Shown here one piece after another: positions 1 to 64,000 of a stretch of DNA of 64,000 bases. The DNA is from Owenia fusiformis. Lineage: Eukaryota; Annelida; Polychaeta; Sabellida; Oweniidae. The position numbers and the translations under genes are program-made. The stretch lies in the NCBI GenBank assembly GCA_903813345.2, contig CAIIXF020000011.1, positions 1,698,571-1,762,570 on the forward strand. Reading direction: 5' to 3'. Numbering within the stretch: position 1 is the stretch's first letter; every line of letters starts with the position of its first letter. The notes below the pieces were generated by a model. It was not told the DNA's origin, searched no databases, and saw only the letters and a list, made by a program, of their open reading frames with translations.

Positions 1-241
1 GTTGTGTGTTTTTTTTCAAAACTAGGAGCAGCGGTATAAAAAGATAATACCATTGCGTATGTGTCTACCCATCAATATATATCATACACGGGAAGGTTAA
101 ACTACTTCTTTTGAAAGGATCAAGCTGTGTATTTGTGCAATAATGGTATATTTAAATTAAGATAAACAATATATTTGTGTTTTTAACAGAATCGTCACTG
201 GCCCATAGTACACCACTTCGATTCATTGCTTTTCTCACCAA

Positions 242-3200
242 TTAACAGTAGTTCGAGCGAAGAATTCGGTTCGGGGTTTTTTGAAGATTTCCCAGGATTT
301 TTCCAGTCCAAGCCCTATTTAAGAGAATGAAAAGTCAATAAATATGGTTAAATGTATGAAATCACCTCTGTATAAAGACGTCCGGCACCTAAGGTTTATC
401 TAAACACTTACATTAGCAGGGGTTAATTATCTACGGTTTATCTACATTAAGATAGACAGTCACTTGTGCCACTATCCGGTTGTACAAAATTATGGCTACA
501 AAGCGAGTGAAATTGAGGACAGACCCTTGTAAGGTACCGTAATTCACGTTTTTGTAACAGCCCGAGTGCAGTTTCAAATACAAAGCAAAACTTACCCGGA
601 TTTCAAATAGTTCTCAACCTGGGATACTGTTGCTGTTGGGTAAATACTGTAAAAACACGCTGCTACTCCAGCCTATATAAAGATTTCCAATAAAGTGTGT
701 AAAATAAGTCAACTTTAAAATATATGTACACTTTATTCGGACAAAGATTATTTTTTATTTTCAGCTTTATACTGTACTAGAGTATACATATCATAAAGTA
801 TTCTAGAATTTTGTTTTTTAATAATTTCCTGAAATGTGAAATAAGCGTGTGATATCATAATACAGAGTCTGTTACACTGCTTCAAAGGCAAGCAGTTGAA
901 CCTGAAATATAAAAAATCTATAGACCATTGTGCCATTATATATAGAAAAATATATTCATATTGCACACGAATGACATTTGTATATTTCAGATTATTTAGT
1001 GTTTAGTGCAATAAGCCTGTGCCCTCTTGTAATTTGAGGTCTGTCCGCCATGTTATCTTTTTGAGAATTAACATGGTAGAGAAGCATCAAAATATAAGAG
1101 GTAACAGACTTTATGAGCCAATTTACAAGCAATCCATGGCATATACAAATGTCATTCATGTGCAATATAAATATATTTTCTATATATTATTGCACAATAT
1201 TATTTAGATTTCTTATATTTCAGGTTAAACTGCTTTCCTTTGATGCAATGTAACAGACTTTACAGGCTTATTTCAACTGTATCGCTTAGTTAAAGAGGAT
1301 TGGCTCCCAGGATCGAAACTCGATATTTTCCAGCAATGAAAACGTCAAAAGTCGTGTCGTTATTTTCTGAAATTATAACCGACTTCAACACATATTAATG
1401 GCCATATTAATATACACTATTACTACATTATTTGGTGAACCTATGCCAGAAGGTGTATTTTATGACATATATCTTAAATTGCAGACAATAGATGTACAAG
1501 TATATGCCATTTTGTAGGTATTTCTGTCGTGAATTCAAGTTATCTATATTATTTATCCTCCAAACATTAAAATATCATCTAAAATATAAAATATCAAAAT
1601 TATGTTTAGATTATTATTTTTAGAAATGAAATTACTTAATAGGAGCAATTAAATGATCTTTATTTAATTTTTAATCATTTCAATTGTCTTTGTAAAACTT
1701 TATTAAACATGTGTTGGACGATACAAAATGACTTTAAATGATGTGAAATATAAACGTACAGTCGAAAGTTAGTTGTATTCGTCTGTTTATGTTTATATTT
1801 AAATTACATCAAAGTATGCGTCATTGCCAAATCAGGAAACAATATATTTTCGTTTATCGTTCAATAAGTCTGGTTTAATTTCGTATCAGATATTATTTAT
1901 CACATTTGTGAGTGTCAAACAAACAATATACACGTTTCCTTGGATATAAGTATTGAATTATAAAAATAAAATTGTAAAAAGGGTCAACGTTAAAATTATT
2001 AGCCGCAAATTATTTTTCGTCTCCAACCCTCTGAATTTTCATGTTCGCCCCGGGTGTTGTTTAGCATGCCCCCCACCCCCGCGGTTACCAAAAACTTGCT
2101 CCGGAAATGTTGCTCATATTGCATGTGAAATGTGCAATTGATGCAATCATTTTTATTGGAATCGATATAAAAGTATTTCAACACTTACAATGGCCAATTG
2201 ATGTGCAAGCAACATTTATCATTTCGGGTAAAGGCCAAACATTCATCACAGGGAACGACAAACAGCATTCAAAATATGATATTATGAAAAAAAAACACAG
2301 CGTGCAGTGGGTAATGAGGGAATGAGAAGCATCATCAAAAGTAAGTTGTATGCTTATGTGTCGGTCATGGAAATAAAAAGAGAGCATAGCATGTTGAATA
2401 GAAATGTAAAGGTTACATGCATCACTATTCCCGCAAAGTTATAACATGATCATCTGAAAAACGGAGTGAAATATGTTAATTTTTCATTTCTTTGAAAATT
2501 GCTCAGGTTACGAAATGTCAATATAGTTCCAATGATGCCGATTGCGAACTTATAAAGTATAATGTGTTTCCTTTGCAATTCAAGGAAAAATCATCGCCAT
2601 ATAAATATTTTATAATTTTCGAATTTTGTATTTTTGAAATATCTATCGTATATTGGCCCATCAATTTTGCACTCTGGGAGCCAATCCTCCTTGGTTTACT
2701 TGCCATGATTGCTATTACTAAATTTTATACGAGACTGTATGTTACGTGAGCATTATTTTGTATAGCGATTGCGCTAATGAAAGTACAGTGTATACACACA
2801 CAAAAATAGATATATCAAATCTCACATTGTGAACGGAAAGATCTTACTACTTACCACGTGAGGGGCGGCAAAGGATGTCCCTGAAAACGAATAACCTATA
2901 TGGAATATACCGTTTGTATATTTTATGCATATTTCAAAGTTTTAAGCTACAATTGCTTGTTAGATATTTAATCATCGCTTAAATTGAAGTTAATATTATC
3001 TAAAATGGAAATTAATATTCCAAAATTATTACACAACATCGCTTTAATATAGATGAATATTTTAGTGCGTTGTTACAAAACTAAAAATTAGTGCGCGAAA
3101 CTTACCTTTATATGTTCCGTAGCAAGAATTACATTTATTCGAAGAACTTCGAATATTCTCACCCTAAAATGCACATATTTACAACACAAGAAGAATTATA

Positions 3201-6200
3201 TTTATATCACAGATCCTCCAAAACATAGTAATTTTTTAACAAAATATTATACATGTATGTTGGTGATTCCACTCTGGGTTGATTCATTGACAATGGATAT
3301 TACGATCAATAATATATACATATAGTAAGTTTATCATTATTGTATAATAATTTAACTATTGTATCAAATAACATCCCATTATTATCTGCGATTCAGCTGC
3401 TTATTATAGTCTACGTAGTACTATATAAAACTGGATTAATACCAGGTATGCGCAACTTTATTATAGATATGCAACCTTCGGTATATATAACAAAATCAAA
3501 TATTAACATCCCAAAAGACTACGTCAATGATATAGTTCATTAGAAGAAACGTTAATTATAAGACTTATATTATACTTACAGGGCCTGCACAGTCAACCAC
3601 TCGACCGTAGTTTGAAAATGAACTGAGGTAATCATTCGAGTTTACACTAGCAACGGTGAATCTAAACATATAATCAATTCAAAGTTATCTGACAAATATG
3701 GACATTTTGCACGTTGAGAATGAAATTTGGGCTAGAATTTTGGTAACGATAGTACAATGACGTCATTTGAAGAGCATTATACAAATATTGGATGATCAGG
3801 AGCTGGTTATGGAAGAATACAATTGTTTTCAAGGATAGGTATTCTGGCCATATCGAGCTCCTGATCATTGAATATTTGTTTTATTATGTGCCTTATATCA
3901 ATCTTGTGTGTGCTACGATGTACTTACATTCTTTAGTTTTTTCCAAAATCTCTAACGACTTCTGTCTAGCTATTCACAGAACGGAAAATCGCTGTCTTGT
4001 CCCAGGATTTAATTTACATTTATTTCAGGTGTTCTTGCAGAATTATTCGTAATGTTTGAATGATAAGGCCCGCCACTATGACATCGGGATAAATTAATCT
4101 CCTGATACTTCTGATTTAGAAAGATTATGACTAAATGAAAATATTCAGTCGACGAGAGTCGACGATAAACACTGATACTGTCATGCCTCAATGGCAGTTA
4201 GGACAGCATGACGTAATGGCAACATATTCCAGACAGTTGTAACTCTTTGAGAGTACTTTCTAACAACAAAATAATAAACAGAAGAAGTTTCTTCTTTAAG
4301 TAAGAGTCGGAGGATAGAATATGAATTGAACTACTAAAAAACTTTTTTTAGTTAATGTTTTAACTATATAAAATGCATTTAAAACTGTCAAACATCCTAA
4401 TCTTTATTTAGCATCTTATTACAATGGCGTCTAAAATACCAGGCATCTTACTGCGCAAAACGTACGCCTTGACAGAAAAAATGCTGCAAGGGATGATATG
4501 TCGGGTGCCCCCCTCCAAATAAAAGTGACAAGTATTTTGTCATCTGCATTAGATTAGCCGAATAATTTTATATTTTTTTATCATGGAATTAGAGGGTAAC
4601 ATTAGAATATAAAGGATCGTTGCTATGAAGGAGGAGGAAAAGTATCCCAACATGTTTCGGACTGTTATATGTTGGATTTTGTCTATTTTCTGAGGATTTA
4701 AACAGGTGCATATATTAGGCCAATGCATAATCCCAAGGAAAAGCACCCATAGAGATGATAAAATAATTTCGACTTCGAGACAGGGGAGATGCAAACAACC
4801 CACCCACTTGTTTTTTCTGAAATGTTGTCCTGATTTTCAACCCCTTCCACCAATACTTTTTTAATTTTTGTTGCATCAATATGTTGCGTTTTAAGATACA
4901 GTTAGCCCTTTAAAGGTTTAAGTGATTCCTATTCGATAAAGTGGAAAACAGTATTCCCCATGTTATTTTCCCATAGGGGAAACTCATGCGATCCATTGCT
5001 TTCAGTTGATTTTGGTCACCCAAGGTGGATATTTTTGAAACCCCCGAAGGAATTACTTATTCCTTTAAACACTTACCATGTTTTAATAAATAGGCGATAA
5101 TAATGTTACCACTGATCATTCCATGCGTACTGACTATTATCATAGAATAAAATTAATATGATTCAAAAGTGTGTCTACTTACGCCGAAGGTTCACCGGCA
5201 GGTGATGCTCGTGACGCGTCTCGGTTGTCATTACCGGCTGCAACACTTACAAATATACCCTAGAAGTAAACAATATTGTCTTAACGTTCTTTCGACATTC
5301 CTGTGCTCCCAAACTGATTTCAAACTTACATAGCTTTAACTATTTTCATAAGAACCCCCCCCCCCTTAATATTGACATTATATCGCCCTGATTTACTCAC
5401 CTAATTTCACTTTCATTACTAAATTTATATCCTAAGGGTACATGCATGGGGTTTTCAAGAGAAAGTCCAAGTGAAAAGTCCAAGAGCCAATGTTACAAAT
5501 GGAATAATATCTCATCTTAAGTGCAGCCTTGACTGTGTTGAAGGAATAAATTATGAAAATATTAGTCCAATTGTTTATCAAACTTAAGTTTTTTTTAAAT
5601 AAAATTACATTATCGACTGCATCTTTTACTGCCAAATCCAATTTGTCAAATTTCGGACCCCCAAGCGACAGACTATAAGTACAAACATGTAAAATATAAT
5701 ACTTGGTTCTGTTACATATGTTGAGCCTTTCTATTTGGCACTTGTGTGACAATACAAAAAAAGAAAAAAAATCTATCTCAATAAAAAAGAAACGAGCATG
5801 TTTTGCATTGATTTTCAAGAAATGTATACCCTAAAGCTAAGTTCACACCAACGGCGCTTTGATGGCGCTTTAATGCGACGTGCAGAGCCGCTTGTGGCTT
5901 TGCACCCCGCATTAAAGCGCTATCAAAGCGCCGTTGGTGTGAACTTAGCTTTAAGAGCAATATAATGCTGTCTGTTGTTGAAATTATTAAAGCTACAGAA
6001 CAAAACTTCGATGAGAATTTAACATGCAAAATATGAAAAAGGGACTTTATTATACACCCAATATGTAACACTAATCCTGATTGGTCAATACCTACTCACG
6101 TGTTCCGAAATAGATTTACTATATTCTTTCGAAAGTTGTATTCCATAAATGTAAGAAGCGGGAATATTCATTTGAACTATTGCCCGCTGACGTCACGATT

Positions 6201-9200
6201 GCACCTTCTATTACCCTTTGGAAAGATTTTTCTGTTTTTCGCTGCGCATCACGGAAAACAGAAAAATGTAGGATGAGCACAAACACAAATCAACTCCGTT
6301 CACCATGAGAGACGTGCGTGAAGGTAAGATCACACCAACGGCGCTTTGATGGCGCTTTAATACAGAAATAAAGCTCTTTTAAGCGCTATCAAAGCTCCGT
6401 TGGTGTGAATTTAGCTTGAACGATACAAAATAAGCAACTTTGATAAAGTTCCCTAAGCTCAATACAGTACGTCTGTGTAATATCAAGTGTTATGATAATC
6501 TATTTCGCGTGTTAAACGCGATTGAATTTGTCAAGTGAGAGTCTCAGAAATTTCTTAGGCAAATATTTCTGTTGAGCATATGATGACGTCAGAGCTTATA
6601 ATGCTAACAATAGACCCGGGGAGGGGGCTTTTTAAGCATTCTGGTCTTCGCAGAGGAGACGGGACAAGAGTCAGTATAGGGTATATAATAAAACAAATAG
6701 TGACTGCCTAATTTCGACCAATAGTGTAAATGATTTTTTCTTGGGAATATCCTCTAAAATGTACCATTCCCTCAGTCTGCGGCTTCGGGAATAGTATATT
6801 TTAGAGGATATTCCCCCGGGGAAATAATTTACACTATTGCCCTCAATGGCAGTCATTATTTGTATAATGTTCCACATACATGTGCATAAATGTATTTTGG
6901 CTTTTATGCTCAAGTATGCCTGTCATTAGCAGGGGAAAATATTATCAGACTCAATCTCTATACATTGAAATATATGAGCTTTTTTCTCTCAAAATTACAA
7001 ATATACAAAATTAGTGCATAAACATTTTGGAATTATTTATATTACAATGGCATATGCTAAAATTATTTTAAGCTTTTTAGAGGTTTTAATACGTTTTGGC
7101 TATGGTCTGTCATTATACAAGTATAAACAATGTTTTTGCTTGATCTCTGGTGATGATAGGAATAAATCCGATTGAATAGGAAAACAAACTAATATGTTTG
7201 CAATCATAAATTTTCCTAATATTTTTTGTTAGATCTGCTCTCCAATCTTTGAAAAATAAACAAAAGCGAAATACCTCACTAATCAGACACTGACACTTAG
7301 GAACATTACAATGCATTTTTACATAATGAAAATCCATTGTATTGCATATCTCTTAAGATTCACGGTCTGTTGCATATAAAATGAATGAAAATTCGAATGA
7401 AAACGTTTATGTTTTCTAACCCATTACGATGATAGACATGTTTCGACATGAAAGATGTACGTTTTTCAGAATTTTTTTAAAAGACTATTGAAACATGTTG
7501 ATGCATTGTTCAAATGTTGATGCGCTAAGTGCTACGGATTTTTCATATTATGAATTCATGCAAGGACTATTCATTGAGACTCTAGTTATGAATCTTCATG
7601 CTATGTATCATTTGAAAGTTAATATGAGGTAAAATTATTCTTCTAAAAATGATAATATATGATAATAATATATGAAGTGAGATATTGCTAAAGCTAAGTT
7701 CACACCAACGGCGCTTTGATGACGCTTTAAAGCGGCGTGCAAAGCGCCGTTGGTGTGAACTTAGCTTAAGCTATTGGATAATTATTGTTGAACATACTTG
7801 ATAACCGAAGGCCTATTTCTAGTCCCTTTCATCACAATGGCTTTGTTAATCGCTGCTATAACATCACTATAAAAATAAGAGACAATTATAGCATGACATT
7901 TAATATGAATTGAATAGATATATGGAACAAATATTGACATTAAAACGATGTAAAAATTATTTTATTGAGATGACATTTAAAGCTATCTCCTGATAATATT
8001 GATACAAATCATTTATAAATACCATATTCTGTTCCGATGGCATATTTAAGTTTTAAATTACTTATGAGAAACGGTGTACACTTTGACTGCGTTGTTAGAC
8101 TGCGGGTGGGCGAGTGCATTGCATAATATATGATAAGCATTCTTCCCAGTATCACAAAAAAGAACAATGAGCCAATGCGTTGCAAATTACACGCTCACAC
8201 GTTTTCAACAAAAGTTCACCTTAAACCGCTTATCACGCTGTTGCAACCGTATCGATTGTTCACTTGTGTCAACCGCGCTGGGTTGTTGCTAGTGAACCAC
8301 AGGAGTTCGATTGCAATACACCGTGATTTCTTTCAAAAAAATGTTGTGAGTGATAGTGCGCTTGAATGAGATTTTGTTGTTGAAAACACATGAGCATGCA
8401 ATGAGCATTGCAGGGCTTATTGTTCTTTTTAGTGATACTAGGTAATTTACTTGCACCGTGGGCATACAAAACCACAGTATTTATTTAGACATACAATTGT
8501 TTATAAATGTGTCTCAGCCAATCAACTTAGGACATTTCAATGCGTTTAGTGATCTATTTATCTGTATATGCATAAACATAAATTTCCCGTGCTATTCTAA
8601 TTTCGCAATGTACTAATGCCTGGGTCACATTTGCTCTGATCCATCAGCCGGCGGCCGGCCCATTGAGTGTTTTGTTCAATATTGTAATGTATGTTCAATT
8701 ATAAGATATTATTGAGTCAATTCATAGATGTCGCTCATAAGTTGAATCTTGGGGAAAAAGCACATGTGTGCCATATGAGGCAAAATATAGATACCACCAT
8801 TGATTTAGACTGAAATGATGTCTGTGTTTGTTATTGACAAAACTTGTATATATTAGGCCTCCAAACTTAACAAATATTGTACTCAATTTTGAACAAAATA
8901 CTCAATCGGCCGGGTGCCGTAGTGAAAATCGTAGCAATTGTGACCAAGGCATTGGAGAGAGTACTATTCTTAAAAAGGGGCGATGGCGTATTATTAATAA
9001 GGTAATTTCAGTCAATACAATGATTTTGAACTAAGTGTTTTCATTTTTTGTAACCTTCAGCATCAAAACAATTAATTTACTTTCCGAAGATATTTTGATA
9101 AATAAAACCTTCCAAATAGTTTCCAATTGAATACCAATTGTAACTCAACACCCCTTTATAAATGAATTTCTAAAACATTAACCAGTCCAGCTTAATGCTC

Positions 9201-11917
9201 TGTCGCGCCCTCTACTGAAACAAATAATACGGTCATTATCTTTGAAAGAAAACTATCTTACAGATGTAAATGGTGATCTTGGAGTTGTGCTATAAGCACC
9301 GATGCTTTTAAATTTCCAATTTAAAATAATACAGGATTCGTTATTCCTCTAATCAATTACCCCAAAGACATAAAAATCAAAATACTTCGAGCTCAGATTG
9401 CGAATCAAATATGATCGAATAACATATATTGGTACAAGATATATAAAAAACAAAAAAAAAAACAAATAAAGAACATTATATACATAAAAAATTGGTTCAA
9501 TGGCGTGTGCAGTATTAAGTTTTGAGTCTCACCCGGATGTTCCAGAGCCATCCGCACGCAATACTTTAAATGCGATAATAGTCCCCTTTTTGCATACACC
9601 AGCGTTTGTTCCTGCAACGATCCCTACAATAAGATACACTTCTAAAGTTTTTGCCTAAAGTGGAATCAAGTACACCCCAGCAACTAAATTCATTCCGTGA
9701 ACCGGCTTTGCACGCCGCTTTAAGGTGCTATGGAAGTTAACAGGAAATGACAAAACAGGAAGTGACATTTGCATTTTTTAGACATTTTTTGAACAAAGAT
9801 AACAGAGTTCTGCTTTGACCTCCAGTCAATTCAACTAGTTCCAAATACCATTTACAGGTCAAGGATCACAATGTTTATGGTCAGAATGACCCTAAACATG
9901 ATGAAATAACCTTTTCATCCCTATGAAAATGTGACTGAAAAATAGCTAGGAGTAGTAAGAGGGTAGGAAAGGATACTGAACAGAATCTTTTGAATTTTTC
10001 ATAAAATGTGCCCAATATATTGGTCTAAATGATACAATCTTTGAAAATTTGATATCATTTATGGAAAAAGAAACAAAATAAAAAAACTGATTTGAAAAGC
10101 GATTTATTTTCCTTTTTATCACTGCCATTTTTGTTTAAGACAATTTTCTAAAATTTCAAAGATTGTAACAGTTAGAGCATTACATTGGGCAAATTTTCTG
10201 AAAAATTCAAAAGATTCTGTTCAGTGACCTTCCCTAGCTCCTACTTTTAGCTCTTTTTCAGTCACACTTTCAAAGGGCTAAAAAGGTTATTTCATCATGT
10301 TTAGGGTCATTCTGACCCTGCACATTGTGACCCTGGACCTGTAAATGGTATTTGGAACTAATTGAATTGACTGGAGGTCAAAATAGAACTCTGTTATCTT
10401 TGTTCAAAAAATGTCTAAAAATGCAAAAAAATTATCACTTCCTGTTTTGTCATTTCCTGTTAACTTCCATAGCACCTTAAAGCGCCAACAAAGCGTCGTT
10501 GGTGTGAACTTAGCTTTAGGCTTTGAAAAGGGGTGGAAATCACTTTGATAGCTATATACAACCTTTAAACATAAACAGAATTTAATACGATGTGTAAGAG
10601 GAACGCGTGTCAAATTCCCTGCTCTCTCCGGAATGTTAGCCTCGCCCAAGCCTTTGGATTACCTGATACGATTGTTCCATGACTGTGGTCATCATTGGGA
10701 GGGTTATTCTCATCCACAAAATTATAGCCCTGAAATCAATTTTAAATTGAGAAAGCCAAACAAACACTCGTACTGAAATTGTTCAGTTAAAATCATGGTA
10801 ATATTGATACCAAAGGTCCATGTGCAGTATGGCAAGTGATTTTTTAAAAACTTTATCGCATTTCAATACTCATGCCCTTTGCAGAAGTTATCAATATAGA
10901 GTAGAAAAAACTTTTGATAGACATAAATTCAGAAAAACATGATCCTCTTTTTTTCAGAAAATAAGCCTTACATTATTAAAAAAAGTGACAAGGTGGGGTT
11001 CTAATCCATAATTTTTCAAAGAGTTGAATTGATATTTTATTATCAAGGGGACTTCACTTTAAATAAAGTATATTGTTTTACCGTAATAATTCTAGTTTTC
11101 TGATTCAGACCGCTAATATTTATCATTTACGCATTGTTGTGAAAATATCAAAAGGACATACAGATACCAGATAAAAAAAATTCGGAAAAACAATGGATAT
11201 TAGGAAATCTCTGGCACTCAGATAATTTTGGATTGACCGAGATGGTTTCGATCTATGTTTGCATAATAAACACTATTTTAAGGGAAATATAACGATGTTT
11301 TTGAAATTAACATTTAAAGTCAAGCGTTCAAAACATATCTCCCGTCTATACGTTTATACTCACGGCAGTTGTATCTATTTGTCCTGCTGCAAATTCAATA
11401 TGGCTCGAATATATTCCTCTGGAAATAATAGATTTGTTGATTAAGATCAAATCATTTTCAGAACTGACTTGTTATCAACTCAGCTTGGTACGTGTAAAAC
11501 AGACATAAATAAATAATCATCAGTTTGTTAAAAAACATGCATTTATGTGCAACAATTTTTGATTGGCTTTAATAACGTAAACATATTTGCAAGCATAATG
11601 ATTATGGTCTGAGGTCCAAAATCTTAATTGAAGCAAATATCAATAAACTTACGTATCTATTACATACGTATCTACCCCATTTCCCTCTCCTACAAATATT
11701 TAAAAAATGCGACATCATTGTATAATAGTATATAATATATGAAAATGTACTGCTTAATGTTATTTTACAAAACACATCTCATAGTAATAAGCACAACATA
11801 CTACTAATTATAACACTACTCTGTGACTATACTTCTCTCCGACATGACAATCATGTCACTTATATTAACCCCCTCCCCCAACACACACACGCACGCACGC
11901 ACGCACGCACACACGTT

Positions 11918-11949
<32 letters not shown>

Positions 11950-14900
11950 CACACACACACTTGCAGGGTACTGAAGTCATTCTTTAACATAGCAAACTTA
12001 CCGAATACCGAAAATTGGTTGTCTAGTGGGATCGGATTAGGTTGGTTTATTCTATCCAAGCCCTGAAACAAGAAAACTATTACTCAATTCTGATCACATA
12101 TATTTATTTATTTATTTATTTAACTCGACACCCTCATTGCCAATGATATAATAAGTATGTTTTTGAGAAAATCACATATTACCCATCTTGGTGTGGATGT
12201 TAGCTATGTATTGAAATCCTGGCAGTCTCTCAACTTTATATTGTAATTTGTTAAAATGATGAACAGGAATTACCCAGTAATTGCCTGACAGAATGTAATG
12301 TTCGATGAATGGGCTACTGCAGGTTGGTGGAGTGGTAGTTGTTTTTCCTTTCCTTTTGCCTTTGCCTACAGCATAGACGGGCGTATCCTGTACAATCTCT
12401 CTGACCTCTGGATCGCTAACTAGCATGCATAATGTACTAAAATAGAATACAGAAAATATAAAATCAAAGGAAGCCGGTGTTCCTCAAAGTCCCCGAGATT
12501 CAACATTCTCATGAAGATCCCGCTAAGTTGTTTTACTAGCTAACTGATAAACGATATACTCAGGGAATCAAGCGACATTTCTTTTTTAGCAGAACTGGGA
12601 TGGTATAACTCTACTACTTATAATCCACAATCCGACTCCCCCACTCTCAATTTTTCAACATTTCTTTTTTGTTTTTTTGTGCCTCCTTTGGCGCAAAAAC
12701 AGAGGGGCAAAGTCTTGATAGTTGGATCTTAAAATTCATATAATATATCGATTGTAACCTTTCTTATACTTTAACAATATAACCAGATGATTATTGCATT
12801 TAGCATTTTCAATTATCTCTCCAATATGACTCAATCCATGAAAATATAGCCACTTTTGACAATGTTATGATTTCTAAATCTAGAAAACAGTTGCAAAGTT
12901 GCAAACGCATTCTCTTCACGAATTTGAGAGAAAAACATTTGTCTTCAAAAACTACTCATTGAATACATTGCATTGCATATTCCTGAGTGTTTATGCACAC
13001 TATGGTAACATAATTATGACGATAGCTTCTTCCAAGTTTAGATATAGTTTTTAATTCTCCTCTTCCCCAAATTTTCAAAGTCACTGATTTAATGTTTATG
13101 CCGTTGCTAGGTGGTTGCTAGGCAAAATCATGGACCAAAATTGTATTGAAATAATACCAAGTCAGGCATTTATTTATTTTCTTACTGATAACTGATTGGC
13201 ATTTTCTGTACATCTTACAATACGAATGCTTCAGACAAAAAACTTAAAATTGAAATTTTTGATTATTCAATTTCGCGTAACATTGATTTCAATAGGATTT
13301 TGAAAGAACCTAAGTTCAGTTATAGAAAATCGTTTACCTTGATTTAAGTTTCATTTGAAAGATAGCATATAGTTCCATTAGGAAGCGTAGTATTTTTGCA
13401 CCAAAAAATTATTTCGAAAGAAACTTAACATTTTATCTTAAAATGTAAAAAATGTACACCAACTAGGTCGCGTTAACTTCGATTTGTTGGCCAACTTTTT
13501 CAAATAATGCAATGTGTCTTATTTGCAAAGTCATAACCTCCTTGGACACTTACAAGGTGCCTTTCAAAAGGGTAAGCGCTTAGAAAACCACATATTCACA
13601 TTGAAAGGATTATGTAGTATGAGAAAGTCAAATAGGTTGAAAACGTATTTGTCATTTATTGATATCTCGAAGGCCTTTGATGTACTAGACAGGGATATGC
13701 TCTTCATAAAGCTTTGGGAACGAGGAATCCAGGGTAAACTTTGGAGAACGTTAAAACACCTTTACTCTAATGTCCATAGCAGTGTCCTGTTTGGTAATAT
13801 TTCTACTGATCAGTTTGAGTCCAACACAGGTGTTAGACAAGGGTGTATTCTCTCACCTACATTATTTTCAGTAGTTATGTTTGATTTGGAAGATACTTTA
13901 ATGTCCACAGGTCTTGGCATTCCATTTGAAGGGTCCCACATCCCCACATTATTATTCGCAGATGACATTGTTCTTTTAGCAAAAGATGAGAATGGATTAC
14001 ACAGCATCGACCCTCACTAAGCATTGTAATGTGAAACGAATTGAATATGGTTCAACAATATATAAGTCCATGATAGAACCTGCCTTACTTCACAGTTCCC
14101 CGATTTGGTCAGCTTTAACAAATGAAAGCAGGAAAACCCTTGAATCTATCCAATATAAGGTTGGGCAAGCAGTGTTTCAGCTAAGGGGCAAGCCAGCCAG
14201 TTCTGCATTTTTAGGTGACCTTGGTTGATTCCCAATTGACCTTCTTGCTGAAAACGTTCTATAGATTTCTTTAGGTACCTCAAATTTAAAATACCACCAT
14301 CATCCCTACCACACAAGATTCTAAATGCACTAATGATCCAATTTACTGAAAACAAAGAAGGCCCGTTGGAGTAAGTCTCAACCATTCATAAGTTATTAAG
14401 TGATAGAGGTCTTGATGATGTCATCTTTAGAAATGATGATGATTGGTATGCATCATACCTTAAGATTCGAAAATGTGAAAACGATGTAAAATTCCACTCT
14501 GAAGTTTCAAAATATAGTTCACTATCACTTTATTCCAGTTTCAAAAATCATCCATATCTAGAAAATTATCTGAAGAATGACTATGACTTTTACTGGTGCA
14601 AACTGAAGTTCATGGCCCGAGCTAACATTTTTGCATTAAAAACCAATTATGAATCTTGGCGCATGAGTGATGGATTTTGTTCATTCTGTGATGCAAAAAC
14701 GAAGGACACTGTTCAACACAGAATTTTGGAATGTATTCATTTTAATGTATAAGACAGAAATGTAATGAAATTATATTTCCTATTTTATCTCTGCAAGTTC
14801 AGAAAAGAAACTTGGTTTTATTTTAGGTGATGATGTATTTTTATTATGGGGGCATGATCATTTTAAAAATGTTGACAAGATTGTAAAAACATCTTTAAGT

Positions 14901-17775
14901 AAAGTATACAAGCCTAGAGATACAAGTGTGACTTAATCCCACACATCTAATGTTTGGTACTTTGTTTTAAATACTGGAGCATGTTTTAGACACACCTATA
15001 ATAATTTAATTTTAGTGTGCCGTCGTTTCAAAGATGTAGATTCTAAATAAATAATAAATAAATACGTTTCTGACGGGTTAATTGAATAAGAAAATGTTCT
15101 GATTTCTCAAATTTAATTTTGATGCTCCACAGATAAGTCATGTGATCTATATTAAGAATGAGGCTTTGGACTTTCAATGTAAACCAGTGGACTGATTCTA
15201 CACAGTTTTTGATGAAGTCACCCAGGTAAGGTCTCAATTCTGAATCTGGATTGAGATATTCAGATATAGGCTCATCCTCCTAAGCAGGTGTCCAGAATCC
15301 GTACCTCCTTCTAAAGAAAGAAGATATTCTGAATTTGAAGCCCTGTTATCGGAGGATGATATAGGCTCAACAATGAAAAATATTAGATATCATTCGGTTT
15401 TATCCTAGAATCAAGGTAAAATAGCGATCTTGACAATTATAATTCTTAGATTTTAACATAGTTGCCTTACATTTAGTCTATATCATGGCTTTAAAACATA
15501 CAACATAACCTTCTCAAATGACCATAAAAAGTATTTACTTATCACTCGGACACGTCAAGATGTATCCTCCCATTGGAACAATTTCTTCACTTATAGATGT
15601 CACTCCACTGTTACATAGTTGGATTTCAGTCGCTGTAGGCGTTCTTTGACGAATGTTCGGATAGCTAAGCAATATGTCAAAATGACTCTGGGCTATAAAA
15701 AAGATAATGATGTGCCAGATATTCAAAACAGACATAAAATACTATCTAGTATTTTACTTTTTTTACTAGTCTGCCGACATGTAATCGCAATATACATTCA
15801 CGTATCCCGGATATAAATTGATTCAAGGTATTACAAGTAAAGCTAATTTTAATTTAAATACCTTTTCTCGAACTTGCGACTATCCCCTTTTCAAAATAGA
15901 TAATATATCGGTTGTTCAATCCAGATGGGTGACTCCTATACTTTCCTGAAAGTATGAGTAAACTTTAATAATTAAAATCATACAGCATTTAACAGAATGC
16001 TTGATCAACGTCAGTCAGCTTCCAAATAATTGAAATGACACGTGTCAATAATTAAGCCCCCTTTTATCCCCTCGACAAAGCAAGTTTACCGGTTGGGCAT
16101 AAAAAGGGCTTTGAAGGGCTTCGATGATACATCGCTCCTTTATCCTTTGTTCAAACTTTACATATTCAAATGACATCATGTCGTCATATACTGACCAATA
16201 TTCAAGGTCATGGCTGGCGCAGGTTTTACATATAGGGTCAAAATGAAAATATATCATCGCCTGTCAAATGTCATAACTAGAGCGCGTTACACTCATATAT
16301 CCCGCGTTAATCAAGTTTTTTTTCTGGCCCTAGTGTCAAAGAAACATTTCTTCCAGATAGACACAGGTTTTGTTGAATCAATGTGTCTTTCTCAGGGGTG
16401 AACGTGTAATTGATCGCACCGTGTTTCAATGAAAAGAGGGACAAGAATTGCAAAAATTACTGGGTCTGTACTTACGTTGTAAGGTTGCGAACAATTTTCG
16501 TCATTTAAATTTACAAGTGCCTTTCATTTGATTCCCCGTACCCCGAAAGTTTGATTCAATTCTGATACAATTAATATAAAAGAACTACATATAGTAGGCC
16601 TACTATATAGCTTAATCTTAATTAATTTCAAAAATACCAGCCGAAACAATGGATTTTTTAAATTTAAATTCAGCCAGGAAAAAAGGAAAATTTCCATTAG
16701 AAACTGTGCCCAGATAAAGCCCGGAATCTATTTTATGCAATCCCGATAACCCAGATTTAAAAAATCAGCCGGCAATTTTAAAATTCTTAGGTTGAGAAGT
16801 ATGCAATATTCTGTTCAATAAGCCAGTCCTAAAAAAACATTGTTACATCAATTCGAATTTCCTTTTGACTGGTGCCAAAAGGTCGTGAGCTTATACCTTT
16901 CAAAAGGCAATAGGATTTAATGGAATAGTGTTTTTGGTTTTATTGGTGACTAACTACCTTGATATCGGACAACAGTTTGAACATAGCATACAAACTGTAC
17001 TCCAAATTGTATACGTCACAACTTCTGCTAAAAAAACTGTTACATGCGCACTTAGTATTTGCAACAAAGTAACTAACATAAACCAACGCATACCTGGTCC
17101 AAAATTGAAAGCTTAACACCCCAGTCACATTTCCTACGGCGACCTTGCGGTCTATCATTTCTGCGGCCAGTATCATTTCTACGCTCGCCGTGGAATTTCT
17201 ACGCTCTCATACTTTTGCAGTCACATTTCCCACGGCAGCCGCACGGTGAATTTTAAATTTCTGTTGATAAATAATACTTTTTTCATTTTATTTACATCGG
17301 GACAATTTATAAATGTTATTCATAGTGCTAGGATGTTATATCAAATGAAAAGTGATCGTGATACATTGACAAATAATGATTCAATCTTGTTGAGCCAGTT
17401 GATTTCTACGGGGACCTCAGAAATGAACAAATATTATAACTCCGAGTTATAATTTCTACGCCTTCCCTGCGGCCTGTAAAAATCTGCATTCGCCGTACGG
17501 AGGCCGCAAGGTGAGCGTAGTTTTTCTACGCTCGCCGCATAAATTCACCGATTTAATTGATCTGCGGTCGACTTGCGGCCGCCGTGCGACAAATGTGACT
17601 GGGGTGTTAGTCTACTTGTGTTACGCAACATAACGTGCGTGACGTAACGCACTTGATATAAGGTAACACACCCTTGTACTATTTTGTAATACTTACTGCT
17701 ACTTTTGAGGCATCTTGGTGCAGCATGGACGTTCACCAAAAGCATTAGAATGAAGCAACATACACGCAAGTCCAT
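242..17775 (-). CDS. Secreted subtilisin-like serine protease (S8, proteinase K type), 16 exons
   Basis: Predicted secreted endopeptidase. I joined 16 exons, all GT-AG and phase-consistent: 17775-17697, 15692-15539, 12436-12274, 12062-12002, 11689-11653, 11418-11364, 10729-10663, 9611-9533, 7866-7798, 5672-5609, 5259-5183, 3661-3580, 3163-3106, 2880-2855, 672-596, 314-242 (stop at 244-242). The 1,221 nt encode 406 residues. There is a hydrophobic signal peptide (about 1-18). An I9-like propeptide follows, with DPEVREIVQD at 86-95, then a basic linker GKGKRKGK (102-109) that may be the processing site. The catalytic domain starts near W132, in the family motif W-GLDRINQ. Triad: D164 (YVIDTGI), H200 (HSHGT), S351 (GTSFAAPHV); oxyanion N286 (AAGND). 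The C-terminus has TPNRIL, usual for the fold's end. Triad spacing (36 and 151 residues) resembles proteinase K. Natural substrate unknown. Start chosen because it precedes the signal peptide. No broken exon seen. Confidence 0.9.
673..2854 (-). other. Protease intron 14, with an inverted repeat
   Basis: No coding exon found. Segments at about 840-966 and 1100-1265 are imperfect inverted copies of each other. Both contain a TTTCAG-GTT(C/A)AACTGCTT block, so this may be an old hairpin transposon. Confidence 0.4.
2855..2880 (-). CDS. Protease exon 14: catalytic Ser micro-exon
   Basis: Only 26 nt long, yet it encodes the invariant GTSFAAPHV with nucleophile S351. Flanks are TTTTCAG and GTAAGT. 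The next exon (672-596) continues with AGVAACFYSIYPTA, the normal helix after the Ser motif in this family. Confidence 0.9.
3662..5182. other. Protease intron 11, no further feature
   Basis: AT-rich sequence. I see no exon, RNA gene or recognisable repeat in it. Confidence 0.4.
5183..5259 (-). CDS. Protease exon 11: oxyanion-hole Asn
   Basis: Encodes GIFVSVAAGNDN and ASPAGEPSA. N286 in AAGN is the expected oxyanion residue of S8 enzymes. It runs from phase 0 to phase 2, ending at GTAAGT. Confidence 0.9.
5834..5951. mobile_element. MITE family I, palindromic (copy 1)
   Basis: Almost perfect hairpin. It begins AAGCTAAGTTCACACCAACG and ends with the inverse, flanked by TA on both sides as in Tc1/mariner-derived MITEs. 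Lies in a protease intron. Confidence 0.8.
6324..6417. mobile_element. MITE family I (copy 2)
   Basis: Shorter, more diverged copy of the CACACCAACGGCGCTTTGAT hairpin, in the same intron. Confidence 0.7.
7691..7767. mobile_element. MITE family I (copy 3)
   Basis: Hairpin with the same termini (AAGCTAAGTTCACACC) and TA at its edges. It lies about 30 bp from the donor of protease exon 9. Confidence 0.75.
8614..8954. mobile_element. MITE family II (copy 1)
   Basis: Ends TAATGCCTGGGTCACATTTG and, inverted, TTGTGACCAAGGCATT. GC-rich CGGCCGG segments and the motif TTGAGT(G/A)TTTTGTTCAA lie inside each arm. The centre is about 190 bp longer than in the copy at 30823. Confidence 0.7.
9685..10517. 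mobile_element. MITE family I (copy 4), split by a TTAA-type foldback element
   Basis: Left part about 9685-9723 and right part 10477-10517 match the halves of the family I hairpin. The right part ends GTTGGTGTGAACTTAGCTTT. The interruption is the element at 9724-10476. Confidence 0.65.
9724..10476. mobile_element. Long foldback element with TTAA target duplication
   Basis: A 753-bp inverted repeat with arms of roughly 350-400 bp. It starts GGTGCTATGGAAGTTAACAG and ends with the inverse. TTAA flanks it at 9720-9723 and 10477-10480, as for piggyBac-type insertion, though the ends do not let me name a family. No transposase frame. Confidence 0.75.
10663..10729 (-). CDS. Protease exon 7: catalytic His
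   Basis: 67 nt encoding GYNFVDENNPPNDDHSHGTI and VSG, with the charge-relay H200 in HGT. It starts after TTTCAG in phase 0 and ends at GTAATC in phase 1. Confidence 0.9.
11364..11689 (-). CDS. Protease exons 5-6: catalytic Asp
   Basis: Exon 5 (37 nt, 11689-11653) encodes EGNGVDTYVID and ends in phase 2 within the Thr codon. Exon 6 (11418-11364) restores DTGIYSSHIEF, the classic subtilase Asp motif, with D164. Exon 6 ends at a GTGAGT donor in phase 0; a weaker in-frame GTATAG donor 12 nt further on would add four residues. Confidence 0.85.
11870..11960. repeat. (GCAC)n/(AC)n microsatellite
   Basis: Mixed ACAC and GCAC runs in a protease intron, about 40 bp from the donor of exon 4. Confidence 0.9.
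12274..15692 (-). CDS. Protease exons 2-3: propeptide and linker
   Basis: Exon 2 (15692-15539) and exon 3 (12436-12274) join in phase 2 to give the prodomain, ending in the I9-like DPEVREIVQD. A Lys/Arg-rich stretch and a Thr/Pro linker follow. The 3.1-kb intron between them holds the LINE fragment. Exon 3 must end at 12274 (TGG|GTAATT) for W132 to join GLDRINQ of exon 4; reading on past this donor gives unrelated sequence. Confidence 0.8.
13490..15062 (+). pseudogene. 5'-truncated LINE (non-LTR retrotransposon), decayed
   Basis: The frame at 13514-14010 encodes reverse transcriptase segments: FIDISKAFDVLDRDM, GVRQGCILSPTLFSVVMFDL and the catalytic FADDIVLLA. Sequence between this and the frame starting at 13986 is missing. 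After it, SMIEPALLHSSPIWSAL and later pieces match the C-terminal part of LINE polyproteins, ending in the Cys/His motif CSFCDAKTKDTVQHRILEC near 14680-14735. That last part is broken by several stops and frame changes. The 3' end is an AAATAAATAATAAATAAA tail near 15045-15062. The endonuclease domain is absent. Clade uncertain. It lies antisense in protease intron 2. Confidence 0.8.
17116..17607. mobile_element. MITE family III, 492 bp
   Basis: Terminal inverted repeats ACACCCCAGTCACATTT and AAATGTGACTGGGGTGT, with TA duplicated at 17114-17115 and 17608-17609. The interior has more inverted GC-rich motifs (CTACGCTCGCCG). No frame. Lies in protease intron 1. Confidence 0.8.
17697..17775 (-). 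CDS. Protease exon 1: signal peptide
   Basis: Encodes MDLRVCCFILMLLVNVHA and a few more residues. It ends in phase 1 at a strong GTAAGT donor. The first two nucleotides of the next exon (15692) complete a Thr codon. Confidence 0.8.
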
Positions 17776-18119
17776 ATTACTGCCCAATATGTTTTCTCTT
17801 GAAGCTCAGCGCTAGAAAAAGATGTTGTAGATACCAAGTAGAATTTTCAAATGAACATTACTTATTATCTATATTTTAAATGAAAAAGGCACGTGCCCAA
17901 ATGTAATAAATTAAACCAAATGACGTATATTATGCCTGGATAAACCATTAGCATAACAAATGTATGATTTTACAGACAATTATATCATTTATTGCGATAT
18001 TATGTCTAAAATGCAAATAAGATAACCATGAACATCGAGTTTATGTTTTTTATATGCATCTAAGAAATAAAACGTTAGTTAACATGTTTTATCTCTCAAT
18101 TTAGCTTTTGTTTAGAAGG
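17776..18119. other. Region upstream of the protease gene
   Basis: Presumed promoter side of the minus-strand gene. No clear TATA box or other motif found. Confidence 0.3.
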
Positions 18120-21100
18120 AGCTATTTTCTTGAGAACGAGTCGAAGGCAAATATACAAAGCCGGCTTTCAAAGCCGGCTTTTAAAGCCGGCTTCTACAGT
18201 ACATCAGAAGCCGGCTTCTGGCGTCACCAAGAAGCCGGCTTTTAAAAACCGGCTTCGAATGACTTACAGAAGCCGGCTTCTGCAGTTACAAGAAGCCAGT
18301 TTTAAAAGCCAGATTTTCTCTCTCAATCATTTTATTGTGCATTATGAATCTTATTCTCGTATAATTAGCATGGAAATGAGAAAAAAATGAAAATAAGTAA
18401 AATTGTAACATATTGCAAGATTTTTTGCAAAAAGTAATTTCAAACCAAAACTATGGGGGAAATTTAAGTAAAAATATCGATGAATTAAATCATGTTCGTT
18501 AAATAAGAGTAGATTATGCATTGCATTTCTGTTTGATAAAAACGCATCCCTCATTTTACAAAACTGGCTCCAACTTGGAGCCAGTTTGCAAATCAGCTCG
18601 CTCCATCTTACACAAGCTATGTAGGGGCAATCTAGCAACTGGGAATCACGGGATACTGTTTCATGATAATTGTTATGTGCATTATGCATCTTATTCTCGT
18701 ATAATTTGCATGAAAATGAGAAAAAATACGTAAAATTATTACATATTTCAAGATTTTTTGAAAAAAGTCATTTCAAGCCAAAACTATGACAGTAAATTGA
18801 ATTCTAAGCACAGATATCGATGAATAAGATCACATTCATTAAATCAGAATAGATTATGCATTGCATTTCCGTTTAATAAAAACGCATCGCTCACTTTTCA
18901 AAACTGGCTCCAACTTGGAGCCAGTTTGCAAATCAGCTCGCCCCATATGACAAATGCTATGTAGGTACAATCTGGTAACTGGGAATCACGAAATACTATC
19001 TCACGATTATTTTTATGTGCATTATGCATGTTATTCTCGTATAATTTGCATGAAAATTAGAAAAAACTGAAAAATACATAAAATTGTAATATATTTAAAG
19101 ATGTTTTGCAAAAATTCATTTCAAGCCAAAACTATGAGAGAAAAATCAATTCTAAGTAAAAAATATCGATGAATTAGATCATGTTCACCAAATCAGAACA
19201 GATTATGCATTGCATTTCCGTTTAATAAAAACGCACCGCTCATTTTACAACTTGGAGCCAGTTTACAAATCAGCTCGCTCCATCTTACACAAGCTATGTA
19301 GGGACAATCTAGCACCTGGGAATCACGGGATACTGTCTCACGATCATTTCTATGTGCATTATGAATCTTATTCTCGTATAATTTGCATGAAAATGAGAAA
19401 AAACTGAAAAATACGTAAAATTGTAACTTATTTCAAGATTTTTTGCAAAAAGTCATTTCAAGCCAAAACTATGAGAGAAAATTAATTTCTAAGTGAAAAT
19501 ATCGATGAATTAGATCACGTTCACTAAATCAGAACAGATTATGCATTGCATTTCTGTTTAATAAAAACGCACCGCTCATTTTTCAAAACTGGCTCCATCT
19601 TACACAAGCTCTGTAGGGACAATCTAGCAACTGGGAATCACGGGGTACTGTCTCACGATCATTTCTTTGTGCATTATGCATCTTATTCTCGTATAATTTG
19701 CATGAAAATGAGAAAAACTGAAAAATACGTAAAATTGTAACTTATTTCAAGATTTTTTGGAAAAAGTCATTTCAAGCCAAGACTATGAGAGAAAATTCAT
19801 TTTTAAGGTATGAGTACCGTAATCCAACACCAAATTCGAAAATTCATAACAATACTTTGCACATATGGCGTTCGTGACCAACTATAAAACGCTTACCCCC
19901 CATAGTGTTATATATCAAAATGTACCTGTTCATATAGGGGTTCGATTGATCTACATCAAATTATAGGGAATCAGGTTACTTTTTGAGATATCAGCGTCCA
20001 TTTATTGTGACTCGCGTTTGCTACCACTTCCTCAATTCTGATATGATGGGCAAACGCGTAGTAAACATGCTCACGTCGGAACTATTTTTGACCTACATCG
20101 CTATTTTCGTAATTCAAATGAAAGTTGAACTCCTCCTCTTTATTTTGATACCAAATAGTGGCATACTAGGTACCCTAGAAGCCAACTATGGCGTTATTTA
20201 GAACAATACCACGAGTTTTTAAATGGACTATATAGGGGTCATACCTTTTGGCGGATGAATATGGAACCTCATACCCTAAGTAAAAATATCGATGAATTAG
20301 ATCACGTTCACTAAATCAGAATAGATTATGCATTGCATTTCCGTTTAATAAAAACGCTGCTCTCATTTTTCAAAACTGGCTCCAACTTGGAGCCAGTTTA
20401 CAAATCAGCTCGCTCCATCTTACACAAGCTATGTTGGGACAATCTAGCAACTGGGAATCACGGGATACTGTCTCACGATCTTTTCTATGTGTATTATGCA
20501 TCTTATTCTCGTATAATTTGCATGAAAATGAGAAAAAAAACGAAAAATACGTAAAATTGTAACTTATTTCAAGATTTTTTGCAAAAAGTCATTTCAAGCC
20601 AAAACTATGAGAGAAAATTTATTTCTAAGTAAAAATATTGATTTGTATACCGGCTCCTAGTTGGAGCCAGTTTTGAAAAATGAGCGGTGCGTTTTTATAA
20701 AACGGAAATGCAATGCATAATCTGTTCTGATAAGTGAACACGATCTAATTCATCGATAATTTTTTACTTAGACTTCAATTTTCTCTTATAGTTTTGACTT
20801 GAAATGACTTTTTGCAAAAAATCTTGAATTATGTTATAATTTTACATATTTTTCAGTTTTTCCTTATTTTCATGCAGATAATACGTGAATACGAGAATAA
20901 GATGCATAATCCACATCAAAATGATCGGGAGACAGTATCTCGTGATTCCCAGTGGCTAGATTGTCCGTTAATAGCTTGTGTTTAATGGTGCGAGCTGATT
21001 TGAAAACTGGCTCCAAATTGGAGCCAGTTTTGAAAAATGATAATTAAACAGAAATACAATGCAAAATATTTTTAAAATTGATGAACGTGATCAAATTCAT

Positions 21101-21430
21101 CGATATCCATGCTTAGAATTCAATTTACCCGTATAGTTTTGCAAAAATATGACAATATAAACTATATTCAAAAGCCATCTTCTGCAGTACGTCAGTAAGT
21201 AAGAAGCCAGTTTTAAAAGCCCGCTTTTTGGTGACTCCAGAAGCCGGATTCTGTTGTCCTTCAGAAGCCGGTTTTTAAAAGCCGGCTTCTTGTTGACTGT
21301 AGAAGCCGGCTTCTGTAGTACGTAAGAAGCCAGTTTGTAAAAGCCGGCTTCTTGGTGACTCCAGAAGCCGGCTTCTGTAGTACGTAAGAAGCCAGTTTGT
21401 AAAAGCGGTTTTTGCCTTCGAGTACTTCTG
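18120..21430. mobile_element. Composite foldback element with 340-bp repeats
   Basis: Both ends carry runs of AAGCCGGCTT-type palindromes (18158-18312 and 21172-21406), and a TCGAAGGCAAA motif occurs in inverted orientation near each edge. Inside are five direct units of about 330-340 bp (palindromes near 18561, 18900, 19245, 19577 and 20370) and two inverted units (near 20656 and 21004). Each unit carries all or part of a palindrome with core CTCCAACTTGGAG. No transposase frame. Short frames inside are repeats of the unit, not genes. Confidence 0.65.
19807..20276. mobile_element. Small TIR element inside a 340-bp unit
   Basis: About 470 bp that interrupts the fourth direct unit. Ends are GGTATGAG and CTCATACC; TAAG occurs at both edges (19804-19807, 20277-20280). 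The unit resumes with GTAAAAATATCGATGAATTA exactly where it left off. Confidence 0.65.
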
Positions 21431-21712
21431 ATTTTCTTAAATGCCTAGGTGCTGAACAGTCTGGATTTTGACTTCTCCGGGGTTGAGTTGTCTTTGGGGT
21501 ACAAGTTGTTATACACGTAATGATGTAGCTAATTTGGTAGCATATTGTACATACAATCTCCTTGGGTCAAATATTTGGACAATGCAATTGTTTGTTTTGA
21601 CGCATTTATCTATCTACTCAACTTGCAGATCTACTTGTGAGATCAGTTCCAATCAAGTTTCAAAAAGTCAATATTGGTCAATATCTAGGAGCAGGTAATT
21701 TTTACAAGAAAA

Positions 21713-22060
21713 GACTAGTCTCGGTTTGGAGAACGAAGTTCATCAGTCTACTGCACGTTAAGCCTGCTGTGGACAATTTTGATATTTTTACATGTTGTAG
21801 ATTTAAATGTCCTCTTTTGAATACTCATAATTTAATTTGGGTGTTATTTCTATTTTCATAAAGAAATTATTTGCGCAGTAGACTGATGAACTTCGTTCTC
21901 CAAACCGAGACTTGTCTTTTATTGAATCGGTCTACTGCACTCTACGACTGCTTCGGACAATTGTGACATTTTTACATTTTGTTCATTTAAAGGTCCTCTT
22001 TTGATTATTCACAATTTAACCTGGGTGTTATTTTATATTTTTCATAAAAAATTATTAGCA
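21713..22060. repeat. Hairpin and diverged direct repeat
   Basis: TCTCGGTTTGGAGAACGAAG at about 21719 recurs inverted near 21889. A stretch of about 110 bp (from about 21771) recurs diverged at about 21955. Probably a decayed transposon. Confidence 0.5.
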
Positions 22061-22589
22061 CATGATCATCTCTGTATAAGGGGAACATGTTTACGTTGAT
22101 ACACATAACAATCAAAATGGTCACAATGCAAATCCTTAATTGACGTCTATTATTTTCGTTAATGGGCTCATTATATATCCAAATGATACCAGAGGTCTAG
22201 CAGGTATAATATTGTTACGTCTAGCTCTATATATAGTTACATTTTTCATTTTCGTTTGGAAAGATCATCGGATGTCGGTGATCTAGCATTTTTGGGAGAA
22301 AAAGAAAATTTTCCTCACGACCACGGATCATTTTTTCTAGGTTCTAGTTCTAAGTTTTTTAGATCAAGGCAACTACATGGACATGCGCACTGATCAAGGA
22401 CAGAAGATACAGGATGTCCTGACATTAACTGGCATGTGAGTAATTTTTGCAATTATTTATTGATTTGTTTGAAACAACCTTCGGCGTAGTCAGATTTATT
22501 AACAACTGCACTGGCGTTTCTCGTAGCTTTTAGCTACTGTGGTGTAACGTATAGATCCAGGTTTAAAAGGGTAGGAGGTCCTATCAAAT

Positions 22590-22792
22590 TATGGTCCTAC
22601 TCTCCATTGATTTTTATGGTGACCTCTTTCCCTTATTATCTTATACACAATCAGGGCCAGTAAGGGCCGTTAAGATAGGGAAATTATGGTCCCCTCTCTT
22701 AAAGGCCCTTACTGGCGATGATTGTGGATACGATAATAAGGGAAAGAGTTGTATTCAGGTCACCATATAAATCAATGGAAAGTAGGACCAAT
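22590..22792. repeat. Palindrome with arms of about 100 bp
   Basis: GGTCCTACTCTCCATTGATT on the left returns inverted near 22790. GGCCAGTAAGGGCC and GGCCCTTACTGGC lie near the centre. A MITE is likely; no clear target duplication. Confidence 0.6.
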
Positions 22793-23706
22793 GATTAAAG
22801 TCACTGATGTTATCCATTGATATTAATTACATTCAGATTCATAACTTCATCCAATAATTTATCATGTTGTGCCTCGGAATGCTCGTTCTTGCTTTTCATG
22901 TATGCCACAAGTCACGTACTGCTATGGTGATTTGATAAGTTATGGTAAGTCATTTTATTTATGACAGCCATCAATAATGGTTTAATATTATAATAAAATT
23001 AACCATAATTCATGCAGCACCTTTTTCACATCACGAATGTCTTTTGTAGTATAAATTAACTCTACTCTTTCAGAACATTTAATTCAGAAAAGTTCCTTTT
23101 GATAAATTACGACCTTCAACGCTGAGAAAATGGACGTTTGTACCAACGCCGTCTAAATTAGATATTGGTATAGGTGTATAGGTGGTGTTTTGATTTTATA
23201 TGCAAGCTTAAACTCCCTACTCTGATCAACAAACTTTTGATATGCCCTATTAATCATTAATTTTGATACGTTTCGAAGAAACATAATATAAGTGCTTTCT
23301 TTTATATGTAGTCTAGATGTCATTTTAAAAATTTCTGTTATACAGCAACAAATACCCACTAGGGTGTCCAGCGGCTTGTTTTTTATAGTGTATATTATAT
23401 ACGAATTATGAAATTAATAAATTGAATTGAATATGAAAAAAAAGAAAAAAAGAAGTACATTTGCTTTTAATATACCATTAACAGTTTCCAAATGGCGAAA
23501 TTAAAAATATCCGAAGTGTGACATAGGCCTAACTACATGTAAGTGGATAATATAAGATTACATCAAGTGCATTTATATTTAATTGCGCATACATCTATGT
23601 TGTCAATGCATAAATATATTGATATTAATTACATTTATAATTTTATGGTTGGAATGCACGTTCGTATTTTCTACGGAGGGTTGTTTTTTGCAGATACCAA
23701 TACCCT

Positions 23707-24020
23707 CACTCTTAAAAATGAATTACTTGAGTATTTCCCAAGTATAAAAATTACTTAAAGTTAAATACTTAGTTTTACTTCATTTTACTTAGGTTTAACT
23801 TATATTGTCATTTTGAGTTTTTTAATTGCTTAATTATGTAAATGAGTATTACAATTACTAGAGTAAGTATTTCAATTTCTCTCCTTGCATTAGTAAATTC
23901 ACCATAAATGAATTACTTAAAAATTATTCAGTAGTTCAAGATTATTTAAGTAATTTTTGACTTAAAATGAGTTGTACAATTTCTCAATATAAGGAAATCC
24001 AAGTAATAATTTTAAGAGTG
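23707..24020. mobile_element. MITE family IV, ATTACTT-rich
   Basis: Inverted ends CACTCTTAAAA and TTTTAAGAGTG enclose about 315 bp of repeated ATTACTT/AAGTAAT motifs. No frame. Confidence 0.6.
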
Positions 24021-24972
24021 CTATTCTTGGGGTCGTTCGCTTCGCTCCCTCGACGCGGATCGTTTGGCTCACAGCGATTATCAAGCGCCCAAAGCCAAAT
24101 CCTGAATCATTGGCTGCTTCTTGTCATTGTAAAAAGACCTAAATCGCCAAGCAATGGTAAAAATAAAATTTGGAGTCTTTTTAACGATTTTAAAATGATA
24201 AACAAACCAGAAAAACAAATATTTGCATTTGGCCGTCATACACACCTCGATCGATCAAACAGTGTTTATCAAATGTCCTTGGCTAGTTATTGTAAAAACT
24301 ATTTGCATTTAGCGGTCATTTTGTATCTCGATTGTACACTAGTAAATTAAATGTTCTAGTTATTGTTACGTCACGTATCGTATCAAAATCAATCAAATAT
24401 GATGGGTACAACGCAGAATGGAAATTACACGCCGGAACACCTAGACAACGGTAAAGTTAGATACCGTTGTCACAAATGGCGGACTTAACTGTCGCTTTAA
24501 TATTAAATCAATATTTATTTTGGTTTATATCGCAACCAAAAACAGTGTGTATTTAAGATTCACTTTCCTGTTATCTTAAAACCTGCTGGGAACTTACCAT
24601 TTGATTTATATTGGTAATTTCTCAAAGAGAAATTCTAGGGATTAAGGAATGTGTACAGTTTACACAATTTAAGAAATTATTGGCAGACATAAAGCTTATT
24701 TAAAACAGCATTTATATTATTAAAAAGCTTTGATAATCAATGATTCCAGCCCTCTGAAGTTTGGAAAATTAAAATATTTGAGTGTCAATCCACAGATAAT
24801 CCTTGAAAATGAGAAATCTTTTTTGTGATTATACGGTGCAATCTTACACCCAATACAATGTTTTAAAGTGAATTGATGTTTTATTTGGATGAAAAGTGTT
24901 ACCTGGAGAGATTATAATTATCAAATCATTACAATCAAGCTATTCCACTTTTCTTAATGAACCACATGGAAT
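24021..24972. other. Intergenic, no gene seen
   Basis: Contains a GTTCGCTTCGCTCC motif similar to one at about 44992 (GTTCGCTTTGCTCACTC), probably repeat-derived. The open frame here has no recognisable domain. Confidence 0.3.
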
Positions 24973-25114
24973 AATGCCTTGGTCAGATATGCTCCGATAC
25001 ATCGGCCGGCGCCCGGCTGATTGAGTGTTTTGTTCAATATTAATGTATTCAATTTTGAACAAAATACTCAATCTGCCGAGCGCTGTAGTGGAAATCGGGG
25101 CAAATGTGACCAGG

Positions 25115-25272
25115 TGTAACAATATGTATAACTGTATCATACACTATGATTGTGATTGTGATATTGTGTTTTGTCACAACCGGAAGTTCCGGAAGTTGTC
25201 ATAATAAAACGGCATTGTGGGATACTTCAAGCCTCATGCTTTTATGTCTGATATATTTGTCCAACTATTACA
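25115..25272 (+). repeat. 5' LTR
   Basis: 158 bp, TG...CA bounded, with an AATAAA-type signal near 25203. Confidence 0.9.
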
Positions 25273-25366
25273 TGGTACTGCGGATGAAAAGAACATTATC
25301 ACGCAAAAAGGATATATTATCTGTATACAGTGTATTATTCTCTACAGTTTGACATACTGATTAGAT

Positions 25367-26800
25367 ATGGCGACTTCAGCAGACTTCATTCCTCGACCGG
25401 AAAAGTTGGATTTTGACACTCGGATTTCTCAAAACTGGGAAAATTTCATTTCCGAATTTGAATTATATCTATGTGCCATTGGAGGAGATATGCCTGATAC
25501 AAGAAAAATCGGATTATTATTAATGACAGCAGGAAGTGCAGCAATACAGAGATATAAACATTTTAAATGGGTTGTGGATGGCGATGGCAACCCTACAGAA
25601 GGTAATGACAAATCCAAGTATGATGATGTTGTTCAAAAATTTAAAGACTATTGTACGCCAAGGAAAAATGAAACCTATGAAAGGTACGTTTTTCGTGTCA
25701 GAACAATGTCAAACGAGGAAACGTTTGAAGAATATTTGGCGGATCTAAGGCTCAAAATCGTGACATGTAACTATCATGATTTGTCAGACAGTATATTACG
25801 AGATCAAATAGTACTTGGTGTGAGTGACGATCATTTAAGAGAACGACTTCTCCGCACAGAGGAATTGGATTTATCGAAAGCCATTAAGATGTGTATTTCG
25901 GCGGAGCAGACAAAGCTCCAGATGAAGGCGTTTAAACATGAACACTCTACTGTAAGTGTGGTGAAAAGTGCATGTAAGACTCATACTGAGACACAGCCTA
26001 AGATAATAAACAATTGCCATTGGTGTGGAACATGTCATAAACCTAAGAAATGTCCTGCATATGGACGCAAATGTGCAGCTTGTGGCAGGAAAAATCATTC
26101 CGCAAAAGTATGCCAAAATCGTTCGAGGAAATATGATAGAAAGTCTAGTAAGAAGGTCCAGAAACGTCACGTCAGGGTCATTAATGAAAAGACTGACTCA
26201 GAAAGTACAGACCGTGAATACGATTCAGATTCTACAGATGAATGTAGTACATTATTCGTAGGCATTGTCGATACTCCCACAATCACAGACGCTATCACTA
26301 ATACTGACAGTACAGACTATGCTAGTCTACCAGTATGTTGTGAAACAGACATAAACATGATTCCTATGGATAATCATATTGACGCACCTATATCTGATAC
26401 ATCCATCCCTAAGACTCAGGATATCAGCCAGCCACTAGGTGATATAATGCATATACCTGCACGCACCAGTAATGCATCTGAGACGCATCCTGCGAGACTC
26501 AAGGTTTCGGACTTATCAGTGCTGCGTGAGCCGTGGTTATCATACCACAAACAGCACTCTATTTCAGGCAAAGTGATACCTAATACTCGCATTTGTCATA
26601 GTGAGCCGTTGATGAACAATGACAATCCTTCTATTTCAGGACAGATTTCGTCAACTACACAAACCATGTCTATAGATGGCAACCTACAAAGTGAGACGCT
26701 GTTGAACATTGACAATTCTTCTATTTCAGGACAGAATTCATCAGCTACACAAGACATGCCAGTTGAAGACAACATACAAAGTGTGAATGATATGCCAGTT
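25367..26800 (+). other. LTR element: gag region
   Basis: Capsid-like N-terminal part followed by two zinc knuckles near residues 216-249 (CHWCGTCHKPKKC and CAACGRKNHSAKVC), then a linker with internal near-repeats (ISGQISSTTQ / ISGQNSSATQ). Confidence 0.8.
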
Positions 26801-26844
26801 CACACAACTCAGACTGAATCTGAGAGTTTTGGTAACAAGTCACA

Positions 26845-27150
26845 GTGGATCGTTCCACTTACTGTAAATGATGTTATCTTACCACTTACTCTTGACACAG
26901 GTTCAAAAGCTAACTTGATTTCATATGATGACTATAAAAGTCTGAAATGTCAACCAAAAATTGTACCTTCAAAAATCACATTAAGAGATTACAATGGTCA
27001 AGTTATATCTCATAGAGGTCAATGTACTTGCGATGTTTATGTCAAGAAGGTCAAATATCGAGTGCATTTCATTGTTGTAAATAAGGGAGTTTCCATTCTT
27101 GGAGATTCAGCATGTTTGAGATTAGGTTTACTCAAGAGAGTCTATGTTGT
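26845..27150 (+). other. LTR element: aspartic protease region
   Basis: Contains the retropepsin motif LTLDTGSKANLIS and a downstream SILGDSACLRLG. Confidence 0.8.
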
Positions 27151-27299
27151 AAATACTACTGATTCTGTGAATGATGTACATGTAGATGATATCATGGCTA
27201 AATATCCTAATGTATTTTCAGACACCTTACCTGCACAGTCCATGCCATTCACATACAAAATTGTACTGCAAGATAACTCAACCCCAATAATCCATCATC

Positions 27300-28545
27300 C
27301 CCGTAGAGTCCCAGTCCATTTAAAGAGTATAGTTAAAAAGGAGCTTGACAAAATGGAGACACAGCATGTTATCAAGAAGGTAACCAAGCCAACTGATTGG
27401 GTCAATTCAATGGTTGTTGTGCCTAAGGACAATAATCGTGTCAGAATATGTATTGATCCCAAGGATCTCAATAAGTGTATTAAACGTGAGCATTACCCTA
27501 TGCCTAAAAAGGAACATATTCTTGCTGACATGAAAGGAGCAGTTATATTTTCTAAGTTGGACGCTAGTACTTCCTTTTGGCAGATGAGTCTGCATGAGGA
27601 GTCTCAATTGTATACAACATTTAATACCCCTTGGGGAAGGTACTGTTATCAGAGATTGCCTTATGGACTCAATGCTTCACCTGAAGTGTTTCAAAGAGCA
27701 ATGGAACATGTGATTGAGAATATTGATAATGTCCATGTAAATATCGATGACATAGTTATCTGGGGACGTTCAGTTGAGGAACATGATAAGACTCTATCAC
27801 AAGTGATGGAGAGATTAGTTCAAAATAATGTACAACTGAATAAGTCAAAGTGTAAATTCAGAGTGAAGTCTATCAAGTTTCTGGGAGAAATACTCACAGC
27901 TGAAGGAGTCAAGCCAGATACTCGGAAGATAGAGGCAATAATCAACATGAAAGAACCAGAGTGTAAAACTGATCTGAAACGAATAATGGGAACAGTTAAT
28001 TTCCTAGGGAAATTCCTGCCTAATCTATCTCATAAAACAACACATATGAGGAATCTACTTAAATCAGATGTTGATTGGAAATGGACCAGTGAACATAACA
28101 GAGAATTCCATGAAATTAAAAGAATGTTAACCACTGAACCAGTCCTAGCATATTTTGATCCTAAACTAGACACAAAAATCTCAACTGATGCCAGTAAAAG
28201 CTCTATTGGTTGTGCCTTATGGCAGAATCACAATGGAAATTGGAAGCCAGTCAGCTATGCATATCAAAGCCTGACTGAAACTCAGCAAAGGTGGGCCCAG
28301 ATTGAGAAGGAGTGTTACGGACTTGTAGTTGGATGTCAGAAATTCCATGATTACATAATGGGTTCCAAAATAACACTGAGAACTGACCATAAGCCATTAA
28401 TTAACATAAGTCAAAAGAACATTAATGACATGACACCTAGAATTCAAAGACTAATGTTAAAGCTTCAACGCTATGATTAATTATCATTGAATATGTACCA
28501 GGCAAGGAACTTTATATTGCAGATACACTCAGCAGAGCCAAAATG
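27300..28545 (+). other. LTR element: reverse transcriptase and RNase H region
   Basis: RT motifs RICIDPKDLNK, FSKLDASTSFWQM, LPYGLNASPEVFQ and NIDDIVIWG. RNase H motifs ISTDASKSSIGCAL and LRTDHKPL follow. Confidence 0.85.
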
Positions 28546-28779
28546 ATGTCTAATATGAACACTGTTGACACTTCAATTGATGATGAAGTTAATATCTCCG
28601 TAAATAATGTTGTCAAATCATTACCCTACTCTGATGTGAAATTGAGAGAAATTGCCATGGAAACTGCTAAGGATCCATATTTACCCACAATCATGAACTA
28701 TGTATTAAATGGATGGCCTACAAATAAGTGCCCAGAGAGAAAGTTCTTTCAAATGAGAGATGAACTTACAGTTGTTAAT

Positions 28780-29760
28780 GGACTTCTACTCAGAAACAAG
28801 TGTATTGTAATACCAAAATCCATGAGATTTGAAATGTTAAGTCGTTTACATGAAGGACATTTAGGTATTGAAAAATGTAGACGCATGGCCAGAGAAACAT
28901 TTTATTGGCCAAACATTAGCCAGGACATAACTGATATGGTCAACCGATGTGAAACATGCCAGACATTTAGATATAAGCAGCAGAAGCAACCAATGGTCAC
29001 AGGTGATAATACCACAACTCCTTGGGAGAAAGTAGCTGGAGATATATTCCATTTGTATGGAAAGAACTATCTTGTTATCATAGACTATTTCTCAAATTAT
29101 CCAGAAATGGCCTTACTGAATTCAATGACCAGCAATACAATTATCACACACACTAAATCCATGTTTGCTAGACATGGGATTCCAAGTACAATGAGAGCTG
29201 ACAATGGTAGTCCATTCTCAAGTTCAACATTCGAGAAGTTTGCCAAAGATTATGAATTCAACTTGACATTTTCGAGTCCTTACCATAGTCAGGGCAATGG
29301 TAAAGCTGAGAATGGAGTGAAGATCATCAAAACACTACTTAAGAAAGCTATAAAAGATGGCAAAGATCCTTATCTAGCGCTCCTAGCATATAGGACAACC
29401 CCTCTTGAATGTGGTAAATCTCCTGCAGAGTTATTGATGGGTAGAAAGCTAAAAACAAAATTACCAAGTTGTGAAAGTCTACCTGAGAATGAAACTGTAA
29501 AGAAAAAACTAGAACTTAAAACAAAACAGAAAAAGAATTATGATAAAACAGCCAAAGTATTGCCGAACTTAGACATAGGTGATACTGTAAGAGTTAAAAT
29601 CAGAAGTAAATCATGGGACACAAAAGCTAAAGTACTAAGTAAGGAAACAGCAAGGTCTTACAAGATTAAGACTGAGACAGGTGTTATATACAGGAGAGAC
29701 AGAGTGGATCTTCTTAAAACCTCAGAGACTTTTAACATCAAACCATATTCACCAGAAGAT
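28780..29760 (+). other. LTR element: integrase region
   Basis: HHCC zinc motif (HEGHLGIEKC ... CETC), then the DDE core with GDIFHLYG, RADNGSPF and HSQGNGKAENG. Confidence 0.85.
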
Positions 29761-30415
29761 GATCCATATATGCAAGAATATTTAGATGCTATGCCTTCTG
29801 TCAATGCTCCTTCCCAAGTAAATGCCCCAGTCCAGCCTATGCTCCTAAGTTCAAGTCCAAAGTCCCATAGTTCAAAGCCCCAAGTTAACCCTAATGCTCC
29901 TAGTCAACCAATCCCCCAGCCAGTTATTAGGAGATCTAGCAGGATATCAAAGCCACCTGATAGGTTCATTGAAAAGTTCTGAAATTGCATGTATTTTAAA
30001 AGTCAATAGACTTTATGATAGACTATGTATACATACATGTAGTATATTTTTTTTTGTGTTAACTTTGCTTTGTTGCATTCAAGGTCTAATTAGACTTGAG
30101 TATAGACACTTTATCTAGTAAAAAAAAAAGACTGGTATCCATCATAACATTGAATCTGACATTGAGATAAACTCAGATGGATAAGCACATTTTTGTGTAA
30201 TTAAGTTCTATACATGTTCTATAAAGTACACAAAAGAGACTTATTGTGTAAAGAGACTTTATTTGTTTTCATACATTGCTGTACAAGGCTTACAGATAAT
30301 ACTTTACATTTTATTTACTTGGCTGATTAATAGGCTAGTGCTTATATATATATCACATTGTCATTTTCACTATAACATGTTTGGCTTTCACTTGTTTTTT
30401 TTAAAGAAAGGAGGG

Positions 30416-30573
30416 TGTAACAATATGTATAACTGTATCATACACTATGATTGTGATTGTGATATTGTGTTTTGTCACAACCGGAAGTTCCGGAAGTTGT
30501 CATAATAAAACGGCATTGTGGGATACTTCAAGCCTCATGCTTTTATGTCTGATATATTTGTCCAACTATTACA
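30416..30573 (+). repeat. 3' LTR
   Basis: 158 bp, identical to the 5' LTR as read; preceded by the purine tract AAAGAAAGGAGGG. Confidence 0.9.
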
Positions 30574-30718
30574 CCAGGGCATTAGCATACCTACTCTGCA
30601 TCGGGGATCGTCCTGCCATACATGTAAACGTCACTTGTTCAATTGAACGCAAAATATTGAAAGTTGATAAATACTCCCTAAAACCACTCACATTTCAAGT
30701 GTAACCCAGTTTTATGCG

Positions 30719-30800
30719 TAATGCCTTGGTCACATTTGCTTCGATTTTGACTCCGGAGCCCGGCCGATTGAGTATTTTTTAAATGTATTCAATTTGAATT
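30719..30800. mobile_element. MITE family II, half copy
   Basis: One arm only: TAATGCCTTGGTCACATTTG through the GCCCGGCCGATTGAGTATTT segment. Confidence 0.65.
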
Positions 30801-30822
30801 ACAGGAGAATATGACCTCAAAT

Positions 30823-30966
30823 AATGCCTTGGTCACATATGCTCCGATTTTCAAGACGGCACCCGGCCGATTGAGTATTTTGTTCAAAATTGAATACAAT
30901 ACTGAACAAAACACTCAATCGGCTGGGCGCCGGCCGATGGATCGGAGCATATGTGACCCAGGCATT
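30823..30966. mobile_element. MITE family II (copy 3), full hairpin
   Basis: 144-bp near-perfect palindrome from TAATGCCTTGGTCACATATG to its inverse, ending CCAGGCATTA. Confidence 0.85.
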
Positions 30967-31592
30967 AAGCATAAACAATGAGTTGCATAAACAACTTCTA
31001 ATACGTGTGACTGTATGCATTCTATTCTGAATGATCTACACTAAAGTCGGGGATCTATGGCAAAACAATATACAGTTATTTATTGACTGATTTGAAGTGC
31101 AATTCAGGATATATTCTGCTTGAGAAATCCCGTATTGAAACGAGACGAATATATCTTGTATTGCACTTCAAATCATTCTATATAACGTTTTTATCGTGTG
31201 ATCCTCTGTATAGCTACTGAAAATGTCCCCTCCGTATAGTACAATCTGTCATGCGACGGAGATGATCAATGGAGACAATCTCAATAGCAATACATATTTG
31301 TACAGCACAAGAACTGACCAATCAGAAGGCTTCATTTTAGAGATCATGCGATAAGAACAAACGCAGAGTTTGGCATCAATCATTTTTTACATCTCAAGCA
31401 AAATCATGCTGCGCAACAATATAATTTATCAAAATATTACGCAATCGTTTCTTTTGGATACAATATTAAGGTCTTTTTCGATCAATAGCGTTTCCCCATA
31501 CCAAACGATGTGAATGAATTAATGTCGTATTCTATGTTATATAGTTTGTATAACCTTGCACGTGTTATTTGAATATAAAATATGATATACTA

Positions 31593-33934
31593 CAGGGCCG
31601 TCAGATGGGGGGGGGGGGGGGTGCGATGGGTGCGACCGCACCCCCCTTTGACACCCCCATTTTTTTTTTTTGACATTTTTTTTCATTGACTCATACAATT
31701 TGAAAATGCCCAGAAAGTACCAAATAGCATCTCAAAATTGTAAAATTTTCTGAGGGGGGGGGGCGGGGCGGTGGGCCACCCCTAGGCCTTCACACCCCCC
31801 ACAAAACAATGGAAAAGTTCTGAATTTATTTTATGTATAGTCTCAGACACTTTTAAATTGACCTGACATCATTAAATACTAGTAGCTCCTTGATATAGTC
31901 AATGATTTTTGGAGACAAACACTTACTCGCCCTCTGGCATCCCCACCCCACCCCGCTCTCTGGCACCCCCACCCCCTTTAAACCCCCCCACATTGAAAAA
32001 AATGTGATTTTTTCATATTTTCATTTTGAGTCATATACTTTGAAAGTGCCTAGAAAGCACCAAATAGCATATTAAAATTGTAAAATTTTCTTGGAGAGTT
32101 GGCTACCCCTCACATCCCCCACAAAACAATTGAAATAATTCTGAATTTTGTGTATAGTTTCAGACACTTTTAAAGTGCCCTGACATCATCAAATAGCTCC
32201 TTGATATAGTCAATGATTGTTGGAGACAAACACTTACTCGCCCTCTGGCATCCCCACCCCACCTCGCTCTCTGGCACCCCCACCCCCTTTAAACCCCGCA
32301 AATTGAAAAAAAGTTGTGATTTTTTCATATTTTTTGTTGAGTCATATATTAGTACTTTGAAAGTGCCTAGAAAGCACCAAATAGCATATTAAAAATGTAA
32401 AATTTTCTAGGAGAGTTGGTCACCCCTCACATCCCCCCCAAAACAATTGAAATAATTCTGAATTTTGTGTATTGTCTCAGATACTTTTAAAGTTCCCAGA
32501 CATCATCAAGTAGCTCCTTGATATAGTCAATGTTTCTGGGGGACTAATACTTGCCCCCCCTCTGGCATCCCCACCCCACCTCCCCCTCTGGCACCCCCCT
32601 CCCCTTTGACACCTCTTTAAATAATGGAAACATTTGTTATTTTCTCAAATGTTTTAATTGACTCATACACTTTGAAAGTGTCCAGAGAGCACCAAATAGT
32701 GTCTTAAAATTTTAAAATTTTCTAGCTAGGGGGAGTGGGCCACTCCTCATACACAAAACAAAACAATTGAAAAGTTCCGAATTTATTTTATACATTTTCT
32801 CAGACACTTCTAAAGTGCCCTGACATCATCAAATAGCTCCTTGATATAGTCAATGATTCTTGGAGACTAACACTTAATAGCCCTCAGGCATCCCCACCAC
32901 ACCTCGCTCTCTGGCACCCCCCCCCCCCCCCTTTAAACCCCCCACATTGAAAAAAATGTGATTTTTTCATATTTTCATTTTGAGTCATATACTTTGAAAG
33001 TGCCTAGAAAGCACCAAATAGCATATTAAAATTGTAAAATTTTCTAGGAGAGTTGGCCACCCCTCACATCCCCCACAAAACAATTGATATAATTCTGAAT
33101 TTTTTGTATTGTCTCAGACACTTTTAAGTTCCCAGACATCATCAAATAGCTCCTTGATATAGGCAATGCTTTTTACTCGCCCTCTGGCATCCCCACCCAA
33201 CCTCCCCCTCTTGTATACTCCCCCCCCTTGACAACCCTCAAAAATTATTTTTCAATTTTTTTATTGACTCATACACTTTAAAAGTACTCAGATGCACCAA
33301 ATATCATCTTAAAATTGTAAATTTTTTTGGAGAGTTGCCATCCCTCAAAATCCCCACAAAACAATTGAAAAAATTCTGAATCTCACTTATTGTCTCAGAC
33401 ATTTTTAAAGTGCCCAGACATCATCAAATAGCACCTTGATATGGTCAATGTGACATAATGAAATCATAAAAACTTCTGGCACCACACCCCAAAAACTAAA
33501 GCATTCATTTACTCAAACACATTAAAAGTGCTCAGAATTAATCAGACAGCATCTTGAATTGTGCTGCCCCCTCGCTCCCCTAAGGAGAAAATGATTGAAA
33601 ATCTAAATTTCTTTAAATTGATTCTATTGATTAAAACACCTTAACGTGTCCAGAAATGACTGAATGTGATCTTGAACTGGTAAAAAGTTTCAAGTAAACA
33701 TTTATGCCCTTCTAGCACACCTTCCCCCTATTCCAGTGTTTCTCCAAATTGCTCATTCAATATTTAGTCTAAAAACAATAAAATACTACAAAATAGGCTG
33801 ACTGGCCCCAATATAGGGAGTAACCGACCCCCCTCTGACTTACGCGATTTGATTTACACGGCAAAAATTGACAATTTCATGTTCTCTTTAGTAAAAACCG
33901 CACCCCCCTTCGAGAAAAGTGTCTTACGGGCCTG
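31593..33934. mobile_element. 2.34-kb element with ~315-bp internal tandem repeats
   Basis: Starts CAGGGCCGT and ends ACGGGCCTG (inverted). TACTA is duplicated at 31588-31592 and 33935-33939. Unit 2 supplies the empty site near 35631. The interior holds about seven degenerate units of 310-325 bp with C-rich tracts (CCCTCTGGCATCCCCACC) and a TCATCAAATAGCTCCTTGAT motif. No transposase. The ends look hAT-like, but the short target repeat leaves the class open. Confidence 0.65.
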
Positions 33935-33939
33935 TACTA

Positions 33940-34141
33940 CCAGGCCCGTAGCCGGAATTTGCCAAGGGGGGGGGTCAGTTTTCAAAGATTTCCAGGGAGT
34001 TTTACATTTGACAATTTTGGCCCGCTAAAATCACTTGAGAAGTGCTCAAAATGGTGAAAAACTGCATGGTTTTGAAATAATTTTTGGCCGTGGGGGGGGG
34101 GGGTCGCCCGAACCCTGCGAACCACTTTGCTAAGGGCCTGG
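33940..34141. mobile_element. MITE family V (copy 1)
   Basis: Ends CCAGGCCCGTAGC and GCTAAGGGCCTGG (inverted, one mismatch), with G-runs inside. Also present in unit 2, so it predates the duplication. Confidence 0.7.
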
Positions 34142-34415
34142 ATACCTATTATTTGTTTTAATAACATTGTAGAAATGACTTAATTTGAAAACATTACCGT
34201 GTGAATTACTCATTCCGTGTAATCTTTTTATGTACCTGACGTTCCTTTGTTGTTCAAAAACTCGATTTTATTAGATCTGAAATCAAATCTATTTAGATGA
34301 GCATTTGAGACAAGATAGTGATTAACAACGTTTCAGAAATTCATTTTGATGTTTCAGACAATTAATACAGAACAAATATATAACTTGTGAATAGTTTTTT
34401 CAATTTATCTTGCAG

Positions 34416-34455
34416 TGTATATCAACTGATACATCAAAGGCCTTTGACTTGAATG
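34416..34455 (+). other. Orphan exon-like block
   Basis: 40 bp between CTTGCAG and GGTAAGT, identical to 36116-36155 and close to 47033-47072. No gene body follows this copy. Confidence 0.35.
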
Positions 34456-35631
34456 GTAAGTGCCTACCAATTCATTACATCTATTTGATGTAGTATATAG
34501 ACATAAAATGAAAAACGATTGATAGTCCGCATGATTATAAAAAATGTATATGTTCTGTTATGTATTGCACCATTTCTGTTCGAGAATATTTAAACTGGTT
34601 GATTTTGCATTTCTTTACATTTAGCAAAATCATACTTTCTTATTGACTTTCTCATCTTATTTTTTATTTTCATATCAACTTTAAAAATGACCAGCGTTAG
34701 ATTTAAAGTAGGGAAACCATTATTATTTCAATAATCATCTTTTCTTCATCCTGTAGTATCAGTCTGGGATAAAATGCATGTGTATCTATTTCCCTTGGCT
34801 ACTTAATTATCATCATATCATATTTAACTTAAGAATGCAATAGTATTTTGATTGAAAGTGTAACACGTGGCATCTATAGTAACGCTTCTTTTTGAAACGA
34901 GAACTTTTGCCTCATCTTTTGAAACAATGGCATCATCTTGAACTAGTAATTCGTTTTGGTAAAATACACTATTTGTTCCTAATTTATTACCTTCCATAAA
35001 TAAATAAAGCATAAACAATGAGTTGCATAAACACAGCTTCTGATACGTGTGACTGTATTCTGTTCTGAATTGTCTAAAGTAAAGTTGGGGAACTATGCAA
35101 AACAATATACAGTTATTTATTGACTGATTTGAAGTGCAATTCAGGATATATTCTGCTTGAGAAATTCCGTATTGGAACGAGACGAATATATCTTGTATTG
35201 CACTTCAAATCATTCTATAACGTTTTTATCGTGTGATCCTCTGTATAGCTACTGAGAATATCCCCTCCGTACCAACATTTTCTGTAATGCGACGGAGATG
35301 ATCAATGGGGACAATCTCAGTAGCAATACAGATTGCTACAGCACAAGAACTGACCAATCAGAAGGCTTAATTTTATTTTCATGCGATAAGAACAAACGCA
35401 GAGTTTGGCAAAAATCATTTTTACATCTCATAAGCAATACTTAAAATATACTTAAATATACAATAAAATATTACACAATCGTTTCTGTTGGATACAATAA
35501 GGTCTTTTCGATCCATAGCGTTTCCCCATGCCAAACGATGTGTATGAATGAATGTTGTATTCTATATGTTATATTATGTATAGTTTGTATAACCTTGCAC
35601 GTGTTATTTGAAGATAAAAGATGATATAATA

Positions 35632-35842
35632 CCAGGCCCATAGCCGGAATTTGCCAAGGGGGGGGGGCAGTTTTCAAAAATTTCCAGTGGGTTTCACATT
35701 TGACAATTTTGGCCCAAATATGGTTAAAATCACTTTAGAAGTGCTCAAAATGGTGAAAAACTGCATGATTTTGAAAGAATTTTTTGCCGTGGGGGGGGGG
35801 GGGGTCGCCCGAACCCTGCGAACCACCTTGCTAAGGGCCTGG
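35632..35842. mobile_element. MITE family V (copy 2)
   Basis: Same ends and G-runs as the copy at 33940. Confidence 0.7.
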
Positions 35843-36115
35843 ATACCTATTATTTGTTTTAATAACATTGTAGAAATAACTCAATTGAAAACATTACCGT
35901 GTGAATTACTCATTCCGTGTAATCGTTTTATGTGTCTGGCGTTCCTTTGTTGTTCAAAAACTTGATTTTATTAGATCTGAAATCAAATCTATTTAGATGA
36001 GCATTTGAGACAAGATAGTGATTAACAACGTTTCAGAAATTCATTTTGATGTTTCAGACAATTAATACAGAACAAATATATAACTTGTGAATATTTTTTT
36101 CAATTTATCTTGCAG

Positions 36116-36155
36116 TGTATATCAACTGATACATCAAAGGCCTTTGACTTGAATG
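36116..36155 (+). other. Possible leader exon of gene A
   Basis: 40-bp block with acceptor CTTGCAG and donor GTAAGT, conserved upstream of genes A and B. It could be an alternative 5' UTR exon; the core promoter next to the ATG makes it dispensable. Confidence 0.35.
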
Positions 36156-37039
36156 GTAAGTGCCTACCAATTCATTACATCTATTTGATGTAGTATATAG
36201 ACATAAAATGAAAAACGATTGATAGTCCGCATGATTATAAAAAATGTATATGTTCTGTTATGTATTGCACCATTTCTGTTCGAGAATATTTAAACTGGTT
36301 GATTTTGCATTTCTTTACATTTAGCAAAATCATACTTTCTTATTGACTTTCTCATCTTATTTTTTATTTTCATATCAACTTTAAAAATGACCAGCGTTAG
36401 ATTTAAAGTAGGGAAACCATTATTATTTCAATAATCATCTTTTCTTCATCCTGTAGTATACGGTCTGGGTTAAAATGTATGTGTATCTATTTTCCTTGGT
36501 TACTTACTACTCACCATATCATCTTTAACTTAAGAATGCAATAGTATTTTGATTGAAAGTCTAACACGTGGCATACTATAGTAACGCTTCTTTTTGAATA
36601 CTGTAAAACGACAACTTTTGGCTTCATCTTTTGAAACGATGGTATCATCTTGAACTAGTAATTCGTTTTGGTAAAATACACCATTTGTTCCTAATTTATT
36701 ATCTTATTTTGTTGATATGGCCGATGTCACAGGATGAAACGAATATTGGTATATAGAAAAAGTTGCATAAATATCTCATTATTTGAGCTTCGTATTCAAT
36801 TTCCAATCAACAGATTAACAAGAACATTTCTAGTATTTCATTAATTTATAACAAATGACATTTACAGTTTAAGTGATCCCTTTATATACACTGCTATATC
36901 CTATTGTACTCGAGTAGTTTTAATATGATGTTGAATGTAAAAACAACCAACCGTTACTTCATACTTGATTTATTATTTATAGAAATCAAATCTATAGTAC
37001 ACCAGACGCTTCCAATACGGATAAAATAACACGTTCAGA

Positions 37040-37070
37040 TTAAATACCCCCTTTCCACATACGTAGTCAC
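37040..37070 (+). promoter_or_regulatory. Core promoter of gene A
   Basis: TTAAATA at about 37040-37046 and an initiator-like TCACTT (A at 37069) 28 bp on, giving a 5' UTR of about 14 nt. The same block in gene B has a better TATATAT. Confidence 0.5.
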
Positions 37071-37082
37071 TTGGATAACATT

Positions 37083-37452
37083 ATGGACACAACTCTAATG
37101 TCATCCATTGTTTCGATTATCCTGCTTTACATAGGATTTGACTGTATTAAAGAAACCAACAGCTCTGGAGTCGCTTATAAGCATTACCGAAACAATGGTC
37201 ACTTTTATAACTCTTCGAGTTCGAGAATCAGTGAATCGGTCATGCCGTTTCGCCGATATGATATGGAAATCGCAGCCGTTCAATGCTTAATAACGTGTGG
37301 GAAGCAAAGTTGCAGTCCTAAGTGCGTCGCCGTGAATTTTAACACTAAAAATGCAACTTGCGAACTTCTCTCCGCACAACCAAACTCAACATCTGATCCT
37401 CATATCATAAGTGATGATGAGTGGGTACTCTACACAGAGAAACGACTAAAAG
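37083..37452 (+). CDS. Gene A exon 1: signal peptide and PAN-like head
   Basis: The head ends ..[23 protein letters not shown], a PAN/apple-style core (Cys spacing and hydrophobic N-F-N strand). The donor is AAAAG|GTAAT. Confidence 0.75.
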
Positions 37453-40400
37453 GTAATACTACAAGAAAAAATTGCTATAGCATTTCTATTGGTTTTGAGG
37501 TATTTTTCTATCTACCTTCTTTTTTGTTTCAGTTAATGCATGCCCTGAAACGTGGTTCAACTTGGGGAGATTCATAGATATAAATAATTTGGTTTGTTAA
37601 CCGAATATGTTATTGTTTCAGTTCACGGAGTTCCTGGTACGTGGTCAGCTTGGGGAGCGTGTTCTAAAACCTGCGGAGATGGAGAGCAAACTCGCACAAG
37701 AGCATGTGACAACCCAACCCCAGCTCATGGTGGAAGCCAATGCAATTCAAGTGATCTGACGGACACACGGTCCTGTAATGATGCAGAATGCCCCGGTATG
37801 AAATGATAGTTCTAGGGAAAGATCAAGGCGTATGCAGTCATCCATAGATATAAATAATTTGATTTATCAACCGAATATGTTTTTTGTTTCAGAAAATGGA
37901 GCCCCTGGTACGTGGTCAGCTTGGGGAGCGTGTTCTGCAACCTGCGGAGGTGGAGGACAAACTCGCACAAGAGAATGTGACAACCCAGTCCCAGCTCATG
38001 GAGGAAGCCAATGCGATACAAGTGATCTGACGGAAACACGGTCCTGTAATAATGCAGAATGCCCCGGTATGGAATGATAGTCGAGGGAAAGATCATAGCG
38101 TATGCACACACTCATAGATATAAAGAATTTGATTACTTAGCCGAATATGTTTTTGTTTCAGTAAATGGAGCCCCTGGTACGTGGTCAGCTTGGGGAGCGT
38201 GTTCTAAAACCTGCGGAGGTGGAGAGCAATCTCGCACAAGAGCATGTGACAACCCAGCCCCAGCTAATGGTGGAAGCCAATGCAATTCAAGTGATCTGAC
38301 GGACACGCAGTCCTGTAATGATGCAGAATGCCCCGGTATGATAGTACTATGAAAAAGATCATAGCGTTTGCAGTCATTTCATGGAGATAAAGAATTTGAT
38401 TTATTAACCGAATATGCTTTTGTTTCAGTAAATGGAGCCCCTGGCACTTGGTCAGCTTGGGGAGCGTGTTCTACAACCTGCGGAGAAGGACAGCAGATTC
38501 GCACACGAGCATGCGACAACCCAGTCCCAGCTTACGGAGGAAGTTTGTGCAGTTCAATTGAATTGACGGACACACGGTCCTGTAATGATGCAGAATGCCC
38601 CGGTATGATTTGACAGAATTTGGGAATTTATTATAGCCTATGAAGTAATTCATAGAAATAAATAATTCGATTAAAAAATGTGATTTTGTTTTAGTTCACG
38701 GAGGTCCTGGTACGTGGTCAGCTTGGGGAGCGTGTTCTAAATCCTGCGGAGATGGAGAACAAACTCGCACAAGAGCATGTGACAATCCAGCCCCAGATAA
38801 TGGAGGAAGCCATTGCAATTCAAGTGATCTGACGGACACACGACCCTGTAATGATGCAGAATGCCCAGGTATGCCTTGACAAAATTGGGAATTTATTATA
38901 CCATATAAAGTAGTTCATAGAAATAGATGATTCGATTAAAAATGCGATTTCAGTTGCCTGGGGGGGGACATACTTTCGGGACACCCTGTTTACATGATAC
39001 GTCAAACCAAAATATGAATTTTTTAGCACCTTTAATTAAAGTAGATCCCTTATAATTAATGTTAATTACTGGATCATGAAACTATAACCCTGCACTATTT
39101 ATGCATTTATAGTGCCACTACATTATTGCTTAAATCTAGTATGTACTTAGAGAGTTGCATTTTTGAGAGTGATTACCAGCTGAATACATTTAAACACAAA
39201 ACTCGTAAAATATTAAAACCTAACTAGATTATTAGATATAATTACAGTAACAAAAATATGAAAAGCTTGGTATTTCAAGTCTCTTAATTGGTAAATCCTT
39301 TATTTCCCGTTTGAGCGAAATAAAGACGAATTAATTTGTGATTTATTTTTCTTACTCTTAATCACCAGCAAAATTAGCTTGAGATAAAAGAGAAATAAAA
39401 AGCGCATCATGATTTTTGATCTTTGTCGGTTTCAAATTGGGATAATCCTAATTTTCCTATTACAAATTAGACCCCAAGCCTGGGAGGGAGTTCGGGGGTT
39501 TCGAGTGAAGTCATCTCGATGAAAAGGAATTGTTTAATTATATGACAGAAGCAGCTTACGAGTTTGATGATAAATTCTTAATTTTTAAAGAGATAGCAAT
39601 ATGATTTAAATGGAATGATGTGAAATAAGGGATCTGCATAAAATCCCTATAAGGACGGGAGATGAAATAAAGAATGAGCGATTGCACTGAGCGAACACTT
39701 ATTAACCTGTTTTTATTAGCCTAAATGTGCAGTTTATAACATATATAATAGGAACTGGCGAACCTAATCAATTGTCACAAGACCGTACAAAACAAATCAC
39801 AAAGTAAATGTATAAAATATGCCTTACTCAATTTATTATTAGAGAGCTTTTGATATAAGTTATTTTGAATTCGTATACGCAAACCTACTTGTACAAGTCA
39901 GGTATAGCACTGAGGAGGAACTCTGGAATCACAACAGAATATTCGGCAAGTATGTAATTCGTGAGTTCCGCTTTCAAAATACGATGACAACTAGAGTTTA
40001 ATTCTGCCATTGCTAGGATATTCACAAATCAATTCCCTCGATTAGGACACATTTCTCACGAAATGTACTTTCCTGGTTTCTTTATTTGAGAAACCTTCCT
40101 CCTAGTGGTTTTGCGTCATTTAAAAATTAAAGTTGCAATATAAGTTGGGCTGAAAATGTATATCAAAAACTTTCTGTTATATTACATACAGTATTACAAC
40201 ATGATTTCAGATTCAGGTGATTAATATTCACTTATTATATGTTTCTTATTTATGTAATTGTAGTTACCGTTGGAAAACTAAAAAGCAGCCCAATTGTTGC
40301 AAAGAGACAGCTGCAGTCGAGCTATATATGGGATATCGCAGTAACATCAGGTGGACATATTGTGGTAACAAGTGGAGCCGGCACAAAGATATATGCCAGT

Positions 40401-41045
40401 GATTATAGTCTCATCAAAGATATCGGTCGATCATTCTCGTATGTTACAGTTACAAGTGATGATCAACTGGTATTCACTTATGGGACTAGCACAATCTACT
40501 TCTATACAGCAGACGGCAATCATATACGCAGCATAGTTACAGGGTCTACATATCAACTACGTGGTATTACTACACTATCTACTGGTCAGCTGGTTGTATG
40601 CGATGAGAAAACAGATAACGTATATATTGTTGAAAAAGATACAAGGAATGCAACACCACTCTTTCCTTCTGGTACGTTTAATACGCCTCTCGATGTGACA
40701 ACTAACAGCAAGGGAGTACTTATAGTGAGTGACTTTCACGGACATTCTATAGAGGGATTGGACCAGACTGGCAATATACTATTCAGTTATGGTACATACG
40801 GATCGGGGGAGGGGCAGTTGAAATATCCCTATGGTGTCGACACAGACAAGGAGGACTACATCGTGGTAGCAGACAAAAACAACCACAGAGTACTACTACT
40901 CACCCCTGATGGCATGTTCAATAGTTACCTCCTAACAGCGAGTGATGGCTTGTCCTACCCATATGCTGTTTGTATAAACGAAGACGGGCATTTACTGGTT
41001 GGGAATGGCAATGGACAACTATTCACTATCACATACAGAAAATAA
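37083..41045 (+). CDS. Gene A: secreted PAN-like / TSP1 x5 / NHL-propeller protein
   Basis: Seven exons, all junctions phase 1: 37083-37452, 37622-37795, 37893-38066, 38162-38335, 38429-38602, 38695-38868, 40264-41045. They give 673 residues: signal peptide (about 1-19), PAN/apple-like head with Cys 68, 72, 77, 81 and 93, five 58-residue TSP1 repeats (124-413), and a C-terminal propeller of NHL-like repeats (414-673). The ATG at 37083 is chosen because the signal peptide follows directly. Expected to be extracellular; the modules bind glycans or proteins in other families, but the ligand is unknown. Gene B is its tandem duplicate. The symmetric 174-nt TSP1 exons can be gained or lost without shifting frame. 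Confidence 0.88.
37533..37572 (+). pseudogene. Truncated TSP1 exon relic in intron 1
   Basis: After TTTGTTTCAG comes the first third of a TSP1 exon (CGTGGTTCAACTTGGGG), then intron sequence. The same relic is at 48168 in gene B. Confidence 0.65.
37622..38868 (+). CDS. Gene A exons 2-6: five TSP1 repeats
   Basis: Each exon is exactly 174 nt. Repeats carry [11 protein letters not shown](K/A/T)(T/S)CG and R(T/I)R(A/E)CDNP with six Cys. WSAW can be C-mannosylated and CSxTCG O-fucosylated in known TSP1 domains. Introns of 90-100 bp are also nearly identical, indicating recent exon duplication or gene conversion. Confidence 0.92.
38869..40263 (+). other. Gene A last intron
   Basis: Mostly unique AT-rich DNA. 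GGGACACCCTGT near 38980 is the inverse of the terminus of the element at 55520, perhaps a stray end. The part from about 39650 matches gene B's intron from about 51240; the rest does not. Confidence 0.4.
40264..41045 (+). CDS. Gene A exon 7: NHL-type propeller
   Basis: 260 residues after the split Val, with repeats of the type [20 protein letters not shown] and [17 protein letters not shown]. About six blades by eye. The stop is followed at once by G|GTAAAT. Confidence 0.88.
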
Positions 41046-43500
41046 GGTAAATTTAAAGACATGTTAAAGAGTTGTTATTGAGATTTCTCTGTGGCATTTT
41101 TTCTTTATTCCTTTTTGCTTTGAATTTTTTACACCATAACATTAACTAACTGCTCAATATGCAACTTTTCACCACGTAGAATTTTAAAATATTAAGTTTG
41201 AAAATTCGATTTTTATAATGGAGCTCAATGGGAAAAACGACATAATTTGAATTATTTTCAAACGTAGCGGCGCGATTTTCTTGAAATTGACAGGTATAAT
41301 AAATATTGGTAAGACGAAATGTTTGAAGAAAAATGAAGAAAATTCACCGTCCTGGTTACGCAAAATATAGAAAAATGTGAAATAATCATAAAAACCTGTA
41401 TAAATAGATTGAAGGGGGTGATATTCATTTTTAATGTGCCTTTCACTACTACAGGGTAACCATAGTTTTGGTAATGGTTTACTAATTTTACAAGCATATC
41501 TTCCAGCATGTTTATCAAACACAAGTAATACAATAAGTGAGTTATCATTAATTGGAATGGTACATTGTATGTACATATGTACATACATATGTACATATGT
41601 ACACATGTAAATTGTACATTTAATGGTACAATGTATTATTGTATTCCTAAGCAATGATGACAAAAAGGTAAAATCGATCATATCACATACTAGTTCTTAC
41701 CATCAAATCGATCTATTATAATGCATATTAAACAATGTAGCAGTAGTTCTTCAAATTCAAGAATTGAGCTAAATCGCGTCAATAACATAATAAAAATGAT
41801 AAGATGTCCAAAAGAGTAGTTTATTTTATTGTAAATAATCAAAAATAAATTTCTACAATTTAGGGTAACCCTGTGTATTATTCTACTGTGCATGGTTATA
41901 CCTGTGCAAAATATTACAAAAATATTATTTACTTATTATCATAATTCCATGTGACAAAACCAGTCTTATTTTCAAATTTGTCTATAATTGTTTGCCTGTA
42001 AGGTTGGGCAAGCCGTCTATTACGTTGATAGTATAAGATGTTGATTTTGCAAAGCTCTTATATGGGATAATTCTACAATGTGTACTGTAACATATATGTA
42101 AGAGTGCAAGTATGTAGTCCAGTGTGTAGTAAACAAAGGAGTATTTTGGTCAACTCAATACATATGATAAACACTACATGAAGTGTTTTCTATGCAATGA
42201 TTATATACAGGCACTTATTCATTGTTACTGCTAATTTCAAAAGCCTCCAAATTGTGTGGAATAGAGCATGCAATGTTTTTCAGTTTCAAGCAGGTTTTAG
42301 TACATTCTGACCAATTGTATTTTCAGACTTATTCATTTCATGATTATGTAATACTGACCTACTTATCTGCCTAGCATATCTTTAAACAGATAAGTAGAAC
42401 AAACTATATTAAATTGCACTTCGATATTGTTTTGCAGTCAATGCCTGATGTAGGAAAGGAGAGTTCACAACATGACCAACAACACCAAGCTTTGCATAAA
42501 AAAGCCCAAAAATTACTAGATACCGTATTCCAGTTACAAAAAACACAGTCTGACGTTTAAACAACGAATACTTTTAATGAGTATAAACCATAAAATATAA
42601 AACGCCAATCAAGACTAATATGAACAATTACTACTGTACACGACAATGGTATCTAATAAATGCAATATATAATACGATGGAGAACAGTTCACAGTACACA
42701 TCGGACGATATGCAATTTTTAGAGAAATATACTATCGGCGTACTATTGACAATAATGCATTTTGTTTCAAATTGTTCACTACTACATAATAAAAGACACA
42801 ACCCTATTACAGGCCCTCATACTTGCAAAGTGTTAGAAATTTATGTTCTCCTCCAAATTCATTGTTTTCTAGGTGGATTAGATAGTATAATGACTTCATG
42901 CCAAACAACAGTAACTATGTCAAAACGAAATAAGCATTTACTCAGTTACAAACAACGTTTATCTGATTATTTTCTGTGTTTGTCATCATACAAGCCAATG
43001 GGATCAAATAAGCTTGATTCAGAGATATGGATTTAAAGTAACAAAATTTCCTTTTCATCTCCAATCTATTATTTCACATAATGTGTTATACATCAAATTG
43101 CGGCTAATGTTGTTACACTTTGGCAATTAACTGATTGTATTTCATCTATCAATATTAATATTAGAAATAAATTGATTACAAAACATGCAGTCGCTTTATG
43201 TCGTTCAAATGGAGGCAGTATAAAATGACATGAGTGTCATAAATGAAGGAATTCAAGATTTGTTCCACGTAGGGGGTTCACTAGAAATTGTAAAAATGAA
43301 ATGCTTACGAAAATATCTATATGTAATTCTTTAATCTAAGCGAAAATTAGTTTAAAAAAAATTCCTCATTAAAACTGAGCTCCAAATGAGTACTTGAGTA
43401 CTGAGGTAGTTTTTCATACTCTATTCAATCACATTGACATTTTTAGAAATGATGTGGAAAATATCAAACTTTCAAACGAGACGAGGCAGTAGCGTTTATT
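41046..43500. other. Downstream flank of gene A
   Basis: Possible 3' UTR intron from 41047 to acceptor TTTTGCAG at 42437. The block after it is conserved in duplicon B at 53009. A GTACAT-rich palindrome lies near 41563-41610. The 138-codon frame at 42620 is not kept in B, so I do not call it. Confidence 0.4.
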
Positions 43501-43507
43501 TCCATTA

Positions 43508-43527
43508 AGTCCAAGACTCAATGTGAG

Positions 43528-43563
<36 letters not shown>

Positions 43564-43751
43564 ATCATTGAAGTCCAAGACTCAATGCGAGTTTTGCACA
43601 CACACACACATTGTTACCATTTAAGTCCAAGACTCAATGCGAGTTTTGCACACACACACACATTGTTACCATTTAAGTCCAAGACTCAATGCAAGTTTTG
43701 CACACACACACACATTGTTACCATTTAAGTCCAAGACCCAATGCGAGTTTT

Positions 43752-43811
<60 letters not shown>

Positions 43812-44255
43812 TGGTACCATTTAAGTCCAAGACTCAATGCGAGTTTTACACACACACACACACATTGTTACCATTTAAGTCCAAGACTCAATGCGAGTTT
43901 TACACACACACACGCATTGTTACCATTTAAGTCCAAGACTCAATGCGAGTTTTGCACACACACACACACACACATTGTTAACATTTAAGCCCAAGACTCA
44001 GTGCAAGTTTTACACACACACGCACATTGTTACCATTTAAGTCCAAGACTCAATGCGAGTTTTACACACACACACACATTGTTACCATTTAAGTCCAAGA
44101 CTCAATGCGAATTTTGCACACACACACACACATTGTTACCATTTAAGTCTGAGACTCAATGCGAGTTTTGCACACACACACACACACACACACATTGTTA
44201 CCATTTAAGTCCAAGACTCAATGCAAGTTTTACACACACACACACACACATTGTT
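43508..44255. repeat. Minisatellite with (CA)n cores, about 13 units
   Basis: Units of about 50-95 bp: AAGTCCAAGACTCAATGCGA, GTTTT(G/A), a CA run, then TTGTTACCATTT. Duplicon B has one unit at about 54903. Confidence 0.9.
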
Positions 44256-44379
44256 AACCAATGCTTTGATTCTACGCATAAACACATCATTACCTAAATG
44301 ATGTATGAATCTAGTTCAAAAACGTTGGCGAAATAGCATATATTGGAACGATGAGTTGTACTCCTGTGACAGTCTATGG

Positions 44380-44710
44380 TGGTAGTTCCCCTCGCATTTG
44401 TGCGATACTGTGTTGTATCTTGGTTACCGCCATATTTGGTGAGCAATACTTCTCTGGTGTATTCCTTATTTTACATATTTTATACTTGGAGACAGATCCA
44501 GAAACGTTTCCATGGAGTAGCCCTGTGTTCTTCTGTGTGCAACGGTACACAGATATACAAGTACACATCACAGACTTGCCTTTCATACACTTGCCTCATT
44601 CAAACAACCAGAGTTATATAACGCACACAATATTTTCTGAGCCGGAAATCGAACCCGGGGCCAAGATATAACGATAACCTTGACTCTGCCACTGAGCCAT
44701 AGCGGAGGGT
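44380..44710 (-). mobile_element. tRNA-derived SINE (copy A)
   Basis: On the minus strand, a Pol III A box TGGCTCAGTGG (44699-44689) and, 33 nt on, a B box GGTTCGATTTCC (44655-44644) mark a tRNA-like head. The downstream body to about 44350 is shared with 55050-55390. The 3' limit is unclear. Confidence 0.55.
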
Positions 44711-44799
44711 GGACTAAAATGACTGTACTGTCCCGTTGATATACATAAATTGGTGTGGAATGGATATCCCAAGCCTGTAGTATTTTAGCAATAAATATA

Positions 44800-45830
44800 G
44801 TTATATTATTTAATGGTATCATGAGTGTTCAAAATGATCAATCCTGCGTACATGTTATAGCGATCAATACACCATGAAATTCTAATAATAATTTTCGGAG
44901 TTGAAATTTCGTTTTTAAAACGCCCCAGAACGCTTCAAATGCAATCTCTTTTCAAATTTTCTTTGGGGAAAGAACCCCCCCCCTCAAAGCTCGTTCGCTT
45001 TGCTCACTCGTGGCGAACACTCATAAAATACCCACTATATGCCACTGATAAACATTTATCATGCGATGCAAAAATCAACAAAGGGTCTCACAGGATCTTA
45101 AGAGGTTCTGGACAAATCATTTGATTCCGGACTTGTCATATTTTTTTTCAACGAAATCACATCCATGGGTTGAATTTTTATTAGCTATTTAGAGCTAGAG
45201 AGCGAGTACTGCCTAGTATTAATCTTAATAGAAAAATTAAAATATAACCCAATTTGAGAGTTAATCTAATACTTACATTACATTGATAAATTAAGGCAAA
45301 TCCTGTAAATCCAATCCAATATTTTTTAAGTGCATCTTCTATGAAATATAGTCCAAGTATTTAGATGAAACGGTCTAATTCAAAAAAACATAACATCATG
45401 ATATTTTTCATAAAATATTTGTCCATAAAATTCAATTGAAGGGTCAAGATAAAACGAGAAATTTTAGGTGAAAACCCTTTACTTACATGATGATGTGTTT
45501 TCATGACTTCTATAGCATGACGGTTACGACACCTCTGAAACCTCTTGGACGGCTACGATCACTGATTTATCCAATAAAATGGCCGCGATGGAACAGAAAA
45601 CTAAGGTTGGTGCAGTATTTTCTTCTACTGTGTATCAATGAAAGGATGAACGATTTTTATAGAGATCGCATTCGGTGATGCATTAAGTAACGTATATTCT
45701 GAACGTATTCTTTGCAAATTTATGCCCGGGGATAACATAAAATAAGCGAAAAACTGTTGAGTTTGAAATTCAAAACTATACAAAATTTAGTAATTTGTCT
45801 GTTTTTGTCGTTACCCAGCAAACAGTGACG
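44800..45830. other. Spacer between duplicons, first part
   Basis: To about 45090 it matches 59480-59640, the tail of duplicon B. The rest shows no gene. Confidence 0.45.
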
Positions 45831-46740
45831 TCCATGTCACGTCACTCATATGTGGTATATAAGTTCACTGAGGACGTTGTATATTTCCGTTATATAAACG
45901 TCAAAGCAACGTAAAATTGTGACATTCAGCAAAACGTCGGTGGATGGTTAAAAAATGACGTTGTAGTAATGTGTTCGTAAAATTCGAAATTTGTGCTGGT
46001 GTGAAAAAAGTAACAATGACGTTGAATTTTTACCAGTTTGGTTCATTTGCAACGTAATATAAACGGTAAAATTTAACGTTGTCGTAACGTATTTAAATGT
46101 ATAAAATATTTGTAAGTGCAGGAAACATTACAAAGACGTTGCAGTTCTCACCAAATTGTTTCATTTGCTACGTAATATAAACGGTAAAATGTGACGTTGT
46201 CGTAACGTGTTTTAAATGTGAAAGATATTTGTAAGTGTAGAAAACGTTACGAAGACGTTGTGTTCTCACCAAATTTGGTACATTTGCTACGTAATGTAAA
46301 CGGTAAAATTTGACGTTGTCGTAACGTGTTCTAAATGTGAAAGATATTTGTAAGTGTAAAAAACGTTACAAAGACGTTGTGTTCTCACCAAATTTGGTAC
46401 ATTTGCTACGTAATGTAAACGGTAAAATTTTACGTTGTCGTAACGTGTTTTAAATGTGAAAGATATTTGTAAGTGTAGAAAACGTTACAAAGACGTTGTG
46501 TTCTCACCAAATTTGGTACATTTGCTACGTAATGTAAACGGTAAAATTTGACGTTGTCGTAACGTGTTCTAAATGTGAAAGATATTTGTAAGTGTAAAAA
46601 ACGTTACAAAGACGTTGTGTTCTCACAAAATTTGGTACATTTGCTACGTAATGTAAACGGTAAAATTGGACGTTGTCGTAACGTGTTATAAATGTGAACG
46701 ATATTTGTAAGTGTAGAAAACGTTACAAAGACGTTATGTT
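45830..46740. repeat. ACGT-rich satellite, ~118-bp units
   Basis: About six good units from 46020 to 46740, preceded by diverged ones. Each unit holds GTAAACGGTAAAAT, GACGTTGTCGTAACGTG, AACGTTAC and CTACGTAA. Confidence 0.85.
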
Positions 46741-47032
46741 AAAGTTAAAGGGAACTTTCTACAATACCCGCCATGCTATCTGACCCGAACGAGCTACTTT
46801 ATGGTGAGACTGATAACTACCTGCTCGCATCTGCGTTATTACGCAGAGACATAAACGTATACACAAGGAAATGATAGGAGCTAACCCATTTTATTTCTGT
46901 ATACATTTTAACTTTAATACATCTTTACAAAAAATACATTTTCAAAAAATACAAATTCATTTGATGTTTCAGACAATTAATGCAGAACAAATATAAAACT
47001 TGTGAATAGTTTTTTTTCAATCTATCTTGCAG

Positions 47033-47072
47033 TGTATATCAACTGATACATCAAAGGCCTATGGCTTGAATC
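47033..47072 (+). other. Possible leader exon of gene B
   Basis: Third copy of the 40-bp block, again between CTTGCAG and GTAAGT. Confidence 0.35.
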
Positions 47073-47684
47073 GTAAGTGCCTACCAATTCATTACATCTA
47101 TTTAATGTATTATATACACATAAAATAAATTGATTGACAGTCCACATGATTATAAAGAAAATGTACATGTTCTGTTATGTATTGCGCCATTTCTCTTCGA
47201 GAATATTTAAACTGGTTGATTTTGCATTTCTTTACATTTAGCATAATCAATAATTATCATATTTTCTTCATCCTTTAGTAAACCGTCTGGGATAAAATGA
47301 ATGTGAATATATTTCCCTTGGTTACTTAATACTCATCATACGCTATTTGTTCCTAATTCATTACGTTCCTTATTTTCTTGATATCGCCGATGTCACAGGG
47401 TGAAACTAACACGGGCTCATTTGAGCTTCGTATTCAATTTCCAATCAACAAATAAACAAAAACATTTCTAGTTTTTCATTAATTTATAACAAATGCCATT
47501 TGCAGTTTTAATTAAGTGATCCTTTTATATTCACTGCTATAACCTATTGTACTCGAGTAGTTTTAATATTATGGTGAATGTAAAAACAACCAACCATTAC
47601 TTCATACTTCATCTATTATTTATTGAAATCAATTCCATAACTACACCAGACGCTTCGAATACGTATAACATAACACGTTCGGAT

Positions 47685-47715
47685 TATATATCCCTTTTTC
47701 ACATACGTAGTCACT
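47685..47715 (+). promoter_or_regulatory. Core promoter of gene B
   Basis: TATATAT at 47685-47691 and initiator-like TCACTT (A at 47713), 28 bp apart; 12 nt to the ATG. Confidence 0.55.
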
Positions 47716-47724
47716 TGCAGCATT

Positions 47725-50700
47725 ATGGACACAACTCTAATATCATCACTTGTTTCGATTACCCTGCTTTACATAGGACTTGACTGTATTAAAGAAACGA
47801 GCAGCTATGGAGTCTCTTATAAGCATTACCGAAACAATGGTCACTTTTACAACTCTTCGAGAATCAGTGAATCGGTTATGGAGTTCCGCCGATATGATAT
47901 GGAAATCGCAGCCGTTCAATGCTTATTAACGTGTGGAAAGCAAACTTGCAGTCCGAAGTGCGTCGCAGTGAATTTTAACACCAAAAATGCAACTTGCGAT
48001 CTTCTCTCCACACAACCAAACTCAACTTCTGATCCTCATATCATACGTGATGATGAGTGGGTTCTCTACACAGAAAAACGTCTAAAAGGTATACTACAAG
48101 AAAAAATTGCTTTAGCTTTTTCATTGGTTTTGAGGTATTTTTCTTTCTACCTTCTTTTTTGTTTCAGTTAATGGAGGCCCTGGAACGTGGTTCAGCTTGG
48201 GGAGATTCATATATATAAATAATTTGATTTATTTACCGAATATGTTATTGTTTCAGTAAATGGAGCCCCTGGTACGTGGTCAGCTTGGGGAGCATGTTCT
48301 TCAACTTGCGGAGGTGGAGAGCAAACTCGTACAAGAGCATGTGACAACCCAGCCCCAGCTCATGGAGGAAGCCAATGCAATTCCAGTGATCTGACGGACA
48401 CACGGTCTTGTAATGATGCAGAATGCCCCGGTATGATTTGACAGAATTAGGAATTTATTTTTAGCGTATGAAGTCATTCAAAGAGATAAATAATTTGATT
48501 TAAAATGCGATTTTGTTTCAGTTAACGGAGGTCCTGGTACGTGGTCAGCTTGGGGAGCGTGTTCTACAACCTGCGGAGATGGAGAGCAAACTCGCACAAG
48601 AGCATGTGACAACCCAGCCCCAGCTTATGGAGGAAGCCAATGCAATTCAAGTGATCTGACGGGCACACGGCCCTGTAATGATGCCGAATGCCCCGGTATG
48701 ATTTGACAGAATTAGGAATTTATCATAGCGTATGAAGTCATTCATAAAGGTAAAGAATTTGATTTATTAACCGAATATGTTTTTGTTTCAGTAAATGGAA
48801 CCCCTGGTACGTGGTCAGCTTGGGGAGCGTGTTCTACAACCTGCGGAGATGGTGAGCAAACTCGCACAAGGGCATGTGACAACCCAGCCCCAGCTCATGG
48901 AGGAAGACAATGCAATTCAAGTGATCTGACGGACACACGGTCTTGTAATGATGCAGAATGTCCCGGTATGATTTGACAGAATTAGGAATTTATTATAGCG
49001 TATGAAGCCATTCAAACAGATAACTATTTTGATTTAAAATGCGATTTTGTTTCAGTTAACGGAGGTCCTGGTTCGTGGTTAGCTTGGGGTGCATATTTAT
49101 AGCCTTTCGGGATGGAGAGCAACCTCGAACAAGAGCATCTGACATCCCACTGAAATACAGAATTCTATTATTTCGACTGAATGTATTTTGTTTAAGTTGA
49201 CAGAGTTCCTGGTACGTGATCAGCTCGGAGAGCGTGTTTTGTAGCTTACAGAGATGGTGGGCAAACTCGCACAAGAGCATAAAACAACACATTGGAATAG
49301 AAAATTATATTATATTACCTGAATAATGATGTTTTAGCTTTAGTTAACGGGGTCCTTTACGAAGTCAGTTTGGCAAGCGTGTTATACAACCTCCGGATAT
49401 GGTGGGCAAACTCGCACAAGAGCATAAAACAACCACTGAAATAGAGAAGTCAATTAGATCAACTAAATATATTTAAGTTTTAGTTAGCGAGGGTCCTTTA
49501 CATGGTCAGCTTCGGGAGCGTGTTTTGCAACCTGCACAAATGTATTTTGTTTTAGTTGACGGAGTTCCTGGTTCGTGGTCAGTTCGGAGAGCGTGTTCTG
49601 TAGCTTACAGATATGGTGGGCAAACTCGCACAAGAGCATAAAACAACACATTGGAATAGAAAATTATATAATATTTACTGAATAATGATGTTTTAGCTTT
49701 AGTTAACGGGGTCCTTTACGAAGTCAGTTTGGCGAGCGTGTTATACAACCTCCGGATATGGTGGGCAAACTCGCACAAAAGCATAAAACAACCATTGAAA
49801 TAGAGAAGTCAATTAGATCAACTAAATATGTTTTAATTTTAGTTAGCGAGGGTCCTTTACATGGTCAGCTTCGAGAGTGCTGCAACTCCCACAAGACCAT
49901 AAATCAACCCGTTGAGAATTCGATCGTCTCAACTGAATATGTTTTTGTTTCAGTTAACGGAGGTCTTGGCACGTGGTCAGTTTTGCGAGCGTGCTCTACA
50001 ACCTCCGGATATGGTAGACAAACTCGAAGATGGGCATAAAACAACACGTTGAAATTCGATTATTTCAACTAAATAATTATCTTTTAGTTTAACCTGTTTT
50101 GTAAACTGTTGAGATGATGGACAAACTCGCACAAGAACATAAAAACACATTTGAATAGAGAATTGTGATGCTTTAGTTTTAGTTAACGGGGTCCTTTACG
50201 AAGTCAGCTTGAAGAGCATGTTCTGCAAAGTGGAGATGGAGTGCAAACTCGCACAAAAACATAAAACAACTAACTGAAATAGAGAATTCGATTATTTTAA
50301 CTGAACATGTTTTTGTTTTACATTTATTTGAATCGTTATTTTCGTGACATGCACTAAAAATATAATTATCAAAAGAATCGGCTTTGCTCAGAAATACGTC
50401 AAAAAGATAATCTTTCATTCCACTTGTTACAAAAAAGTTTTCAGCACTTTCTTTGCACCTTTATTTTCTACACATCGAATCCTATCCAGAAATTGGTTAA
50501 ATTTATCGCCATAAACATATTTAGTCATCTTTTGGTCCCTTGACCTTTCTTATACTCGATTCTTAAAATCCTGCCAAATACGCCAAATTGCCATGTTTCT
50601 AGACATATGGTCACCTCAATTGATACAATGTAAAAATTTGGGAGATTGATTGACATGTGTCAGATGTATACCAATCAACGTAACTTTGGAAGACCTTTCC

Positions 50701-52729
50701 AATGATATATCACACTTGGTATCAAATATCTTGGTTTTGGCTGTAGAGGGGGGACGGAACTTATTTGACACCCTTGCTGCATTGTGTCCAGTCCATAAGT
50801 AAATGTCTGAATCTTCTCATAACTACAGTTACCCTCAATACATGTTCCCTTCTCTATTTCCATCTTTGAATACTGAGCAATGCCTAACCAGAAGCTATTG
50901 GAGTCATCATAAAGCAATGTATCTCAATGCATGAATAAATATAACTTGTGTAACTGTTTCCCCATTCCTTTTCATGTATTCTATCAATGTTTTCTTCTCC
51001 AACTTTATTATTTGGAGCCATATTCCAGTATTTCCTGAAGTCATGAGAACTTTGATAATGTCATGAAATCAGGTGATTTGTTTAAGATGTTTGAAGAGTA
51101 TTTTCTCGGTCATTCTTTGACATAACCAAAGAGAACACGATGGGAAATATTGAGATAAGATTTACATTTGCCATAAGAACAATACTAGAAATTGTTTAAA
51201 TTTGAGTTGACAGTTTATGTAAGTTATATTTAAAATCCCTGGACTGGAGATGAAATAAGGAATGAGCGATTGCACTGAGCGAACACTTATTAACCCTTTT
51301 TATTAGCCTAAATGTGCAGTTTATAACATATTTAATAGGAACTGGCGAACCTAATCAATTGTCACAAGACCGTACAAAACAAATCACAAAGTAAAGGTAT
51401 GAAATATGCCATTTTTCAATTTATTATTCGAGAGCTTTCAATATAAGTAATTTTGAATACGTATACGCAAACCTGTACTTGTACAAGTCAGGGATAGCAC
51501 TTGGGAGGGAACTCTTGAATCGATGATAGGGTACTTTCATCCTTCAAATCACAACAGAATATTCGGCAAGTACGTAGTTCGTGAGTTCCGCTTTCAAAAT
51601 ATGATGACAACTAGAAATTAATTCTGTCATTGCTAGGATATTCACAAATCAATTCCCTCGATTTGGACACATTTCTCACGAAATGTACTTTCCTGGTTAC
51701 TTTATTTGAGAAACCTTCCTCCCCAGTGGTTTTGCGTCATTTAAAAGTTAAAATTGCAATATAGGTTGGGCTCCCCAGTGGTTTTGCGTCATTTAAAAGT
51801 TAAAGTTGCAATATAAGTTGGGCTGAAAACGTATATCAAAAGCTTTCTGTTATATTACAAACAGTATTACAACATGATTTCGTGATTCAGATGATTAATA
51901 TTCACTTATTATATGTTTCTTATTTTATGCGATTACAGTCACTGTCGGACCCCTAAAAAGCAGCCCAATTGTTTCAAAGAGTCAGCTGCAGTCAAGCTAT
52001 ATACTGGATCTTGAAGTAACAGCAAGTGGACATATTGTGGCAACAGGTGGAACAGGATCCACAACAAAGATATATGCCAGTGATTATAGTCTCGTGAAAG
52101 ATATCGGCCAATCATTCACTCGTGTTACAGTAACAAGTGATGATCAAGTAGTATTCACTGATGGGTCTAGCACAATCTACTTCTATACAGCAGACGGCAA
52201 TCATATACGCGACATACCAGTCACAGGGTCTACATATCAACTACGTGGTATTACTACACTATCTACTGGTCAGTTGGTTGTATGCGATGGCAACACAGAC
52301 AACGTGTTAATTGTCAAACAAGATACAGGGAATGCAACACCACTCTCTGCTTCTGGTACGTTTGATTTGCCTTTCGATGTGACAACTAACAGCCAAGGAG
52401 TAGTTATAGTGAGTGACGTTAACGAACATTCTATAAAGGGATTGGACCAGGATGGTCAAGTACTCTTCAGTTATGGTACAGAAGGATCAGGGGAGGGGCA
52501 GATGAAATATCCACGTGGTGTCGATACAGATAAGGAGGACTACATTGTGGTAGCAGACGCAAGCAACCACAGAGTACTACTACTCACCCCTGATGGCATG
52601 TTCCATAGTTACCTCCTAACAGGGAGTGATGGCTTGTACTACCCACGTGCTGTTTGTATAATCCAAGACGGACATTTATTGGTTGGGGATAACCATGGAC
52701 AATTATTCACTATCACATACAGAGAATAA
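47725..52729 (+). CDS. Gene B: secreted PAN-like / TSP1 x3 / NHL-propeller protein
   Basis: Five exons: 47725-48088, 48257-48430, 48522-48695, 48792-48965, 51939-52729, all joined in phase 1. They give 558 residues: signal peptide, PAN-like head (1-121), three TSP1 repeats (122-295) and the NHL-type propeller (296-558). It matches gene A closely in exons and introns. The 3-kb last intron holds about ten decayed TSP1 exons. The last exon opens at 51939 after GATTACAG and reads VTVGPLKSSPIVSKSQLQ, in frame with the rest. Role as for gene A: extracellular, ligand unknown. Confidence 0.87.
48168..48207 (+). pseudogene. Truncated TSP1 exon relic, gene B
   Basis: Counterpart of 37533-37572, with the same junction from CAGCTTGGGG into intron sequence AGATTCAT. 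Confidence 0.65.
48257..48965 (+). CDS. Gene B exons 2-4: three TSP1 repeats
   Basis: Three 174-nt symmetric exons with intact acceptors (TTTCAG) and donors (CCCCG|GTATGA or CCCG|GTATGA). Confidence 0.92.
49056..50290 (+). pseudogene. Row of about ten decayed TSP1 exons
   Basis: Fragments start near 49056, 49196, 49343, 49483, 49556, 49702, 49842, 49951, 50085 and 50183. Each keeps pieces such as GTTAACGG(G)GTCCT, GGTGGGCAAACTCGCACAAG and AGCATAAAACAAC, but most have lost the middle Cys codons and the donor and carry in-frame stops. About 365 bp holding several relics (49190-49545) is itself repeated at 49553-49905. Confidence 0.75.
50291..51938 (+). other. Rest of gene B last intron
   Basis: No exon seen. 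About 53 bp (CTCCCCAGTGGTTTTGCGTC...) is tandemly doubled near 51722-51830. From about 51240 it matches gene A's intron. Confidence 0.45.
51939..52729 (+). CDS. Gene B last exon: NHL-type propeller
   Basis: 263 residues after the split codon, with repeats [20 protein letters not shown] and GVVIVSDVNEHSIKGLDQDG. The stop codon is followed by the same AGGTAAAT donor-like motif as in gene A. Confidence 0.88.
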
Positions 52730-54890
52730 AGGTAAATTTAACCAAAAGACAATAAGAAGAACATTATCGGGCAATATTAAATGAATAGTATATAGTTTAC
52801 TCTTCGCCCCCCCCCCCCCCCTTCTACTTGACTAAACACCTTCTCATAGAGCTGTATACAAGGGCTTGTAGCGAGACTAAATAATATAATGTATACATGT
52901 AAACAGATCTCAATGTAAATAAAAACACATAATAAATGATGAATCTTGAAACATATAATGATGCACTTTAGAAAACATATGAAATTACACTTTGACATTG
53001 TGTTTCAGTTCATACGTGATGTAAGAAAGGAGAGTTCATAACATGACCGACAATTTCAACAACACCAAGCTTTGTATCAAAAAGTGAAAAAATACTTTAT
53101 CTAGTATTCTGGTGAAAATAAACAGTCTGACGTTAGACAAGGAATGATCCTCCTGAGAATATACCATGACAACAACAAATATAAAACGCCATGACTGCCT
53201 TGAACAATAACTGCACAACAATGGTATCCAATAATTGCAACATGTAATACGAAAGAGAACATTTAACAATGCAAATGGAGTTTTGCAGTTTTGAAATTAT
53301 TGTACTGTCGATACATTCTTTCAGATTTTCCGCTGCACCATTATAAAAAAACCATTGCAGACCCTCATACACTTGTAATTGTAATTTGCGAAAAGTGTTA
53401 ACAATGAATTATTTGAATTCCTTGTTTATAATATGGATTAGATAACAATATAATCTCATGCTAAATATAGTTATGGCCACACACTTTATACGTTATAAAC
53501 ATAAGGGAAGTCTTGCTTCAAGACTGTGGACTGGGCCCCCTATGTTAACAACACAGACTCGATATCACAGTTTGACTACAGGGGCTGCCCTATAGATCAC
53601 CGGAAGAGGAAGTAGTTTGACTCACTTGAAGAGCCAATCAAGATTCATTTGTGTTCTAGAATGCACACCACAATTATTTTGCCATAGGCCGAAATGTTAA
53701 CTTACAAAGTATATATAGCATTTATTTTATATTTGATATTTGACTGCCACGAATGCGAACTAATAGTGGTGTTCATTATTAGTGCATTCTCCAAATAAAT
53801 CAATGCACGCGGAAGAATGTATTATTACCAAATTATTACTATCTTTTTGTTTTTAAATTGAACATTTATGAGTATACTTATATCCATTCATAATCTATAT
53901 TTCTTCTTTTTACTGTTACTCAATTTAAATCTATATACAAAAGTTATACCAAAGTTGCAATTAATTTGTGGGGGAATATCCTCTCTGGTCTGTCATCACA
54001 TTTATTAGGTCTACTCAAAAATAGACTGTGTATTCTACAATGCCTGTAGGCTACAATGCGAGCTATTGTCTACACACATAGCAATGTGATGTATGTAAAT
54101 ACTGATGATAGGCATCTTATCATGAATAATTAATATCAGTCAGAGGACAATTTTATTAAAATACCCAGATGTTCGAGTATGTCGAGTAGATAGTCCAGGG
54201 TCTTGAAGCATGTCTAATATAAGGTACACGTTATTCGTGAGATTGTAAAAGTAAGTAAGTTACATGTACAATGTGCATATGCGTTTAAATCTCCAATCAA
54301 GTTTGTTTTGATAAAACAGGTTTAATTTCTCCAGCTTCGATGTATCTGGTGGTTATTTTCATTTTTTCATCATCCCAGCGGCCCATGGGATTTAATCAAC
54401 TTGATTCAGGGATATGGATTTAAGTGCAAAAGTAACAAAATTTCGTTTTCATCTCCAATCTATTATTTCACTTATGTATGCATCATATTGCTGCTAATGT
54501 TGTTACACTTTGGCAATTAACTGATTGTATTTCATCTATCAATATTAATATTAGAAATAAATTGATTACAAAACATGTACTCGCTTTATGCCGTTCAAAT
54601 GGAGGCAGTTTAAAATGACATGAGTGTCATAAATGAAGGAATTCAAGATATGTTCCACGCAGGGGGTTCACTAGAAATTGTAAAAATGAAATGGTTACGA
54701 AAATATCTATATGTAATTCTTTAATCTAAGCGAAAATTAGTTAAAAACTGTCCTCATTAAAACTGAGCTTTAAAGTTCTAAATGAGTACTTGAGTACTGA
54801 AGTAGTTTTCCATACTCTATTCAATCACATTGACATTTTTAGAAATGATGTGGAAAATATCAAACTTTCAAACAAGACCAAGACAGTAGC
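52730..54890. other. Downstream flank of gene B
   Basis: Possible 3' UTR intron 52732-53008. From about 54420 it closely matches 43020-43500. No gene seen. Confidence 0.4.
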
Positions 54891-55049
54891 GTTTATTTCC
54901 ATTAAGTCCAAGACTCAATTCGAGTTTTACACACACACACACATCGTTAACCAATGCTTTGATTCTACGCATAAACACATCATTACCTATATGTAAATTA
55001 TATAAGAATCTTGTTCAAAAACGTCGGCGAAATAATATACATGTGAACA

Positions 55050-55395
55050 ATGAGTTGTACTCCTGTGACAATCTACGGTGGTAGTTCCCCTCGCATTTGT
55101 GCGATACTGTGTTGTATCTTGGTTACCGCCATATTTGGCGAGCAATACTTCTCTGGTGTATTCCTTATTTTACATATGTTTATACTCGGAGACAGATCCA
55201 GTCACTTTTCCGTGGACTGGTCTCTACACACTACACACTGGTCTACACACCACAGACTTGCCTTTTATACGAGTCGTGGACCACTCATTCAAACAGCGAG
55301 AGTTATATGACTCACACAATATTGTCTGAACCGGAAATCAAACCCAGGGTCAAGATGTAGCGGTAACATTGACTCTGCCACTGAGCCATAGCGGG
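55050..55395 (-). mobile_element. tRNA-derived SINE (copy B)
   Basis: Same body as 44350-44710. A box intact (TGGCTCAGTGG), B box changed to GGTTTGATTTCC. Shared with duplicon A, so older than the duplication. Confidence 0.5.
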
Positions 55396-55984
55396 GGGGA
55401 GTAAAATGACGTATACTGTCCCGTTGATATACATAGATTGGTGTAGTTTGGTTATCCCAAGCCTGTATTATTTAGCAAATAAATTATAATATAATATATA
55501 TAATATAATTATATATATACAGGGTGTCCCAGAAGTAATGATAATTATGCTCTTAAATTTTTATTTGACAAGGAAACAATATGATATTCATACAAATTAA
55601 AGTTTAAGATATAAGCTTCATTTTGCTATATTACATTTATGAATTTATACAAAAATATCCCATGTATAGTTGCCATAGCAACATGTATGCGCGTTCTGCG
55701 GAGCAGTTTCAGTATATTATAAATGTTCAAACTTAGTTTAGAAAAGCAGTTATTCTGTGATAATGTTTCAAGCTTTTAAATCATTGTTATGGTAATTGTA
55801 TACAGTTGCATGATGTCATAGTGTCGCGACCCTCGTGTGGTAGCGTGGTTTGAGGGTCACAAACAGAATATAGTCTAAGAGTCAATAATTTGATTTGATG
55901 TTTTCATTCACTTAGTGTCGGAACAAGTTCAAGTAAAAGTTGAAAAGTGTATCCCCTATTTAATTGAACAACATCTGTGTTCAC

Positions 55985-56150
55985 AGTACCAAACAAAATG
56001 GGATAAAGTGGGGATAAATATAATGGGGATAAAATTGGGATAAATTTTGCGATGAAAATTTACGGGATAATTTAGGGATAAATTCTGGGATAAAAATAAT
56101 TGGGATGAAGTGGGACAATTTCGGGATAACAGTTACGGGATAACAATATC
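55985..56150. repeat. GGGATAA cluster
   Basis: About nine GGGATAA copies in 165 bp with irregular spacing, inside the long-TIR element. Confidence 0.8.
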
Positions 56151-58800
56151 TAAGTATAGGCTTAGTTAGATATCTCAGTGTTCAATGTAAATTTTATATT
56201 TCATAAAAGCAAATGGCAACAAACTCAAGATTCTGAATATGCCCAGTGATAAGTTGCATCAAATAAGTATGAAATTAGGGCGTGAGTATGACCAGGTGGA
56301 AGTCAAGTTGCAGCCACTTGAGGGCTACAATGGGCTTCAAGTTGTCACTTTTCACAATTAAAGTGGGAAACTTTGTAATGCTTAAAGTAGGGCTTTTTCA
56401 AATCAGGAGTCTGTCAAACTTATCAGGGGATAATATTACCAATTCACCATTTAAACACACAAACAACAAAACAGTGGAAGTAAATGGATTTTTATATAAC
56501 GTATAAAAACAACTCTATTTCTATTACTAATCTATGCAAACATTTCACAATTCAGTACAGTCAACTGGTATATCAAGTACACAAATGCACAAAATAGCAC
56601 AGTAAGTGGAAGTTCAGTGAATCAATTTGCAATAAAGCCCAAAATGTGTTTCTTTCCAAAAATGTAACTCAACAGTTCAGTTATGTATGATCTCTAGTTG
56701 GGTTGAAATCACCTTCCTATACTACTCACATGAAAAGTGGAATGTAGTTTTCCCCTCAATTAGCAAACAAAAGGGTAAGGTATTAAGTATTCGTGCAAAA
56801 ATCTGTCTATAATCGAAGAACTATATAGAATATAGTTAACATAGATATTGACCAGATAACTAAATGGGGAGGGGTAGATGGTAAACACTGACTAGAACCC
56901 CATATAAGCAAGTGCCAGGCTAGAAGACCCTAAATGGAATCTGTACCAACTCATGCTATGTAGTTAGGGGGTGGTCAAAGTGTCTAGACAGCATCTTAAA
57001 ATAGGCTTAAAGCCTTATGAACTGGCTTTAATACTGACTTTGACTCTGCAAGTACTGGGTGCAGAATCAGTGATCAGCTGTTTGATTATGGTCAGAAAGA
57101 ACGCTCGGGATCCCTTTTAAAATACCCAGGCATGAACATACACATACAAAGATACAAAAGTGTGTTTTCTAATGGTTCAATAAAAGTTACTTTGGCGAAT
57201 AAAATTAATACAGTCTCAAGTTGAATGAAGGGGGGGGGGGTCATAAAGATTATTCAATGGAACCCTAGGAACATTGACTCTGGTTTAGAATAAGTTACAT
57301 CGGTTCCTAAGGACCATAACTTTGCGTACACCTTGTCAAATGTTCCATAACAATTCCCAGGACCTATCGAATTTACAATTGTTCAAAAAGTTCTCTCTCA
57401 ATTTCAGGTTAATAATAATTGATGTATCTATTATAAGCAACAATATAGAGTAAGGCCAGACGTGTAAAACTGACTAGAAATAAATACAATCAGTGTTTTC
57501 GGTATAACATGTATAAGGGAGGGGTTGCAGTAAATAGTCTAAATAGTAATGGGAAGCCCAAAGAAGCCAAATGGGCTTGAAATGGCTTGCCGTGACCTTT
57601 GGGAGGGGGAGTTGTGGTAATTATATGGGAAGCTCTAATAAGCCAGTTGAAGCCAAATGAGCTTGAAATGGCTTGCCGTGACCTTTGAGGCTTGTCGGCA
57701 CACAGTGACCCCTGTTCTTATTGAAGTTTCTCCAACCAAACTGGCAGTGAAAAATCACAGAAACAGGTCCTGGGATTTAAATTAGGGAGTGGGTGATAAA
57801 GCCCAATTACAGACAATTGTCTGAGAAGGAGCTTTACTGTCCAAGCGGGTGTTATTGCCAGTATGGAATAAGACTGAATCAGTTCAAAGTTCAAGCTGAT
57901 CCAAAAGACGCTAGAAACTTTATATAATCCAAATCAACAGTAGTCCTTTAGCAATAAATCCCCTAAACAGTTTAAATGAGTGTTTATACATGTTATACAC
58001 GCTAACTGAGATAAAAAAATATACTACAGTGGTTTATCAAAGTCAAAAACCTGTCAAAATAACAATAAAATCAATTCAATTACCTTCCCCAACTTGTTCA
58101 CCTAAGTTGGTATATCTGTATTAATATAAATATCCAGTTTTGAGTTGCGTTTTTGAATGTTATGATTCCATAAAGTTATACACGTCCGGCCCGTTTCAAT
58201 GCAATGGAGAGAGTCCCCAGACAAGACAGAATCACTGAGCTAAAACAGCTGATTTCCAGCCTAGCCTCGTTTTGGATAAAAGTAAACAAACCTGAAGTTT
58301 GGCTATCCCTTGAATGAAAGTTTACAGCACAGTGGCTAACATGAAACTGACCAGTTTCATAACAAAAAGTATACGCTGTCATTACTCTACATGATTATGG
58401 CATAATATATACAAATATAAAGTTTATAGGTACATGATAAAAACAAGTGAGGATCCGAATTCAATGGATCTTGAATAAATGAAATTGACACTCTCAATTT
58501 TAGTCCAGGGCAACTGCCTGTCTATATCAACAAGCCTTTTGCAAAATCTTAAAGAGTTCTACATATATTAAATACAACACAAATTAGAGTAACTACAAAA
58601 AGTAAGGAAGTGCAAAAGTGAAACAAAGTGACAATCCTTCAAGGCGATCCCATTACCATGCCCAAAGTAATCTGAAGGATCGTCACACTAGTGGTTTAAT
58701 ATTGTGTAATTTATCTCATTGTGACAGGATTATCACTTTAATCTGATAATATGACATCACATGATGATGTCATATAGGGTTTCACAAAAGGAAAACTCTT
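56151..58800. other. Interior of the long-TIR element
   Basis: No coding frame supported. The segment CTTGAAATGGCTTGCCGTGA occurs twice (about 57577 and 57664). A 30-bp inverted pair around ATGACATCACATGATGATGT lies near 58750. Confidence 0.4.
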
Positions 58801-58838
58801 AGGAACACAATCTAGGAATTTCCAGGGAGGTGTACATT

Positions 58839-59196
58839 ATGCCACCAACGTTGAGCAAAGATGAAAAATTAGAGCAGAGAGCAGTCATAAAATTCCTTCA
58901 GAAGACAGGGGGTAAACCCAGTGACACTATAAAGGAGTTTAAACAAGCATATGGTGAGAGAAGACTGTCCAACCCCACTGTGTATAGGTGGCATAAATGG
59001 TTCGGTTCTGAAGGGAGGACGAAACTTGATGATAAAAAAAGTCTGGCAGACCAGACACAAGACACGGCCAAGAAACTTTCTTGTACACTTTGTACAAGAA
59101 ATGATAGTGCAGGATAACAAATTGTCTCCAGCAAAGGACAGTATGTGGATAAGTGAATCAACAATGTACAATGCTCTTAAGGAATATCAGGAATGA
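58839..59196 (+). pseudogene. Truncated mariner-like transposase (DNA-binding part)
   Basis: MPPTLSKDEKLEQRAVIKFL starts a helix-turn-helix domain, with NPTVYRWHKWFGSEGRTKLD closing it. A frame change near 59080 shifts to a second helix-turn-helix piece (MIVQDNKLSPAKDSMWISES). The catalytic DDE part is absent, so it cannot act alone. Confidence 0.7.
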
Positions 59197-59707
59197 AGTA
59201 GGAGCATTACAGTAGTGATGTGAACAGCAGGGAAACATATGAACATGAAATGTTTTTCAAAAATGTATGAAAAACACACAGCTGCTCCGCAGAACGCGCG
59301 TACATGTTGCTATGGCAACTATACATTAAATATATTTGTGTCGAGTAATAAATGTAATATAGTAAAATGAAGCTAACAACTTGATCTTTAATTTGTTTGA
59401 ATTTCATATAGTTTCCATATCAAATAAAAAATTTAGAGCATAATTATCATTAAATTAAAAAATACAGTTATAGTATATAATGGTATCACAAGTGTTCAAA
59501 ATGATCAATCTTGCATACATGTATAGCGATCAATACACCATAAAATTCTAAGAATAAAATATATTTGGTAAGCAATTACTTACAATATCTGTAAAAAATA
59601 AACACTTATCATGCGATGCCAAAATCAACAAAGGGTCTATTTACGTCACATCATAATTTATACTTTGTAAGTTACTTATAATTACTACATCCGCCATTTG
59701 TAAAATG

Positions 59708-59740
59708 TATACAATTTCAATTTCGAAAGGTTTTCAGTCA
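59708..59740 (+). promoter_or_regulatory. Core promoter of gene C
   Basis: TATACAA at 59708 and an initiator TTCAGTCA (A at 59736) exactly 28 bp on; about 43 nt to the ATG. Confidence 0.55.
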
Positions 59741-59778
59741 AAAGTAGTAGAAGAATTTGCGCAGAAATTTATTTGGAG

Positions 59779-62700
59779 ATGAAGATGTTATTAAAAACGT
59801 GTTTTTTATTTTTTTCCTGTTTCGTTTATTTTATTGAGACAAATACTGCACACGTTTCTATTAGCCTTTCGAAGCAAAGACCATTATACGTGACGTATAG
59901 GAAGTATCGTCATACCGAAAGATTAGACAGTCCGTGGAAGTCGTTCAGTGTTCTTACAAATGCGAGATGTGCAGCTGCGTGTAATAGCAATCCAGAAGCA
60001 TGCATGTCATATAACTTGAGAAAAATTGAGGATAGGACCTATCGGGCTGTATGTGAATTAAATGGACCAAGTAAATCACTCCCGACGGATACAACAGATG
60101 ATGTGGACTACTTTGAAAAAGGTTGGTACATCTAGTAATAATGTTATATCATTTTTAGATAGTCCAAATGTGAATACTTCCCTCCATAAATTTAGTGACC
60201 GTAAGAGTCTCCATTTGGATCATATATTAAAAGAATCGGTGTGTAAATTCAGAATTTCTCTTACTCTTGTAAAACATATTTGCTTTTTGTTTTGTCATGA
60301 CCGATATTGTTAGATGCGAAAGTTAATGTGAAGTTGTGGCTTTCGGGATTTAAAATTCTGATTCTAAATATGGACTTAGTCTTGAGTTAAAAATCAACAT
60401 TTCAGATCATCCCTGGCCCCATCCCATAAATGGTCAATCAGACTATGTATTTGCGCGTTGCAAACTTAGGTTGATCTAACGATGAATAGAACTTACTTCG
60501 GGCTGAATATGGCTGTCTCACAGTCTCATATCATTTTCGGACCTGACTCTTTAAGGTTATTTTATTGGTGAATTCTTGTTTTTTCATCTATGACGTTATA
60601 TCTAAATCACTACACCATGCATGGTAAAAACTTTTTGACAGAGTTTGCATTTAATTTTGATAATTGGTGCTTTAATTATTTATTTATCTATTTGTTTTAT
60701 TTATTTATCCACTCATTCATTTATTTATTGATCTATTAATTCATCATTTTTGTAAGGGAATTCCATTTCACATCCTCAAAGATGAACGGAACATCGATAA
60801 AATCAATGTTTTATTATACAAATATGAACTCCATTTAAAATCAAACGAACTTATCCAATGTTATCAAATGCCTTTCAAATGTCAAAGCTATTGGATGAAA
60901 TTAGTTATTTAGTATTTCGAGTCCAGACTTTCGTCCCTAAAACATATGGACTTGGGAGATCGTTAAGGTTCAACTTGTTGCTTTATATTTCCGCTGTTGC
61001 TCTTATGGTGCTTAATTTTTAACGTCACGCTTTTTCCTATTTCCAATTCTAATTGTAATCCAATGTTCAATGCTAGAAAGGAAATTAATCAAATTAGAAA
61101 CATGTTTAATGATTACACCAATTTCGTGAGCCATGTTTTTTTCTGAGCACTCATTGTTTTGATTGATAGTTAATGTATCCTGTCTCAATTAAAGAACTGT
61201 AATATTGATTGAAGTCTATGTTAAACAATACATATAATTGTCACCGAAAAGACTTCTCAGACCTAGAAATCAATGTTAAATTGCTAAACCTGAACATGCA
61301 AATATGGGGTTAACAAGAACGTATTTAACAACGTATTTAACAAAAACAAATATTTTGAATATGTCTACACAAAAAACAAATGGAAAATACTTAAATGGCC
61401 ACCTAAAAAGTGAATATCTGAAAGTACAAGTCATAAGAAAGCAAATCCCCCAAAACACATTTGAAAACTTAATGTTAGAGAAAATAGCACAACCAGCCAA
61501 TGATAAATCAAAAAAAATCGAACATACAATAAAGTATGAGAGAGATCTGGCTCAATGATAACCGTATATACGTGACGTTATACGTGAATATGAATAGTGT
61601 GTTTCGCAACAAAGAATATTTATGTGTATATATTTGAATACTTGATTGATTGAAAATAAAAAGTTTTATTGAAGATTGGATACTCTTTGACTTATACGAA
61701 TCATCCCAGACCAATAGTAATGTGTAAACAAAATGAAGATTTACTCAGGTACACACAACGTTATATAATGAATGGCTTCTTATAGATGGCTCTATAGTTT
61801 GTTATTTAACTGATGTTGTTCACTGGGCTACTGTTTAGATCAAATCAAATTTTTTAATACGTGTGTATGGACACCAGCCTACTGCCATTTACATCTCAAT
61901 ACGTTTTTAAGTGATCTCGTTAACTAGTTTACTGTTATCATCTAATCAATTTGTTGCTATACTGTTGTAGGAGTACCAGACTACTGTTATCATCTAATAA
62001 ATTTGTTGTTATACTGTTATAGGAGCACGTAACTAATGTTATCATCAAAACGATTTGTTGTTATACTGTTGTAGGAGTACCTGACTACTGTTATCATCAA
62101 ATCAATTTGTTATTATACTGCTGTAGGAGTACCAGACTTCTGTTATCATCAAATCAATTTGTTGTAATGCTGTTGTAGTAGCACTAGACTACTGTTATCA
62201 TCAAAACGATTTGTTGTTATACTGTTGTATGAGTACCAAACCACTGTAATCAGCAAATTAATTTATTGTTATACTGCTGTAGGAGTACCAGACTTCTGTT
62301 ATCATCAAATCAATTTGTTGTAATACTGTTGTAGTAGCACTAGACTACTGTTATCATCAAATCAATTTGTGGTTATACTGTTGTAGGAGTACCAAACTAC
62401 TGTTATCATCTAATCAATTTGTTGTTATACTATTGTAGGAGCACTAGACTACTGTTATCATCAAATCAATTTGTTGTTATACTGTTATAGGAGCACTGAA
62501 CTACTGTTATCATCAAATCAATTTGTTGTTATACTGTTATAGGAGCACTGAACTACTGTTATCATCAAATCAATTTGTTGTTATACTGTTGTAGGAGTAC
62601 CAGACTACTGTTATCATCTAATCAATTTGTTGTTATACTATTGTAGGAGCACTGGACTACTGTTATCATCAAATCAATTTGTTTTTATACTGTTGTAAGA

Positions 62701-63652
62701 GCACTAGACTACTGTTATCATCAAATTAATATGTTGTTATACTGTTGTAGGAGCACTGGACTACTGTTATCATCAAAGCAATTTGTTGTTATACTGTTGT
62801 TGGACTACTAGACTACTGTTATCATCAAATCAATTTGTTGTTATACTGCTGTAGGAGTACCAGACTACTGTTATCATCGTATCAATTTGTTTTTATACTG
62901 TTCTAGGAGCACAAAACTAATGTTATCATCAAATCAATTTGTTGTTATACTGTTGTAGTAGCACTATCTTATTGTTTTCATTCAATAAAGTTGTTGCTTA
63001 TACTGTTGTAGGGGCACCAGACTACTGCTATTATCAACATAATGGTGAAGTTAATGTAGGTTCTGTGGACACATTTCGAGCTCAGTGTAGGAATGGATGG
63101 TTGGTTTTTGCTAATCGGTACAATGGATCGGTAGACTTCAACAAAAATTGGACAGATTACAAAAATGGATTTGGTTCCATTGACGGGGAATACTTCCTTG
63201 GTTTTGACAAAATACTCTCTATCTTAATACAAGGAAGTCACAAACTCCGTGTTGAGCTTACAACCTGGCCAGACAAAGGAAATGTTATGAAGTATGCTGA
63301 ATATGGTAGCTTCAACCTAACAGGAGAGAACGATTATTACAGACTGAGTGTATCGGATCATTCTGGAACTGTCGCTGATATGATGGGACCTAGTAATGGC
63401 AAACAATTTACTACTGATGATGAAGATCGTGATGAGATGGTTGGAAATAATTGCGCATCAATAAAGAGGGGCCCTTGGTGGTATATATCATGCGCACCTG
63501 CTAATCTTTTTGGACCATATATGAACACATCGTCTTGTTTTTACTCGGGTAAATGCATCTATTTTCATAACTGGCCTGATGTGATAGGTGATCCGGATAA
63601 TACCTGGTACTCTTTCAAGGAAATGAGAATGATGCTTCAACCATCAGTTTAA
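59779..63652 (+). CDS. Gene C: secreted PAN-like / fibrinogen-related (FReD) protein
   Basis: Two exons, 59779-60121 and 63012-63652, join in phase 1 to give 327 residues. A signal peptide (about 1-24, MKMLLKTCFLFFSCFVYFIE) is followed by a PAN-like head with Cys 64, 68, 75 and 92. The FReD (116-327) keeps WLVFANRYNGSVDF, the DDEDRDEM calcium-site-like loop and NCASIKRGPWWYISC. FReDs act as lectins or adhesive ligands in other animals; the target here is unknown. The donor at 60122 (GTTGGT) is weak and an unseen small exon cannot be excluded. The ATG at 59779 begins a good signal peptide. Confidence 0.82.
60122..61925 (+). other. Gene C intron, first part
   Basis: AT-rich, with TTTATTTATT runs near 60675-60735. 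No exon or element recognised. Confidence 0.4.
61926..63000 (+). repeat. 52-bp tandem array made of splice-acceptor/exon-start copies, ~20 units
   Basis: Unit reads ACTGTTATCATCAAATCAAT, TTGTTGTTATACTGTTGTAG, then GAGTACCAG. The TACTGTTGTAG-G(A/G)G(T/C)ACCAGACTACTG core equals the real acceptor and start of the FReD exon at 63001-63028. Confidence 0.92.
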
Positions 63653-64000
63653 ATTCTTAAATATATTATTACATATGTTAAGAGATAAGCAGTTGGAATA
63701 CATGGAATTATGTTAAGAAATCAGCAGTCTGAATGCATAAGTATTCAAATGTGCTACTAGTATTGTTTTTTGTTTTGTTTCATTTATTTACAATTACAAT
63801 TGTAACATTGCTGTCTTAGCGCCAGGGGTAAAAAATGCATTAAACTCATGAATCCCAGGCTCTAAAATCGGTTGAAACCAAAGAATTTCGCATTTTTGCC
63901 AGCTTTTGACATTTTACTATACAACAGATGATGCTCATTTTAGTAAAATTAAAACTTTCTCGTCACTCTGGGTTTCAAGGTCATATCTGAGGTGACGAGA
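63653..64000. other. Downstream of gene C
   Basis: No gene. An inverted CTCGTCAC/GTGACGAG pair bounds the last 43 bases. Confidence 0.35.

Follow-up and report, generated by a model that had tools for sequence, protein, structure and literature searches.

The gene and the repeat at its last exon

The window, which is the whole stretch of 64,000 nucleotides that was analysed (contig C11, 1698571-1762570), contains a PAN-FReD gene of the animal lectin-like type, and a tandem array of 52-bp units adjoins the last exon of this gene. The following features are distinguished at the locus, with a slash marking exon borders:

59779..60121, + strand: exon 1, PAN domain with a signal-peptide-like start; open frame with a phase 1 end, GAAAAAG/GTTGGT
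60122..63011, + strand: phase-1 intron with the array at its 3' end, deduced from the joined frame
61798..61922, + strand: decayed 5' units in register 21-23, recognised by self-match; unit 22 starts at 61869
61923..62958, + strand: twenty 52-bp units, each with an acceptor copy, ending at 61970 + 52n (n = 0-19)
62959..63011, + strand: last intron segment, a diverged 53-bp unit with one inserted base and the true acceptor TTATACTGTTGTAG
62989..62990, + strand: candidate alternative acceptor AAAG/TTG, in phase with an open frame, scoring below the true site
63012..63652, + strand: exon 2, fibrinogen C-terminal domain (FReD), beginning with GAPDYCYYQHNGE and including the stop

Joining of 59779-60121 and 63012-63652 in phase 1 results in a single open frame that extends to the terminal stop, and the intron-exon border at 63012 is predicted from this frame and from homology. 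Exon 2 matches the Pfam family Fibrinogen_C (PF00147) with an E-value of 4.5e-44 and 151.4 bits against a curated cut-off of 22, while the match of exon 1 to PAN_1 (PF00024) lies barely above its cut-off (21.9 versus 21.4 bits). In several paralogues GTAAG is seen close to where the PAN match ends, and the donor AAG/GTTGGT appears weaker in comparison. Besides the true site, the only AGs near the border that are in phase with the open FReD frame are those ending at 62990 and 63020. The former belongs to the candidate AAAG/TTG, which lies 21 nt upstream of the true acceptor and would, if used, add the 7 codons VVAYTVV; the acceptor position inferred in the closest paralogues falls between this candidate and the true site.

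An earlier note on this DNA had described about twenty acceptor units directly before the FReD exon, each repeating the intron end together with the first codons of the following exon. This description holds. The number of units is 20, the extent is corrected to 61923-63037 with older units reaching back to 61798, and the repeat runs into the FReD exon, the first 26 bases of which constitute its last copy. For 61923-63037, TRF reports a period of 52, 21.4 copies and 85% matches. The true acceptor at 63012 follows after all 20 units. The AG is intact in 17 of these, while units 4, 6, and 15 (numbering runs from the exon backwards) have TTG, TAA, and TAT instead of TAG. Due to the extra base in the last intron segment, the true junction lies at a distance of 52k+1, rather than 52k, from unit k. 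A DNA search matched the array to its own 5' edge with 74% identity over 61798-62028, a span that also includes the first array units. The pattern TTATACTGTTGTAGG with at most one mismatch has 19 matches in the window, all within 61957-63012, compared to a mean of 0.00 in 100 shuffles.

Alignment of the unit consensus with the true junction yields a local score of 78 over 68 columns, and the exon side alone yields 33; the highest score among 2000 shuffles was 28 in both cases. Thus, the 52-bp unit holds both sides of the border. The array consists of variant units arranged head to tail within the range of roughly 10-100 bp that is typical of minisatellites, and, as is expected of a junction-derived repeat, its unit aligns with the intron side as well as the exon side of the predicted border.

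A long coding array was considered and rejected: only 2 of the 11 frames of at least 60 codons in 59600-63900 overlap the array, and they do so at its 3' edge only. One of them is the FReD frame, counted from 62921; the other, at 62978-63223, is on the minus strand. Two further arrays of the window, at 43543-44248 and 51719-51824, also have a period of 52, but their consensus is unrelated to the acceptor array and the shared period is probably a coincidence. At 37570-38938, a tandem array of about 270 bp consists of units that are each exon-like with their own intron ends (TTTGTTTCAG/ and /GTATG). Judging by these ends, the array looks like a whole-exon duplication, and its unit exon is presumably thrombospondin-type-1-like. 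Another tandem array of about 270 bp, known from its TRF row only, lies at 48248-49149.

Acceptor copies and their predicted products

The quality of the acceptors was assessed with a 20-base matrix made from 19 hand-picked paralogue acceptors of 12 families; these were drawn from 31 other FReD loci, 12 of which contributed no acceptor. Among 122 AGs between 60151 and 63060, the true acceptor ranks first in all four scorings. On the intron side alone it scores 8.66, compared to 8.15 for the best decoy (unit 2) and a decoy median of 6.3. With three exon bases, for which the matrix has few examples, the true site scores 10.5, an AG at the intron start 6.5, and the best decoy 6.4. Real paralogue acceptors, each scored with its own family left out, have a median of 5.0 and range from -1.9 to 8.5. 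This median is reached by 15 of the 17 AG-bearing decoys, by 4 of 63 AGs further upstream in the intron, and by none of the 34 other AGs in the array. Hence, the decoys are credible acceptor sites, with scores that are not independent of each other because the decoys copy one another. Some of them are identical to the true acceptor over the last 14 intron bases. The earlier suggestion that the array offers many acceptors is thus supported as to the presence of many acceptor-like sites before the true one.

The true site differs from the decoys further upstream. Between -45 and -21 it has 16 pyrimidines in 25 positions compared to 11-15 in the decoys, whereas from -20 to -4 the values are about equal (11 of 17 versus 10-13). 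The branch-point motif is yTnAy, and the true site has two candidates of this type (at -40 and -31); the strict motif occurs at branch-point distance in 8 of the 20 units.

None of the 20 units would yield a FReD protein when used as acceptor, since every one of them leads to a stop after 4 to 37 codons, including the 7 units that are in phase with the FReD frame, which stop within 34 codons. Frequently, the third frame runs into the TAG of a later acceptor copy and ends there. As the early stops are mostly the TAG of a later unit in one of three frames, they need no selection. Rotation of the frame as a generator of diversity is therefore rejected: the statement that the choice of unit rotates the frame is arithmetically true, but it is empty because 0 of 20 choices reach the open FReD frame. 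It was also overstated that most units can be read G-V-P-D-Y-C-Y; this reading is exact in 4 of 20 units (3, 8, 18, and 20), and the other readings include GALDYCY, GALNYCY, VALDYCY, and GVPDFCY. According to the predicted frames, transcripts spliced to a decoy would encode the PAN domain plus a short tail lacking the FReD, or would be degraded. The degradation route for such transcripts would be nonsense-mediated decay.

The acceptor A is kept in 19 and the G in 18 of the 20 units, and the columns outside the TAG are kept in a mean of 18.4 units. The 17 intact AGs observed compare with 17.0 expected, in a sample of 20 units that has little power against mild selection. Among the other columns, 21 of 49 are better kept than the average of the TAG. 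Thus, there is no sign among the 20 units that the AG is guarded better than its neighbouring columns.

These results bear on the possibility that the decoys, in competition with the true acceptor, draw a share of the transcripts into PAN-only or degraded products, so that the number of units sets the FReD output. Such a rheostat would fit with the 17 intact AGs, with the acceptor-like scores of 15 of these, with the position of the array directly against the FReD exon, and with early stops behind all decoys, as poison sites would have them. It is nevertheless unlikely. Retention of the AG equals the neutral expectation, the strict branch-point motif is present at a suitable distance in only 8 of 20 units, later-unit TAGs account for most of the stops without selection, and none of the 51 other FReD loci surveyed has such an array. 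The tuning of splicing proposed in the earlier note thus finds no positive support. Quite improbable is the more specific version of a ladder of poison acceptors with variable length, in which every additional unit would send transcripts either into decay or into a secreted product with PAN only; if true, the ladder would act as a fast-mutating dial on a recognition lectin.

FReD relatives and the origin of the array

The genome has at least 151 FReD matches including the present gene (scoring covered 150 of 299 candidates) as well as 52 matches to the PAN exon, likewise including the present gene, of which the 51 others have E <= 0.001. The matches are scattered over twelve large contigs and the small contig C138. 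The survey for arrays covered 51 of the at least 150 other FReD matches, mostly the best-scoring ones. In 31 loci, 1.5 kb upstream or, for two loci, the whole stretch from the PAN exon was searched, with the acceptor zone defined as 120 bases before to 30 bases after the start of the FReD match; none has an array with a period of at least 20 at the FReD exon start. The same is true for another 20 loci, each covered over about 600 bp upstream, for which six places in the ranking were skipped. In L005, an 11-bp AT-rich run lies in the acceptor zone. Two presumed neighbour PAN-FReD genes are located on the same contig, one with only a 4-bp repeat in the stretch examined, the other with a 162-bp array and other arrays, none of which is at the acceptor. 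The 162-bp array, with 7 copies and 92% matches, is found at L084:741-1882, between the PAN and FReD exons of this presumed neighbour and at a distance from its acceptor. In three FReD paralogues, long 9/18-bp repeats of the ACATCAGCTACACCAGC type occur upstream of the FReD exon, at L009:483-714, L012:194-393, and L013:389-738.

The 29-base unit pattern ATCAATTTGTTGTTATACTGTTGTAGGAG was searched with up to three mismatches in 498 Mb on 525 contigs, with counts being lower bounds; 20 of the 20 genome matches reported lie inside the array, and the reversed control gave 0. A DNA search of the genome with the whole array, in which very common words were skipped, found only the array itself and its own 5' edge. 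An array of this kind apart from a FReD exon, which according to the earlier note would mark it as a generic satellite, was looked for genome-wide and was not found.

In the closest FReD paralogues, L004, L006, and L010, TTAAG/CTACTGTA stands at the presumed acceptor and leads into a related exon start, with ...GTAGGGGTACCAGAC in L006 and L010. No array was found at the FReD exon start of these three loci. Because a related start is present even where the array is absent, the exon start is older than the array, and the exon seeded the array. Further evidence comes from the 5' edge. At three positions, +2, +17, and +21, relic unit 22 (from 61869) has the base of the true exon, in contrast to a different base common to all 20 units. 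In a tree, the true junction and relic 22 are split from the 20 units with a support of 99/95, a grouping that is less certain than this value implies, given the length of the relic's branch (0.4-0.5). The split was also seen when two more relic units were included. The three diagnostic bases and the tree point to an old duplication of the junction, followed by amplification between the two old copies. Together, the unique unit, the array-less paralogues with a related exon start, and the 5' relic support the earlier proposal that the array was cloned from the FReD exon's own acceptor.

The reverse order is very unlikely; in this case an intronic minisatellite would have existed first and the exon would have adopted its last unit as a start, so that the border moved into the array. 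In L004, L006, and L010, the inferred acceptor does lie about 9 nt further upstream than the true acceptor of the present gene, and from this offset the exon border may have shifted by three codons relative to these paralogues. Growth of the border out of a prior repeat is, however, at odds with the related exon start of the array-less paralogues, and no copy of the unit is reported from any other place in the genome.

The units differ pairwise by a mean of 12.8% (range 1.9-25%); in the stretch compared, 9 and 10 form the single pair without any difference. Divergence stays level as the distance between units grows (0.11-0.135 at lags 1-11, with the minimum at lag 3), and homogenisation depending on distance is therefore rejected. 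Units 18/15, 17/14, and 16/13 pair up, which points to duplication of a three-unit block. Secondary structure as a driver of expansion is also rejected, as the fold of three units is less stable than that of shuffles (z-value of 1.46, with 188 of 200 shuffles at least as stable). Tandem arrays can be mis-sized, and the evidence comes from one assembly of one individual; given the divergence among the units and the single identical pair, an assembly artefact or a wrong copy number is nonetheless highly improbable. Since the units differ enough, reads longer than about 1.2 kb should allow them to be placed. That a copy of a dispersed satellite landed beside the exon can practically be dismissed: tandem arrays are common in the window (35 TRF rows, some overlapping), but in the assembled 498 Mb no other copy was reported at up to three mismatches or by DNA similarity.

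Interpretation and comparison with known systems

Taken together, the array is likely to be an unselected minisatellite that was seeded by the gene's own intron-exon border and subsequently amplified, with decoys that are not maintained by selection. Initially, a segment of about 52 bp comprising the start of the FReD exon and the end of the preceding intron would have been duplicated. One of the two old copies would then have decayed at the 5' edge, while the other stayed as the true junction. Between them, a derived unit would have been amplified to 20 units, partly as three-unit blocks, presumably via slippage or unequal exchange. The gene can be expected to keep working because the local signal is best at its most 3' acceptor, and the segment around this acceptor holds the richest pyrimidine stretch as well as separate branch-point candidates. 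The decoys probably capture some splicing, and the predicted frames of the resulting transcripts stop within 37 codons; some leakage into truncated transcripts is thus probable. So many good sites could be assumed to burden the gene, and the fact that they persist leaves room for a function. Regarding the earlier note's interpretation as a whole, the origin from the FReD exon's acceptor and the many acceptor-like sites stand, the tuning of splicing does not, and of its two alternatives the by-product of slippage is favoured.

The arrangement is uncommon, and within an incomplete coverage of the literature no paper on an array of cloned acceptors was found by title or by the beginning of the abstract. 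It represents a natural experiment on the choice of 3' splice sites, with one true acceptor against 17 upstream near-copies. The locus could reveal which factor is decisive, be it position, branch point, or downstream exon, and whether such a repeat comes at a cost to the gene.

Several known systems resemble the array in part. Zhuo et al. are said to have described, in PNAS in 2007, introns that originate in tandem arrays or in exon segments that were duplicated. According to Lehmann et al. 2010 (PMC2891723), a new intron can arise from what lies between the copies of a duplicated proto-splice site. As in the tandem-duplication introns outlined there (PMC2891723), splice-site sequence was copied at the present locus and splice choices were created; in contrast to them, an existing acceptor was multiplied inside its own intron and no new intron is evident. 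Decoy exons and decoy splice sites in intron retention are similar in that non-productive sites could delay or divert splicing. Unlike these, the present sites copy the true one, and they are known here from sequence alone. In tandem acceptors of the NAGNAG type, several acceptors lie a few bases apart before one exon. The array likewise places several acceptors ahead of one exon, but with a spacing of 52 bp, about 20 sites, and no upstream copy that preserves the protein. The general class for comparison is that of minisatellites or VNTRs, with which the array shares head-to-tail units of 52 bp, variants, block duplications, and decayed edges. It differs from this class in that its unit spans an acceptor together with the first coding bases, and in that its last unit is the exon border itself.
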